From Clostridia bacterium (GTDB taxonomy: Bacteria > Bacillota > Clostridia > Christensenellales > CAG-138), in contig JAFXSG010000043.1 in assembly GCA_017525875.1 (NCBI GenBank), forward strand, positions 1-44,676: a stretch of 44,676 nucleotides of DNA. The letters run 5' to 3'. Below the pieces are notes generated by a model. That model did no database searches and was not told where the DNA came from. It saw only the letters and a list, made by a program, of their open reading frames with translations. The position numbers and the translations under genes were made by a program. Positions 1 to 44,676 of this stretch are shown here, one piece after another (position 1 is the stretch's first letter; every line of letters starts with the position of its first letter).

Positions 1-342
1 TCAGAGGTGAAGATCACCACCGGTGCGGTCGTCGATGCCGTCTGGGAAGCAAAGATAGGCAATATGGGAAAGGCGATATATGTGTTTGAAGTCCAGTCCA
101 AGGGCTCCATCGACAGCCTTATCCTGAACCTCAAAAAGGCACAGAGCAACGCCGCCGTTCAGGCCGTCGTAGCCGTGGCAGACGAAGAACAGCTTGCGAA
201 GATCATTCGCGAGAGCGCCGGCGTCATCGACGAGAAATCCCTTCGCACATGGAACAGCGAAGACGTCCTTGCCGTTTACGACGCCCTGGTGCGCGCACAT
301 GAGTCGATTAATAAACTGGCACTTGTGCCGGAGAGTTTTTAA
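1..342 (+). CDS. C-terminal part of a probable PD-(D/E)XK nuclease-like protein
   Basis: The reading frame is open from the first base and ends at TAA 340-342, so the gene begins outside the window. An in-frame GTG at position 7 is probably not the start. The visible part has an aspartate (VVDAVWE), then a strand ending in FEVQSKG about 15 residues later, then an alternating hydrophobic segment (VQAVVAVAD). This D...ExQ layout resembles the core of some restriction-endonuclease-like folds, in which Q replaces the usual K. Assignment to that fold is inference, because the N-terminal part is missing. The gene is GC-rich like the core genome. The next gene begins 46 bases downstream on the same strand and is much AT-richer. 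It could instead be the tail of an unrelated alpha/beta protein. Confidence 0.5.
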   Translation, partial: SEVKITTGAVVDAVWEAKIGNMGKAIYVFEVQSKGSIDSLILNLKKAQSNAAVQAVVAVADEEQLAKIIRESAGVIDEKSLRTWNSEDVLAVYDALVRAHESINKLALVPESF

Positions 343-388
343 TTACTGTGGTATCCGATATTTAAATGCAAAGGAAGGTTATGATAAT

Positions 389-2173
389 ATGCCCAAACTT
401 TCTGCCGAAACTCAGTTTAGTATTTATAAAATTGACTTTGACTCAGTTGAAAGCACTTTCGATATTACGGGAGAAAAGGGAACAAAAGAATACCTTGAAA
501 ACATCATTGCCGTTATAATAAATAGCGTCTGTTCTCTTGTTAGGAAAAAGCCTTCCTCTCAGATTCAACAGATTCAGTTTCAGAGTTTCAGCGGAGTGGT
601 ATTTAAAACGGTTCACGAACCTGCGTGGAAAACAGTTGCAGAGCAGATAATTGCCAATAATGAGATCGAAGGGGCAGAGATGGCCCACGGTTTTCTCACT
701 AATACAAACGTATCATATATTCTTTTGTGCGCAGTAGGATCAAAGCTGTATGCCTGCACCGGCGGTTATGGCAGTAACTATATCAGCAAATTCGTAGTGA
801 AAAATTACGGGTTATACCTGCTGCCGAAGCTGGTAGAACGCAACAATCCAATCGTAAAAAGTGTGATTCAAAACAACTTGGTCGGCAACCAAGCATCAAC
901 AAATAAAGTTAATCGAAAAACAACGTCTTTATCTTTGGAACAAGATATGAGCAGTGTCTTTCGTCAGTTAACAGTTGAGGCAGAGCGCTCGATCGTTGAG
1001 GGTATTGGTATCTCCTTTGATGAGAGTGAGTCCGATCAGAAGAAAACGAATCTCGTTAATAAAGACTCATTCATCGTTCGCCGTAGTCTGTCTCTCAATG
1101 AATTGGTAAACCTGCTACATCGTTTGTCAGAGGTCGAGGAAAGAGATGACGCTTTCGCTTTAAACTATATGGTTCTTGCGCGTAAAAAGGGCATAAAAAA
1201 CGCCGATCTATTCGAAAAGATGGTTTCAGATTTTGCTGAAGGTGATCTCTCCCGCTTCATGCTCGTTGGTGATGAATTTGAGCAATACTATATAAACTCA
1301 TCGCGTTATATAATTAAAGATAATGATGATGCAATACTTATTGACCAAGTTGAACCTATCGACTTGCCAACAGTTTTTGCTCTTTTAAGCGCTGATGGTA
1401 AAAAAGTGTCAAAAACCAATGTCAAGATAATGCTGAAACAGTGGCAATTATCCACTGAGGATAACAGTGGAAATATAACGCTGTTTCCTATTAGTATATT
1501 TGATGCATTGCAAGGGTTTGTTGAATTTGGAGAGACAAAGGCTCCGTGCTATCTGTTTAATGGAAGCTGGTATGTTTTCGACAATCAATATGATGCCCTT
1601 CTTTCAAGAGAATATGAGGACTTGTTTGATAACAACAAGCCCATTGCAGAATCAATAATCTCAAAATGGGGGTTGACTCACGCAGCATCTACCGAAGAAG
1701 ATTACAATAAATGGCTGTCTGATAAAGAAGGCATTCAGGTTGCTCACACAGTTCTAATGAGGAATATTGAAATTGCGGATGCCATCCTGTTTGATGAAAG
1801 TGATGATCGTACAGTTTATCTGTTACATAACAAGGCTTTGTTTAACGGAGAAGGTGCGCGTGATTTGACAAATCAGATATTATCATCTTCAGAGTATCTG
1901 AATATGCATCGTGTTTCCTATGATTCAACAGATTTTTTTGCGGATTACTATAATAAAATTGTAGAAAAGGCAAAAAAGGAAAACAGGCAGGTGACTATCG
2001 GCATAGATGGTTTTATTGCTCGCTTAAAAAGCTCCAAAATATGCTACGTTGCTGGGTATCTAACACAGTTTAAGCGTAGTAGTGATTCAACTTATGCCAA
2101 ATATCTTAGCATAGAGCTATGGAGAAAGCTCAAAGCAAAAGGAATCGATTTTGTGATGGTGGGATTGGGATAA
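389..2173 (+). CDS. DUF6119 / TIGR04141-like sporadically distributed protein
   Basis: Predicted 594 aa. The start at 389 is chosen because AAGGAAGG lies about 10 bases upstream. The frame continues upstream to 194 but overlaps the previous gene without a ribosome binding site. The N-terminus (FSIYKID), a strand pair ending in a GYGSNY turn, an early FGL-like motif (YGLYLLP), a central LFNGSWYVFD motif and a later HNKALFNGEGARDLTNQ segment match my memory of the TIGR04141/DUF6119 family. Its members are about 500-600 aa, patchily distributed, and often sit near restriction or defence genes. The biochemical activity is not known to me. The gene is conspicuously AT-rich compared with the genes on both sides, which suggests horizontal acquisition. 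It may form a two-gene unit with the nuclease-like gene just upstream. Confidence 0.6.
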   Translation: MPKLSAETQFSIYKIDFDSVESTFDITGEKGTKEYLENIIAVIINSVCSLVRKKPSSQIQQIQFQSFSGVVFKTVHEPAWKTVAEQIIANNEIEGAEMAHGFLTNTNVSYILLCAVGSKLYACTGGYGSNYISKFVVKNYGLYLLPKLVERNNPIVKSVIQNNLVGNQASTNKVNRKTTSLSLEQDMSSVFRQLTVEAERSIVEGIGISFDESESDQKKTNLVNKDSFIVRRSLSLNELVNLLHRLSEVEERDDAFALNYMVLARKKGIKNADLFEKMVSDFAEGDLSRFMLVGDEFEQYYINSSRYIIKDNDDAILIDQVEPIDLPTVFALLSADGKKVSKTNVKIMLKQWQLSTEDNSGNITLFPISIFDALQGFVEFGETKAPCYLFNGSWYVFDNQYDALLSREYEDLFDNNKPIAESIISKWGLTHAASTEEDYNKWLSDKEGIQVAHTVLMRNIEIADAILFDESDDRTVYLLHNKALFNGEGARDLTNQILSSSEYLNMHRVSYDSTDFFADYYNKIVEKAKKENRQVTIGIDGFIARLKSSKICYVAGYLTQFKRSSDSTYAKYLSIELWRKLKAKGIDFVMVGLG

Positions 2174-2177
2174 GTCA

Positions 2178-2236
2178 TTGTTTGCATGATGCTTGAGTGA
2201 GCTGATTGATATATGAAATAATGAATATGCAAACAA
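2178..2236. repeat. 10-bp inverted repeat after the DUF6119-like gene
   Basis: TTGTTTGCAT at 2178-2187 is the exact reverse complement of ATGCAAACAA at 2227-2236. The arms are separated by 39 AT-rich bases. It lies just after the stop codon and could be an mRNA 3' structure or an edge mark of the acquired AT-rich island. Confidence 0.5.
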
Positions 2237-2291
2237 ACCAACTGTCACGGATTCGGCAAATCATGTTGTTATTGTGAACTATCCCCAATAA

Positions 2292-2324
2292 GGGCAACAC
2301 CACAAAGGTGCAGCCCCTCTTTTC
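2292..2324 (+). terminator. Hairpin with T-rich tail, probable terminator
   Basis: GGGC (2292-2295) and CACC (2298-2301) pair with GGTG (2307-2310) and GCCC (2313-2316) around a short loop. CTCTTTTC follows on the plus strand. It could terminate the DUF6119-like transcript. It also occupies the place that the terminator of intact tnpV occupies at 8138-8166, so it may be inherited from the tnpV remnant beside it. Confidence 0.5.
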
Positions 2325-2511
2325 ATGCCAGTACGATCTCTTGGATCGCTTTCTCCTCGGCTCTTGCCCTACAGAAGTTCATAGCCTGTATCCAGCCGAG
2401 CTGATCGTGGGCTTTGAGCTCTTTGTTGACGCCTTCGGCTCGGGCGAGTTGGAAAGTAATGAAGTCTATCTGTTTTTTGACCTGATAGTCGATAACAATG
2501 CAGGATCGCAC
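2323..2511 (-). pseudogene. tnpV: tnpV remnant (C-terminal half only)
   Basis: About 53 codons match the C-terminal half of the intact TnpV at 8179-8529. Shared landmarks are QLA(R/K)AEGV, LKA(H/R)DQL, W-I-(Q/R)-AMN, CRARAEE and EIVL at the end. The N-terminal half, including the TnpV start motif MEITYTKHGDYYYPDL, is absent. The sequence instead runs into the 3' end of the anti-sigma gene within about 12 bases. I therefore call it a truncated copy, not a gene. TnpV proteins are small accessory proteins of mobilisable transposons in Firmicutes. The remnant lies in the same orientation as the intact copy and marks an old mobile-element edge. Confidence 0.75.
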
Positions 2512-2522
2512 TACCTTAAAAC

Positions 2523-3614
2523 TTATCGCGCATCACCCACGGGTATGGGATTATTCCCGGTGCGTGGGTCCGATGAGGCAACAGACGAGCCGCTGATGCG
2601 GTCTGCCGGCATTTCAATCAAAAAATCGCAATCATACGTGCTGAACTGGATATAATAGGTTAGCCTACCCTCTTCAACTGCGGTCTTTATCCGTGCGATC
2701 GGGGCTTCGGGTAATGCGGCTTCGGCGGAGTAAACCAGCCAGCCTGTTACGTCGTATTCAAATCGGCAGTCGAGATAAGGCGTTTCATCATACACGCCTG
2801 CTAAAGCGAGAGCTTGGATGAATGCTTCGTCCATAGGGAGATCTCCTTCGACCGGCGCGTCGAATTCGGATGATACGAGCGTCCCTTCTTCGGCGGAAGC
2901 GATAAGTCGGGTGAGAGTTTCTATGCTAAAAAGCCCCAAGCGCATATCCGCCCACGAGGGGTCTGCCGCCAGCAGCCGCGCGATAATCGATGCTTTGCTT
3001 TCCGGCACGCCATACCTTTCTGCTATCTTCCTTAAGTCAGCAGTGCTTTCGTATGTATTGGCGATCACCTTTCCGTTGTTTGTTTCCGTGAGCGAGGATA
3101 TCTGCACAGTCAGCTGATCAAGCAGGTATGCCGCTTTAGCTGCGTCCTTGTTGTCAAGGCTGACGAGAACGGTCCTGTGTTCTTCATTAAGATACCCGAG
3201 ACGATACATCGAGCCAATCAGAGCGTTTACCGTCAGCTCCATGGTAGCGCCCTTAAAATCCATATCGCTTATTACTTTTTTAGCGTCATCGTTCAGCGGG
3301 ATGACGTCAAGCACCTTTTCCTCTTTATTAATCTTTATTTCAAGGCTTGGGTTCACATCGATGGACACCGTTGCGAACACCTTGTTATCCGGCGCTTTGT
3401 TGATAAAAGTTCCTATTACTGTGCCGATCGCAAACAGAAACATGGCTGCGGCGGCAGCGGCAATATAACGCCATGTGCGTTTTGCGTTCAAAGCCTTCCG
3501 GGGAGCGACGGACAAATTACGGCAGGAGCTTTTCGCCCTGTCCAGCACGTCGGGAGTTGTGTTTTCCATAGCTTTTTTGAGCCTGTTTTCAAGCTCTTTT
3601 TCTGTCATCCTCAT
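2523..3614 (-). CDS. RsgI-like membrane anti-sigma factor
   Basis: Predicted 363 aa. The N-terminal cytoplasmic part (1-48) is followed by one membrane segment at about 50-70. The outside part begins with a strand-rich stretch including ATVSIDVNPSLEI and KVLDVIPLNDDAKKV, typical of the periplasmic domain of RsgI-type anti-sigma factors. The remaining part (about 140-363) is less familiar and may be a sensing domain; it ends in a PepSY-like strand pattern (weak). The ATG follows the stop codon of the sigma gene directly (TAAATG), with AAGGAG 9 bases upstream, so the two are translationally coupled. By family analogy it would hold the ECF sigma factor at the membrane until an extracellular signal is sensed. 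The ligand cannot be read from sequence. Confidence 0.8.
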   Translation of the reverse strand: MRMTEKELENRLKKAMENTTPDVLDRAKSSCRNLSVAPRKALNAKRTWRYIAAAAAAMFLFAIGTVIGTFINKAPDNKVFATVSIDVNPSLEIKINKEEKVLDVIPLNDDAKKVISDMDFKGATMELTVNALIGSMYRLGYLNEEHRTVLVSLDNKDAAKAAYLLDQLTVQISSLTETNNGKVIANTYESTADLRKIAERYGVPESKASIIARLLAADPSWADMRLGLFSIETLTRLIASAEEGTLVSSEFDAPVEGDLPMDEAFIQALALAGVYDETPYLDCRFEYDVTGWLVYSAEAALPEAPIARIKTAVEEGRLTYYIQFSTYDCDFLIEMPADRISGSSVASSDPRTGNNPIPVGDAR

Positions 3615-4187
3615 TTACCGCAGCTCCTTTCCTTCATATTCTTTCCTGAGCTTCATCAACGCTCGTCGGTATTTTGTCATTACCGTGGAAGCAGGCCCGC
3701 CAAGCGCCTTTGCGATCTCACGAAAAGTAAAGCCAGAGATCAGGTGAAGCGATACTATCTGCCGCTCTTCCGGTGAAAGCGCCGACAGGAAGCTTTGCAG
3801 CATAAGCCTGTCCTCTGCGTCTGCTATCGGATCGACGGGGAGGGAATCCGCTTCATCATCAAGGCTTGAAACCGCTTCCTTTTTGTGAAGACGCATTCGG
3901 TCAATGCAGATGTTCTTTGCGATACGGATGATCCAAGCAAAAGGCTTGCCCTGAGGCTTGTAGCTTTTTGCCGAAGCATATATCTTTACAATGCAGTCAT
4001 GAAGTGCGTCCTCGGCGTCATGGCGGCTCCCGAGCACGGAAAGCGCATAGCTGTAGACAGAAGAGGACGCAATGGAATAAAGCTCGTCAAGCGCATCGAT
4101 TTCGCCGTTTTTGAGCCTTAATATGCAGCGCTCTGTCGCCGCATCCCTCTTGAGCTGTTCGCGATCGCAGCCGGTTTCCGCTTTCAT
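3615..4187 (-). CDS. ECF-type sigma-70 family RNA polymerase sigma factor
   Basis: Predicted 190 aa. I chose the ATG at 4187 because AGAGG stands 7 bases before it. An in-frame ATG at 4217 has no such site. Region 2 is recognisable around residues 35-95 (HDAEDALHDCIVKIY, then FAWIIRIAKNICIDRMR). Region 4 lies around 140-190 (LSPEERQIVSLHLISGFTFREIA, a helix-turn-helix, ending in YRRALMKLRKEYEG). Only regions 2 and 4 are present, as in ECF factors. It is cotranscribed with the anti-sigma gene that follows without a gap, and preceded by an ABC exporter and lipoprotein on the same strand. It probably directs RNA polymerase to its own operon and to unlinked targets. Confidence 0.9.
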   Translation of the reverse strand: MKAETGCDREQLKRDAATERCILRLKNGEIDALDELYSIASSSVYSYALSVLGSRHDAEDALHDCIVKIYASAKSYKPQGKPFAWIIRIAKNICIDRMRLHKKEAVSSLDDEADSLPVDPIADAEDRLMLQSFLSALSPEERQIVSLHLISGFTFREIAKALGGPASTVMTKYRRALMKLRKEYEGKELR

Positions 4188-4262
4188 TGCATTACCTCTT
4201 ATATTAGGATAACGCATGAAAACGGCAAAATCATTCAGAATATGACAACGTCGATAAATATA

Positions 4263-4907
4263 TTATTCTTTGGCGACTGATAACACGCCCCCGTCCATCT
4301 CGCAGACAGTATCGCAGAGGGCGTCTATATCCGCCGGATTATGCGAGGAGAGGATTATCGTTTTACCTTTTCCGACAAGTCCCTTTAGCAGCTCGCGCAT
4401 CTCCTGAACTCCGTTTTTGTCAAGCCCGTTCATGGGCTCATCGAGTATGAGAAGCTCGGGATCCTCCATGATGGCCTGCGCGATCCCGAGACGCTGGCGC
4501 ATACCGAGGGAGTATTTGCCCACGGGCTTTTTCATATCGGGATCGAGCCCTACGAGGCGGATGGTGTCCTTGATTCGCTGTTTGTTGATCTTTTTATTGA
4601 CGGACGCAAGTATCGAGAGGTTTCGGAAGCCGGATAGATGGGGAAGAAAGCCCGGAGCCTCTATGATGAGACCGAGGCTTTTGGGGAAATCCTCCTGCCT
4701 GCCTATGAGTTTTCCATTTACCTTTACCGTGCCGGAGGTGGACTTCAAAAATCCGCAGATACATTTCATCATCACCGTCTTGCCGGAGCCGTTGTTGCCG
4801 ACAATGCCGTGGACTTTGCCTTTTTCGAAGCTGTGGGTTATGCCTTTCAGCACCTCGTCCTTGCCGAAGGTCATTTTCAGATCCTTTATTTCTATAGCGT
4901 TTTCCAT
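4263..4907 (-). CDS. ABC transporter ATP-binding protein
   Basis: Predicted 214 aa, starting at the ATG one base after the TGA of the upstream permease, with AGGCAGG as ribosome binding site. The earlier in-frame start at 4997 would overlap the permease heavily. Walker A is GNNGSGKT (37-44), the signature is SLGMRQ (133-138), Walker B is LLILDEP (152-158), and the switch histidine is in SSHNPADI. The length and motifs fit the single-domain ATPase of bacitracin/lantibiotic-type exporters (BcrA/NatA class). Its partners are the two membrane proteins encoded immediately upstream. It would power export, or detoxification of a membrane-active compound; the substrate is not known. Confidence 0.92.
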   Translation of the reverse strand: MENAIEIKDLKMTFGKDEVLKGITHSFEKGKVHGIVGNNGSGKTVMMKCICGFLKSTSGTVKVNGKLIGRQEDFPKSLGLIIEAPGFLPHLSGFRNLSILASVNKKINKQRIKDTIRLVGLDPDMKKPVGKYSLGMRQRLGIAQAIMEDPELLILDEPMNGLDKNGVQEMRELLKGLVGKGKTIILSSHNPADIDALCDTVCEMDGGVLSVAKE

Positions 4908-4908
4908 A

Positions 4909-5808
4909 TCAAAACCTGCCTGTTCCTTTCGAAAAATTGAAGTTATAGCGTTTGATCGCCCCAAGCGAGCCCAAGTATAAAAGCACGCAAAGCCCAAGCA
5001 TTATCAATATCGACTGCCATATAGCGGGCAGCTTATCGTACCCGAAGTTGTGCATATGGTAGGATGCGTGATTCAGCGGTGAAAGCCAGCCGAATATTAG
5101 ATTGGCTCGATACATCCGCGATTCGGGGATATTGAAAACGGTCTTGACAAGCTGCGGGTTCATCAGATACCCGTACAGCGAAAGCCCGAACGCCGATACG
5201 ACCGAAGCCGACTTGCCAAACATTATGCTCATGAACATCATCAGCATCACGAGCACCAGCGTATATGAGGTCATCAGCGCGAATATCACCGCCATGCAGG
5301 CATACGGGGTGGTCGTCTCCATGGTGCGCACGAACGCGGGAACGGCGATTGCATCGCCCGCGCCGGAAAAGCCGAGCATCGCGGCGGTTTCCGACCATTT
5401 GTTGCCGACAAAGCTCGTTCGCATGCAAAGGAGCGAGGTCACCGCAAGCACGGCTGTGCAGTAGATCAGCGCACAGGCCGCGATATAGACTACCTGCCCG
5501 GTGAGCCATTGCCTTCGGCTCATCCTCGAAAGGAAATACGGCGTATCGGCTTCGAGAAAAGGCATGTCCCCGAGCATCAATATGAGCAGCATTGAGGCAA
5601 GCATTATGGCGTTGGAATCGTCGAAGGTCCAGATGAAAGGCTCCGCGAGCTGCATCACGGTCCCGTTTCTTTCCGCAAAGCCCGTCACTTTGCCGGAAAG
5701 AAAGAAGCAGAGTACGATCATCAGCAGGAACGTGAATATCACACGCAGGTTCCCGTGCCAGCGGCGGAAGTTGTATCCGGCGGCAGTAAATACTTTTGCT
5801 GTTCTCAT
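4909..5808 (-). CDS. ABC transporter membrane subunit (ABC-2-like), first of two
   Basis: Predicted 299 aa with about six hydrophobic segments, near residues 23-42, 64-84, 108-128, 170-195, 200-220 and 262-282. AAGGAGA precedes the ATG, which overlaps the stop codon of the next membrane gene upstream by four bases (ATGA). The protein has the shape of an ABC-2-type permease, and it sits directly upstream of the ATPase. Between membrane segments is a loop with FLSRMSRRQW, a pattern common in these permeases. It has low similarity to any named family that I can recall. It probably forms a heterodimer with the product of 5805-6590. Confidence 0.75.
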   Translation of the reverse strand: MRTAKVFTAAGYNFRRWHGNLRVIFTFLLMIVLCFFLSGKVTGFAERNGTVMQLAEPFIWTFDDSNAIMLASMLLILMLGDMPFLEADTPYFLSRMSRRQWLTGQVVYIAACALIYCTAVLAVTSLLCMRTSFVGNKWSETAAMLGFSGAGDAIAVPAFVRTMETTTPYACMAVIFALMTSYTLVLVMLMMFMSIMFGKSASVVSAFGLSLYGYLMNPQLVKTVFNIPESRMYRANLIFGWLSPLNHASYHMHNFGYDKLPAIWQSILIMLGLCVLLYLGSLGAIKRYNFNFSKGTGRF

Positions 5809-6590
5809 ATCTGTCTCCTTATTCTTGTATATGCCGCCGCGCTGAAGGCCGCTATAAGCACGCAGGCCAACGCAAGACTTATAAGGATTGGCGTCATTGG
5901 GCTCTCAAACAGCGAATCGGTGCTCAAATACATCGATGGCACGAGCCGCATAGCCGTTGGGAAGTACCGTGTGAACGCGATCTCCATGAGGTAAAAGAGT
6001 ATGAACGGCGAGGCGACTGCGGAGAACCTGTTGACGGTCGCGCCTGCAATCAAGAGTCCCACCGCCGACCACAGCGCTGCGCCTGCGGAATACAGACCTA
6101 TCATGCGGAGGATGCTAAAAACGTGTTCGGCCATGGAGACGCCGTTATCCGCGGGCATGCAGTAGGGGGAAACGATTAGGTATAGCGCCGTATAGAATAT
6201 CGCCATCCCGAGCGCCGCGGCAAGTGCGGGCACGAGCAGGGAGACAATGCCCCGCACGGCGATATACGCCGCCCGCCCGGTTTTGGATACGTAGGCCTTT
6301 ATAAAGCCGGATGTCAGGTCGTCTATGAAAAGCACGGAGCAGGGCAGCGCCGCAGCGATCGGAAGCACAAAATGCGCCGCGTCTGAATTGACCGCAATGG
6401 AGAAAAACATGTGCTCCATGCCGAATCTTAAAGAGCCGGGCTCCGTATTCGGGAGGGTCTTCAAAAACTCTATGAGCTCCTTAATGCCTCCGAAGATCAG
6501 CCCCGCGAGGATAATAACGACCGCCGCGGCAAAGCGCGGGGACAGTACCGCGCGGGCAAGCTCGTTTTTGAACGTTCGCAAGAATCTCAT
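5805..6590 (-). CDS. ABC transporter membrane subunit (ABC-2-like), second of two
   Basis: Predicted 261 aa from the ATG at 6590, which has AAGGA 10 bases upstream. An ATG at 6608 overlaps the stop of the lipoprotein gene (TGATG) and could also be used through coupling. Hydrophobic segments lie near residues 20-40, 72-92, 102-130, 150-175, 180-200 and 225-250. The start MRFLRTFKNELARAV, with a positively charged amphipathic helix before the first membrane span, is typical of ABC-2 permeases. It overlaps the next gene by four bases, and the tight coupling fits a two-permease exporter. Confidence 0.75.
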   Translation of the reverse strand: MRFLRTFKNELARAVLSPRFAAAVVIILAGLIFGGIKELIEFLKTLPNTEPGSLRFGMEHMFFSIAVNSDAAHFVLPIAAALPCSVLFIDDLTSGFIKAYVSKTGRAAYIAVRGIVSLLVPALAAALGMAIFYTALYLIVSPYCMPADNGVSMAEHVFSILRMIGLYSAGAALWSAVGLLIAGATVNRFSAVASPFILFYLMEIAFTRYFPTAMRLVPSMYLSTDSLFESPMTPILISLALACVLIAAFSAAAYTRIRRQI

Positions 6591-6607
6591 AACGTATCGT
6601 TCCTTCA

Positions 6608-8068
6608 TCAGTATCCACGCGTAAGGTCGATGATGCTGCCGTCGATGGCGTTTATCATCATAATGCAGTACCCGGCGCCGCCCTGTATCACGGTCCCGTC
6701 AGGCGAGGCAATAAGCTGCGCCTGCGAGGGGTCGTCATACTTCCACTCGATATTACCCATGAACACCCAAACGGGGACGAGCGCATAGTCCTCCGCGCCG
6801 GTTCCGGCCTTGACTCTGTAATAGCACAGCTCGATACTGCTGATATTCACCGTTCGCTCTGTTGGCGCGGCCTCGTTCGTGCCGATCGGCGGGATATTCC
6901 CCACAAGGTCGAGCTTTGCCCTGAACGTTTCGTAAATCTCGGAGAAAGGTTTTAACGGAGCGTTGCGTGAGATCACGCCGTCGTTGTTGTCCGAGGTGCA
7001 GCTCGTCCAATGCAGGTATAAGATCCTGCCGTTATAAACGTAAATGCGCAGCACGTTCGGAAGCCACAGCGCGTCGAAATCCATACCGGCGGACATGTTC
7101 CTGTATTTGAGCCTTGCGGTGCTCGCGGTATCGTCAATATCTATCGGCGCCATGCGGGCGTTGCCGACCTTGGGCACGAAGGCAAAGCCCATTGCCTCAT
7201 AGCTCATGGTGGGCAAAGTGGTGTTGAGGCGGGATTTGCCCGAGTATGCAAGGGTCAGGGTGTCTGAAAGTCCGACCTTACTCAGGAACTCCTCGGCGAT
7301 CTTCAGCGCGTCCTCCGGGCTCGTTTCATTGCGGCGGAGCTCCCTTTCAACGGGCTCCACGCCCTCTATCCCTTCATACATGCCGCCCTCGCCGTAGTAA
7401 TCGAAAACATAGTCCGGCAGGCCTATCACGTCCCCTCCCCCTGCACCGCAATTCGGGGACAAGGTGCGGTTTTCACTTGCCGTAAACAGCAAATTCTCTC
7501 TGTACGAATAGTCTTCGTCACTGTAAATGCCTGCCTTGCCTTGTAACAAATAGAGATCGTGTTCTATGTTCGCTCCGTTAACGCAGCACGGACCGGAAAC
7601 CAGTCGGTCATCCGAATCGAAGCAGCCCTTCTCATAACCTCTTCCGTCGGGAGCGCAGCCTATGCCCTCGCAGTCCTTGAACAGTACTCTCACGAACCTG
7701 TCGAACAGATCTTCATCCATGTACTTCGCTTTGGCGACCCCGTACACCGGGAATATCCCGCCCGCAGGGACGATGACGTCGGCGTCTATATTGACGGTGT
7801 AATCGAGCCTTTGGTGTGTCCCCGCTCCGCCGAAGTCGGGGTCGCCGAGCGCCTGCGTCCAACTCTCCGTGATATGCTCCGGCTGTCCCGGATCCTGTGG
7901 AGTCGGCGTACCGTCCTCTGACTTCACCTCGCCCACATGCATTCCGTCGATCTTCGTCTTTGCGGCGACCGCTTCGCCCTCCGGCGTCTTGACGCAGCCG
8001 GAAGCGACTAATAACAAGCATGCAAGCAGCAAACACGCTATTCCTTTGATCCGTTTTTTCATGTTCAT
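6608..8068 (-). CDS. Secreted lipoprotein, DUF6034-like (tentative)
   Basis: Predicted 486 aa. The signal peptide has the lipobox LVASGC, with the lipidated cysteine near residue 25, so the mature protein sits on the outer face of the membrane. GGAGGAG lies 5-6 bases before the ATG. The mature part begins with a long stretch of VNIDADVIVPAGGIFPVY type and has several cysteines (CEGIGC, CCVNG), and the C-terminal part (PVWVFMGNIEW, DGSIIDLTRGY) resembles the end of PepSY-like proteins. I have a weak memory of DUF6034 lipoproteins of similar length in Clostridia. As the first gene of the sigma/anti-sigma/ABC operon, it may bind the exporter's substrate or the signal sensed by the anti-sigma factor; this is inference. 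Confidence 0.75.
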   Translation of the reverse strand: MNMKKRIKGIACLLLACLLLVASGCVKTPEGEAVAAKTKIDGMHVGEVKSEDGTPTPQDPGQPEHITESWTQALGDPDFGGAGTHQRLDYTVNIDADVIVPAGGIFPVYGVAKAKYMDEDLFDRFVRVLFKDCEGIGCAPDGRGYEKGCFDSDDRLVSGPCCVNGANIEHDLYLLQGKAGIYSDEDYSYRENLLFTASENRTLSPNCGAGGGDVIGLPDYVFDYYGEGGMYEGIEGVEPVERELRRNETSPEDALKIAEEFLSKVGLSDTLTLAYSGKSRLNTTLPTMSYEAMGFAFVPKVGNARMAPIDIDDTASTARLKYRNMSAGMDFDALWLPNVLRIYVYNGRILYLHWTSCTSDNNDGVISRNAPLKPFSEIYETFRAKLDLVGNIPPIGTNEAAPTERTVNISSIELCYYRVKAGTGAEDYALVPVWVFMGNIEWKYDDPSQAQLIASPDGTVIQGGAGYCIMMINAIDGSIIDLTRGY

Positions 8069-8137
8069 TCCACTCCTCCGTTCATTGGTGTTTACATAAG
8101 GTTAACGGAGATGAGGGGCGTTTTCATTCATAAACTT

Positions 8138-8166
8138 AAAAAAGGAGCTGCGCCGTGAAACGCAGC
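8138..8166 (-). terminator. Rho-independent terminator after tnpV
   Basis: On the minus strand GCTGCG pairs with CGCAGC (plus-strand arms 8147-8152 and 8161-8166). TCC and a run of six T follow (plus-strand A run 8138-8143). It lies 13 bases after the tnpV stop and separates tnpV from the lipoprotein operon. Confidence 0.8.
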
Positions 8167-8178
8167 CCGTTGATGAGA

Positions 8179-8529
8179 TCATTCCAACACTATTTCTCGA
8201 ATTACTTGTTCCTCGGCTCGTGCTCGGCAGGAGTTCATTGCTCGGATCCATTCGAGTTGATCACGCGCCTTGAGGTCTTCGGTCACGCCTTCGGCCTTGG
8301 CAAGCTGGGAGGTGATGAGTTCGATCTGCTCATTGGCCTGGCGGTCGATTTCGACGAGGTGTTCCGTAAGAGTATTTTCCATAAGCATCAACGCGAAGGT
8401 GTCGGGCTGATGCTCCTTCAAATACTTCTTACGCATACGTCCGAAGCGGCCGATATCCCCGATCGGTTGGGGCGAGAGTGTAAGGTCGGGATAGTAATAA
8501 TCTCCGTGTTTGGTGTAGGTGATCTCCAT
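8179..8529 (-). CDS. tnpV: TnpV family transposon-encoded protein
   Basis: Predicted 116 aa. It begins MEITYTKHGDYYYPDL and continues with GRMRKKYLKEH and FALMLMENTL, then a helical C-terminal part (QLAKAEGVTEDLKARDQL ... CRARAEE). This is a near-textbook TnpV, a protein found in mobilisable and conjugative transposons of Firmicutes whose role is not well defined; it may bind DNA or act as an accessory regulator. GGAGG precedes the ATG and a terminator follows the stop. It is full-length, unlike the remnant at 2323-2511. It lies beside a small membrane protein of the kind often seen in integrative elements, but no integrase, relaxase or recombinase is visible in the window. Confidence 0.88.
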   Translation of the reverse strand: MEITYTKHGDYYYPDLTLSPQPIGDIGRFGRMRKKYLKEHQPDTFALMLMENTLTEHLVEIDRQANEQIELITSQLAKAEGVTEDLKARDQLEWIRAMNSCRARAEEQVIREIVLE

Positions 8530-8543
8530 GTGTGCATCCTCCT

Positions 8544-8834
8544 TTATGATACTATGAATTCTTTTATGGCGTCGGCCGCCTTTTCCAGCATGCCTTCAAT
8601 AAGCCCGGCGATAAAGGGAATGGCAAACATCGCTCCGGCGACGACAAGCAGCTGAAGCAACAACTCCTTCGAGCTCATGCGCATAATAACGAGCAGCAGA
8701 TCGTACATGAGGAGGAGCCCGCCGCCGATCGTAAGCACATAGATCCCGATTCCCGCCGCAAGCCTGCACACAAGACGCAGTATCGTTGTCAGCAACCATA
8801 TCGGTGCAAGGAGTAGCTTTGCCGCTATTCTCAT
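8544..8834 (-). CDS. Small membrane protein, similar to CD1845-type element proteins
   Basis: Predicted 96 aa from the ATG at 8834, the one with AAAGGG at proper distance (9 bases); ATGs at 8843 and 8840 are too close to that site. There are three hydrophobic segments (IWLLTTILRLVCRL, GIYVLTIGGGLLLMY, LLLQLLVVAGAMFAIPFIAGL), and the end is an amphipathic helix. The layout (start MRIAAKLLLAPIWLL, a four-residue gap, and the later AGLIEGMLEKAADAI) is reminiscent of small CD1845-like membrane proteins carried by integrative elements in Clostridia. This is a resemblance only. It lies 14 bases upstream of tnpV and was probably transcribed with it. Confidence 0.55.
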   Translation of the reverse strand: MRIAAKLLLAPIWLLTTILRLVCRLAAGIGIYVLTIGGGLLLMYDLLLVIMRMSSKELLLQLLVVAGAMFAIPFIAGLIEGMLEKAADAIKEFIVS

Positions 8835-8969
8835 ACCCATCATCCCTTTCGCTTTTCTATGAGTACATCATAACAGACAGGGCTCGGTTTGACGAATGTG
8901 CGGATAAAAAGAGCCGTGCGAACGGCTCATGGTATCCTTGGTTTTATTGCTTGAGTCCACTCCTATAAA

Positions 8970-9569
8970 TTACTCCTCAGTATTTACCCAATTATCATCG
9001 AATGCCAAAGCACCTATTTCAGCCTTCAACACGGAGTATTGTTCATCTTTTAGTGCATTATCAATACTACACTGTATGCTTTCGTATTCATCGAAAGTTA
9101 AATTGGTCCATTTTTCGTTTCGTCCCAGTTTTTCCAATATGACACTGTCCACAGGACACTCGCATTTGCAAAAATCAATTTCCACATCAATATGGTCTCT
9201 GAAAACATACAGGTATTTATAAGTCATATTAACGATTTTTTGCGCAAATCCAAACGGCTTGTAATCTCGCCCTTTTCCTTTAATCGTCTTTGATTTAACC
9301 TCATCGCAATTCCAAAATACGGTGTTGCAAACCTCTCGCTTATTCACTTTACTATAATCGTAGGAACTTGCCTTAAGGGTTTCAAGAATATAGTCTATTC
9401 TTTCCTTCTTAGAAGGTTTATTAAAATCTTCACAAACAAATCTTCCACCCGACAGCATATCTCTGTCGGCAAGTTCGATACATCTCCTGACAACATCATC
9501 AGAATTATCCAGTTTAACGTGTTGCCCCAATACAGCCTGCTTCAAAAAACGTACTTGATAATTATTCAT
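8970..9569 (-). CDS. Hypothetical AT-rich accessory protein, 199 aa
   Basis: Predicted 199 aa, soluble. GGAG stands 8 bases before the ATG. I do not recognise a family with confidence. Visible landmarks are a charged N-terminal helix, CEDFNKPSKKERIDYI near the middle of the N-terminal half, a lysine/aspartate-rich stretch (VKSKTIKGKGRDYKPFG), and a short cysteine cluster in DFCKCECPVDSVIL near residue 135. Similar small proteins with the CPxDSVIL-type end occur in phage and element cargo, as far as I remember. It is AT-rich against the GC-rich genome and lies between tnpV-type genes and tRNA-Ala, so it is likely acquired cargo. Whether it is expressed cannot be judged here. Confidence 0.65.
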   Translation of the reverse strand: MNNYQVRFLKQAVLGQHVKLDNSDDVVRRCIELADRDMLSGGRFVCEDFNKPSKKERIDYILETLKASSYDYSKVNKREVCNTVFWNCDEVKSKTIKGKGRDYKPFGFAQKIVNMTYKYLYVFRDHIDVEIDFCKCECPVDSVILEKLGRNEKWTNLTFDEYESIQCSIDNALKDEQYSVLKAEIGALAFDDNWVNTEE

Positions 9570-9684
9570 GTCTCGATCTCCTTCATTGACACTATGAGAT
9601 TATGTCTTTTCCATGGATTATCTTTCATCAAGACAAATTTACCACACCGGCGCAAAATTTTCAATCTCGCCAAAAAGAAATTTA

Positions 9685-9704
9685 CCACCCCCATCAGGGG
9701 GTGG
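9685..9704. other. Strong 8-bp hairpin between hypothetical gene and tRNA-Ala
   Basis: CCACCCCC (9685-9692) pairs perfectly with GGGGGTGG (9697-9704) around ATCA. On the minus strand TAAATTTCTTTTT follows, so it may terminate the tRNA-Ala transcript. It stands about 80 bases beyond the tRNA 3' end. Nothing else is identifiable in 9570-9783. Confidence 0.55.
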
Positions 9705-9783
9705 CAAAACTTTTGCGTCCTCAGATCATCACCTTTACTGCGAACCCAGTGGGCCAGAAGTAAAAGTTCGTCTGATTCTGCTT

Positions 9784-9859
9784 TGGTGGAGCATAGCGGA
9801 CTCGAACCGCTGACATCCACACTGCCAGTGTGGCACTCTACCAGCTGAGCTAATGCCCC
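9784..9859 (-). tRNA. tRNA-Ala(GGC), CCA encoded
   Basis: 76 nt on the minus strand including CCA. The acceptor stem GGGGCAT pairs with ATGCTCC and contains the G3-U70 pair that identifies alanine tRNAs. D-arm TTAGCTCAGC is present. The anticodon stem CCACA/TGTGG encloses a loop CTGGCAG with anticodon GGC. The T-arm GGTTCGAGTCC is canonical. Discriminator base is A73. A sigma-A promoter stands directly upstream. Element-type genes lie immediately beyond its 3' end. Confidence 0.97.
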
Positions 9860-9871
9860 ATAACGGCAAGT

Positions 9872-9900
9872 ATTATACACTATGCCGACGGATTTGTAAA
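9872..9900 (-). promoter_or_regulatory. Sigma-A promoter of tRNA-Ala
   Basis: On the minus strand TTTACA (9895-9900) and TATAAT (9872-9877) are separated by 17 bases. The -10 box lies 12 bases before the tRNA 5' end. Confidence 0.75.
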
Positions 9901-9932
9901 GTGGTAATTTGATATATTGTGAGAAACTCCCG

Positions 9933-11066
9933 TCAATCCCTTTGTTCTATATCCGATTTATACTTCGGGAAATAACGGTAAAGCGTGCAGGTCATACCGC
10001 CGTTTGAAAGCTTGCGGCGCTTGTTTGCGCGCTCGCCGTAGATCCTCTCGAAATCCGGGTGGGAGGCGATGATATTCACGCTCCAGCCGTCCAGCGCGGA
10101 GAAAACGCAGTGCATTTCGCGGTAGAGCTTTTCGGCGTCCTTTTTCTCAAGCAGGCGTTCGCCGTACGGCGGATTGCAGCAGAGCACGCCGCCTTTGCGA
10201 GTTTCAACAAGGCTCTGCACGGGGGCGACGCGCCAGTTCAGCATCACGCCGGCTTTTTTCGCGTGCTTTTTACACAGCTCGATCGAATGCGCGTCGATAT
10301 CGGCGCCGGTGATGTCGAACGGGACTCTTTTTATGGAATCTTCAGCTCTCTCGCGGGCGAGCGCAAAGGCGTTCTCACGGATGAAATGCCAGTCCTCCGC
10401 GGCAAAACTGCGGCCGAGGCCGACGGCGGTATTCGTTGCGAACAGCGCAGCCTCGATAGGCATCGTGCCGGAACCGCACATCGGGTCGAGGAACGGGCGT
10501 TCCGCCGTGTAGCCGGAGAGGCGAACGATCGCCGCTCCGAGCGTTTCACTGATCGGCGCCGGAACGTTATACGTGCGGTAGCCCCTTCTTGAAAGCCCCG
10601 CGCCGCAGCAGTCGAGCGCAACGGTCACTTCGTCGCGCAGGATGCCGATCTCGATGATGATATGCTTGCCGCTCTCGGGGAGCACCTTCACGCCGTACGC
10701 TCTGAAAAGCGAATCGACGATCGCCTTTTTTGCGATGCTCTGGCAGTCGGAGACGGAGAAAAGGCGGCTCTTGGCGGATTTGCCGTTGACGTGGATGAAG
10801 TTTGTTTTGGAGAGATAATTTTGCCACTCGATCGCACGCACGCCATCATACAGTTCCTCAAATGTGACGGCGCGGAAGGAACCGACCTCCATCAGAACGC
10901 GCTCCGCAGTGCTCAGGTTGAGCAGCGCGACAGCCATATCCGTGTAACTGCCGGTAAAATCCACGCGCGCGTCATGCACCGCGGTCACTTCGATGCCGAG
11001 CGCACGCAGTTCGTTTGAAACGAGGGCCTCGAGCCCGAGCTTGCAGGTCGCAAAATACTTATTCAT
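9933..11066 (-). CDS. THUMP-domain class I SAM-dependent RNA methyltransferase (RlmL N-half / YpsC family)
   Basis: Predicted 377 aa from the ATG at 11066 (GGAG 6 bases before it); the longer frame to 11231 is just the out-of-frame body of the upstream gene. The N-terminus MNKYFATCKLGLEALVSNEL is diagnostic of this family. THUMP occupies about 45-155. The Rossmann methyltransferase follows with DPMCGSGT (194-201) as SAM motif I, a NPPYG motif (298-302) for N-methylation of a purine, and a late YFPKYKSD end. Family members methylate 23S rRNA guanine (m2G2445-type); the exact site is not deducible. It overlaps the TPR gene end by 8 bases and is the last gene of the yqeM-hslO-TPR operon. Confidence 0.9.
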   Translation of the reverse strand: MNKYFATCKLGLEALVSNELRALGIEVTAVHDARVDFTGSYTDMAVALLNLSTAERVLMEVGSFRAVTFEELYDGVRAIEWQNYLSKTNFIHVNGKSAKSRLFSVSDCQSIAKKAIVDSLFRAYGVKVLPESGKHIIIEIGILRDEVTVALDCCGAGLSRRGYRTYNVPAPISETLGAAIVRLSGYTAERPFLDPMCGSGTMPIEAALFATNTAVGLGRSFAAEDWHFIRENAFALARERAEDSIKRVPFDITGADIDAHSIELCKKHAKKAGVMLNWRVAPVQSLVETRKGGVLCCNPPYGERLLEKKDAEKLYREMHCVFSALDGWSVNIIASHPDFERIYGERANKRRKLSNGGMTCTLYRYFPKYKSDIEQRD

Positions 11067-12885
11067 CGTCATCTCCGTCATCGTTAAAAGGGTTTTGCCC
11101 GGACGCATTTTCAGAAAGCTCCGGCAATTCGAGCAGCCGGTCGATCGCGTTCTCGATGCGCCGCACGGTAACACCGTGCGCTGCGGCAAACTCTGAAAGC
11201 TCCGGGGTTTCGCGGTCGTGGCTGTGAGCAAGCACGAAATAGACTATCGCCGCAGCCATCGCTTCCTTCTGTCCGTATGGAAGCTGCGGCTTGTGCTTGT
11301 AATGAGCCAGTGTGTATAGCTTGCACAGCATCAACGCCGGTCCCATAAGCTCTTCGGCGGTTTTCTCAAGCTCCTTTGCGACTGTTTCGAATATGTACCG
11401 ATAGCACTGCGGAAAATCGTTGTAAACGACCGAATCGCCCAAGGCGCAGATGCGAGCTCTGCCGTCGGAAAGCATGACGAAACGGAAATCCTTGCGTCCG
11501 CCGGAAAAATCGGATTGAAGATGCGCTGCGGCAAGCCTGCGCATAACGGGGGAACAGTCCGGCTCCACGAGCAGACGCCTGAGCAGCCTTTCGGTGCGCT
11601 CAAAGTCGACAAGCAGCAGGAACACGATGTATAGATCTCCGAACGGGCAGTTACGGTCCGTCATTGCCCAGTTGACCAGCCGAAGCATGGTCTTGGGTTC
11701 ATTATGCCAGAAGTCTTCAAGCTCCTCCCGCGTATAGCCCACAAGCTCTTCGGTGAGCTTGCAGCGCGCAATGAACTCGCTGTGCGGGACGGCGTATTCG
11801 ATCTGGAAACGGCGGCGTTCGCCTCCTGCAAGCGTCTCCTCGCAGACCTTTTTATAGAAATACGCCACGGAATCATTCGGTTCCACGATCAGGTTCTGCG
11901 CATAGCAATTTTTCGCGCGCTCCGCATCGCTGGCTTCATACGCCGCATGCGCGAGAAAGTGCATGAAGGTGCGGTTATAAGGTTCCTGCGCGGTCATGCT
12001 CTCGGCATAGACGATCGCTTTATCGAAAAGCTCGATCTCCATCATGACCGTATATGCGCGGACGAGCTCGTTCGGATCGGTCAGCTTGAACTCGGAGATC
12101 TTCTCCGCCAATGCCTGCGCCCGCTCCTTTTGACCGAGCTGATGACAGAGCATTGCGGCGCAGCACTGGACGGTGAACTCGTTTTTAAGCTTATCGGAGA
12201 CGGAGTCAAACAGTTTGAGACCGTCGGCAAAGCGTTGCTCACAGTAATAATCGAGCAGAAGATCGGTGAAAATCCGCGCATCCTCCGGAAAACGGGCATG
12301 CGCGGGCTCGAGCAGGGCGATGGCAGCGGTGAAATCGGCATTTTCGCTCAGCGCGGCTGCATCGTTTGCGATGCGCTCCGCTTCGATCTCGTCCACGTCG
12401 CGCAGGATCGGCTCGCTCCGCTTTTCATCGTCGAGGTATTCTTCGCAGAAATCCTCGGCTTCGATCGCGTTCAGCGCGTCGTTATACTGGAGCGGTTCCG
12501 TCGTCAACTTTGCGGAAAGGGAAAAATCAAAGCAGTCAAGTGCGGCGCGCAGCTCTCCCCGCGAAGCAAGGCAGTGCCCGAGGCGGAGCACAGCAGGACG
12601 AAACTCATCGATATCCGGGCGCAGCAGCGGAGCGACCCAGGCGGAAGCCTCCACTGCACAGTCCATGTCGAGATATGTATCGGCGATCATCAGGCAAAGC
12701 TCACGCCCTTCTTTGGAATCAAAAGGCACGCAGGCAAGCGCTCTGCGGTAATAACGCAGCGCGCTGAGGAAGTCGCCCTCGTCCAGCTTGTCGTTGGCCT
12801 TGCGTGTGAAAAACGCGCTCTGGCTGCCGATGCTGATCACGGCGGCTTTTCCGCTTTTCCTGATTTTCGGCGGTTTGGCATTCAT
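11059..12885 (-). CDS. TPR-repeat protein, 608 aa
   Basis: Predicted 608 aa. No signal peptide or membrane segment. Helical repeats of about 34 residues are visible, for example KLDEGDFLSALRYYRRALA near 35, LRLGHCLASRGELRAALDCFDFSL near 105-125, LSENADFTAAIALLEPAHARFP near 180-200 and YAESMTAQEPYNRTFMHFLA later, each with A/G at the packing positions. The C-terminal part (about 350-600) is a helix-rich region that I cannot name. Its start lies 9 bases after the hslO stop, and its ribosome binding site is weak (translation may be coupled). Similar TPR proteins next to hslO occur in Clostridia, as far as I recall. Role unknown; protein-protein scaffolding is the default inference. Confidence 0.8.
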   Translation of the reverse strand: MNAKPPKIRKSGKAAVISIGSQSAFFTRKANDKLDEGDFLSALRYYRRALACVPFDSKEGRELCLMIADTYLDMDCAVEASAWVAPLLRPDIDEFRPAVLRLGHCLASRGELRAALDCFDFSLSAKLTTEPLQYNDALNAIEAEDFCEEYLDDEKRSEPILRDVDEIEAERIANDAAALSENADFTAAIALLEPAHARFPEDARIFTDLLLDYYCEQRFADGLKLFDSVSDKLKNEFTVQCCAAMLCHQLGQKERAQALAEKISEFKLTDPNELVRAYTVMMEIELFDKAIVYAESMTAQEPYNRTFMHFLAHAAYEASDAERAKNCYAQNLIVEPNDSVAYFYKKVCEETLAGGERRRFQIEYAVPHSEFIARCKLTEELVGYTREELEDFWHNEPKTMLRLVNWAMTDRNCPFGDLYIVFLLLVDFERTERLLRRLLVEPDCSPVMRRLAAAHLQSDFSGGRKDFRFVMLSDGRARICALGDSVVYNDFPQCYRYIFETVAKELEKTAEELMGPALMLCKLYTLAHYKHKPQLPYGQKEAMAAAIVYFVLAHSHDRETPELSEFAAAHGVTVRRIENAIDRLLELPELSENASGQNPFNDDGDDDE

Positions 12886-12894
12886 TGGTTCGGT

Positions 12895-13812
12895 TTATTC
12901 TTCGTCGCTGCCTTCTGCGCTCGATGCTGCTTCAAGCAGCGCGGACAGCTCTTCCTTGTTGAAACTATAGCGACGGTTACAGAAACTGCAAACGAGCTCT
13001 GCTTCGCCGTCCTTCTCGATAATGTCCGTAAGCTCATCTTTGCCGAGCGAAATGATAACGCGTTCAAGCCTCTCACGAGAGCAGTCACAGCGGTACTCGG
13101 GGACCATCTCGTCCGACACTTCAAAATCCATACCGTCAAAGAGCTTATCCATCGCGGTCATCAGGCCGTCGCCCTCGTCAAGATGGAGGGAAAGACGTGA
13201 GATCTCCGGAGCAAGGGCTTCAAGGCGTTCGAGGTCTTCATCCGGGCAGTTGGGCAGGGGAGCCAGCATCAGCCCCGCTGCGGAACGCACGCGCCCGCTC
13301 TCCGTGTCCACGCGGACTCCGAGGTACACGAGCGACGGCTGCTGCTCGCTGACGAGAAAATAGTTCGCAAAATCATTGGCGATCTCACCGGAAACGAGCG
13401 CGCAGCGACCAACGTAAGGCTCCTTGAGTGAAAGGTCGCGGATCACGCGCATCTCACCGTCGGTACCGACGACTCCGGCGACGTCCAGCTTGCCGAGTGC
13501 GTTGGGAGGCAGCTCGACGTCGGGATTGGTGATGCAGCCCTTGACGATGCCGCCCGTGTGGCCGACAGCGGTCAGGTTGCCCGCAGGACCGCCGCCCGCA
13601 AAGGTGACGGTGACGCTGTCCGTATCGTTCTTGAGCCTGGCGCTCATCATCGAAACAGCGAGCAGGAGCCTGCCGAGAGCGGCGGTGCAGACGCGGCTGA
13701 GCCCGTGAAGCCGGCGCGCCTCTTCAATGAGCTCCGCACCGGAGATCGCGATAACGTTTACGCTTTTATTCAGGAGGAGTCCTCCTATCATTCTGTCATG
13801 AGTATTATCCAT
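12895..13812 (-). CDS. hslO: Hsp33 redox-regulated molecular chaperone
   Basis: Predicted 305 aa, slightly longer than the usual ~290 through an acidic tail. The N-terminal body has the typical GRLLLAVSMMSARLK and TFAGGGPAGN segments. The zinc/redox switch is present: C242-D-C244 and C275-SF-C278, which bind zinc when reduced and form disulfides under oxidative stress, unfolding the C-terminal part and activating holdase function. It is cytoplasmic. It is in the same operon as a YqeM-like methyltransferase (18 bases upstream) and the TPR gene. Confidence 0.97.
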   Translation of the reverse strand: MDNTHDRMIGGLLLNKSVNVIAISGAELIEEARRLHGLSRVCTAALGRLLLAVSMMSARLKNDTDSVTVTFAGGGPAGNLTAVGHTGGIVKGCITNPDVELPPNALGKLDVAGVVGTDGEMRVIRDLSLKEPYVGRCALVSGEIANDFANYFLVSEQQPSLVYLGVRVDTESGRVRSAAGLMLAPLPNCPDEDLERLEALAPEISRLSLHLDEGDGLMTAMDKLFDGMDFEVSDEMVPEYRCDCSRERLERVIISLGKDELTDIIEKDGEAELVCSFCNRRYSFNKEELSALLEAASSAEGSDEE

Positions 13813-13830
13813 TGTCTTACCTGTGAAAAA

Positions 13831-14595
13831 TTACTGAGCTTTGAACGCGCAGAACTGGATGCGTTCCGTGGTGTCGAAAACCGGCTTTTGGGTGAAGCAG
13901 GCGAAGGTCTTCACCTCGTTGAACCCCGCCTCACGGAGCCATGCGGTAAGTTCCTCTTCACTGTGTGCGCGCTGGATATGCTTTTCACGGAATCGCTCGT
14001 ACAGTCCGCCCGAGCCGTGTGCGGTGAAGAAATCGAGATCCATCTCGATAAGGCAGGATCCGGGATCGTAGTTGTTGCGCCAGAAATAGGCTTTGTCCTC
14101 CCGGCTGTCCGAAAAGGAGTTGCACCCGAGCACTGCGGAAAGCTTGTATTCGCTTGAAACGTCGAAGTAAAGCGCACCGCCTGCCTTAAGCGAAGCATAA
14201 GCGCTTTTGAAAAAAGCGAGCACGTCCTCCTTGGAAGTGAGATAGTTCACACAGTCGCAGCAGGCGATGATCGCATCGACAGGGCGGTGGAGCGTGAGCG
14301 AGCGCATGTCCATCCGCACGAACGGAATGAACTGCCCCGCATAGCGGGCTTTTTCGGAAGCGACGGCGAGCATCTCGTCCGAAAGATCGGACGCAGTGAT
14401 GTTGAGACCGGCCTTTTTCAGCGGTATTGTGATGCTGCCCGTGCCGCAGCCGCATTCGAAAACGGTATTCGGCCGGCAGCTGCTGCGCTCCGCACCGAAG
14501 CGATCCATGAGCAACAGCAGATAGCGTGCCCACTGACCGTAGTTCACACCGTCCATGAATTCATCATATAAAGCTGCAAATTTCCCGTACTGCAC
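13831..14595 (-). CDS. YqeM-like class I SAM-dependent methyltransferase
   Basis: Predicted 254 aa. I prefer the GTG at 14595: GGAGG lies 5 bases before it, and the resulting start VQYGKFAALYDEFMD matches YqeM-type proteins, which begin near YxxFAxxYDxLM. An ATG at 14613 would sit almost on the predicted transcription start. SAM motif I is VFECGCGTGSIT, followed by the acidic ITASDLSDEML and the third motif IACCDCVNYL. The substrate is not known; the nearest named homologue, B. subtilis YqeM, is a predicted methyltransferase. It is the first gene of a minus-strand operon with hslO, the TPR protein and the rRNA methyltransferase. Confidence 0.85.
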   Translation of the reverse strand: MQYGKFAALYDEFMDGVNYGQWARYLLLLMDRFGAERSSCRPNTVFECGCGTGSITIPLKKAGLNITASDLSDEMLAVASEKARYAGQFIPFVRMDMRSLTLHRPVDAIIACCDCVNYLTSKEDVLAFFKSAYASLKAGGALYFDVSSEYKLSAVLGCNSFSDSREDKAYFWRNNYDPGSCLIEMDLDFFTAHGSGGLYERFREKHIQRAHSEEELTAWLREAGFNEVKTFACFTQKPVFDTTERIQFCAFKAQ

Positions 14596-14618
14596 GTTTT
14601 CCTCCAAAGCCATCCTTC

Positions 14619-14647
14619 ATTATACCCCGAATCGGCGCTTATGGCAA
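14619..14647 (-). promoter_or_regulatory. Sigma-A promoter of the yqeM-hslO operon
   Basis: Minus strand TTGCCA (14642-14647), 17 bases, TATAAT (14619-14624). With transcription starting about 7 bases beyond the -10 box, the leader before the GTG start would be only about 15-17 bases, but would just contain the GGAGG. Confidence 0.8.
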
Positions 14648-14715
14648 GACGCCTCAGCCTTTGCCCGCGCTGTAAACAGCTTTATCATTTGTCTCTGATC
14701 CTTTTCAGCAGGGGC

Positions 14716-14747
14716 AAAACTGCCCGCATCATGATCGACGCGGGCAG
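14716..14747 (-). terminator. Terminator of the aminotransferase gene
   Basis: On the minus strand CTGCCCGC pairs with GCGGGCAG (arms 14720-14727 and 14740-14747), followed by TTTT. It stands 25 bases beyond the stop codon. The rest of 14648-14772 shows nothing else. Confidence 0.85.
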
Positions 14748-14772
14748 CCGAATTCGCTTGGATCAAACGGGA

Positions 14773-15969
14773 TTATTTGTGGGTCTCGTTATACTTCTTG
14801 ATGCCGAGCGCAAGCAGGTCCATTGCCCTCTCGAGCTTATCCTGCTTGAGGACGTACGCGATGCGGATCTCGTTGAGGCCCTTGCCGGGGGTGGCATAGA
14901 AGCCTTCGCCGGGCGCGAACATAACTGTATCGCCGTTGTCTTCAAAATCGGTGAGCAGCCACTTCTGGAAGGTATCGGCATTATCAACGGGCAGAGCAGC
15001 CATCATATAGAACGCGCCCTGGGGCTCCTTGACGACGACGCCGGGGATCTCGAGCAGCTTCTTGTAGCAGGTGTCGCGGCGGAGCTTATACTCCTTGCGG
15101 ACCTGGTCGAAGTACGCGGGACCGACCCTGTAGAGCGCCGCGGAAGCGATCTGGTCGAGTGTTGCGACGGAAAGCCTCGCCTGGCAGAATTTGAGCAGGT
15201 TCTGCTGCAGATCCTTGTTGCGGGTGATGATCGCACCTATACGTGCGCCGCAGGCGGAGAAACGCTTGGAAACGGAGTCGATGATGACCGCGTTGTCGTG
15301 AAGCTCCTCAAACTGGCCGATGGTAGCAAGATTCTCGCCGCCGTAAACGAACTCACGGTAGACCTCGTCGCCGATAACGAAGATGTTATGCTCCTTCGCG
15401 AAGTCCGCGATGGTCCTGAGCTCTTCGGGAGTCAGCACGACGCCGGTGGGATTGCCGGGGTTGGTGAACATGATCGCGCGGGTGTTCTCGTTGTAAGCCG
15501 CTTCGAGCTTTTCGCGGAACGCGTAGCGATAGCCTTCCTCGGGGGTGGTGGTGATGGGACGGATAACGCCGCCCGCACTCCTCACGAAGGTGTTGTAGTT
15601 GGGATAGAAGGGCTCCGGAATGATGACTTCGCTGCCGGGATCGAGGATGCAGAGCATAAGCATCTGCAGCGCTTCGCTGCCGCCGGTGGTGATCAGGATC
15701 TCATTCTGCTCATAGTGGATGCCGAGCTTGTCGTAGTAGTGCTGGATCGCGTCGATAAGTACGGGCATGCCCGGGGAAGCGGCGTATGCGAGAACGGGGT
15801 TATCGAAATTGTGGATCGCATAGTAGTAGTTGGGCGGGGTCTCGATATCGGGCTGGCCGATGTTGAGATGATAGATGGTCTTGCCCTTTTGTTCGGCCTC
15901 GACCGCATAAGGATGGAACTTGCGCATGGGCGAAAGGTTGCAGGCCTGCGCTTTTTGCGAGATCTTCAT
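14773..15969 (-). CDS. PLP-dependent aminotransferase (fold type I, aspartate aminotransferase-like)
   Basis: Predicted 398 aa. The ATG at 15969 has GGAGG 6 bases upstream; the frame extends further to 16056 but without such a site. Fold-type-I landmarks: LNIGQPDIETP near 35-45, TTGGSEAL near 94-101 for phosphate binding, NPGNPTG (170-176), an active-site aspartate in GDEVYREFVY (~201), and the PLP lysine K235 in DSVSKRFSACGARIG. The late arginine that binds the substrate carboxylate lies in NEIRIAYV. It transfers an amino group between an amino acid and a 2-oxoacid; specificity (aspartate, aromatic or methionine) cannot be set from this. It is monocistronic with its own promoter and terminator. 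Confidence 0.93.
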   Translation of the reverse strand: MKISQKAQACNLSPMRKFHPYAVEAEQKGKTIYHLNIGQPDIETPPNYYYAIHNFDNPVLAYAASPGMPVLIDAIQHYYDKLGIHYEQNEILITTGGSEALQMLMLCILDPGSEVIIPEPFYPNYNTFVRSAGGVIRPITTTPEEGYRYAFREKLEAAYNENTRAIMFTNPGNPTGVVLTPEELRTIADFAKEHNIFVIGDEVYREFVYGGENLATIGQFEELHDNAVIIDSVSKRFSACGARIGAIITRNKDLQQNLLKFCQARLSVATLDQIASAALYRVGPAYFDQVRKEYKLRRDTCYKKLLEIPGVVVKEPQGAFYMMAALPVDNADTFQKWLLTDFEDNGDTVMFAPGEGFYATPGKGLNEIRIAYVLKQDKLERAMDLLALGIKKYNETHK

Positions 15970-16046
15970 TTTGCGCCTCCAATGGATGGTTTTTTTGTCC
16001 CGAGACCTCGGCGGAGCCGCTGCTTCGGTTTCTGTCATACGGGGTA

Positions 16047-16075
16047 ATTTTATCATTGTACAAAGGATTTTGCAA
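16047..16075 (-). promoter_or_regulatory. Sigma-A promoter of the aminotransferase gene
   Basis: Minus strand TTGCAA (16070-16075), 17 bases, TAAAAT (16047-16052), about 78 bases before the start codon. Confidence 0.7.
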
Positions 16076-16178
16076 TACAGCCCCGCATGGCTTTGACGAT
16101 ATATTTATTAAGACCCGAATACTGCGTCGGAGCGGAACGAAAAAGGCGGAAAACAGGACTGTTCGCCGCATGAATGAA

Positions 16179-16202
16179 GCGGGGCCCCTTTCGGGGCCCC
16201 GC
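16179..16202 (-). terminator. Terminator hairpin of the 880-aa dockerin gene
   Basis: Perfect 10-bp GC stem (16179-16188 with 16193-16202) closed on the minus strand by a GAAA tetraloop. The tail on the minus strand is only TTCATTC, so termination may need the very stable stem. It is 20 bases beyond the stop codon. Confidence 0.75.
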
Positions 16203-16221
16203 AGGTGGGCAGTGATAAAAC

Positions 16222-18864
16222 TCAGCCGAGTCTGGGCTCGTCCGCCGGGAAACAGTCGATGATGCCCATTGCGCAGCGGATGATCAGCGTCGCGTCGACG
16301 AGATCGTACACGCCGTCGCCGTTGACGTCCATCTGAGCGAGCTGCTCATCGGTCAGCTCGATAACGCCCATCGCATAGCGCATAGCAAGCAGCGCGTCCG
16401 AAACGGTGACTTCGCCGTCGAGGTCGACGTCGCCCAGGGTGCTGACGGGTTCGGGCTCAACGCACTCGAACGGGATCGTGTAGAAGGCAAACGAGTCGCC
16501 GTAGTTGTATGTGTACGTGGAAACGAGGCTCGTATCGCCGTTGACGTAGACCGTTACGTTCTCCGCGAACGCGTATCCTTCCGGAAGACCGACGGAGACG
16601 TTGACGGAGTAGTGGCCGCCTGCGACGAATGCGTCGTGGAAGCCGCTGATGCTGTCTTCATCGAACCAACGGGTGTACTGGATCGTGTAGGGTTCGCCCT
16701 CCGGTATCACGATGCTGCCAAGATGATCGTCCGCATTCTCACCTGCGACGGGTTCGGTCTCGATGCCGTTGACGTAGATCGTGTCGATGTAGATCGTCGA
16801 CGGGATCGCGGGGATGGTGTATTCGTTCATAACGACCCACGCGGTCTCGGGATCCTCAACGCGGGAATAATCCGTGTTGATAAGCTCCGTGCCGCCGTTT
16901 GCGAGCAGGACTGCATCCTCTGCAAAACAGTAGCCATCGTTCGGAACAACGCACGCGCCGACGATATAGGTGCTGCCCTCTTCGAGCACGTCTTCGGCGG
17001 TGAGCGGCTGTCCGGTGGTGTTGTTGTAGGCGGTGATGGTGTTGATATAGTAGTTCGCGTCCGCGGGAACGCTGAGCGCCATGAACTCCGCGCCCGTCAT
17101 GCCTGCCTCGGGGGTCACGAAACCGACGACGTTGATCTCGGTGATCTCGGTCGGCTCTGCCGGGGCCTCCTCAACGGTAAACCCGATCGAGTTGACGTAA
17201 ATGTACGGATGGGAGCCGCCCTGGTAGCCGCAGCCCATGGAGTCGACGAGAGCGTTCTCGCCGTTGATCGTGAACACAGCGTCATCCGCCAGGATCCAGC
17301 CCTCCTCGGGGATGAGCTGAACGTACATAGTATAGGTCGCAGCCGGGTTGTCGAAAACGTCGTCCGCGGTCATGACGCCGAAGCCGCCGCCGAACCAGCT
17401 CCAGTCGACGTAATCGACGGTGTAATGCGCGCCTTCGGGGACGCTGACTTCGAAATCGGGATGCTCGCCCCACGCGGGCACGGTGAAGCCTTCGATCTCG
17501 ATGGCGTCGATAACGTCAGGCTCAGGCGCGTCAACTTTGAAATAGACGGAGTTTACATACTGATAGTTGGGGCCTCCGTCAAAGCCGTGGTCTCCGACGA
17601 GCGTTTCGTCGCCGTTGATGGTGACGGTCACGCCATCGGCAAAGTAATAACCTTCATCCGCAACGACTTCGAAGAACTGGTAGTAGTCGTAATCTCCGTT
17701 GTCGAAGGTCCCGGTTGCGTCAACGGTGTTGCCGAAACCGTCATACAGCCAGTTCCAGCTGGAAGTCAGGATCTGGTAGTGAGCGCCTTCGGGAACTGTC
17801 ACGTCAATATCCGGATGCGCGCCGTAGACGGGAGCGGTGAAGCCGCCGATCTCGATCGCGCCGATGGAGTAATCCTCAGGCTCGTCTCCGGTGATCGCCA
17901 CGTTGTCGACCGCGAAATAGTCGCCTTCGGAGTGCTGGGAGCCGTCCTTCTGATAGGACCACTTGAGCTCATGCTCGCCGGCGGCCAGGTCATAGCTGAA
18001 ACTCTGCCAATCATTATCGAGAGCGCCGAGATCCAGCACGGCCGTACTGTCGACGTAGAAGCGGCAGTGATCCCAGATGCTGCGGAGGCCGACTTCGCCG
18101 CCGGTGCCCTCGCCCCATGCCATGTAATCGAAGGTGATCGTACCGTCGTTTTCAAAGTCAACTGTGGCTGTCATCTCGGAAACAGAGCTGTTTACGCCCG
18201 CGTTTCCGGATCTCGCGAATACGCGGCCGTTTTCCTCGTCAGTCACTGCGGTCCACAGATATTCGCCTGAAGTATAGAAATGGATGTTTCCACCCTCGGC
18301 GTTGACCGCGGCGTCGAGCTCCTCATTGATGGGGAGAGCCTCACGCTCCTCGAAGCGGACGTTGTCCACTGCAAAATAGTCGCCGGCCGGGTTTGCGGAA
18401 CTGTCCTTCGAATAATTCCAAACGAAAGTGTGTGCGCCGGCGGTGACGTTCACGACGTATTCGGTCCAGTCGTTGTCCAGCGCGCCGTATTTGAAGATCT
18501 CGTTTCCGTCGATCATGAAGACGCACTTATCCCAAGCGTTACTGCCGCCTTCGCCCCATGCCTTGAAGTCGAAATGGATGGCCATGTTCGATCCGACGTA
18601 CGAGGTCATGGACAGCGAGGATACGCTGCTTGCGACGCCTGCGTTGCCGCTCTGAGCATAAACGCGGTCATCCTCGGTAATGACCGTCCAGGGATAGTCA
18701 CCCGGGCTGATAAAGGGGAGCATGCCTCCTTCAACGTTGAGCGCCTCATCAAGGGTGGGCTCGTCGGCGGGAACCGGAGCTTCGGTCCTTGCGAGCGCCG
18801 CGGCCGGAACGAGGCCGAACGACATCAGCACCGCAACAAGCAGAGCGATAAGTCTTTTTCTCAT
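16222..18864 (-). CDS. Secreted dockerin protein with jelly-roll-like and tandem repeat domains, 880 aa
   Basis: Signal peptide 1-25 (MRKRLIALLVAVLMSFGLVP, cleavage after ALA). Two ~145-residue domains follow (about 38-175 and 182-332). Each has LD-A-NxEGG at its start, then FDFKAWGEG or FDYMAWGEG, a WDxCxF motif and DYFAVDNV at its end, a layout seen in MAM/cleaved-adhesin jelly rolls. Next are four copies of a ~115-residue domain (about 333-815) with IEIxGF, PxW/YG, VPEGAHY, a W and INGxxxLV. The last ~60 residues are a type I dockerin: two EF-hand-like loops, DVDLDGEVTVSDA and DVNGDGVYDLVDA. The dockerin should bind a cohesin on a scaffold or cell surface. No catalytic domain is visible, so a binding or structural role is inferred. 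AGGAGG precedes the ATG. Confidence 0.92.
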   Translation of the reverse strand: MRKRLIALLVAVLMSFGLVPAAALARTEAPVPADEPTLDEALNVEGGMLPFISPGDYPWTVITEDDRVYAQSGNAGVASSVSSLSMTSYVGSNMAIHFDFKAWGEGGSNAWDKCVFMIDGNEIFKYGALDNDWTEYVVNVTAGAHTFVWNYSKDSSANPAGDYFAVDNVRFEEREALPINEELDAAVNAEGGNIHFYTSGEYLWTAVTDEENGRVFARSGNAGVNSSVSEMTATVDFENDGTITFDYMAWGEGTGGEVGLRSIWDHCRFYVDSTAVLDLGALDNDWQSFSYDLAAGEHELKWSYQKDGSQHSEGDYFAVDNVAITGDEPEDYSIGAIEIGGFTAPVYGAHPDIDVTVPEGAHYQILTSSWNWLYDGFGNTVDATGTFDNGDYDYYQFFEVVADEGYYFADGVTVTINGDETLVGDHGFDGGPNYQYVNSVYFKVDAPEPDVIDAIEIEGFTVPAWGEHPDFEVSVPEGAHYTVDYVDWSWFGGGFGVMTADDVFDNPAATYTMYVQLIPEEGWILADDAVFTINGENALVDSMGCGYQGGSHPYIYVNSIGFTVEEAPAEPTEITEINVVGFVTPEAGMTGAEFMALSVPADANYYINTITAYNNTTGQPLTAEDVLEEGSTYIVGACVVPNDGYCFAEDAVLLANGGTELINTDYSRVEDPETAWVVMNEYTIPAIPSTIYIDTIYVNGIETEPVAGENADDHLGSIVIPEGEPYTIQYTRWFDEDSISGFHDAFVAGGHYSVNVSVGLPEGYAFAENVTVYVNGDTSLVSTYTYNYGDSFAFYTIPFECVEPEPVSTLGDVDLDGEVTVSDALLAMRYAMGVIELTDEQLAQMDVNGDGVYDLVDATLIIRCAMGIIDCFPADEPRLG

Positions 18865-18911
18865 AGTAGATCCTCCTGCAATAATTTGATATGTGGTTAT
18901 ATCATGATGAT

Positions 18912-18940
18912 ATTATATCACTTTGCCCGGCTCAAGGCAA
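18912..18940 (-). promoter_or_regulatory. Promoter of the 880-aa dockerin gene
   Basis: Minus strand TTGCCT (18935-18940), 17 bases, TATAAT (18912-18917). It lies about 48 bases before the start codon. The -35 box is weak. Confidence 0.6.
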
Positions 18941-18978
18941 TGGAAACGTCGCAGGCAACGCTGATACACCAAAACGAA

Positions 18979-19002
18979 GCAGAGCCCCTTGCGGGGCCCT
19001 GC
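18979..19002 (-). terminator. Terminator hairpin of the 1248-aa dockerin gene
   Basis: 10-bp stem with one G-U pair (18979-18988 with 18993-19002), then TTCGTTTT on the minus strand. It lies 31 bases beyond the stop and is closely similar in design to the hairpin at 16179-16202. Confidence 0.8.
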
Positions 19003-19032
19003 CTGTGTGTCAGTTGGGTAATTCCATAGCTC

Positions 19033-22000
19033 TTACCGGGGCGTCGGAATTGGATCGGGCTCGACCGGGAAGTGGTCGATGATGCCCATCGCATAGCGCA
19101 GGATCAGCGTCGCGTCAACGAGGTCATACAAGCCGTCGCCGTTGACGTCCATCTGAACGAGCTGCTCCTCCGTGAGGTCCATAACGCCCATCGCGTAGCG
19201 CATCGCGAGCAGTGCGTCCGCAGCGGTGACTTCGCCGTCAAGGTCGACGTCGCCGTAGAAGCACACGATGAAGTCGATGGTGTAGATCTCGAGGTAGCCA
19301 TCTTCATCATAGTAGCCCCACACAAACTCGGTCTCGCCGTTGATGAGCACGGTAACTTCCTCGGCGAACTCATAGCCCTCTTCGGGGAAGATGATGATGC
19401 CCATGTAGTAAGCGACGGAGGGTACGTTGAAGATGTCGTCGTCGCCCATCATGCCGCCGTCGCCGTTGAACCACCAGAACCAGGCCGCATCGTCGATGTA
19501 GTAGTGCGCGTCATCGGGAACGGTGATGCCGTAGTCGGGAGCATCGCCCCACGCGGGTTCAACAAAATCGTTGATCTCAATAGTGTCGATGATCTGAGGC
19601 TGAGGCTGGGGCTCGTCTTCGTAATAGATGGTGTACAGGCCGGTGACCTCCATGCCGTTTTCGCCGATCGTGCCGAGGAGCTCGGCCGCGCCGGTCTCGG
19701 GATCGATCTCATAGAGACCGTTGCTCGAGGTGGAGAAGATCTGCGCCCAGAAGAGCCTGCCGGTGTTCATATCATAGTGCATGCTCTGGACGTAGTTCAT
19801 CGGGACGCCGGTCTCGCCGATCAGCGTGCACTCGAGGGTCTCGACGTCGATGCCGTAGAAGCCCGCGCTCGTCGAGGAGTAGCCAAGGCCGTAGAGGTTG
19901 CCCTCGCCGTCGCAGGTAAGGGCGAGAATGCCGCCGCTCGGGATCGAGAGCTGGCCGCATTCGCTCACTGCGCCGGTCTCAAGATCGACGGTGAAGAGAA
20001 GCATGTTGTAGGTATCGTTGTCCTGTGCGAGCAGGTACATCGTCTGGTTCGCGTAGTTGTACGCCATATCGAGCGCGGTGACGCCTTCAAGCGCTGCGCC
20101 ATCCTCGGGATACTCCACCTCGTAGGTCTCGGCGTTCATCTTGAAGAACGCGCTGTCCTCCTGGCGGTAGCCGTAGACGAAGCCGTCATAATAGGCCGCG
20201 GCATAGGCGTCGTCCGCTGTGCCGAGCGCGGTGACGTCGCCGGGCTCCATGTCGGTGAAGGTGATCCAGTTTTCTGAGAAGGTGCCGCCGATATCGTAGG
20301 TCGCATAGCCGTAGAGCTGGACCTCGGGATCGGGCTCGGTGACGGTGACGGTCGCGGTGCCGGAAACGGTGGGATCGGCAACGCTGGTGACGGTGACGGT
20401 GGTCTCGCCGACCGCAACGCCGTGGATCATGCCGTTCTCATCGATCGTTGCGATCGAGGTGTCGGCGATCTCGAAGGTGACCTCGGTGGCGGTGACGTCA
20501 TCGGGCTCCATCGTGTAGACGACGTAGGTATTGCGGTTCGCCTTGACGGTGACGTCGAAGACGTTGATCGCTTCGGGCAGGACGGGCTCGCCGACGTAGA
20601 CGTTATCGACCGCGAAATAGTCGCCGGTCGGGTTGACGCTGCTGTCCTTTGTGTAGACCCAGGTGAGGGTGTATTCGCCGGCTTCTTCGACGGAGAAGGT
20701 GAAGGTCTCCCATTCGTTGTCGTAAGCACCGTAGTAGAGTATGCGATCACTGTTGACGTAGAAGTCGCAGTGATCCCAGAAGCTGCTGCTGCCTTCGCCC
20801 CATGCTTTGAAGTCGAAGGTGATCAAAGCGCCGGCCTCGAGGGTGACGACGGTGGTGAGGGTGGAGCTGCTGGAGGAGACGCCCGCGTTGCCGCTCTGCG
20901 CGAACAAACGGTTGCCGTCATCAACGACGATCCAGGGATAGCTCTCGCTCGTCTCGAAGTGGAGCGTGCCGCCCTCGATATTCAGCGCCTCGTCGAGTTC
21001 GTTCCCGCCGGAGGGCTCTTCAACGGTGAAGTAATTGGTATAAACGGAGATGCCGCCATTCTCGGCTGTGCTGAAGAACACCAACGCAGCGCTGCCGTTG
21101 ATGAGCACGGTGACGTCATCCGCGAATTCATAACCTTCCATCGGAACGAAGAAGAAGTACATATAGTACTGTTCGTCGGGATCATTGAAGGTATCGTCGG
21201 GGTTCATCGGGCCGGAAGCATTGTACCTGTACCAAAGCCCCTGGATCTTCGAGTAGTGCGCGTCCTCGGGAACGGTCACGCCGTAGAACGGATTTGCGCC
21301 CCACTCGGGCTCAACGAAGCCGTTGATCTCGATGGTGGTGATCGGATCGGTCTGCGCAACGGGCTCTTCGACAGTGAACTCGATGGAATAGACGAGCAGC
21401 TCGCCGTCGCCGTTCGTGTGCGCATAGTTGACCAGCGAGGGATCGCCGTTGATGGTCACTTCCGGGAGATCCTCGAACTCATAGCCTTCATCGGGCACGA
21501 GCCTGATGGACATGAAGTACGAATATTCCTCGCTGTCGAACATGTCGGAGGAGATCATCGTTTCGTTGTTGCCGTCGATGACAACGGTCCACGCGGTGTA
21601 GTCAACGGAATAATTCGCGTCTTCGGGAACTTCAACGTTGAAGTCCGGATGTTCGCCCCACGCGGGAACGGTGAAGCCGTCGATCGCGATCGAGTCGATC
21701 ACGTTGGGCTCGGAGCCGGATTCGCCCCAGAATTCGATCTGGTCGACGTATGCATAGTACGCGTCGTCGCCGGTGTATTCGATGGCGAAGTAGATGGTCT
21801 CACCGGCATAGTCGGCAAGATCGTACTCATACTGCATGTAGGCGGTGGTGAGCGTGACCTCATCGCCGAGCTGCGTCATGGCGTCGATCTCCGGCGCGGT
21901 GCCGACGTAGACCTTGATGGTCTCGGGATAGTTGGCGGAATGTGCCTTCGCATAGAAGGTGACGGCGGGATCAACGGGGAGGAGCTCGACGGCGGGTGTG

Positions 22001-22779
22001 ATCAGCCAGTCGCTCGGTGTTACCTGCCAGTGTACGCGCATGCAGTAGCTGCCTTCGTAGGCATTACTGTTGTAGCGCTCCCAGGTGTAGGTGCTCGTGT
22101 CATTGTTGATGATCGTGAACTCCGCAACCTCGGCCTCATCCTCGAAATAGAAACCGAGAACTGGGGTCGGCGGTTCGGGAGTGTAGCCGGTGGGGTCGGT
22201 GATCGTCACGTCGGTGCCGTCGTTGCTGCCCATGAGGCTGACTTCGAATGTATAGGAATAGCCCTCTTCAAATTCGTAGTCATCCGCACGGCCGCCCACG
22301 TTGCCCTGGTCGGAAGCGATCCACATACGGTCGCCAGGAGTGGGGTTCGTGATGCACCAGTCATAGGTACCCGCGGGGATCTCTATGGTGATGCTGTTGT
22401 TGATAACGATGTTCTCCGTCGTGAGTGCGCCGTCCGCGTTTTCGGGGATCTTGTACTCGAATTCCGCATAGGTCGCTTCGGGAACGTCGCCGGAGGTCGT
22501 GAGAGCGCCGGTTGCCGGAATGATGGAGCCGAAAGCCGTAGCGTCGGCGTCCAGAAGCATCTGGTAGCCGGAGCCGTCGCCCCAGACGTCGCCGACCGTG
22601 AGGGTGATCCTCGCACAGCCTTCCGCCGGGGGTACGAAGTCGTCCGCCGCATCAACGAAAGCTTCCACGTGCCCGGGGTTGGGCGCAGTCTTCACGTCGG
22701 CTGCCGCAAATGCGTTCATGGGAACAAGGACCATGACCATCATGGCGGCGACAAGAAGCGCAAGTAGTTTCTTTGCCAT
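19033..22779 (-). CDS. Secreted multidomain dockerin protein, 1248 aa
   Basis: Signal peptide 1-26. Approximate domain order: an unassigned N-terminal domain (30-205); a cleaved-adhesin/MAM-like jelly roll (212-352) with YEGSYCMRVHW and YAYVDQIEFWG; two copies of the IEIxGF...WG...VPE repeat (355-590); one jelly-roll-like LDEALNIEGG domain (595-735); a bacterial Ig-like (Big_2) domain (~745-820: VTATEVTFEIADTSIATID, GETTVTVTSV); a six-blade-propeller-like stretch (~830-1050) with repeated YDxxxGxLxxA-type strands; a third IEI repeat (~1060-1165); and a type I dockerin (DVDLDGEVTAADA, DVNGDGLYDLVDA). No hydrolase motif is seen, so its function is probably adhesion or carbohydrate/protein binding. 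GGAGA precedes the ATG. It and the 880-aa neighbour are clear paralogues. Confidence 0.92.
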   Translation of the reverse strand: MAKKLLALLVAAMMVMVLVPMNAFAAADVKTAPNPGHVEAFVDAADDFVPPAEGCARITLTVGDVWGDGSGYQMLLDADATAFGSIIPATGALTTSGDVPEATYAEFEYKIPENADGALTTENIVINNSITIEIPAGTYDWCITNPTPGDRMWIASDQGNVGGRADDYEFEEGYSYTFEVSLMGSNDGTDVTITDPTGYTPEPPTPVLGFYFEDEAEVAEFTIINNDTSTYTWERYNSNAYEGSYCMRVHWQVTPSDWLITPAVELLPVDPAVTFYAKAHSANYPETIKVYVGTAPEIDAMTQLGDEVTLTTAYMQYEYDLADYAGETIYFAIEYTGDDAYYAYVDQIEFWGESGSEPNVIDSIAIDGFTVPAWGEHPDFNVEVPEDANYSVDYTAWTVVIDGNNETMISSDMFDSEEYSYFMSIRLVPDEGYEFEDLPEVTINGDPSLVNYAHTNGDGELLVYSIEFTVEEPVAQTDPITTIEINGFVEPEWGANPFYGVTVPEDAHYSKIQGLWYRYNASGPMNPDDTFNDPDEQYYMYFFFVPMEGYEFADDVTVLINGSAALVFFSTAENGGISVYTNYFTVEEPSGGNELDEALNIEGGTLHFETSESYPWIVVDDGNRLFAQSGNAGVSSSSSTLTTVVTLEAGALITFDFKAWGEGSSSFWDHCDFYVNSDRILYYGAYDNEWETFTFSVEEAGEYTLTWVYTKDSSVNPTGDYFAVDNVYVGEPVLPEAINVFDVTVKANRNTYVVYTMEPDDVTATEVTFEIADTSIATIDENGMIHGVAVGETTVTVTSVADPTVSGTATVTVTEPDPEVQLYGYATYDIGGTFSENWITFTDMEPGDVTALGTADDAYAAAYYDGFVYGYRQEDSAFFKMNAETYEVEYPEDGAALEGVTALDMAYNYANQTMYLLAQDNDTYNMLLFTVDLETGAVSECGQLSIPSGGILALTCDGEGNLYGLGYSSTSAGFYGIDVETLECTLIGETGVPMNYVQSMHYDMNTGRLFWAQIFSTSSNGLYEIDPETGAAELLGTIGENGMEVTGLYTIYYEDEPQPQPQIIDTIEINDFVEPAWGDAPDYGITVPDDAHYYIDDAAWFWWFNGDGGMMGDDDIFNVPSVAYYMGIIIFPEEGYEFAEEVTVLINGETEFVWGYYDEDGYLEIYTIDFIVCFYGDVDLDGEVTAADALLAMRYAMGVMDLTEEQLVQMDVNGDGLYDLVDATLILRYAMGIIDHFPVEPDPIPTPR

Positions 22780-22835
22780 AGTTGTATCTCCTTCTTTTTA
22801 TTGCATAAATGAAGAAATATGATCTATGCGCCTAT

Positions 22836-22864
22836 ATTATATCAAACATATTATATTCTTTCAA
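22836..22864 (-). promoter_or_regulatory. Sigma-A promoter of the 1248-aa dockerin gene
   Basis: Minus strand TTGAAA (22859-22864), 17 bases, TATAAT (22836-22841). A second TATAAT lies a few bases upstream on the same strand. Confidence 0.75.
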
Positions 22865-22916
22865 TACAAAAACGGAAAAAAGAGAGATGAAATTAACGGT
22901 TTGGCGTCCCAAAACG

Positions 22917-22944
22917 AAAAAACCGGGCAGGATGACCTGCCCGG
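22917..22944 (-). terminator. Rho-independent terminator of glyQS
   Basis: On the minus strand a 9-bp perfect stem (arms 22923-22931 and 22936-22944) is followed by TTTTTT (plus-strand A run 22917-22922). It lies 13 bases after the stop codon. Confidence 0.93.
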
Positions 22945-22957
22945 CGGCAAAAGCCGA

Positions 22958-24352
22958 TCAGAATTCGATCTTCTTTTCGATGAAGCTGCGCAGCTCGGAA
23001 ATCGGCATACGGATCTGCTCCATCGTGTCGCGGTCGCGCACGGTGACGGTATCGGGCTCGATGCCCTCGCTGCCTTCGACGGTCTCAAAGTCGATGGTGA
23101 TGCACAGAGGAGTGCCGACCTCGTCCTGGCGGCGGTAGCGCTTGCCGATGGAACCGGTCTCGTCGAAATCGACCATGAAATACCTGGCCAGCATATCGCG
23201 CACTTCCATTGCCTTGGGAGAGAGCTTCTTGCTCAGGGGCAGTATTGCCGCCTTGTAAGGCGCGAGAGCGGGCTTGAGGTGCAGAACGACGCGGGTGTCG
23301 TTCGTCTTCTCGTCGAGCAGCTCTTCGTCGTATGCCTCGCAAAGCAGAGCGAGAACGGTGCGGTCGAGACCGTAGGTGGACTCGATGATATAGGGGATAA
23401 AGCGCTCGTTCGTCACAGGATCGAGATACGAAAGGTTCGTGCCGCTGTATTCCTGATGCCGCTTGAGATCGAAGTCCGTGCGGTTGTGGGTGCCGTTGAT
23501 CTCGCCCCAGCCGAAGGGGAAGAGGAACTCGATATCGCAGGCCGCTTTCGCGTAATGCGCGAGCTTTTCGTGATCGTGGAACCTGAGGTGCTCGGGAGCG
23601 ATGCCGAGATCGCGGTAATACTGCATGCCGTACTCTTTGAAGTACTCGTAAAGCTCCGCGTCGGCGCCTTCCTTGCAGAAGGTCTGGAACTCCATCTGCT
23701 CGAACTCGATCGTGCGGAAGGTAAAGTTGCCCGGCGTGATCTCGTTGCGGAACGCCTTGCCGATCTGGCCGATGCTGAACGGGAGCTTTGCGCGCATGGT
23801 GCGCTGAACGTTCGCATAGTTCACGTATTCGCCCTGCGCGTTTTCGGGGCGCAGATAAATAACGGACTTTGCGTCGTTGGTGACCCCGCGGAAAGTCTGA
23901 AACATCAGATTGAACTCACGGATATCGGTGAAATTATGCTTGCCGCAGTTGGGGCAGGCGATATGGTGAGCCTTGATGAAATCAAACATTTCCTCGTGGC
24001 TCATGCTGTCCGCATGCGCCTCGGGATCGAACGCCTCGATCAGATTATCAGCACGGAAACGCATCTTGCATTCCTTGCAGTCGAGCAGGGGATCGGAGAA
24101 GCTGGCGATATGGCCGCTCGCTTCCCAGACTCTCGGATGCATAAGGATATCCGCGTCCACCTCAAAGCTGTTGTGGCGCTCCTGAATAAAGCGTTTGCGC
24201 CAGGTCTCCTTGACGTTGTTCTTGAGCCTTGCGCCGAGGGGACCGTAATCCCAGGTGTTTGCAAGGCCGCCATAGATTTCGGACCCAGCGAAAATGTAGC
24301 CCCGGTTTTTACACAAGGCTACAATTTTATCCATTGTAAATTCTGCTTTCAT
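22958..24352 (-). CDS. glyQS: Glycine--tRNA ligase, single-chain homodimeric type
   Basis: Predicted 464 aa, the normal size of the alpha2-type bacterial enzyme. The start MKAEFTMDKIVALCKNRGY at 24352 fits the family; the longer frame to 24418 overlaps rpmB. Motifs: GGLANTWDYGPLG near 27-40, motif 2 with NVQRTMRAKLPFSIGQIGKAFRNE, and the late HFPAxx-like stretch of the anticodon-binding domain (about 340-464, with LAPYKAAILPL and FDETGSIGKRYRRQDE). It charges tRNA-Gly in the cytoplasm. A cysteine-rich insert (CKECKMRF, CPNCGK) may bind zinc. Only 10 bases separate it from rpmB upstream, and its own ribosome binding site is weak, so it is probably cotranscribed from the rpmB promoter. Confidence 0.97.
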   Translation of the reverse strand: MKAEFTMDKIVALCKNRGYIFAGSEIYGGLANTWDYGPLGARLKNNVKETWRKRFIQERHNSFEVDADILMHPRVWEASGHIASFSDPLLDCKECKMRFRADNLIEAFDPEAHADSMSHEEMFDFIKAHHIACPNCGKHNFTDIREFNLMFQTFRGVTNDAKSVIYLRPENAQGEYVNYANVQRTMRAKLPFSIGQIGKAFRNEITPGNFTFRTIEFEQMEFQTFCKEGADAELYEYFKEYGMQYYRDLGIAPEHLRFHDHEKLAHYAKAACDIEFLFPFGWGEINGTHNRTDFDLKRHQEYSGTNLSYLDPVTNERFIPYIIESTYGLDRTVLALLCEAYDEELLDEKTNDTRVVLHLKPALAPYKAAILPLSKKLSPKAMEVRDMLARYFMVDFDETGSIGKRYRRQDEVGTPLCITIDFETVEGSEGIEPDTVTVRDRDTMEQIRMPISELRSFIEKKIEF

Positions 24353-24362
24353 TTTTCGGTTC

Positions 24363-24560
24363 TCAGTCGATAGAGATCCTGCCGTCCCTGATGGAACGCA
24401 GACAACGGGTGCAGACATTCATCTTTTTGGGAGTACCGCCAACGACGACGTTAACGCGCTGAACGTTGGGAGCCCAAATACGCCTGGTCTTCCTGTTGGA
24501 ATGGCTGACGAGATTGCCGCTCATAGCGCCCTTACCGCATACTTCACAAAATTTACCCAT
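24363..24560 (-). CDS. rpmB: 50S ribosomal protein L28
   Basis: Predicted 65 aa, usual length. The two zinc-ribbon cysteine pairs are present: CEVCGKGAMSGNLVSHSN at the N-terminus and CTRCLRS near the C-terminus. GGAGG stands 8 bases before the ATG. L28 is in the large ribosomal subunit. The pair rpmB-glyQS on one transcript is an unusual arrangement. The divergent gene is tspO. Confidence 0.98.
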   Translation of the reverse strand: MGKFCEVCGKGAMSGNLVSHSNRKTRRIWAPNVQRVNVVVGGTPKKMNVCTRCLRSIRDGRISID

Positions 24561-24634
24561 TTCGTTACACCTCCTTGCCTAATCTGCGGAGCTCAAACAC
24601 GGTTCGAACCCGCAAAACGTAACTCAACTACAAT

Positions 24635-24663
24635 ATTATACCACTGATTTTAGCATTTTGCAA
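24635..24663 (-). promoter_or_regulatory. Sigma-A promoter of rpmB-glyQS
   Basis: Minus strand TTGCAA (24658-24663), 17 bases, TATAAT (24635-24640), about 75 bases before rpmB. Between it and tspO (24664-24734) is only a short A/T hairpin-like stretch. Confidence 0.8.
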
Positions 24664-24734
24664 GTGCTTTTTTCTCAAAAAAAGCATATATATTAGCAAA
24701 CAGGGGATAATGTTTTGTATAAAGGAGGCTCAAA

Positions 24735-25214
24735 ATGGCAGTTAAAACAAAAAGACCTTGGCTCGTGTACGTTGTGTCGGTCGCGATCGCGCTCGGTGCC
24801 GGGCTTATCTCATCACTTGTTTCAACGGGGAAGATGGGTGAATACGAAGCGCTGCGCCAGCCGCCGCTTGCCCCTCCGGGCTGGCTTTTCCCGGTCGTGT
24901 GGACGGTGCTGTTCGTCCTGATGGGGATCGGCGCGGCCCGCGTATACCTCAACTCGCCGGAAAAGTTCCCGTTTGCGCTCAAGCTGTACGTCCTTCAGCT
25001 CGTGCTCAACGTGCTGTGGACGCCGCTCTATTTCGCGCTGAACCTGCGGCTTGCGGCGTTCGTGCTGCTGCTCATCCTGCTCGCGGCCGTGACAGCGATG
25101 ACGGCGGAATTCCGCAAAGTCGACCGCACGGCGGCATACCTTCAGATACCCTATATAATATGGCTCGTCTTCGCGGGGTACCTGAACCTCGCAACGTATA
25201 TCCTGAACGGATGA
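24735..25214 (+). CDS. tspO: TspO/MBR family protein
   Basis: Predicted 159 aa, the family's usual size, with five hydrophobic segments (about 9-30, 45-65, 80-98, 103-122, 132-152). Family marks are the PPLAPPGWLFPVVWTVLF block (LPKPxxxPPxWxFxxxWxxLY in the consensus), a NVLWTPLYFAL stretch and the late PYIIWLVFAGYLNLA, with conserved tryptophans. Members bind porphyrins or cholesterol-like molecules and take part in porphyrin handling and stress response in membranes. AAAGGAGG stands 7 bases before the ATG. It has its own terminator downstream and is divergent from rpmB. Confidence 0.93.
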   Translation: MAVKTKRPWLVYVVSVAIALGAGLISSLVSTGKMGEYEALRQPPLAPPGWLFPVVWTVLFVLMGIGAARVYLNSPEKFPFALKLYVLQLVLNVLWTPLYFALNLRLAAFVLLLILLAAVTAMTAEFRKVDRTAAYLQIPYIIWLVFAGYLNLATYILNG

Positions 25215-25236
25215 AACCGCCTGAACGTATTGTACG

Positions 25237-25269
25237 AGGATCCCTATGTTTGTATGGGGATCCTTTTTC
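25237..25269 (+). terminator. Terminator of tspO
   Basis: AGGATCCC (25237-25244) pairs with GGGATCCT (25257-25264), followed by TTTTTCT. It is 22 bases after the stop codon and immediately before the next promoter. Confidence 0.9.
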
Positions 25270-25297
25270 TTGACAAAACTTTCAATGGTGATAGAAT
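25270..25297 (+). promoter_or_regulatory. Promoter of the NlpC/P60-GLUG-dockerin gene
   Basis: TTGACA (25270-25275), 16 bases, TAGAAT (25292-25297). It lies 45 bases before the start codon and abuts the tspO terminator. Confidence 0.75.
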
Positions 25298-25341
25298 AAA
25301 AACGGATAAATACCTGCAGATCTTCCATATTGAGGATAATA

Positions 25342-27387
25342 ATGAAAAAAACTTTGAGCGCTGTCACAATACTGATACTGCTTTCGGCACTGCTGCTGTG
25401 CACGGTCTCGTTCGCCCTCCGCGACGCCGGCGAGCCCGCGTTCGGCGACGGTCTTCGCGCAAGCCCGGGGCACAGCACGACCGCGTTCATATCATGGTCG
25501 CTCACGCACGTCGATCCCTCCACGATCCCGGAAGGCGCATCGCTGCCGATCCCCGCTTCAAACTGCGGAACGGAGCCGTGGCAGTACCTTTACGGCACCG
25601 TCCGCCTCCGCACGGATGAGAACGCGCTGCGCAGCTTCTATATAAACCATTATGGCGAACAGATGACGGAGCCGCAGTACCGCGACCTGACCGACGGTTG
25701 GGACAGGAACGGCTATGCAACCGACTGCCAGGGCCTGCTCGATGCGTGGCTCACCTACGAGCAGCACGAGCCGACCGATATCAACGTCCAGATGAACTAC
25801 GCGAACTGGTGCACTCAGAAGGGCCCGATCGACGAGATCGACCGCCCGTATCGCATCGGCGAAGCGCTGTTCGTCCAGGCCGAGTCCACCGGGAAGATGA
25901 CGCATATCGGCTGGATCTGCGGCTTCGATGAGGACGGCACCCCGCTCACGGTCGACGCGAGGGGCATTTCGTACGGCGTTATCGTGTCGAGAATGGATGA
26001 AAGGGGCTGGACGCACCGCGGGCTGATGACAGCTGTTTTCACCTATCCGCAGCTTGAGTCATCACCGGAAAAGCTCGAACCGATCATCCCTCTTGAAGCA
26101 TATCTCGATGACAACGCGCGGTCTTCGCGGCGCACCCGGGATCCCGGTCCGCTTTGGTTCGGGGGCGGCACGGGTACGGAGGACGATCCGCTCAGGATCT
26201 CCGCCCCGGAGCATCTTCTCTATCTTGCCGAGCGTGTGAATTCCGGCACCCCGTATAACGGCTATTATTTCAGGATCACAAATGATATCACACTGAACGA
26301 CACTTCGGACTGGACGGAGTGGGGCAGGGACTGCGCGCCGGCGAGCAGCTGGACGCCGATCGGTTATTGGGACGCGTGGAACGACCATGCCGCGTTCGGC
26401 GGCGTAATCGACGGCGGCGGGCACACGATCCGCGGGCTGTATTTTTTCGAGGACCAGGTTAGCTTCACCGGGCTTTTCGGTTACGTTTCAGGCGGCACGC
26501 TCAAAAACATACGGATCGATGAGTCCTATATCCACGCGCTTAACAACGTCGGCGGCATTGCGGGCTATATCGATAACGGCACGACGGTCGAAAACTGCAG
26601 CTATCGCGGAAAACTTAACGCCGAGCTATGGGTAGGCGGCGTCGTCGGCTATGCCGCGTCGTCATCGGGGACCCAAACCATTGAAAACTGTGCTTCGGCA
26701 GCGATCGTGGAGGGCTTTTACGAGGTCGGCGGCGTTGCGGGAGGCATAACGGACGGGAATGTGCTTCGCCGCTCGTTCAATTCAGGCGTTGTCGACGCAG
26801 ACGACCGTGTCGGCGGGATAGTCGGTAACTGCCGCGCCGCACTCATTGAGGATTGCTACAACAGCGGCAGGACCCGCGGCACGGCGACCGTCGGCGGAAT
26901 TGCCGGCAGGTCGGACGGCTTATCGGCGTCACGCTGTTATAATGCGGGGCGGCTCGTTTACAAGCGTGCGGGCGGCTCCGTTGCGGGGCTTGCGCTCCCG
27001 GGTTCGGCATTTGAAAACTGCTTGTATCTCTCCGAAAACGGGCCGACAGGAGATGTCGGAGAGCCGAAAACGCGTGCGGAACTGCAGCTGCCGGTCAACT
27101 ATACAGGCTTTGATTTCCTGCAGGTATGGATGATCGATCCCAGGTCGGGCTATCCCTATGCGCAGCTCGCGTCAAATCCTCATATTGCCGCGCCGGATCC
27201 GCTTTGGGGGGATGCGGATCTCGACGGGGAAGTCACAGTCGCGGACGCCGTACTTGTGCTTCGCTGCGCAATGGGACTCACCGAGCTCGACGAGGACTCG
27301 GATGAGATCGCCGATATAGATCACGACGGGGAAGTGACCGTTGCCGATGCGCTGGCCATCCTCTGCGTTTCAATGACCGTCCGGTGA
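25342..27387 (+). CDS. Secreted NlpC/P60-like peptidase with GLUG-type repeats and dockerin, 681 aa
   Basis: Start at the ATG at 25342, with GAGG 6 bases upstream; a TTG 12 bases earlier is not needed. Signal peptide 1-25. The N-terminal domain (about 40-240) has an NlpC/P60-like Cys-His core: C129 in ATDCQGLL at the start of a helix, H188 in KMTHIGW, and D205 nearby in VDARG. The middle (about 285-590) has GLUG-like right-handed repeats: GLFGYV, VGGIAGYI, VGGVVGYA, VGGVAGGI, VGGIVGN, VGGIAGR, spaced about 35 residues. The last ~60 residues are a type I dockerin with DADLDGEVTVADA and DIDHDGEVTVADA. It probably cleaves peptides or peptidoglycan while docked to a scaffold. Catalysis is inferred from the two residues only. 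Confidence 0.85.
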   Translation: MKKTLSAVTILILLSALLLCTVSFALRDAGEPAFGDGLRASPGHSTTAFISWSLTHVDPSTIPEGASLPIPASNCGTEPWQYLYGTVRLRTDENALRSFYINHYGEQMTEPQYRDLTDGWDRNGYATDCQGLLDAWLTYEQHEPTDINVQMNYANWCTQKGPIDEIDRPYRIGEALFVQAESTGKMTHIGWICGFDEDGTPLTVDARGISYGVIVSRMDERGWTHRGLMTAVFTYPQLESSPEKLEPIIPLEAYLDDNARSSRRTRDPGPLWFGGGTGTEDDPLRISAPEHLLYLAERVNSGTPYNGYYFRITNDITLNDTSDWTEWGRDCAPASSWTPIGYWDAWNDHAAFGGVIDGGGHTIRGLYFFEDQVSFTGLFGYVSGGTLKNIRIDESYIHALNNVGGIAGYIDNGTTVENCSYRGKLNAELWVGGVVGYAASSSGTQTIENCASAAIVEGFYEVGGVAGGITDGNVLRRSFNSGVVDADDRVGGIVGNCRAALIEDCYNSGRTRGTATVGGIAGRSDGLSASRCYNAGRLVYKRAGGSVAGLALPGSAFENCLYLSENGPTGDVGEPKTRAELQLPVNYTGFDFLQVWMIDPRSGYPYAQLASNPHIAAPDPLWGDADLDGEVTVADAVLVLRCAMGLTELDEDSDEIADIDHDGEVTVADALAILCVSMTVR

Positions 27388-27405
27388 AGGCCATATCGTT
27401 GACGC

Positions 27406-27427
27406 GGCGGCTCCGGCCGCCTTTTTT
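27406..27427 (+). terminator. Terminator of the peptidase-dockerin gene
   Basis: GGCGGC (27406-27411) pairs with GCCGCC (27416-27421), then six T. It lies 18 bases after the stop codon. Confidence 0.9.
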
Positions 27428-27509
27428 CGGCTTTTTCCTCCAAGCTTTTCGCGGTATCCGGAAAAAGGCGCCGATCATGAAAAAATATATATAAGAAATA
27501 CACAAATTT

Positions 27510-27522
27510 GAGGTTGAACCTC
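27510..27522 (+). promoter_or_regulatory. Palindrome over the serC -35 box, candidate operator
   Basis: GAGGTT-G-AACCTC is a perfect 6-1-6 inverted repeat. Its centre covers the -35 hexamer TTGAAC (27514-27519), which is where a repressor would block RNA polymerase. The regulator is not visible in the window. Confidence 0.5.
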
Positions 27523-27542
27523 GAATTGATTAGCGTTATAAT
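27514..27542 (+). promoter_or_regulatory. Sigma-A promoter of serC(-serA)
   Basis: TTGAAC (27514-27519), 17 bases, TATAAT (27537-27542). The transcript leader is about 55 bases long, with a short hairpin GGGACAAGTTCCC (27552-27564) and AAAGGAG before serC. Confidence 0.88.
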
Positions 27543-27602
27543 CACGGTATGGGGACAAGTTCCCACAACGAAATACGAAATTCTATTAAAGGAGTATTTG
27601 TT

Positions 27603-28697
27603 ATGAATTACGGTCGTGTTTACAACTTCTCCGCAGGTCCCTCCATCCTCCCCGAAGAGGTGCTTGAGAGCGTTCGTGACAACCTTCTCAACTACGAAGG
27701 TTCCGGCATGTGCGTTATGGAAATGAGCCACAGGTCCAAGGTCTTCCAGAAGATCATCGACGAAGCCGAGCAGGATCTCAGGGATCTGATGAACATTCCC
27801 GACAACTACAAGGTCATGTTCATTCAGGGCGGTGCGACCCTCCAGTTCGCAATGCTTCCCATGAACCTCATGAAGAACGGCGTTGCCGACTACATCGTGA
27901 CCGGTAACTGGTCCAACAAGGCCTACAAAGAGGCCCAGAAGTACGGCAAGATCAACCTCGTCGCAACCAGCAAGGACCGCAACTTCAGCTATATCCCCGA
28001 TTGCTCCGATCTGCCCATCAGCGAGGATGCCGACTACGTCTACATCTGCGAGAACGAGACCATCCACGGCACCACCTTCCAGCAGCTCCCCAACACCAAG
28101 GGCAAGATCCTCGTTTCCGACCAGAGCTCCATGTTCCTCTCAAAGCCCTGCAACGTATCCGACTACGGCGTGATCTACGGCGGCGTCCAGAAGAACATCG
28201 GCCCCGCGGGCATGGTCATCGTCATCATGCGTGAGGACCTCATCCGTGAGGATCTCCCCGCATACGTTCCCACCTACATGAGCTATGCCACCCATGCAAA
28301 CAACGGCTCCATGTACAACACCCCCAACTGCTGGAGCATCTACGTCTGCGGCCAGGTCTTCAAGTACCTCAAGAAGATCGGCGGCCTCGAGGCTATGGCC
28401 AAGAGGAACGAGGAGAAGGCAAAGATCCTCTACGACTTCCTCGATGAATCCAAGATGTTCAAGGGCACCGTTGAGAAGGAGTTCCGTTCCCTCATGAACG
28501 TTCCCTTCGTCACCGAGTCCGCAGAGAGCGACGCGGCGGTCGTCGCTGCGACCAAGGCAGCCGGCTTCGATAACCTCAAGGGCCACAAGAGCGTCGGCGG
28601 TCTGCGCGCTTCCATCTACAACGCAATGCCCAAGGAGGGCGTTGTCGCGCTCGTAGACTTCCTCCGTCAGTACGAGAAGGAAAACTACAAGGGCTAA
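27603..28697 (+). CDS. serC: Phosphoserine aminotransferase
   Basis: Predicted 364 aa from the ATG with AAAGGAG 8 bases upstream. The N-terminus YNFSAGPSILPEEVL, then SHRSKVFQKII and FIQGGATLQFAMLP, and the PLP lysine in GGVQKNIGPAGM are the marks of SerC. It converts 3-phosphohydroxypyruvate and glutamate into phosphoserine and 2-oxoglutarate. The enzyme is cytoplasmic. Codon use is extreme (mostly CTC, ATC, AAC, AAG, GAG, TCC), suggesting very high expression, unlike the neighbouring genes. It is followed by serA after a hairpin that may be an attenuating terminator. No serB is in the window. Confidence 0.97.
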   Translation: MNYGRVYNFSAGPSILPEEVLESVRDNLLNYEGSGMCVMEMSHRSKVFQKIIDEAEQDLRDLMNIPDNYKVMFIQGGATLQFAMLPMNLMKNGVADYIVTGNWSNKAYKEAQKYGKINLVATSKDRNFSYIPDCSDLPISEDADYVYICENETIHGTTFQQLPNTKGKILVSDQSSMFLSKPCNVSDYGVIYGGVQKNIGPAGMVIVIMREDLIREDLPAYVPTYMSYATHANNGSMYNTPNCWSIYVCGQVFKYLKKIGGLEAMAKRNEEKAKILYDFLDESKMFKGTVEKEFRSLMNVPFVTESAESDAAVVAATKAAGFDNLKGHKSVGGLRASIYNAMPKEGVVALVDFLRQYEKENYKG

Positions 28698-28707
28698 TGC
28701 AAACCCG

Positions 28708-28728
28708 GGAGCCCCCAAAAGGGGCTCC
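28708..28728 (+). terminator. Hairpin between serC and serA (partial terminator)
   Basis: GGAGCCCC (28708-28715) pairs with GGGGCTCC (28721-28728). Only TTCCC follows, so read-through into serA is likely and the hairpin may tune serA level or stabilise the serC message. Confidence 0.6.
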
Positions 28729-28765
28729 TTCCCACAAAATTCATTAAAGTATAAGGAGAATTATT

Positions 28766-29680
28766 ATGCGTATTCTTGCTTCCGACGGTATGGAGAAAAG
28801 CGCTGTTGCAAAGCTTCGTGAGCAGGGTCACGAGGTCGTTGAGCAGTTCTATGAGCCCGCAGAGCTTGCGGAGCAGGTCAAGAATTATGACGTTCTCGTC
28901 GTCCGCAGTGCGACCAAGGTCCGCCAGCCCATCATCGATGCGGCATGCGAGACCGGCAATCTGAAGCTGATCATCCGCGGCGGCGTCGGCATCGACAATA
29001 TCGACAAGGCCTATGCCGAAGAAAAGGGCATCAAGGTCACCAACACCCCCTCCGCATCCAGCAACGCAGTTGCGGAGCTTGCGATCGCTCATATGTTCGC
29101 CTGCGCCCGTTTCGTCGGCATCGCGAACCACACTATGCGTGAAGGCAAGTGGGAGAAGAAAGCCTATGCAAAGGGCATGGAGCTCGGCGGCAAGACCCTC
29201 GGCATCGTCGGTTTCGGCCGTATCGGCCAGGCGCTCGGCAGGATGGCTAAGGGCCTCGGCATGAACGTCGTCGCGTTCGATATCTTCCACATCCCCGGCA
29301 TCGAGGAGAAGACCGGCATCAACTACGTTGAGATGGATGAGCTTCTCGCACAGGCCGATTTCATCAGCGTACACGCTCCCGCTGTCAACGGAGGCGCTCT
29401 GATCAATGCCGATTCCATCGCAAAGATGAAGGACGGCGTCATCATCATCAACACCAGCCGCGGCGTCAACGTCGACGAGGCGGCCCTTCTCGAAGCACTC
29501 GAGAGCGGCAAGGTCCGTGCGGCAGGTCTGGACGTATGGGCAGAGGAACCCTCCAAGAACGAGGCGCTCTACAATCATCCCCGCGTGAGCTGCACTCCTC
29601 ACATCGGCGCTTCCACCGTTGAGGCTCAGAAGCGTATCGGCGCAGAAATCGTCGACATCATCGGCAAGTTCTTCGCGTAA
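28766..29680 (+). CDS. serA: D-3-phosphoglycerate dehydrogenase, short form without ACT domain
   Basis: Predicted 304 aa; long forms are ~400-530. The substrate domain begins MRILASDGME. The NAD fold has GIVGFGRIGQALGRMAKGLG near 145-164. Catalytic residues of the 2-hydroxyacid dehydrogenase family are in place: R in NTSRGVNVDE (~233), E in AEEP (~257) and H in PHIGAST (~280). It oxidises 3-phosphoglycerate to 3-phosphohydroxypyruvate, the substrate SerC uses. No ACT or intervening domain follows, so serine feedback through an ACT domain is not expected. AAGGAG precedes the ATG. Codon bias is as strong as in serC, and a terminator ends the unit. Confidence 0.93.
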   Translation: MRILASDGMEKSAVAKLREQGHEVVEQFYEPAELAEQVKNYDVLVVRSATKVRQPIIDAACETGNLKLIIRGGVGIDNIDKAYAEEKGIKVTNTPSASSNAVAELAIAHMFACARFVGIANHTMREGKWEKKAYAKGMELGGKTLGIVGFGRIGQALGRMAKGLGMNVVAFDIFHIPGIEEKTGINYVEMDELLAQADFISVHAPAVNGGALINADSIAKMKDGVIIINTSRGVNVDEAALLEALESGKVRAAGLDVWAEEPSKNEALYNHPRVSCTPHIGASTVEAQKRIGAEIVDIIGKFFA

Positions 29681-29698
29681 GATCTGAAAAGACTAACG

Positions 29699-29733
29699 CC
29701 CGCCGTTCCTTCGGGAAACGGCGGGTGTTTTCT
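29699..29733 (+). terminator. Terminator of serA
   Basis: CCCGCCGTT (29699-29707) pairs with AACGGCGGG (29717-29725) around a TTCG tetraloop with CC/GG, then GTTTTCTT. It also stands at the 3' end of the convergent gene at 29770. Confidence 0.93.
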
Positions 29734-29769
29734 TATTATTCATTCGCTTTAACCGGAAACGGCGCTTCG

Positions 29770-30681
29770 TTACTGCAGAACAAACTGAGCGATGTGCTCG
29801 GAGCGGTTCGGCGTATCCATGCTGTCCAGATAGTTCTTGACTGCAATATAGCTTTCCCTGTATTCATCGGGAAGCTCATCCGCCTCGATCCGTTCAACGA
29901 GCGGAACGGGAATGTGCTCATGGCAGTCGAAAAGGTTTTCAAAATCGCGGCAAAGGATCACGCTGCTGTCGAGCGGCAGCACGTACGCATAGTCGCATTC
30001 GTCATCTGCGGTTCCGCCGATGATCCCGAAGCGCTTTTTCCCGGAATACTCCGTGAAGCTGACCGCGTCGCCGGTACGCACGAAAACGGGAAAATGAAAC
30101 ACCGCATATTTAGCGCAGCCGTTCTCACAATTATTACACAGTCCGTCGCATCCCTCGGCCTCACGATACCGGCCTTCAAGATCCACCGAAAGGATCCTTC
30201 CGCCCTTGAGAAGCTCCATGCTGCCAAGCTCATCCTCCGAAAAATCGGAGCCGTCAAGTACCCTGCGTTTCGTTATCTCGTAGCGAGCAGAGTCGGTCTC
30301 ATCGCATTCGTATTCCTCATAGAACTTCGGGATCAAAGCAAGCGCAGCTTCATAGGAGGAGGCAAGGTAGCGTTCCTCATAAGCGTCCGGAGCAGTTTTG
30401 ATCATCAGTTCGAAAACAACGCCGGGACAAGCCTTTGTGAACTCGGCCAGATTCGATTTCTGGCCTTCGACCAGCCTTTCACAGTAAGCATGCAGCTCGC
30501 CGTCGAGCCCGGGGATCAGCTCCTCGAGCAGCGCAAGGCGCGTGTAATAGTCCGGAGCGTATTGGTACGCCGCGGTGATGAGCTGCATGCCGGAAAGCCT
30601 GTACCCGCTGCTCTTGATCACGCTGCGCAGGCTTTGGGAAGGGAACAGCTCGATCAGCCGTTCTTCAATGGGTTTTTGCAT
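29770..30681 (-). CDS. Conserved-looking hypothetical protein with a cysteine cluster, 303 aa
   Basis: Predicted 303 aa with AAGGAGG 7 bases before the ATG. I do not recognise a family. The N-terminal half (1-150) is helical, with aromatic-rich YAPDYYTRLALLEEL and a YEERYLASSYEAALALIPKFYEEY stretch. Near residue 180 there is a cysteine cluster, EGCDGLCNNCENGCAKY, five Cys within 13 residues, suited to a metal site or an Fe-S cluster. The C-terminal third is beta-rich (VFHFPVFVRTGD, RFGIIGGTADDECDYAYVLPL) and ends in helices. No membrane segments are visible. It stands alone, convergent with serA. I cannot assign a function. Confidence 0.75.
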   Translation of the reverse strand: MQKPIEERLIELFPSQSLRSVIKSSGYRLSGMQLITAAYQYAPDYYTRLALLEELIPGLDGELHAYCERLVEGQKSNLAEFTKACPGVVFELMIKTAPDAYEERYLASSYEAALALIPKFYEEYECDETDSARYEITKRRVLDGSDFSEDELGSMELLKGGRILSVDLEGRYREAEGCDGLCNNCENGCAKYAVFHFPVFVRTGDAVSFTEYSGKKRFGIIGGTADDECDYAYVLPLDSSVILCRDFENLFDCHEHIPVPLVERIEADELPDEYRESYIAVKNYLDSMDTPNRSEHIAQFVLQ

Positions 30682-30774
30682 ATCTGCCTCCTTGTCGGTG
30701 CTGCTTTGATTTTAGCATCTCGCGCTTTCCCTGTCAATCAAAAGGATTGTATATGAATTCTGCACATAATTCGC

Positions 30775-30803
30775 TTGACAATCGGGAAATGCTTTGATAT
30801 AAT
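30775..30803 (+). promoter_or_regulatory. Consensus sigma-A promoter of the two tRNA-Ser genes
   Basis: TTGACA (30775-30780), 17 bases, TATAAT (30798-30803). This is a perfect consensus, 17 bases before the first tRNA. Confidence 0.95.
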
Positions 30804-30820
30804 AATAATGTTGCAAACAG

Positions 30821-30909
30821 GGAGAGATGTCCGAGTGGTTTATGGAGCTGGTCTTGAAAACCAGTGATGCCGCAAGGCACCGGGGGTTCGAATCCCTCTC
30901 TCTCCGCCA
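30821..30909 (+). tRNA. tRNA-Ser(UGA), CCA encoded
   Basis: 89 nt. The acceptor stem GGAGAGA pairs with TCTCTCC. D-arm GTCCGAGTGG. The anticodon loop is CTTGAAA, with anticodon TGA. A long variable arm (GATGCCGCAAGGCACC) makes it a class II tRNA as required for serine. T-arm GGGGTTCGAATCCC. Discriminator G73 and encoded CCA. It is cotranscribed with the next tRNA, 6 bases away. Confidence 0.97.
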
Positions 30910-30915
30910 ATATTT

Positions 30916-31008
30916 GGAGAAGTACCCAAGTGGCTGTAAGGGGCTCCCCTGCTAAGGGAGTAGGCTCTGCGAAGGGGCGCGAGGGTTCAAATCCCTCCTT
31001 CTCCGCCA
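30916..31008 (+). tRNA. tRNA-Ser(GCU), CCA encoded
   Basis: 93 nt. GGAGAAG pairs with CTTCTCC. The anticodon stem CTCCC/GGGAG encloses CTGCTAA, anticodon GCT. There is a long class II variable arm (AGGCTCTGCGAAGGGGCGC region). T-arm AGGGTTCAAATCCCT. G73 and CCA are encoded. The 3' end (CAAATCCCTCCTTCTCC, 30988-31004) reappears at the end of the direct repeats downstream. Confidence 0.97.
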
Positions 31009-31044
31009 AAATAATAACCACCCATTCGGGTGGTTATTATTTTG
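31009..31044 (+). terminator. Terminator of the tRNA-Ser operon
   Basis: A 15-bp perfect stem, AAATAATAACCACCC (31009-31023) with GGGTGGTTATTATTT (31028-31042), closed by ATTC. The T-rich tail follows. It begins directly after the CCA of the second tRNA. Its right half is part of the repeat unit that follows. Confidence 0.9.
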
Positions 31045-31182
31045 TTGATCGAAGGGATTTGAAGGGCGAAGCAAAACGATCCTGCGATTCGTTTTGCAGC
31101 CCCGGTTTCGAGCGGAGCGAAATACGCCGCGATATGAGCGGCGTATGAGACTCATCGCGAGAAACCAAATCCCTCCTTCTCC
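31022..31182 (+). repeat. Structured 161-bp direct repeat, copy 1 (tRNA-Ser 3' mimic)
   Basis: Identical to copy 2 (31238-31398) at 157 of 161 positions and without gaps. It starts in the loop of the tRNA terminator and ends with CAAATCCCTCCTTCTCC, exactly the 3' part of tRNA-Ser(GCU) before GCCA. GGGATTTG near its left end is complementary to CAAATCCC near its right end, and two inner hairpins lie between them. No plausible gene is in 31009-31557. Confidence 0.95.
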
Positions 31183-31237
31183 ATCGGGCATTAACTCCGC
31201 CCGGTTATTCTCTCTTTACTTAATCTATGACTTCCAT

Positions 31238-31398
31238 CCATTCGGGTGGTTATTATTTTGTTGATCGAAGGGATTTGAAGGGCGAAGCAAAACGATCCTG
31301 CGAATCGTTTTGCAGCCCCGGTTTCGAGCGAAGCGAAATACGCCGCGATGTGAGCGGCGTATGAGACTCATCGCGAGAAACCAAATCCCTTCTTCTCC
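31238..31398 (+). repeat. Structured 161-bp direct repeat, copy 2
   Basis: Second copy, offset 216 bases from the first. Predicted fold: closing stem GAAGGGATTTG (31267-31277) with CAAATCCCTTC (31382-31392); arm A GGGC plus GCAAAACGAT (31280-31296) with ATCGTTTTGC and GCCC (31304-31318); arm B GGTTTC-GA-GCG (31320-31330) with CGC-GA-GAAACC (31372-31382), topped by ATACGCCGC (31338-31346) with GCGGCGTAT (31354-31362). The last base of arm B and the first of the closing stem compete. It also carries the right half of the terminator stem, but not the left half. Confidence 0.95.
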
Positions 31399-31407
31399 GT
31401 GGGTGAA

Positions 31408-31456
31408 TGATTTGACCGAGCGAGGGAACGCCGAGCGAGAGCAAATCACTCCTTCT
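31408..31456 (+). repeat. Short degenerate relative of the tRNA-Ser repeats
   Basis: TGATTTG (31408-31414) pairs with CAAATCA (31442-31448), followed by CTCCTTCT, again like the tRNA-Ser(GCU) 3' end. The inner part contains GAGCGAGGGAACGCCGAGCG, which resembles the GAGCG-rich part of arm B but is shorter. It begins 9 bases after copy 2. Confidence 0.6.
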
Positions 31457-31557
31457 ATTTCGCTATCGTTAGCCAGAAAGAAATTATTGTTGTACAATTA
31501 ATTGATGATGTGCTATAATATCAACGATCGATCTATTATTTGAAGGAGATATCCGGG

Positions 31558-32043
31558 ATGAAGAAACTGTGGATCTGTATACTTGCCATACTTGCCGGCA
31601 TGATCGCCTGTTGGGTATTGGCGATCATGTTGTTAGGAGGGTCGAATGACGAAGTATCAAGAAAACGCATAATTGAATATGTCGATCAAAACCACGAAAC
31701 ACTGGAGTTCGTTATACAGGACGGGATACCGGATGAAGAATCCGAACAGGAGGCTTTGATCCGAGACCGCTTTGGCAAGCAAAACATAGTTAAGAGTATA
31801 AGCAAATACAGCGACAGCAAGATAGGCTTTTACTGCGGAGGGACCGGCAATGCTACAAATTCCACTTATTCCGGTTTTTATTTCTCCGCTGCCGACAAAC
31901 CTTTTGCGCTGATGTTTTCTTCAGAGGCAAAACTGGAGGAGACTTCGCCGGGAGTCTATGAATGGAAGAGCAGCACGGGCAAGGAGATAATTACGGAAAG
32001 GATCATGCCGAACTGGTTTTATTATCACATAGTATGGAATTGA
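31558..32043 (+). CDS. Hypothetical membrane-anchored protein, 161 aa
   Basis: Predicted 161 aa from the ATG with AAGGAG 9 bases upstream. One N-terminal hydrophobic segment (residues ~4-27: LWICILAILAGMIACWVLAIM) serves as signal anchor; the rest is outside. The outer part is helical at first (RKRIIEYVDQNHETLEF), then beta-rich with a GFYCGGTGNATNSTYSGFYF turn. A similar small-protein shape (N-anchor, then IGFYCGG...GFYYS) is common in gut Clostridia; I know no function. It is AT-richer than most neighbours. It lies between the tRNA-Ser repeats and the convergent NERD gene. Confidence 0.7.
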   Translation: MKKLWICILAILAGMIACWVLAIMLLGGSNDEVSRKRIIEYVDQNHETLEFVIQDGIPDEESEQEALIRDRFGKQNIVKSISKYSDSKIGFYCGGTGNATNSTYSGFYFSAADKPFALMFSSEAKLEETSPGVYEWKSSTGKEIITERIMPNWFYYHIVWN

Positions 32044-32073
32044 TCGGCCGAGCGAGTATACGCCCTCGACCTG

Positions 32074-32721
32074 CTATTCAGACAGCAGTTTTGCGATCCG
32101 TTCGACAGTTGCGCTGCTCAGCACAGTCCGACCGCGGGTATGGATCGCCCTGTCGATGTCACCCGTACTGCTAAGCAAATACTTGCTCTCAACGGGGCTG
32201 TTTCCCTGCAAAAGTATCGCATACCCGTTCACCCACACCTGCACTCCGTAGTATTCGAGATAGCGGGCGAGGATGAACACCTGCCGCTTGACCTGCCGGA
32301 TAGGGTTCCTGACGGTTTTTTCATAGGTGTTTCCTGCGTTGGTAGTTTTGTACTTCTGCCATTCGAAATCATTTTCATCGCCGATGATCGCGCCTGTGTA
32401 GTTCTTGACTTCAATAATAAAAACACCGTACTTATTGACGATCACGTTGTCAAGCTCTGCAAGCTTACCGTCATATTCAACGGTAACGTTTGAGAAAAGC
32501 CAGTCATCATCGCGCAGCACGGAGCGTATGGCCTGAGCCGCAAACCTTTCTCCGTAATCCCCTGCAAGCTTGTATTCCGGAGTAAAGACCCGTTTCCGAA
32601 GCTTCGGTTTATCCTTGCTTCCGGAATAGTGAGGCTTGCCGCTTGCTCTATCAGGATCGGTACACACGATAAATATGATAAACAGAACTATAACGGCTAT
32701 TCCGATTATAACAGCGGGCAT
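32074..32721 (-). CDS. NERD-domain protein with N-terminal membrane anchor
   Basis: Predicted 215 aa from the ATG at 32721 (AAGGAG 8 bases upstream); the frame extends to 32748 but without a site. One hydrophobic N-terminal segment (about 2-20). The NERD (nuclease-related) domain is at about 50-165. It has GERFAAQAIRSVL, then a D...E-V-K core: LAELDNVIVNKYGVFIIEVKNYTG, with D and EVK matching the PD-(D/E)XK catalytic pattern, and a QWQKYK-type basic stretch after it. The last part (170-215) has VNGYAILLQGN. NERD proteins are presumed nucleases; the substrate is unknown. The gene is convergent with 31558-32043. Confidence 0.88.
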   Translation of the reverse strand: MPAVIIGIAVIVLFIIFIVCTDPDRASGKPHYSGSKDKPKLRKRVFTPEYKLAGDYGERFAAQAIRSVLRDDDWLFSNVTVEYDGKLAELDNVIVNKYGVFIIEVKNYTGAIIGDENDFEWQKYKTTNAGNTYEKTVRNPIRQVKRQVFILARYLEYYGVQVWVNGYAILLQGNSPVESKYLLSSTGDIDRAIHTRGRTVLSSATVERIAKLLSE

Positions 32722-32909
32722 CGGCTCATCTCCTTTCTGCAGGCACAAACAAGCTCATTTATCCGATTATACACCGAAAGAGCAAGAAAGGAAACACCGG
32801 GTGCAGCAGCCTTGCGGATGATCTCGAGCATTATTTGTGCAAAGCGAAGCCAACAGATGCCGTTTTCGGTCATTGCGGCGCTGACTCCCCGAAACAGAAC
32901 GGGCGGGTG

Positions 32910-32939
32910 TTGATTTAGGGCTGCATAAAGTGGTATGAT
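32910..32939 (+). promoter_or_regulatory. Promoter of the alpha-hydroxy-acid oxidase-like gene
   Basis: TTGATT (32910-32915), 18 bases, TATGAT (32934-32939), 40 bases before the start codon. The rest of 32722-32909 contains no gene I can support. Confidence 0.6.
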
Positions 32940-32979
32940 TACATGCAGCAGAACCGTTTGATACAGGAGGTTTAACGCC

Positions 32980-33999
32980 ATGACTTTTAATGAGATCCTG
33001 AACGCGGCAAGACCGCAGGTAGGCCCGTACTGCAAGGCCTGCCCCGTTTGCGACGGCAAGGCCTGCGGCAACGCGATGCCGGGCCCGGGCTGCAAATATC
33101 CCGGCAATACCGCCGCGCGCAACTATGAAAAATGGCAGCAGATCTGCGTCAATATGGACACGCTCTGCCCGAATGCCGAGCCCGACTGTACCCTTGAGCT
33201 TTTCGGCATGAAGTTCACTGCGCCGATCTTCGCCGCCCCGCTCGGCGCGATAGACATGCACTACGGCCCCAAATATAAGGATATCGAATACAATTCCATC
33301 CTGATCAAAGCCTGCCGCGATTACGGCGTCATGGCGTTCACCGGCGACGGCGTCGATCCCGCGATAATGCTCCGTTCGGCGGAGGATATGGCAAAGGCGG
33401 ACGGCGTCGGCTGCCCGGTGATCAAGCCCTGGAATAAGGAAGCCGTATTTGAAAAGCTGGACGTACTCAATGAAAAAAGCATTTTCTGCGCCGGCATGGA
33501 CGTTGACGGCGCCGGTCTGCCGTTCCTCAAAGCCATGAACCCGAACGCGGGCAGCAAGTCCGTCAGCGAGATGAAGGAGATAATCGGGTATGCGAAAATG
33601 CCCTTCATCGTAAAGGGCATAATGACCGTTCGCGGAGCTGAAAAGGCTGTGGAAGCCGGCGCGGCGGCTATCGTCGTTTCGAACCACGGCGGCCGCGTCC
33701 AGGGCGCGTGCCCCTCAACAGCGGAGGTCCTGCCCGAGATCGCAGAAGCCGTGAAGGGTAGGACGGTCATCCTCGTCGACGGCGGCATCCGTTCCGGCGT
33801 GGATGTTTTCCGCGCGATCGCTCTCGGCGCGGACGGCGTGCACATCGGTCGGCCGATACTTCCCATGATCTACGGCGCAGGCGAGGAAGGCTTCAAAGTC
33901 TACATGGACAGGATCGTGGGCGAACTCCGTTCCACGATGACCATGTGCGGCGCTTCTTCGCTAAAGAATATCAGCCGCGAAATGGTGCGGCTCGGCTGA
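32980..33999 (+). CDS. FMN-dependent alpha-hydroxy-acid oxidizing protein
   Basis: Predicted 339 aa, TIM-barrel. AGGAGG stands 8 bases before the ATG. Family marks: FTAPIFAAPLGA near 77-88 for FMN, PFIVKGIMTVRGAEKAVEAGAAAIVVSNHGGRVQ (lysine for FMN and active-site His in SNHGGR), and the phosphate-binding DGGIRSGVDVFRAIALGADGVHIGRP. The N-terminus has a cysteine motif CKACPVCDGKACGNAMPG, common in clostridial members but absent from classical lactate oxidases. It probably oxidises a 2-hydroxy acid, or uses an electron acceptor other than oxygen in this anaerobe (inference). The GNAT gene follows after 16 bases. Confidence 0.92.
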   Translation: MTFNEILNAARPQVGPYCKACPVCDGKACGNAMPGPGCKYPGNTAARNYEKWQQICVNMDTLCPNAEPDCTLELFGMKFTAPIFAAPLGAIDMHYGPKYKDIEYNSILIKACRDYGVMAFTGDGVDPAIMLRSAEDMAKADGVGCPVIKPWNKEAVFEKLDVLNEKSIFCAGMDVDGAGLPFLKAMNPNAGSKSVSEMKEIIGYAKMPFIVKGIMTVRGAEKAVEAGAAAIVVSNHGGRVQGACPSTAEVLPEIAEAVKGRTVILVDGGIRSGVDVFRAIALGADGVHIGRPILPMIYGAGEEGFKVYMDRIVGELRSTMTMCGASSLKNISREMVRLG

Positions 34000-34015
34000 T
34001 CGGGCGCCGACACCG

Positions 34016-34504
34016 ATGCAAAAAGAAAACAGAATGGATATAACAGTCAGTCTGCTGCCGATGACAGCGGAAATGTATCACGCCTATTTCAAGGAGTTCG
34101 ATAACGATCCGGAGCTCTATCTCGACAGATCCAAGTTCACCCATTACGTTTACGATCCGGCAAGAGTGGATGCTTATATCGCACGGCAGCGGGAAAAGCA
34201 GCGCATCTGCTTCGCGATAATGGCGGGCGACGATATGGCGGGGGAGCTCGTGATAAAGGATATAGTGCCGCATATCAGCGCATCCTTCGGTATATGCATG
34301 AAAAACGACGGCTTCAAGGGCAGGGGATTCGGTACGCAGGCAGAGCGGCTCGCTGCTGATTTTATCTTTAACGAGCTCGATATCCCAACTGTTTTTGCGG
34401 ATGCGATCCGCCCGAACCTGCGCAGTCAGCACGTGCTCGAAAAGCTCGGCTTCAGGCTTACGGGCGAGGACGAAAGCTTCAGATACTATCGAATGGACCG
34501 ATAA
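34016..34504 (+). CDS. GNAT family N-acetyltransferase
   Basis: Predicted 162 aa. No clear ribosome binding site is seen for the ATG at 34016 or the one at 34034, so translation may be coupled to the upstream gene 16 bases away. RimJ/RimL-type GNAT features: the N-terminal ITVSLLPMTAEMYHAYFKEF, GELVIKDIVPHISASFGICM as central strands, an acetyl-CoA loop around FKGRGFGTQAERLAADFIF (Q/RxxGxG/A pattern), and ADAIRPNLRSQHVLEKLGFRLTG near the end. It acetylates an amino group of an unknown substrate. It is probably in one operon with the FMN enzyme and the tocopherol-cyclase-like gene. Confidence 0.88.
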   Translation: MQKENRMDITVSLLPMTAEMYHAYFKEFDNDPELYLDRSKFTHYVYDPARVDAYIARQREKQRICFAIMAGDDMAGELVIKDIVPHISASFGICMKNDGFKGRGFGTQAERLAADFIFNELDIPTVFADAIRPNLRSQHVLEKLGFRLTGEDESFRYYRMDR

Positions 34505-34528
34505 ACCCGGCAGCAGGACAGGAGAAAC

Positions 34529-35686
34529 ATGTTCGATCATCACGACATATCAAGAAACGCATTTATGCTCCACGGGCCGCTCGCTCACCACGGCTACGAC
34601 TGGTGGTGGCACTCTTTCACCGCGCAGGACGCGGAAACGGGAGAGGACAAGCCCTTTTTCATTGAGTTCTTCATTATAAACCCGGCACTGGCGGAGGACG
34701 AACCTACGCTTGGCCAGCTTCCGGAAAACAGGGCTGCGGGCAAAAAGCCTTCGTACCTGATGGTAAAGGCCGGCTGCTGGGGCGAGGGCAAATGCCAGCT
34801 TCACCGCTTCTTTTCGCTGAAAAATGTCCGCATCCATGCTCAAGCTCCATACGAGGTGGAAGCGGAGGACTGCTTTGCCTCCGAGACCGCCCTTCGCGGC
34901 AGCATAGCGATAACGGCTGACGAGGCTTCCGCTCATCCGGAGTGGATGTGCGACGCGGGCATAATGCGGTGGGAACTAACGATCGATAAAAAGATCGCGT
35001 TCAACGTCGGCTACGGCGCGAGCAAGCCACTGCGCGATGCGGAGGCGTTCGCAATGTACTGGCATGCGGAGGGAATGAAGAGCCAATACAGCGGAACGAT
35101 CACGCTGAACGGCAGGAAATTTGTCGTTTCGCCCGAAAAATGCTATGGCTATGCCGATAAAAACTGGGGCAGGGATTTCACCAGCCCCTGGGTATGGCTC
35201 TCGTCAAACTGCCTCACGAGCCGGATCAGCGGCAAAAAACTCGAAAACAGCGTGTTCGATATCGGCGGCGGCAGGCCGAAGATCTATTTCGTCCCGCTCG
35301 ACAGGCGGCTGCTCGGCGCCTTCTGCTATGAGGGAAAGGAATATGACTTCAATTTTTCCCACGTCTGGCTCAACGTCAAAACCGAGTTCTCTTTTGATGA
35401 GGACGACGCAGCCGTGCACTGGCACGTCCGGCAGGAGAACCACCGCGCCGTGATGGAGACCGAGGTCACCTGCAAAAAGGCGGATATGCTGCTCGTCAAT
35501 TACGAGGCGCCGGACGGATCGAAAAAGCACAATCGCCTTTGGAACGGCGGGAACGGCGTCGGCGTCGTAAAACTTTTCGACAAAACGGATAGCGGCTTAG
35601 AGCTCGTGGACGAGATCGAAGCAACCCATATCGGCTGCGAATACGGCGAGTACTGCGAAGACGATCCGGAGCCGGAAAGCCGATAG
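34529..35686 (+). CDS. Tocopherol cyclase-like family protein
   Basis: Predicted 385 aa, no signal peptide, tryptophan-rich. AGGAGA stands about 4 bases before the ATG. The opening MLHGPLAHHGYDWWWHSFTA with FFIEFFIINPAL, then a KCYGYADKNWGRDFTSPWVWLSSN block in the centre (DxNWGxxFTxPWxWL) and DFNFSHVWLN later, match the bacterial branch of the tocopherol-cyclase-like family that I remember from Clostridia. Plants use this fold to close the chromanol ring of vitamin E, which is not expected here, so the reaction is unknown; lipocalin-like or cyclase chemistry is conceivable. It is the third gene of the FMN-GNAT-cyclase run. The reading frame in the opposite direction at its 3' end is not a gene. 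Confidence 0.78.
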   Translation: MFDHHDISRNAFMLHGPLAHHGYDWWWHSFTAQDAETGEDKPFFIEFFIINPALAEDEPTLGQLPENRAAGKKPSYLMVKAGCWGEGKCQLHRFFSLKNVRIHAQAPYEVEAEDCFASETALRGSIAITADEASAHPEWMCDAGIMRWELTIDKKIAFNVGYGASKPLRDAEAFAMYWHAEGMKSQYSGTITLNGRKFVVSPEKCYGYADKNWGRDFTSPWVWLSSNCLTSRISGKKLENSVFDIGGGRPKIYFVPLDRRLLGAFCYEGKEYDFNFSHVWLNVKTEFSFDEDDAAVHWHVRQENHRAVMETEVTCKKADMLLVNYEAPDGSKKHNRLWNGGNGVGVVKLFDKTDSGLELVDEIEATHIGCEYGEYCEDDPEPESR

Positions 35687-35753
35687 ACCAACCGAAACGA
35701 TCGGGCCATCTTAACCGAAGACCATTTAGTGCCTGCAAGATAAAACAGCGTCA

Positions 35754-35803
35754 GGATCCCGGTGAAATGGAAGCAAAAGCAGCTCCGTTCGTCGCCGGGA
35801 TCC
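35754..35803. other. 50-base hairpin in the 357-base gap after the cyclase-like gene
   Basis: GGATCCCGG (35754-35762) pairs perfectly with CCGGGATCC (35795-35803). Inside, GGAAGC and GCAGCTCC can form a small second stem around AAAA. There is no long T tract, so it could be a weak terminator or a structured RNA. Apart from this and the promoter at 35885, I see nothing in 35687-36043. Confidence 0.6.
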
Positions 35804-35884
35804 TTGTGATCTGCGGCTGCGGCATCCGTGTATGATCCATCACTAAACCGATCTCTTTCGAGCCTTTTTTCGAGGTTTTTCAAC

Positions 35885-35913
35885 TTGACATTTAGTTTGT
35901 AAAAGTTTATCAT
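35885..35913 (+). promoter_or_regulatory. Near-consensus promoter of the Lgt-like gene
   Basis: TTGACA (35885-35890), 17 bases, TATCAT (35908-35913). About 130 bases of leader separate it from the Lgt-like gene. Confidence 0.8.
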
Positions 35914-36043
35914 ATAAGCGGGTGTATATACTTGCTTGTATTATCGCCTTATGCCGGAATGGCTAACCAATTCATCAAAAGCCGAAGTCGGCGTCAGAGA
36001 TTTATGCAAGGCATCCGATTCTTCTGTGATTTGAGAGATAAAG

Positions 36044-36754
36044 ATGCAGAATATTCTACTGTTCTTTAAAGAGCATACGGTCATTATCCTAGCTTCCGCC
36101 TGTGTGCCGTGGTCCGGGTTTTTCCTTTGGAAACTCAGAGACAAGCTCGGCCTTTCGGGGTGGAAGCTGGTTTTGGCGCCGTTCATATATGTGATCGTCG
36201 GCCTGCTTTCAATAGTTGTGTTCAGCATCATTCATGATATTTCGCAGCTGCAGAACTTCTCGCTTCACCATCAGGGAATGCTGATCGTTTTTCCGCTGTT
36301 TTTCCCTTTGGCAGCCAAGCTGCTGAAAAAAGACTGGCTTGATGTATCGGATTGTTTGACTGTCTCCATCCCCGGAATAGTTGCGCTGCTGAAGTGCTTT
36401 TGCTTCATCCATGGCTGCTGCTATGGCGGATTCATTCCGGGCACGACGACCAGATGGCCGATCAGAGAAGCGTTCATCATACTCAATTGCCTCATTTGCT
36501 TCGTGTACCTTATCATTATAAATAAAAAGCATATGAAGGGCATCGTATTGCCATGCTATTTGATCGTTTACGGGCTGTTCCGTATAATTGAGGTTTCGCT
36601 CAGAGCGGATCCGACCTGGGTCCATAACACAGGCGACAGGATCTTTGCATACGTTTCAATTATTCTTGGGCTGCTGCTGTTCTCCGTTATAGCCGAATTA
36701 AACGAACGCGAGAAAAAACACACGGTTCAAAAGAAAAAGTCTCGATCATCGTAA
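36044..36754 (+). CDS. Lgt-like (prolipoprotein diacylglyceryl transferase family) membrane protein
   Basis: Predicted 236 aa with about six or seven hydrophobic segments (about 12-30, 45-66, 75-95, 102-122, 140-160, 165-185, 200-222). The central FIHGCCYGGFIPG motif and a later YLIVYGLFRIIEVSLRAD are the marks of small Lgt-family proteins. True Lgt transfers diacylglyceryl to the cysteine of prelipoproteins. The main Lgt motif with HGGL and RxGNxxN is not clearly seen here, so it may be a divergent paralogue with another substrate. GAGAG precedes the ATG. It lies 70 bases upstream of the giant secreted protein gene and might be cotranscribed with it. Confidence 0.78.
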   Translation: MQNILLFFKEHTVIILASACVPWSGFFLWKLRDKLGLSGWKLVLAPFIYVIVGLLSIVVFSIIHDISQLQNFSLHHQGMLIVFPLFFPLAAKLLKKDWLDVSDCLTVSIPGIVALLKCFCFIHGCCYGGFIPGTTTRWPIREAFIILNCLICFVYLIIINKKHMKGIVLPCYLIVYGLFRIIEVSLRADPTWVHNTGDRIFAYVSIILGLLLFSVIAELNEREKKHTVQKKKSRSS

Positions 36755-36824
36755 AAAGGCTGAAACAACAGCTGAAATATAATGAATAACAATGAGGAAT
36801 AAACAGAAACAACCAGAAGGAGCA

Positions 36825-39800
36825 ATGAAAATGTTAAAATCTATTCTAAAACGATTCTTAACACTTGTGTTGGTTTCCGTATTGCTGCTCAGCTTCATGC
36901 CCGAGGCTCGCGCCGAGGAGCGAAGTGAAGTTTTGTCAGAACCGACAAGAGCAACTCTCAACCCCGGCGTTTCGGGACTGAGCGCAGAGTCTTCCGGCGA
37001 TGGCAACTGGTCAGCAAACAGCACGCAGCATTCTATAGACGGCTCGGTCAAGACTACGTCAAGCACAAACTGCGGCAATACAACTTATACGCAAAAAACC
37101 GGCACGCTGACGCTCACGAATTCGAGCGGAGGGACAGCGACGCTGACTTTTACCGCTGCACCGGAGCTTAACGACGGCAGCGTAAAGATAAACGGAACAG
37201 ATTGTGAACCCGGAGGCTATACGTTTGTTCTTGCAAATAACAATTCGGTCTCGATCGTAATAACGTCGTCTGCCCAAGCGGCAAATACAACATCGATTTC
37301 ATTGACGAACATCGGTCTCGCAGTTGAGAGAGACGTCACTATCACGTTCACTCCAGCGGAAAACGGCTCCTATACGGTCGACGGTAATCCGGTAACCTCG
37401 AACGTGACGCTGACAAAGAAATCGACCGAAAGCTTCGCCGTAGCCGCGTCGCCCTCGAGCGGTTACGTTTTTGCAGGCTGGATCGTTGACGGCGACCCAA
37501 GCAACGTCATAAGCACGAATGCTTCGGATTCGCTTACTTTCACCGAGAATACCACTGTAAGCGCTTATTTCATCGATGACTCGGTCGCCGTGTTCGACGT
37601 GGCGGGCAGATCGTTCTATTCATTGACTTCCGCGGTCGATTATGCGCAGGCTAACAGCAAATCGAAGATCACGCTTATATCAAGCGGTATTCTCCCTGCG
37701 GGAAACTACACTATTCCGAACGGTAAAACGCTCCTGATCCCGTTCGACGTAGGACAGACGGTTTATACAAGCGAACCGGCGATCGTTTACGGCAGCCATA
37801 CGACACCGACTGCATATAAGACCCTGACTATGGCGACCGGCGCGTCGATAACCGTTCAGAGCGGCGGCGCCATCTGCCTCTCCGGCAAGCTGAGCTCCAC
37901 CGGCCAGATGGGAGGCTGGAACGGCACTCCGACGGGTCCCGACGGGCGTATCAATATGCTCGGCGGCAGCTCGATCACGCTTAATAGCGGCGCCAACCTT
38001 TATTGCTGGGGCTATATCTACGGCAGCGGCTCCGTCGTTGCAGAATCCGGTTCAACGGTCTATGAGGCCTTCCAGGTCAAGGACTGGCGCGGGGGTTCGG
38101 CAACTTACAGCATTTCCAGTTATGCGTTTATCTTTAACCAGTACTATATTCAGAACATTGAAGTGCCGCTGACCGTTTATTCCGGTGCGACTGAAAAGCT
38201 CTACTCAGCTGTAAATGCTTCGAGCGAAGCTCATTCGATGGCCGCAACACTGATCGGCGCAAATCCTTCTTCCGGCGGACTCTTCTACATATCGAGCGGC
38301 TACATTATTAAGGATTATATTGAAAGCACAGACCGCCTGAACATTGAAGTTCACGGCAACGTCAGCCTATCCTCGATGACTTTGACGGGTCTTCCTATGA
38401 TAGGCAGTGTAAGTACCAGCAACTATGTCCTGCCCATCACGAGCAACCTGACCATCGACCTTATCAGCGGCACTACTTCCGTCACCCAGGACGTAGAGCT
38501 CATTCCCGGCGTTGAGATCACTGTCGGCAGGGAAGCGACTTTCCAGATCAACAGCGGCAAAAGGGTCTTCGTCTACGACAATGACGACTGGGGCAATTAC
38601 TCCGGTTCAACGCGGATGTATCCGATCGGCTATTCCGTCGCGAACGGCACTACTGCCATTCGCTCATCGGCAAGCCTTAAGGATGTTCTGATCGACGTCA
38701 ACGGCACCCTGACCGTCGCCGGCTCGCTCTTCACTTCCTCTGGAGGCGCGAATATCACAAGCTCGGAAGGCACCTCGGGCACGAACGGCAAGATCGTTTT
38801 TTCGACCGCGCCAACGGCGTCCACGACCATAAACGAGATGGAGAACAACAGTACAAAAGTAACTGTGTACTTCTATGCTCCTCATCTGCATAACGCTGAC
38901 GACAGCTATTCCGATTCCACCGGCACCGGCGCATCGACCTGGTATTATGACAAGGACGGCGAGCATTGGTACCGTTATACGGTCGACTTTGTCTATAACG
39001 GCTCGACCGTCAAGAGAGAATACTTCTGCGAGAACGGTCAAACCATCACTTACAACGCAGACTGGCTGACCGGCCTCGGCGCGACGCTGATCTCCGGTAC
39101 TGCGACCGTTTCCGTCAGCGGAACGAACGTAAACGTTTCTAACGTTGCCGCGAATTCCGTCGTTACCCTAACGGGTACTGCGGCTGAATTCGTGCCCATG
39201 TTCGTCCTGAATGAAAAACAGTATCAGAATTATCAGCTGTTCACGGGGAACACGCTCTCCGAGAGCAGAACGATCAACGGCGAAACGTATTACGTAGTCA
39301 AAAAGGCGGCTGCTCCGATGGCGGTCGGCGAGGCGTTTGCCGCGCCTTCAGACGCTGAGATGGGCGTTTCCGCGGCCGCGCACAACAGCGTGGTGTGGAA
39401 CATTTCCGGTGTTTCCGCAACGAGCGGCAACGCTTATACCGGAACCGTCCCCGTCGGCGAGAACGGCGAGTCCTATATCTACGGCTTCTACACCGGCGCT
39501 GTTGCCTACAACAGCTTTACCGATCAGTACTATCCCACCCTTGCGGCCGCAATGGCGGACGTTCCCGCAAGCGGCACCGGCACCGTCCGACTGATCGCGG
39601 ACTGCGGCACCTACGAAGAAGAAAGCGGCACTGCGGCATACGCAAACGTCGGCGCCAACCTAACCATCGATCTCGACGGCTACAACGCCGTCGGCCGTAT
39701 CATCAATAAGGGTACTCTCACCCTCGAGCTCAACGGCGGTACCTGGAATTATCATACAGGCGCGACTGGAGCGGCCGCTGCCTATCAGGGCATGGCTGCC

Positions 39801-42800
39801 ATGACAAACAATGGTACCATGATCATCCAGGACACCGTCGGCGGCGGTGAGATCACTATAGATGCGATCAGCAACAGCGCAGGCGCGAACGGTTCCGCAG
39901 TTATCCGCAATAATGCGGGTGCGACGCTCACCGTGACCGGGAAAGACGCCGAGCATCTGCTTGCGCTCAGCCACCTTCAGAACATTAACACCAACAACTA
40001 CGGTATCTTCAATCTGGGGACCATCGTTGCTCTGACCAATGCTGATATTTCCACTAAGAACTCCGGTTCCTGTGGCCTGAACCTATACAACTACAATACC
40101 GGTGTGGTCCAGCTGATCTCCGGAGGTCACATGTTCTGCTGCAGTGACGTATCTGTCTTCAACTACGGCGGTACGATCGACACGATCGACGGCCTCACGA
40201 TCGACGGCAAATACGGCCTTTCCAACCGCAATATCCGCACCGGCGCGCTCGCAACCGGCTGGACAGTAGCGGAAGCCGACAAAGGCGTTATCGGCACGAT
40301 CTCGAACTGCCGTTTTGAGGTCGGCTACTATGCGATTAATAACCATGCGGTGATCAACACTCTGACGGGTTCCACGTTCATCGCGCATCCGGACTCTGCA
40401 CAGGTCGACACGCGCGGAAACGGACTGTCGACCGCGAGCGAGGGCAACACCTATTGCTATACGATCGTAAATAATAACGATTGGTGGTACAACAGCAATA
40501 TCTGGAAGCAGGTCGATTCCTCTTCCGGAGGTTATACGCGCGTAAACTACTATAAAGAAGAAGAAGATTATCGCCCGAAGATCGGCAGCATTATCAACTG
40601 TAATATTTACGCGGAGAATACGAGCACTTCGGCAAGCCACGGTTATGCTCTGGTCAATTACGGCGTGATCGATACCATCGGAGGTGCGACCGAGATCAAG
40701 ACCTATAAGCACCAGGACAACACGAAGATCAGCACTTCGCACTACGCATTCCACAACCTCGGAGGCGGTATAATCAAGAGCATCGAAGGCACCGTCAACG
40801 TTTCCGCGACCGGTATAGGTACCGTGTATAACGACGGCGTATTCACAACGCAGATCAATTACACTTACGGCAACAAGGTTGGCGGCAATATAACCTATCA
40901 GAAGAACACCTACGGTCAGCCTTCCACGATCAACAGCATCACCTGCAGCGGTACATGGTCCTGCGGCAGTTATTATACGATCATGAACAGCGGCTATATC
41001 GGTGCGATCAATGCGCCCGGTCTGACGCTCAGCGGCAATACTTCGAGCTACAACGTGCTCTACAACGCTCCCGGCGGCGCGAACCTGACGTATGAGATCA
41101 CTAAGAAGTACACCGACTCCGCAACCGCAAGCACGGAATACGAACGTGATACTTCCTACGTCAAGAACCTTGAAAAGGGCAGCACTATCGGCACGATCAA
41201 TGGCATCACTCTGATCGGTAAATACAATGTTCTGAACAATCAGGGCCATATCGGCACGCTGTCCAACGTTACGGTCAGCAATAATGCCTCAAGTAACGAC
41301 CCGACCGTGCTAAACGGCGATTCCCGTTATGCAAGCTACACCGAGATCATCCGCACCAACCGCACTTCGGAAACCGATCCGCATCTGACAGTCACTGCCG
41401 GCATCGTGACCCGCTATGATAGGGACTACACGTATTCAACGCCGACCATCGACGTGATCGATAACCTGACTGTTACCTCAAACGGCCAGTACGCTTTCCG
41501 CAACGCAGGTGCTATCGGCGAGCTTAAGAACAGCAGCTTTACCGCAACGACGAATTATGCGCTGCATAACTCGGCAGCCGGTCCTTATTCGGAACGCCAG
41601 ACGCTGCAGTGCTATTCAGGCTCAGCAATTTTTGGCACCAACAAGTATATCAGCGAGTACAGCAAGCACTATAAGAGGAATGCCGCAACGATCGATCTGA
41701 TCGACAACTGTACGTTCAAAACAAACACGAGCACCTATGCAGCACTCAACGTCGGTCATATAGGAACGATCAAGAACAGTACTTTCCAGGCGGGCGCCAT
41801 AACTGCAGCTGCTTACGCTCTTGCGAACATGAACAGTCAGGAGCGCGAGTACACGCGTGACTGTCTTGAAGATATTCTCTACGTTACTGCCAACAGCACG
41901 AGCTCCTGCACAGCCTACTGGGGCAGCGGCGGCGAGACGAACGTGGTCGTTTATGACTACGACCAGCCCACTATCGAGCTTATCGGCGAGGGCAACACCT
42001 TCATCGCGACCAGTCCCGTTATCGCAAACGCCGGTCACATCACAGAGATCAACAGCGGCACTGGTGCTCTGACAACGATAACCGGAAGCGCCGCAAAGGG
42101 CAGCGCTATATATAACTACAGCGCCTGCCTCGATTCGCGCACTACGACCACTCCCTACACTGCGGCAACTGCTCCCAACTCGAGCGGTACTGCGGGCACA
42201 GCTGTCAACAGCGATACGCTGCTTCCGGGTGCTGAAATCGGCACGATCAAGAACGTTTACATCAATGCAAACGGCTACGGCATTCTGAACGGCGACGCAT
42301 CGACCGGTAAGCTGCCCACCATCGGTGAGCTCGGAGAAGGTCTTGAGATCTACGCTCACTGCACGACCGCCGGCTATCATGCGGTTTACAACCAGGCAAA
42401 CGCCAAGATCTCATCTATCACCGGCGGTATCTACACCGCGACGACCGCAACGACAAACGCGTATAAAAACAACAATACGAATCCGGAGTACGCAACACTC
42501 ATCTCCGGCGGCGATTTCAAGGGCGCAGCGAATGAACGTGCCAACGCGATATTCGAGCCGGACAACACGAACCGCCAGACTTATCCCGAGAATAAGAGCC
42601 TTACCCGCATAACGGAATCCGTAACGCTCCATGATGGAACCAATGCGGATGGATACTATTATATCGATGAGAATCACAATGTTTACACTATCACCTGGGT
42701 GGTCGAAGGCCAGCAGAACGTCACCACGGAGGTAGCGGAAGGCGATACTCCCACGTACCCGAACGGAACGCCCGCAAAAGCAGACACCGCGGAATACACC

Positions 42801-44676
42801 TACACCTTCGCGGGCTGGACTCCGGAAGTCGTTGCAGCCTCTGCTGATGCGACCTATACCGCAACGTTCACCGCGACTAAGAGAAGCTACACCATCACCT
42901 GGAAGGACGACGACGGTACCGTGATCAACACCACCTCGGTCGAGTACGGCATTGTCCCCACTCATGCCGATCCGACCAAGGAAGCGACAGCCCAGTACAC
43001 CTACACCTTCGCAGGTTGGGATCCCGCGCCTGTTGCAGTCACCGGCAAAGCGACCTATACCGCGACATACACTCAAACGGTCAACAGTTACACCATTACC
43101 TGGAAGAACGACGATGGTTCCGTGATCGACACCACCACAGTCGAGTACGGCACTGTCCCCACTCACGCGGATCCTTCCAAAGCAGCTGATGCCCAGTACA
43201 CATACGGCTTCTCCGGCTGGACTCCCGAAGTCGTTGCCGTCACCGGCGATGCGACCTACACCGCAACCTACAGCTCTACCGTCAATAAGTACACGATTAA
43301 GTTCATGAACGACGACGGCACCGTGCTCCAGAGCTCTGAGGTAGCCTATGGCGAGACTCCCGCCTACACCGGCGAGACTCCGACCAAGGATGCGACCGCC
43401 CAGTACACCTACACCTTCGCGGGCTGGAGTCCCGAGATTGCATCCGTAACCGGCGATGCTGAGTACACTGCAACCTACAGCTCCGCCGTCAACCAGTATA
43501 CGATCACTTTTGTGAACGAGGACGGCACGGTACTGCAGAGCAGTGAAGTCGAGTATGGTCAGATACCTGCCTACACCGGCGCGACCCCGACCAAGGATGC
43601 GACAGCGCAGTACACCTACACTTTCTCCGGCTGGACTAATGATGGAGGAACGACCGTGTACGGACCGAGTGACTCGCTGCCTCCTGTCAGCGGTGCTGCG
43701 ACCTACACTGCTAACTTCGCAGAAACGATCAATACCTATACGGTAACTTGGAAAAACTGGAATGACGACATCCTTGAGACCGATGAGGCCGTTCAGTGCG
43801 GAACGATACCGAACTATGACGGCATCACACCGACCAAGGAAGCGGATGCACAGTACACTTACACCCATTACGGATGGAAGTGCGGCGACACTGTCTACAG
43901 TCTGAATGATGAATTGCCGGCAGTCACGGCCGATATGGTCTTCATCGCTCAGTTTGACAGCACGCTCAGAAGCTATACGATAACCTGGCGTGTGGATGAT
44001 ATTGAGACTTACGATGTTGTTCCGTACGGCCGGAAGCCCGTTTACAACAACGGCGTCGACCCAACGAAGGAAGATACCGCACAGTTCCACTACACCTTCA
44101 CCGGATGGAAAGATGGAGCAAATACATACACTTCGGCCCAGCTCCCGATCGTCACAGGTCCTGCGACCTATACGGCGGAATTTGAATCCTGTTTAAGGAG
44201 CTACACCATCACCTGGAAGAACGACGACGGTTCCGTGATCGACACCACCACAGTCGAGTACGGCACTGTCCCCACTCACGCGGATCCTTCCAAAGCAGCT
44301 GATGCCCAGTACACATACGGCTTCTCCGGCTGGACTCCCGAAGTCGTTGCAGTCACCGGCGACGCGACCTACACCGCGACTTACACCACGACGGTCAATG
44401 AATACACCATCACCTGGAAGAACGACGATGGCTCCGTGATCGACACCACCACGGTCGCATATGGCACTGTACCCACTCACGCGGATCCTTCCAAACAAGT
44501 TACTGCACAGTACACCTACACCTTCGCAGGTTGGGATCCCGCGCCTGTGACGGTCACCGGCGATGCGACCTATACCGCGACATACACTCAAACGGTCAAC
44601 AGTTACACCATCACCTGGAAGAACGACGATGGTTCCGTGATCGACACCACCACAGTCGAGTACGGCACTGTCCCCA
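36825..44676 (+). CDS. Giant secreted surface protein, first 2617 codons (3' end outside the window)
   Basis: The frame is open from the ATG at 36825 (AAGGAG just upstream) to the window end. I followed it through several points (38580, 40020, 43680, 44199). Signal peptide ~1-31 (KRFLTLVLVSVLLLSFMP, then cleavage near ARA). Residues ~150-260 resemble a divergent InlB B-repeat (TFTPAENGSYTVDG, GYVFAGWIVDG). Residues ~260-1950 are Asn/Ser/Thr/Gly-rich with short strands and recurring IGTI-N and YA-xN-GxI motifs, suggesting a beta-solenoid. From ~1953 onward are ten InlB/Flg_new-like repeats (YTITWKNDDGSVID ... QYTYTFAGW ... ATYTATY). Adhesin or wall protein is the likely role. Anchor signals, if any, are beyond the window. 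Several long frames on the opposite strand here are shadows of this gene. Confidence 0.88.
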   Translation, partial: MKMLKSILKRFLTLVLVSVLLLSFMPEARAEERSEVLSEPTRATLNPGVSGLSAESSGDGNWSANSTQHSIDGSVKTTSSTNCGNTTYTQKTGTLTLTNSSGGTATLTFTAAPELNDGSVKINGTDCEPGGYTFVLANNNSVSIVITSSAQAANTTSISLTNIGLAVERDVTITFTPAENGSYTVDGNPVTSNVTLTKKSTESFAVAASPSSGYVFAGWIVDGDPSNVISTNASDSLTFTENTTVSAYFIDDSVAVFDVAGRSFYSLTSAVDYAQANSKSKITLISSGILPAGNYTIPNGKTLLIPFDVGQTVYTSEPAIVYGSHTTPTAYKTLTMATGASITVQSGGAICLSGKLSSTGQMGGWNGTPTGPDGRINMLGGSSITLNSGANLYCWGYIYGSGSVVAESGSTVYEAFQVKDWRGGSATYSISSYAFIFNQYYIQNIEVPLTVYSGATEKLYSAVNASSEAHSMAATLIGANPSSGGLFYISSGYIIKDYIESTDRLNIEVHGNVSLSSMTLTGLPMIGSVSTSNYVLPITSNLTIDLISGTTSVTQDVELIPGVEITVGREATFQINSGKRVFVYDNDDWGNYSGSTRMYPIGYSVANGTTAIRSSASLKDVLIDVNGTLTVAGSLFTSSGGANITSSEGTSGTNGKIVFSTAPTASTTINEMENNSTKVTVYFYAPHLHNADDSYSDSTGTGASTWYYDKDGEHWYRYTVDFVYNGSTVKREYFCENGQTITYNADWLTGLGATLISGTATVSVSGTNVNVSNVAANSVVTLTGTAAEFVPMFVLNEKQYQNYQLFTGNTLSESRTINGETYYVVKKAAAPMAVGEAFAAPSDAEMGVSAAAHNSVVWNISGVSATSGNAYTGTVPVGENGESYIYGFYTGAVAYNSFTDQYYPTLAAAMADVPASGTGTVRLIADCGTYEEESGTAAYANVGANLTIDLDGYNAVGRIINKGTLTLELNGGTWNYHTGATGAAAAYQGMAAMTNNGTMIIQDTVGGGEITIDAISNSAGANGSAVIRNNAGATLTVTGKDAEHLLALSHLQNINTNNYGIFNLGTIVALTNADISTKNSGSCGLNLYNYNTGVVQLISGGHMFCCSDVSVFNYGGTIDTIDGLTIDGKYGLSNRNIRTGALATGWTVAEADKGVIGTISNCRFEVGYYAINNHAVINTLTGSTFIAHPDSAQVDTRGNGLSTASEGNTYCYTIVNNNDWWYNSNIWKQVDSSSGGYTRVNYYKEEEDYRPKIGSIINCNIYAENTSTSASHGYALVNYGVIDTIGGATEIKTYKHQDNTKISTSHYAFHNLGGGIIKSIEGTVNVSATGIGTVYNDGVFTTQINYTYGNKVGGNITYQKNTYGQPSTINSITCSGTWSCGSYYTIMNSGYIGAINAPGLTLSGNTSSYNVLYNAPGGANLTYEITKKYTDSATASTEYERDTSYVKNLEKGSTIGTINGITLIGKYNVLNNQGHIGTLSNVTVSNNASSNDPTVLNGDSRYASYTEIIRTNRTSETDPHLTVTAGIVTRYDRDYTYSTPTIDVIDNLTVTSNGQYAFRNAGAIGELKNSSFTATTNYALHNSAAGPYSERQTLQCYSGSAIFGTNKYISEYSKHYKRNAATIDLIDNCTFKTNTSTYAALNVGHIGTIKNSTFQAGAITAAAYALANMNSQEREYTRDCLEDILYVTANSTSSCTAYWGSGGETNVVVYDYDQPTIELIGEGNTFIATSPVIANAGHITEINSGTGALTTITGSAAKGSAIYNYSACLDSRTTTTPYTAATAPNSSGTAGTAVNSDTLLPGAEIGTIKNVYINANGYGILNGDASTGKLPTIGELGEGLEIYAHCTTAGYHAVYNQANAKISSITGGIYTATTATTNAYKNNNTNPEYATLISGGDFKGAANERANAIFEPDNTNRQTYPENKSLTRITESVTLHDGTNADGYYYIDENHNVYTITWVVEGQQNVTTEVAEGDTPTYPNGTPAKADTAEYTYTFAGWTPEVVAASADATYTATFTATKRSYTITWKDDDGTVINTTSVEYGIVPTHADPTKEATAQYTYTFAGWDPAPVAVTGKATYTATYTQTVNSYTITWKNDDGSVIDTTTVEYGTVPTHADPSKAADAQYTYGFSGWTPEVVAVTGDATYTATYSSTVNKYTIKFMNDDGTVLQSSEVAYGETPAYTGETPTKDATAQYTYTFAGWSPEIASVTGDAEYTATYSSAVNQYTITFVNEDGTVLQSSEVEYGQIPAYTGATPTKDATAQYTYTFSGWTNDGGTTVYGPSDSLPPVSGAATYTANFAETINTYTVTWKNWNDDILETDEAVQCGTIPNYDGITPTKEADAQYTYTHYGWKCGDTVYSLNDELPAVTADMVFIAQFDSTLRSYTITWRVDDIETYDVVPYGRKPVYNNGVDPTKEDTAQFHYTFTGWKDGANTYTSAQLPIVTGPATYTAEFESCLRSYTITWKNDDGSVIDTTTVEYGTVPTHADPSKAADAQYTYGFSGWTPEVVAVTGDATYTATYTTTVNEYTITWKNDDGSVIDTTTVAYGTVPTHADPSKQVTAQYTYTFAGWDPAPVTVTGDATYTATYTQTVNSYTITWKNDDGSVIDTTTVEYGTVP
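42681..44676 (+). repeat. Ten tandem InlB-like coding repeats in the giant protein
   Basis: Unit starts: 42681, 42885, 43086, 43287, 43494, 43734, 43971, 44199, 44400 and 44601 (incomplete). Units are 201-240 bases, with the 201-base unit (67 residues) basic. The units at 43086 and 44199 are almost identical over about 160 bases. The tenth repeats the third almost base for base as far as the window end. Confidence 0.92.

Follow-up and report, generated by a model that had tools for sequence, protein, structure and literature searches.

Units behind tRNA genes in several bacterial phyla, with both ends fitted to the host tRNA, as candidate mobile insertion sites

A family of small units was found behind bacterial tRNA genes, and its occurrence across phyla, its covariation, its specificity for the upstream tRNA, its insertion-like copy limits and its variable presence form the established part of this work. 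Each unit folds into a three-way junction, in which P1 is the closing stem and P2 and P3 are the arms. In P1, the 5' strand, here called the anti-T strand, complements T54-C63 of the upstream tRNA, and the 3' strand copies that tRNA from C56 toward its 3' end. Unit length is mostly 80-130 nt (about 170 bp with the terminator), and no gene was found inside the units. We tentatively read the unit as a non-autonomous, tRNA-anchored mobile DNA insertion site that acts as a folded strand, and we put the chance of this only just short of even. The insertion part of the reading is based on the presence or absence of a unit at tRNA-Ser(GCT), on copies that run from C56 to the tRNA end and on tRNA-specific tandem units in relatives. 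The DNA part is based on the hairpin that precedes the unit and on the types of apical loop.

The window (the whole stretch of DNA that was analysed, 44,676 nucleotides of contig JAFXSG010000043.1 of a Clostridia bacterium) contains two such units and a degenerate miniature one behind tRNA-Ser(GCT). E-values in the list refer to the covariance model R1 described below.

30775..30803, + strand: sigma-70-like promoter (TTGACA-17-TATAAT) ahead of the tRNA pair, consensus match 12/12
30821..30909, + strand: tRNA-Ser(TGA), the upstream partner
30916..31008, + strand: tRNA-Ser(GCT), the anchor tRNA
30988..31008, + strand: C56 to 3' end of tRNA-Ser(GCT), the segment copied at the unit ends
31007..31044, + strand: perfect 17-bp hairpin, terminator-like, between the tRNA and unit 1 (arms 31007-31023 and 31028-31044)
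31054..31173, + strand: unit 1, three-way junction (predicted fold; R1 E-value 1e-28, unit 1 being part of the R1 training)
31054..31063, + strand: anti-T strand of unit 1, reverse complement of tRNA T54-C63
31064..31102, + strand: P2 arm of unit 1 (predicted fold; covariation in alignments A1 and A3)
31104..31166, + strand: P3 arm of unit 1 (predicted fold; G/A-containing internal loops and an unpaired AT on the 3' side)
31166..31182, + strand: copy 1 of the tRNA 3' part, its first 8 bases forming the 3' strand of P1
31234..31260, + strand: terminator-like hairpin (31234-31249) and T-rich tail, ahead of unit 2
31270..31389, + strand: unit 2, three-way junction (predicted fold; R1 E-value 1.5e-29, unit 2 being part of the R1 training)
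31382..31398, + strand: copy 2 of the tRNA 3' part, with one change
31408..31448, + strand: degenerate miniature unit of 41 nt with closing stem TGATTTG/CAAATCA; next comes CTCCTTCT, as in the tRNA tail

As originally predicted, two direct repeats lie 3' of tRNA-Ser(GCT); at a length of 161 bp (31022-31182 and 31238-31398) they show 4 differences, and taken as 170 bp (31018-31187 and 31234-31403) they show 7. Their ends indeed copy the tRNA 3' part: the 17-mer CAAATCCCTCCTTCTCC, which occupies 30988-31004 directly ahead of GCCA, is found again unaltered at 31166-31182 and with a single changed base at 31382-31398; allowing up to 2 mismatches it has no further occurrence on either strand of the window. 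These copies carry just the first 17 bases of the segment from C56 to the 3' end. The proposed branched folding, a closing stem with two arms, was obtained for each unit and lay below 200 of 200 dinucleotide shuffles (z = -5.9 for unit 1 and -6.6 for unit 2), the predicted arms having internal loops that contain G and A. The tRNA-derived 3' end had thus been noted correctly, but it had been overlooked that the 5' end is likewise tRNA-specific, in inverted form: the strand GGGATTTGAA (from 31054 and from 31270) equals, at every base, the reverse complement of T54-C63 in tRNA-Ser(GCT). The 41-nt mini-unit had been overlooked as well.

A sequence search revealed more copies behind tRNA-Val and tRNA-Pro in the same genome and gave matches in 7 of 11 genomes of the genus, this one included. 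Twenty-two units were aligned with MAFFT (alignment A1) and R1 was built from this alignment; the E-values of R1 and of a second model, R2, are rough. At E < 1e-4, R1 detected 19 units in the genome of the window, behind Ser(GCT), Pro(CGG), Val(CAC), Leu(TAA), Gly(GCC), Gly(CCC), Gln(CTG), Tyr(GTA) and Ser(GGA); some of the units follow tRNA 3' fragments, or no tRNA was found. In the family, 70 of 103 genomes matched (E up to 1e-3, with a maximum of 23 matches per genome), as did 61 of the 92 family genomes outside the genus on which R1 was trained. The Clostridia loci yielded 104 distinct units, 75 with a tRNA within 900 nt upstream and 29 without. First units lie 43-58 nt behind the tRNA in this set and 21-104 nt behind it in the second set described below.

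A few loci deviate in what precedes the unit. In L271:9760-9870 (contig C45 of the same genome) and L276:3100-3220, units follow a mere tRNA 3' fragment, of Leu and Arg type respectively, and islands may have inserted between tRNA and unit. Arrays without a tRNA directly in front show a palindrome-like sequence, TTGATACAAA...ATTGTATCAA, just before the first unit (L106:6745-6780 and, on the reverse strand, L266). A half unit at L033:1380-1500 follows what we take, from a remembered motif, to be the 3' end of a tmRNA gene, so that tmRNA may be an additional anchor.

Species genomes were scanned with a pattern (anti-T strand and GAAG ... T-arm copy), which returned 70 loci. At 47 of these the unit lies behind a same-strand tRNA to which it is fitted over its first 8 bases, 1 mismatch being allowed; 19 are of Clostridia/Bacillota type, 8 are from Elusimicrobia, 11 from Patescibacteria and 9 from others, which include Deltaproteobacteria, Treponema, Spirochaetes and Thermoanaerobaculaceae. 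The remaining 23 are chance matches, or units whose tRNA is missing or changed. The units of Elusimicrobia and Patescibacteria have the junction seen in Clostridia but different arms. The second set of units is mostly from these two phyla. RNAalifold on a further alignment (A2) recovered P1 and P3 but barely P2, so R2 models mainly P1 and P3. It matched 41 of the 119 genomes in one sample of the phylum Elusimicrobia and 21 of the 192 in one sample of Patescibacteria; a few of these genomes had supplied training units. Phage and plasmid records gave no match to the window unit, and a scan of viral contigs returned one contig with a unit, behind tRNA-Thr. The search of relatives with a covariance model, as had been suggested with the original prediction, gave tRNA-linked copies and compensatory changes in several phyla, and both homologues and covariation were found beyond the window locus.

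In A1, 18 of the 29 predicted pairs have changes on both sides. In A3 (119 R1 matches, 103 distinct) 95.4% of the cells pair and both-sided changes occur in 27 of 29 pairs, with a covariation of 0.610 against 0.174 when shuffled and at most 0.102 when slid. The corresponding values for A4 (103 R2 matches, 97 distinct) are 94.0%, 22 of 23 pairs, and 0.632 against 0.193 and at most 0.109. A3 and A4 were fitted to the models and therefore lean toward structure; A1 and A2 were not fitted. Within P3, one A of the 3' side never varies (22/22 in A1 and 20/20 in A2). The predicted folds leave this base unpaired in the window units and in L063, but pair it in L103. Both P1 strands have changed away from the tRNA in L119 (GGAATTTG/CAAATTCC) and in the window mini-unit, so the P1 pairing itself is maintained.

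The strong covariation is also what would be expected if the units were transcribed structured RNAs, acting in cis or in trans on tRNA processing or as sensors, with the anti-T strand switching between the T-arm of the tRNA and the downstream copy. We consider this explanation unlikely, though it deserves to be taken seriously. G-U cells exceed A-C cells by 91:31 in A3 (Clostridia), which favours the tRNA-sense strand as the folded one; this bias argues for a folded + strand, RNA or DNA alike, and the ratio in A4 is just 40:31. The anti-T strand can pair with a longer stretch of the tRNA (10 nt) than of its own copy, and weak promoter-like matches (9/12) stop 39 nt short of unit 1 and 14 nt short of unit 2 in the window, both of which would suit an RNA. 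Against an RNA stands the perfect-stem hairpin of at least 7 bp that precedes the first unit, behind the tRNA, in 43 of 45 Clostridia and 64 of 67 second-set cases; by the same criterion, which concerns the stem alone, such a hairpin occurs in 8 of 45 shuffled Clostridia intervals.

The apical loops point the same way. Loops of the type C(GNA)G or C(GNNA)G are stable in DNA. They account for 91 of 209 apical loops in the second set. The Clostridia have 27 such loops among 219, and their most frequent type is C(NGY)G (58/219). UUCG loops number 0/209 and 1/219; all were read from minimum-energy RNA folds, the counts have no background and kin units share loops by descent. The low number in Clostridia counts against the insertion reading. 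Stable mini-hairpins are treated in PMC10527192, as far as the available part of that paper goes. Nor does a known RNA family cover a unit in the stretches scanned. In the window, Rfam at gathering scores returned nothing but tRNAs, and a permissive scan of 30700-31600 added matches far below those scores, with no unit covered. Across the window and 11 further loci the matches were tRNAs and one LOOT RNA (RF03000, 78 bits, L045:6621-6736), which was rejected as the unit family as it differs in position and fold; the genome that contains it has tRNA-anchored units as well. The original statement that no named family fits therefore holds for all stretches scanned.

The specificity of the 5' strand was assessed by permutation, with rows that are not independent, as arrays and relatives share history. 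Exact 10-nt matches to the own tRNA (reverse complement of T54-C63) numbered 61 among the 75 Clostridia units, where 5000 permutations gave a mean of 12.7 and a maximum of 27, and 64 among the 86 second-set units, where the mean was 11.8 and the maximum 22; the first units of the second set had 52 in 67 (permuted mean 9.0, maximum 18). The totals of 75 and 86 are unfiltered; 12 of the 99 second-set units have no upstream tRNA and one tRNA was unparsable. With the Clostridia rows reduced from 75 to 65 by filtering for tRNAs that end in CCA, for units longer than 100 nt and for AA in positions 9-10, 58 of 65 units and 39 of 43 first units matched. The 3' copy was exact over tRNA positions 57-63 in 58 of 75 Clostridia and 59 of 86 second-set units, and T-arm variants that match their own tRNAs include GGGACTCG, GGGAATCG, GGGAGTCG, TGGATTCG and GAGATTCG. 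The complement of T54T55, A9A10, is kept in 100 of 104 Clostridia and 94 of 99 second-set units, a figure partly built in because search pattern and models favour GAA, and a T at the T55 place of the 3' copy occurs in merely 12/104 and 6/99 units. Because A9A10 is kept although the copy seldom has T55, the anti-T strand fits the tRNA better than it fits its own partner strand; a structural need of the junction could alternatively explain this retention.

The limits of the 3' copy follow the tRNA as well. The copy starts at C56, with T55 not shared, in 75 of 86 second-set and 55 of 75 Clostridia units. The full tail is kept in 44/86 and 19/75 of these tRNA-linked units and the others keep part of it. 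In 24 of the 44 and 13 of the 19 full-tail copies the match breaks off 0-3 nt from the reported tRNA end, at genes with an encoded CCA as well as at those lacking it, while in the remaining ones the shared sequence runs beyond the tRNA end, for instance into a repeated terminator. At CCA-less tRNA genes (27 full copies) CCA-like letters follow in 2 (L105 and L041) and not in 25; the L105 copy reads ...CCGACCA. A target-site duplication of fixed length is unlikely, as the copy limit follows the tRNA end.

These limits also bear on an insertion guided by RNA or single-stranded DNA, through target-primed reverse transcription or in an HUH/Y1-like way, with the anti-T strand as a 10-nt guide to the T-arm and the C56-to-end repeat as the target-site duplication. 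We regard such a guided insertion as improbable. The complement of T54-C63 is exact, including two bases that are not used in P1, and the L105 copy has a CCA that its tRNA gene lacks, as a guided process might leave them. However, copies end at the tRNA end with or without an encoded CCA, unlike a fixed stagger, and 25 of the 27 copies just mentioned do not resemble L105. The adjacency of a UG26 reverse transcriptase (RT) to a unit-bearing tRNA-Val and its partial co-occurrence with units in the family would also fit, but few unit-bearing genomes outside the family match UG26, and Y1 does not track the units.

In the genome of the window the UG26 gene ends about 100 bp before this tRNA-Val. 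Of the 103 family genomes, 19 have a UG26 match. The genus genomes with a full or split UG26 have 19 (G000), 15 (G002), 23 (G003), 11 (G004), 8 (G006) and 13 (G010) units; those without it have 0 (G001), 6 (G007), 0 (G008) and 5 (G009), and G005, with a weak UG26 match, has 4. A second genus (g23) has UG26 in 10 of 13 genomes and units in 13 of 13, and at least 51 of the 70 unit-bearing family genomes lack UG26. Among 34 genomes from 36 pattern loci (31 of them validated) UG26 matched in 5 and strongly in 2; by their identical positions and scores these two are probably G079 and G080 of the family. Of 20 UG26 RT loci, 2 have units nearby. The UG26 RT was rejected as the mobiliser of the units, since outside the family there are mere weak matches and UG26 loci share another upstream stretch.

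That stretch, AAACAGAAAGAGAACGC ... CGCCTGCGG ... GCAGGCAGC ... GTACGGTCCGGTACATTCAGGAA ... TTCTCTTTCTGTTT, is conserved at many UG26 loci (L003:11-1279 / L167, L168-L184) and is possibly an RT-associated non-coding RNA. UG26 loci also have an upstream gene with WWNTR in its end, and tRNA genes lie close behind several of them. Downstream of the RT in L175 and L179, repeated 5' parts of a tRNA-Arg(CCT)-like sequence precede the intact gene, resembling serial attachment scars. Two CRISPR-like repeats were seen in passing: an array (GTTTCAATTCCCTATGGGAATGGCAAAAG) about 400 bp before a 639-aa RT-like ORF (L185, G005), and 36-nt direct repeats (GTTTGAGAGTAGTGTGAATCTATGGGGTAATCAAAC) near a tRNA-Leu(GAG) unit on the reverse strand of L255.

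Other candidate partners were considered. A REP-like element with a Y1 partner had been offered as one interpretation of the repeats; this part did not hold, as Y1 presence does not track unit number (PF01797, which divergent RAYTs may escape). Y1 transposases occur in 14 of 34 genomes of pattern loci, compared with 8 of 14 genomes whose loci lack a tRNA-linked unit, and in 37 of 103 family genomes, with none in G002, G004 and G010. The integron integrase was rejected too, TIGR02249 being found in 0/103 family genomes at E 1e-20. Among the genes beside 44 arrays (109 of 132 ORFs scanned; most of the 23 omitted overlap a unit or a tRNA or belong to a group of five very long ORFs) no Pfam family occurred in more than 4, and the best 25 of the 98 families beside the arrays included no tyrosine recombinase and 2 resolvases.

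The comparison of orthologous loci supports the insertion reading. tRNA-Ser(GCT) could be read in 7 genus genomes (in G002 and G008 the sequence stops at the tRNA, while no query match was obtained in G003 and G004). A unit is present in 4 of them (G000, G005, truncated in G006 and degenerate in G009), and in G001, G007 and G010 there is no unit within 720 nt behind the gene. Together with the copy limits, this presence and absence at one orthologous tRNA is in line with the original suggestion of insertion at a tRNA 3' end. The terminator after the distal copy of L018 (tRNA-Leu) is of the type found directly 3' of a unit-free tRNA-Ser in G007, and that after the distal copy at the tRNA-Val of L003 is of the type directly 3' of a unit-free tRNA-Asn in L168. 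A complete tRNA gene with a displaced 3' fragment is the mark of tRNA-targeted integration according to the available part of PMC4383910.

In the favoured model, a mobile site recognised as a folded DNA strand, insertion would take place in the T-loop, just before C56. The module would supply a replacement tRNA 3' end and terminator, so that the tRNA would stay functional, and the original 3' end would be displaced to the distal side, as in large islands. The enzyme, acting in trans, would recognise the folded single strand (P1, P2 and P3) and not a linear sequence, and pairing of the anti-T strand with the T-arm would tie each unit to its tRNA. Genes may at times come to lie between units, in the fashion of cassette arrays. 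Several observations weigh against insertion: neither an excised circle nor a filled and empty pair within one species was seen, no recombinase could be linked to the units among the genes scanned beside the arrays, and the phage, plasmid and viral collections gave the single viral contig mentioned above. Moreover, a simple crossover does not explain that both P1 strands fit the new tRNA.

The unit bodies are not confined to one tRNA, yet they are not freely mixed. With units of the same array set aside, the most similar body follows a different tRNA tail for 42 of 50 genus units; 95% of the compared pairs are of this kind. Bodies with the same tail are thus over-represented among nearest neighbours (16% against 5% of pairs), which counts against insertion, as are those of the same genome (28% against 16%). 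The closest pair of bodies, 96% identical and from one genome, has the Leu(GAG) P1 GGGACTTG in one member and the Pro(CGG) P1 GGGATTTG in the other. In a tRNA-Leu(CAA) array a unit (L029) has a Leu(GAG)-like body, the tail ATCGACC and the P1 of its host with one mismatch; this mixed unit points to a later adjustment of P1 and to a history unlike a clean insertion.

It is very unlikely that the units have no dedicated mobility and that tandem duplication, homologous exchange between arrays and template switching during replication make and mend hairpins behind tRNAs: tandem pairs of equal score (e.g. G106), the paired P1 changes away from the tRNA in L119 and the mini-unit, and the separate matching of the two arms in searches would all fit, and hairpins created and maintained by template switching are described in the available part of PMC8794818, but junction, copy limits and anti-T length are alike in Clostridia, Elusimicrobia, Patescibacteria and at many tRNA species, and there are orthologous tRNA-Ser(GCT) genes without a visible remnant.

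Some intervals between units hold genes. On contig C40 of the genome of the window a unit is followed by an APH-family phosphotransferase gene, a unit, and then GNAT acetyltransferase and methyltransferase genes; at its tRNA-Val a 167-codon ORF without a Pfam match lies between a unit and a truncated unit. Two genes, one of them Abhydrolase_3, lie between one unit and two further units in L106, Glyoxalase_2, CDP-alcohol phosphatidyltransferase and a further ORF between two units in L252, and a RibD_C gene before a degenerate second unit, recognised by eye, in L045. These five intervals were spotted by eye and their genes have the same orientation as the units. When 71 arrays were checked by script, three long gaps were flagged, of which one (L106) was convincing; the gaps in L098 and L100 were judged to be chance second matches. 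The genes between units are suggestive of cassettes. In its fullest form, the model would be an integron-like system behind tRNA genes, in which folded single-stranded DNA units with a 10-nt anti-T guide choose a tRNA by base pairing, insert in the T-loop, rebuild the 3' end and terminator, and occasionally capture a gene; we hold this combination to be doubtful.

If the units are true inserts, they represent an overlooked layer of tRNA-gene evolution that would explain many tRNA 3' fragments, and the question is raised whether T-arm base pairing programs insertion. If they are RNAs instead, they form a new structured family coupled to many tRNA species.

Among known systems, REP/BIME elements with their RAYT (Y1) partner are short repeated intergenic hairpins and non-autonomous, as the units would be, but they are not tied to tRNAs and Y1 did not track the units here. 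MITEs are short and gene-less, with complementary ends and a flanking direct repeat. In the units, by contrast, both ends vary from one host tRNA to another, the repeat corresponds to a defined segment of the tRNA and there is an internal three-way junction. Non-coding RNAs of retron or DRT systems (UG26 RT) share with the units one adjacency and a partial co-occurrence, but the upstream stretch of UG26 differs from the units.

tRNA genes are classic landing sites for islands and phages. As described in the accessible part of the Islander paper (PMC4383910), tRNA-gene islands (attL/attR) leave, like the units, a complete tRNA and a 3' fragment in the same orientation that ends at the tRNA end, and they share with the units tandem copies and a sublocation in the T-loop or at the T/acceptor junction. 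The units do show the displaced same-strand 3' fragment ending at the tRNA end, but they differ from islands in their size of about 170 bp with the terminator, their lack of an integrase and mostly of cargo, their three-way junction and their inverted T-arm strand. According to the same part, Islander rejects candidates that are < 2 kb or without an integrase, so that the units, being small and without one, would escape it. The candidate RNAs named in the available part of PMC8040213 lie close to tRNA ligases and not behind tRNAs; tRNA fragments left by islands, and one in a CRISPR spacer, are treated in that of PMC9897764; no description of such units was found in the open-access literature.

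The integron attC site, as far as it is described in the available part of PMC3053210, resembles the units in that structure prevails over sequence, the ends are complementary and sites occur in arrays; a base that is unpaired on one side in some of the predicted folds, and a few possible cassette genes between units, may be further parallels. The units, in contrast, are anchored on tRNAs, are mostly gene-less and come without an integron integrase (0/103); of 203 units, 0 have both attC core sites (RYYYAAC...GTTRRRY) and 1 has either. Because a linked integrase, core sites and IntI are all lacking in the genomes and units surveyed and the open-access literature was negative, the units look like a kind of their own and are placed with neither tRNA islands nor attC sites, though they would work like such an attachment site.
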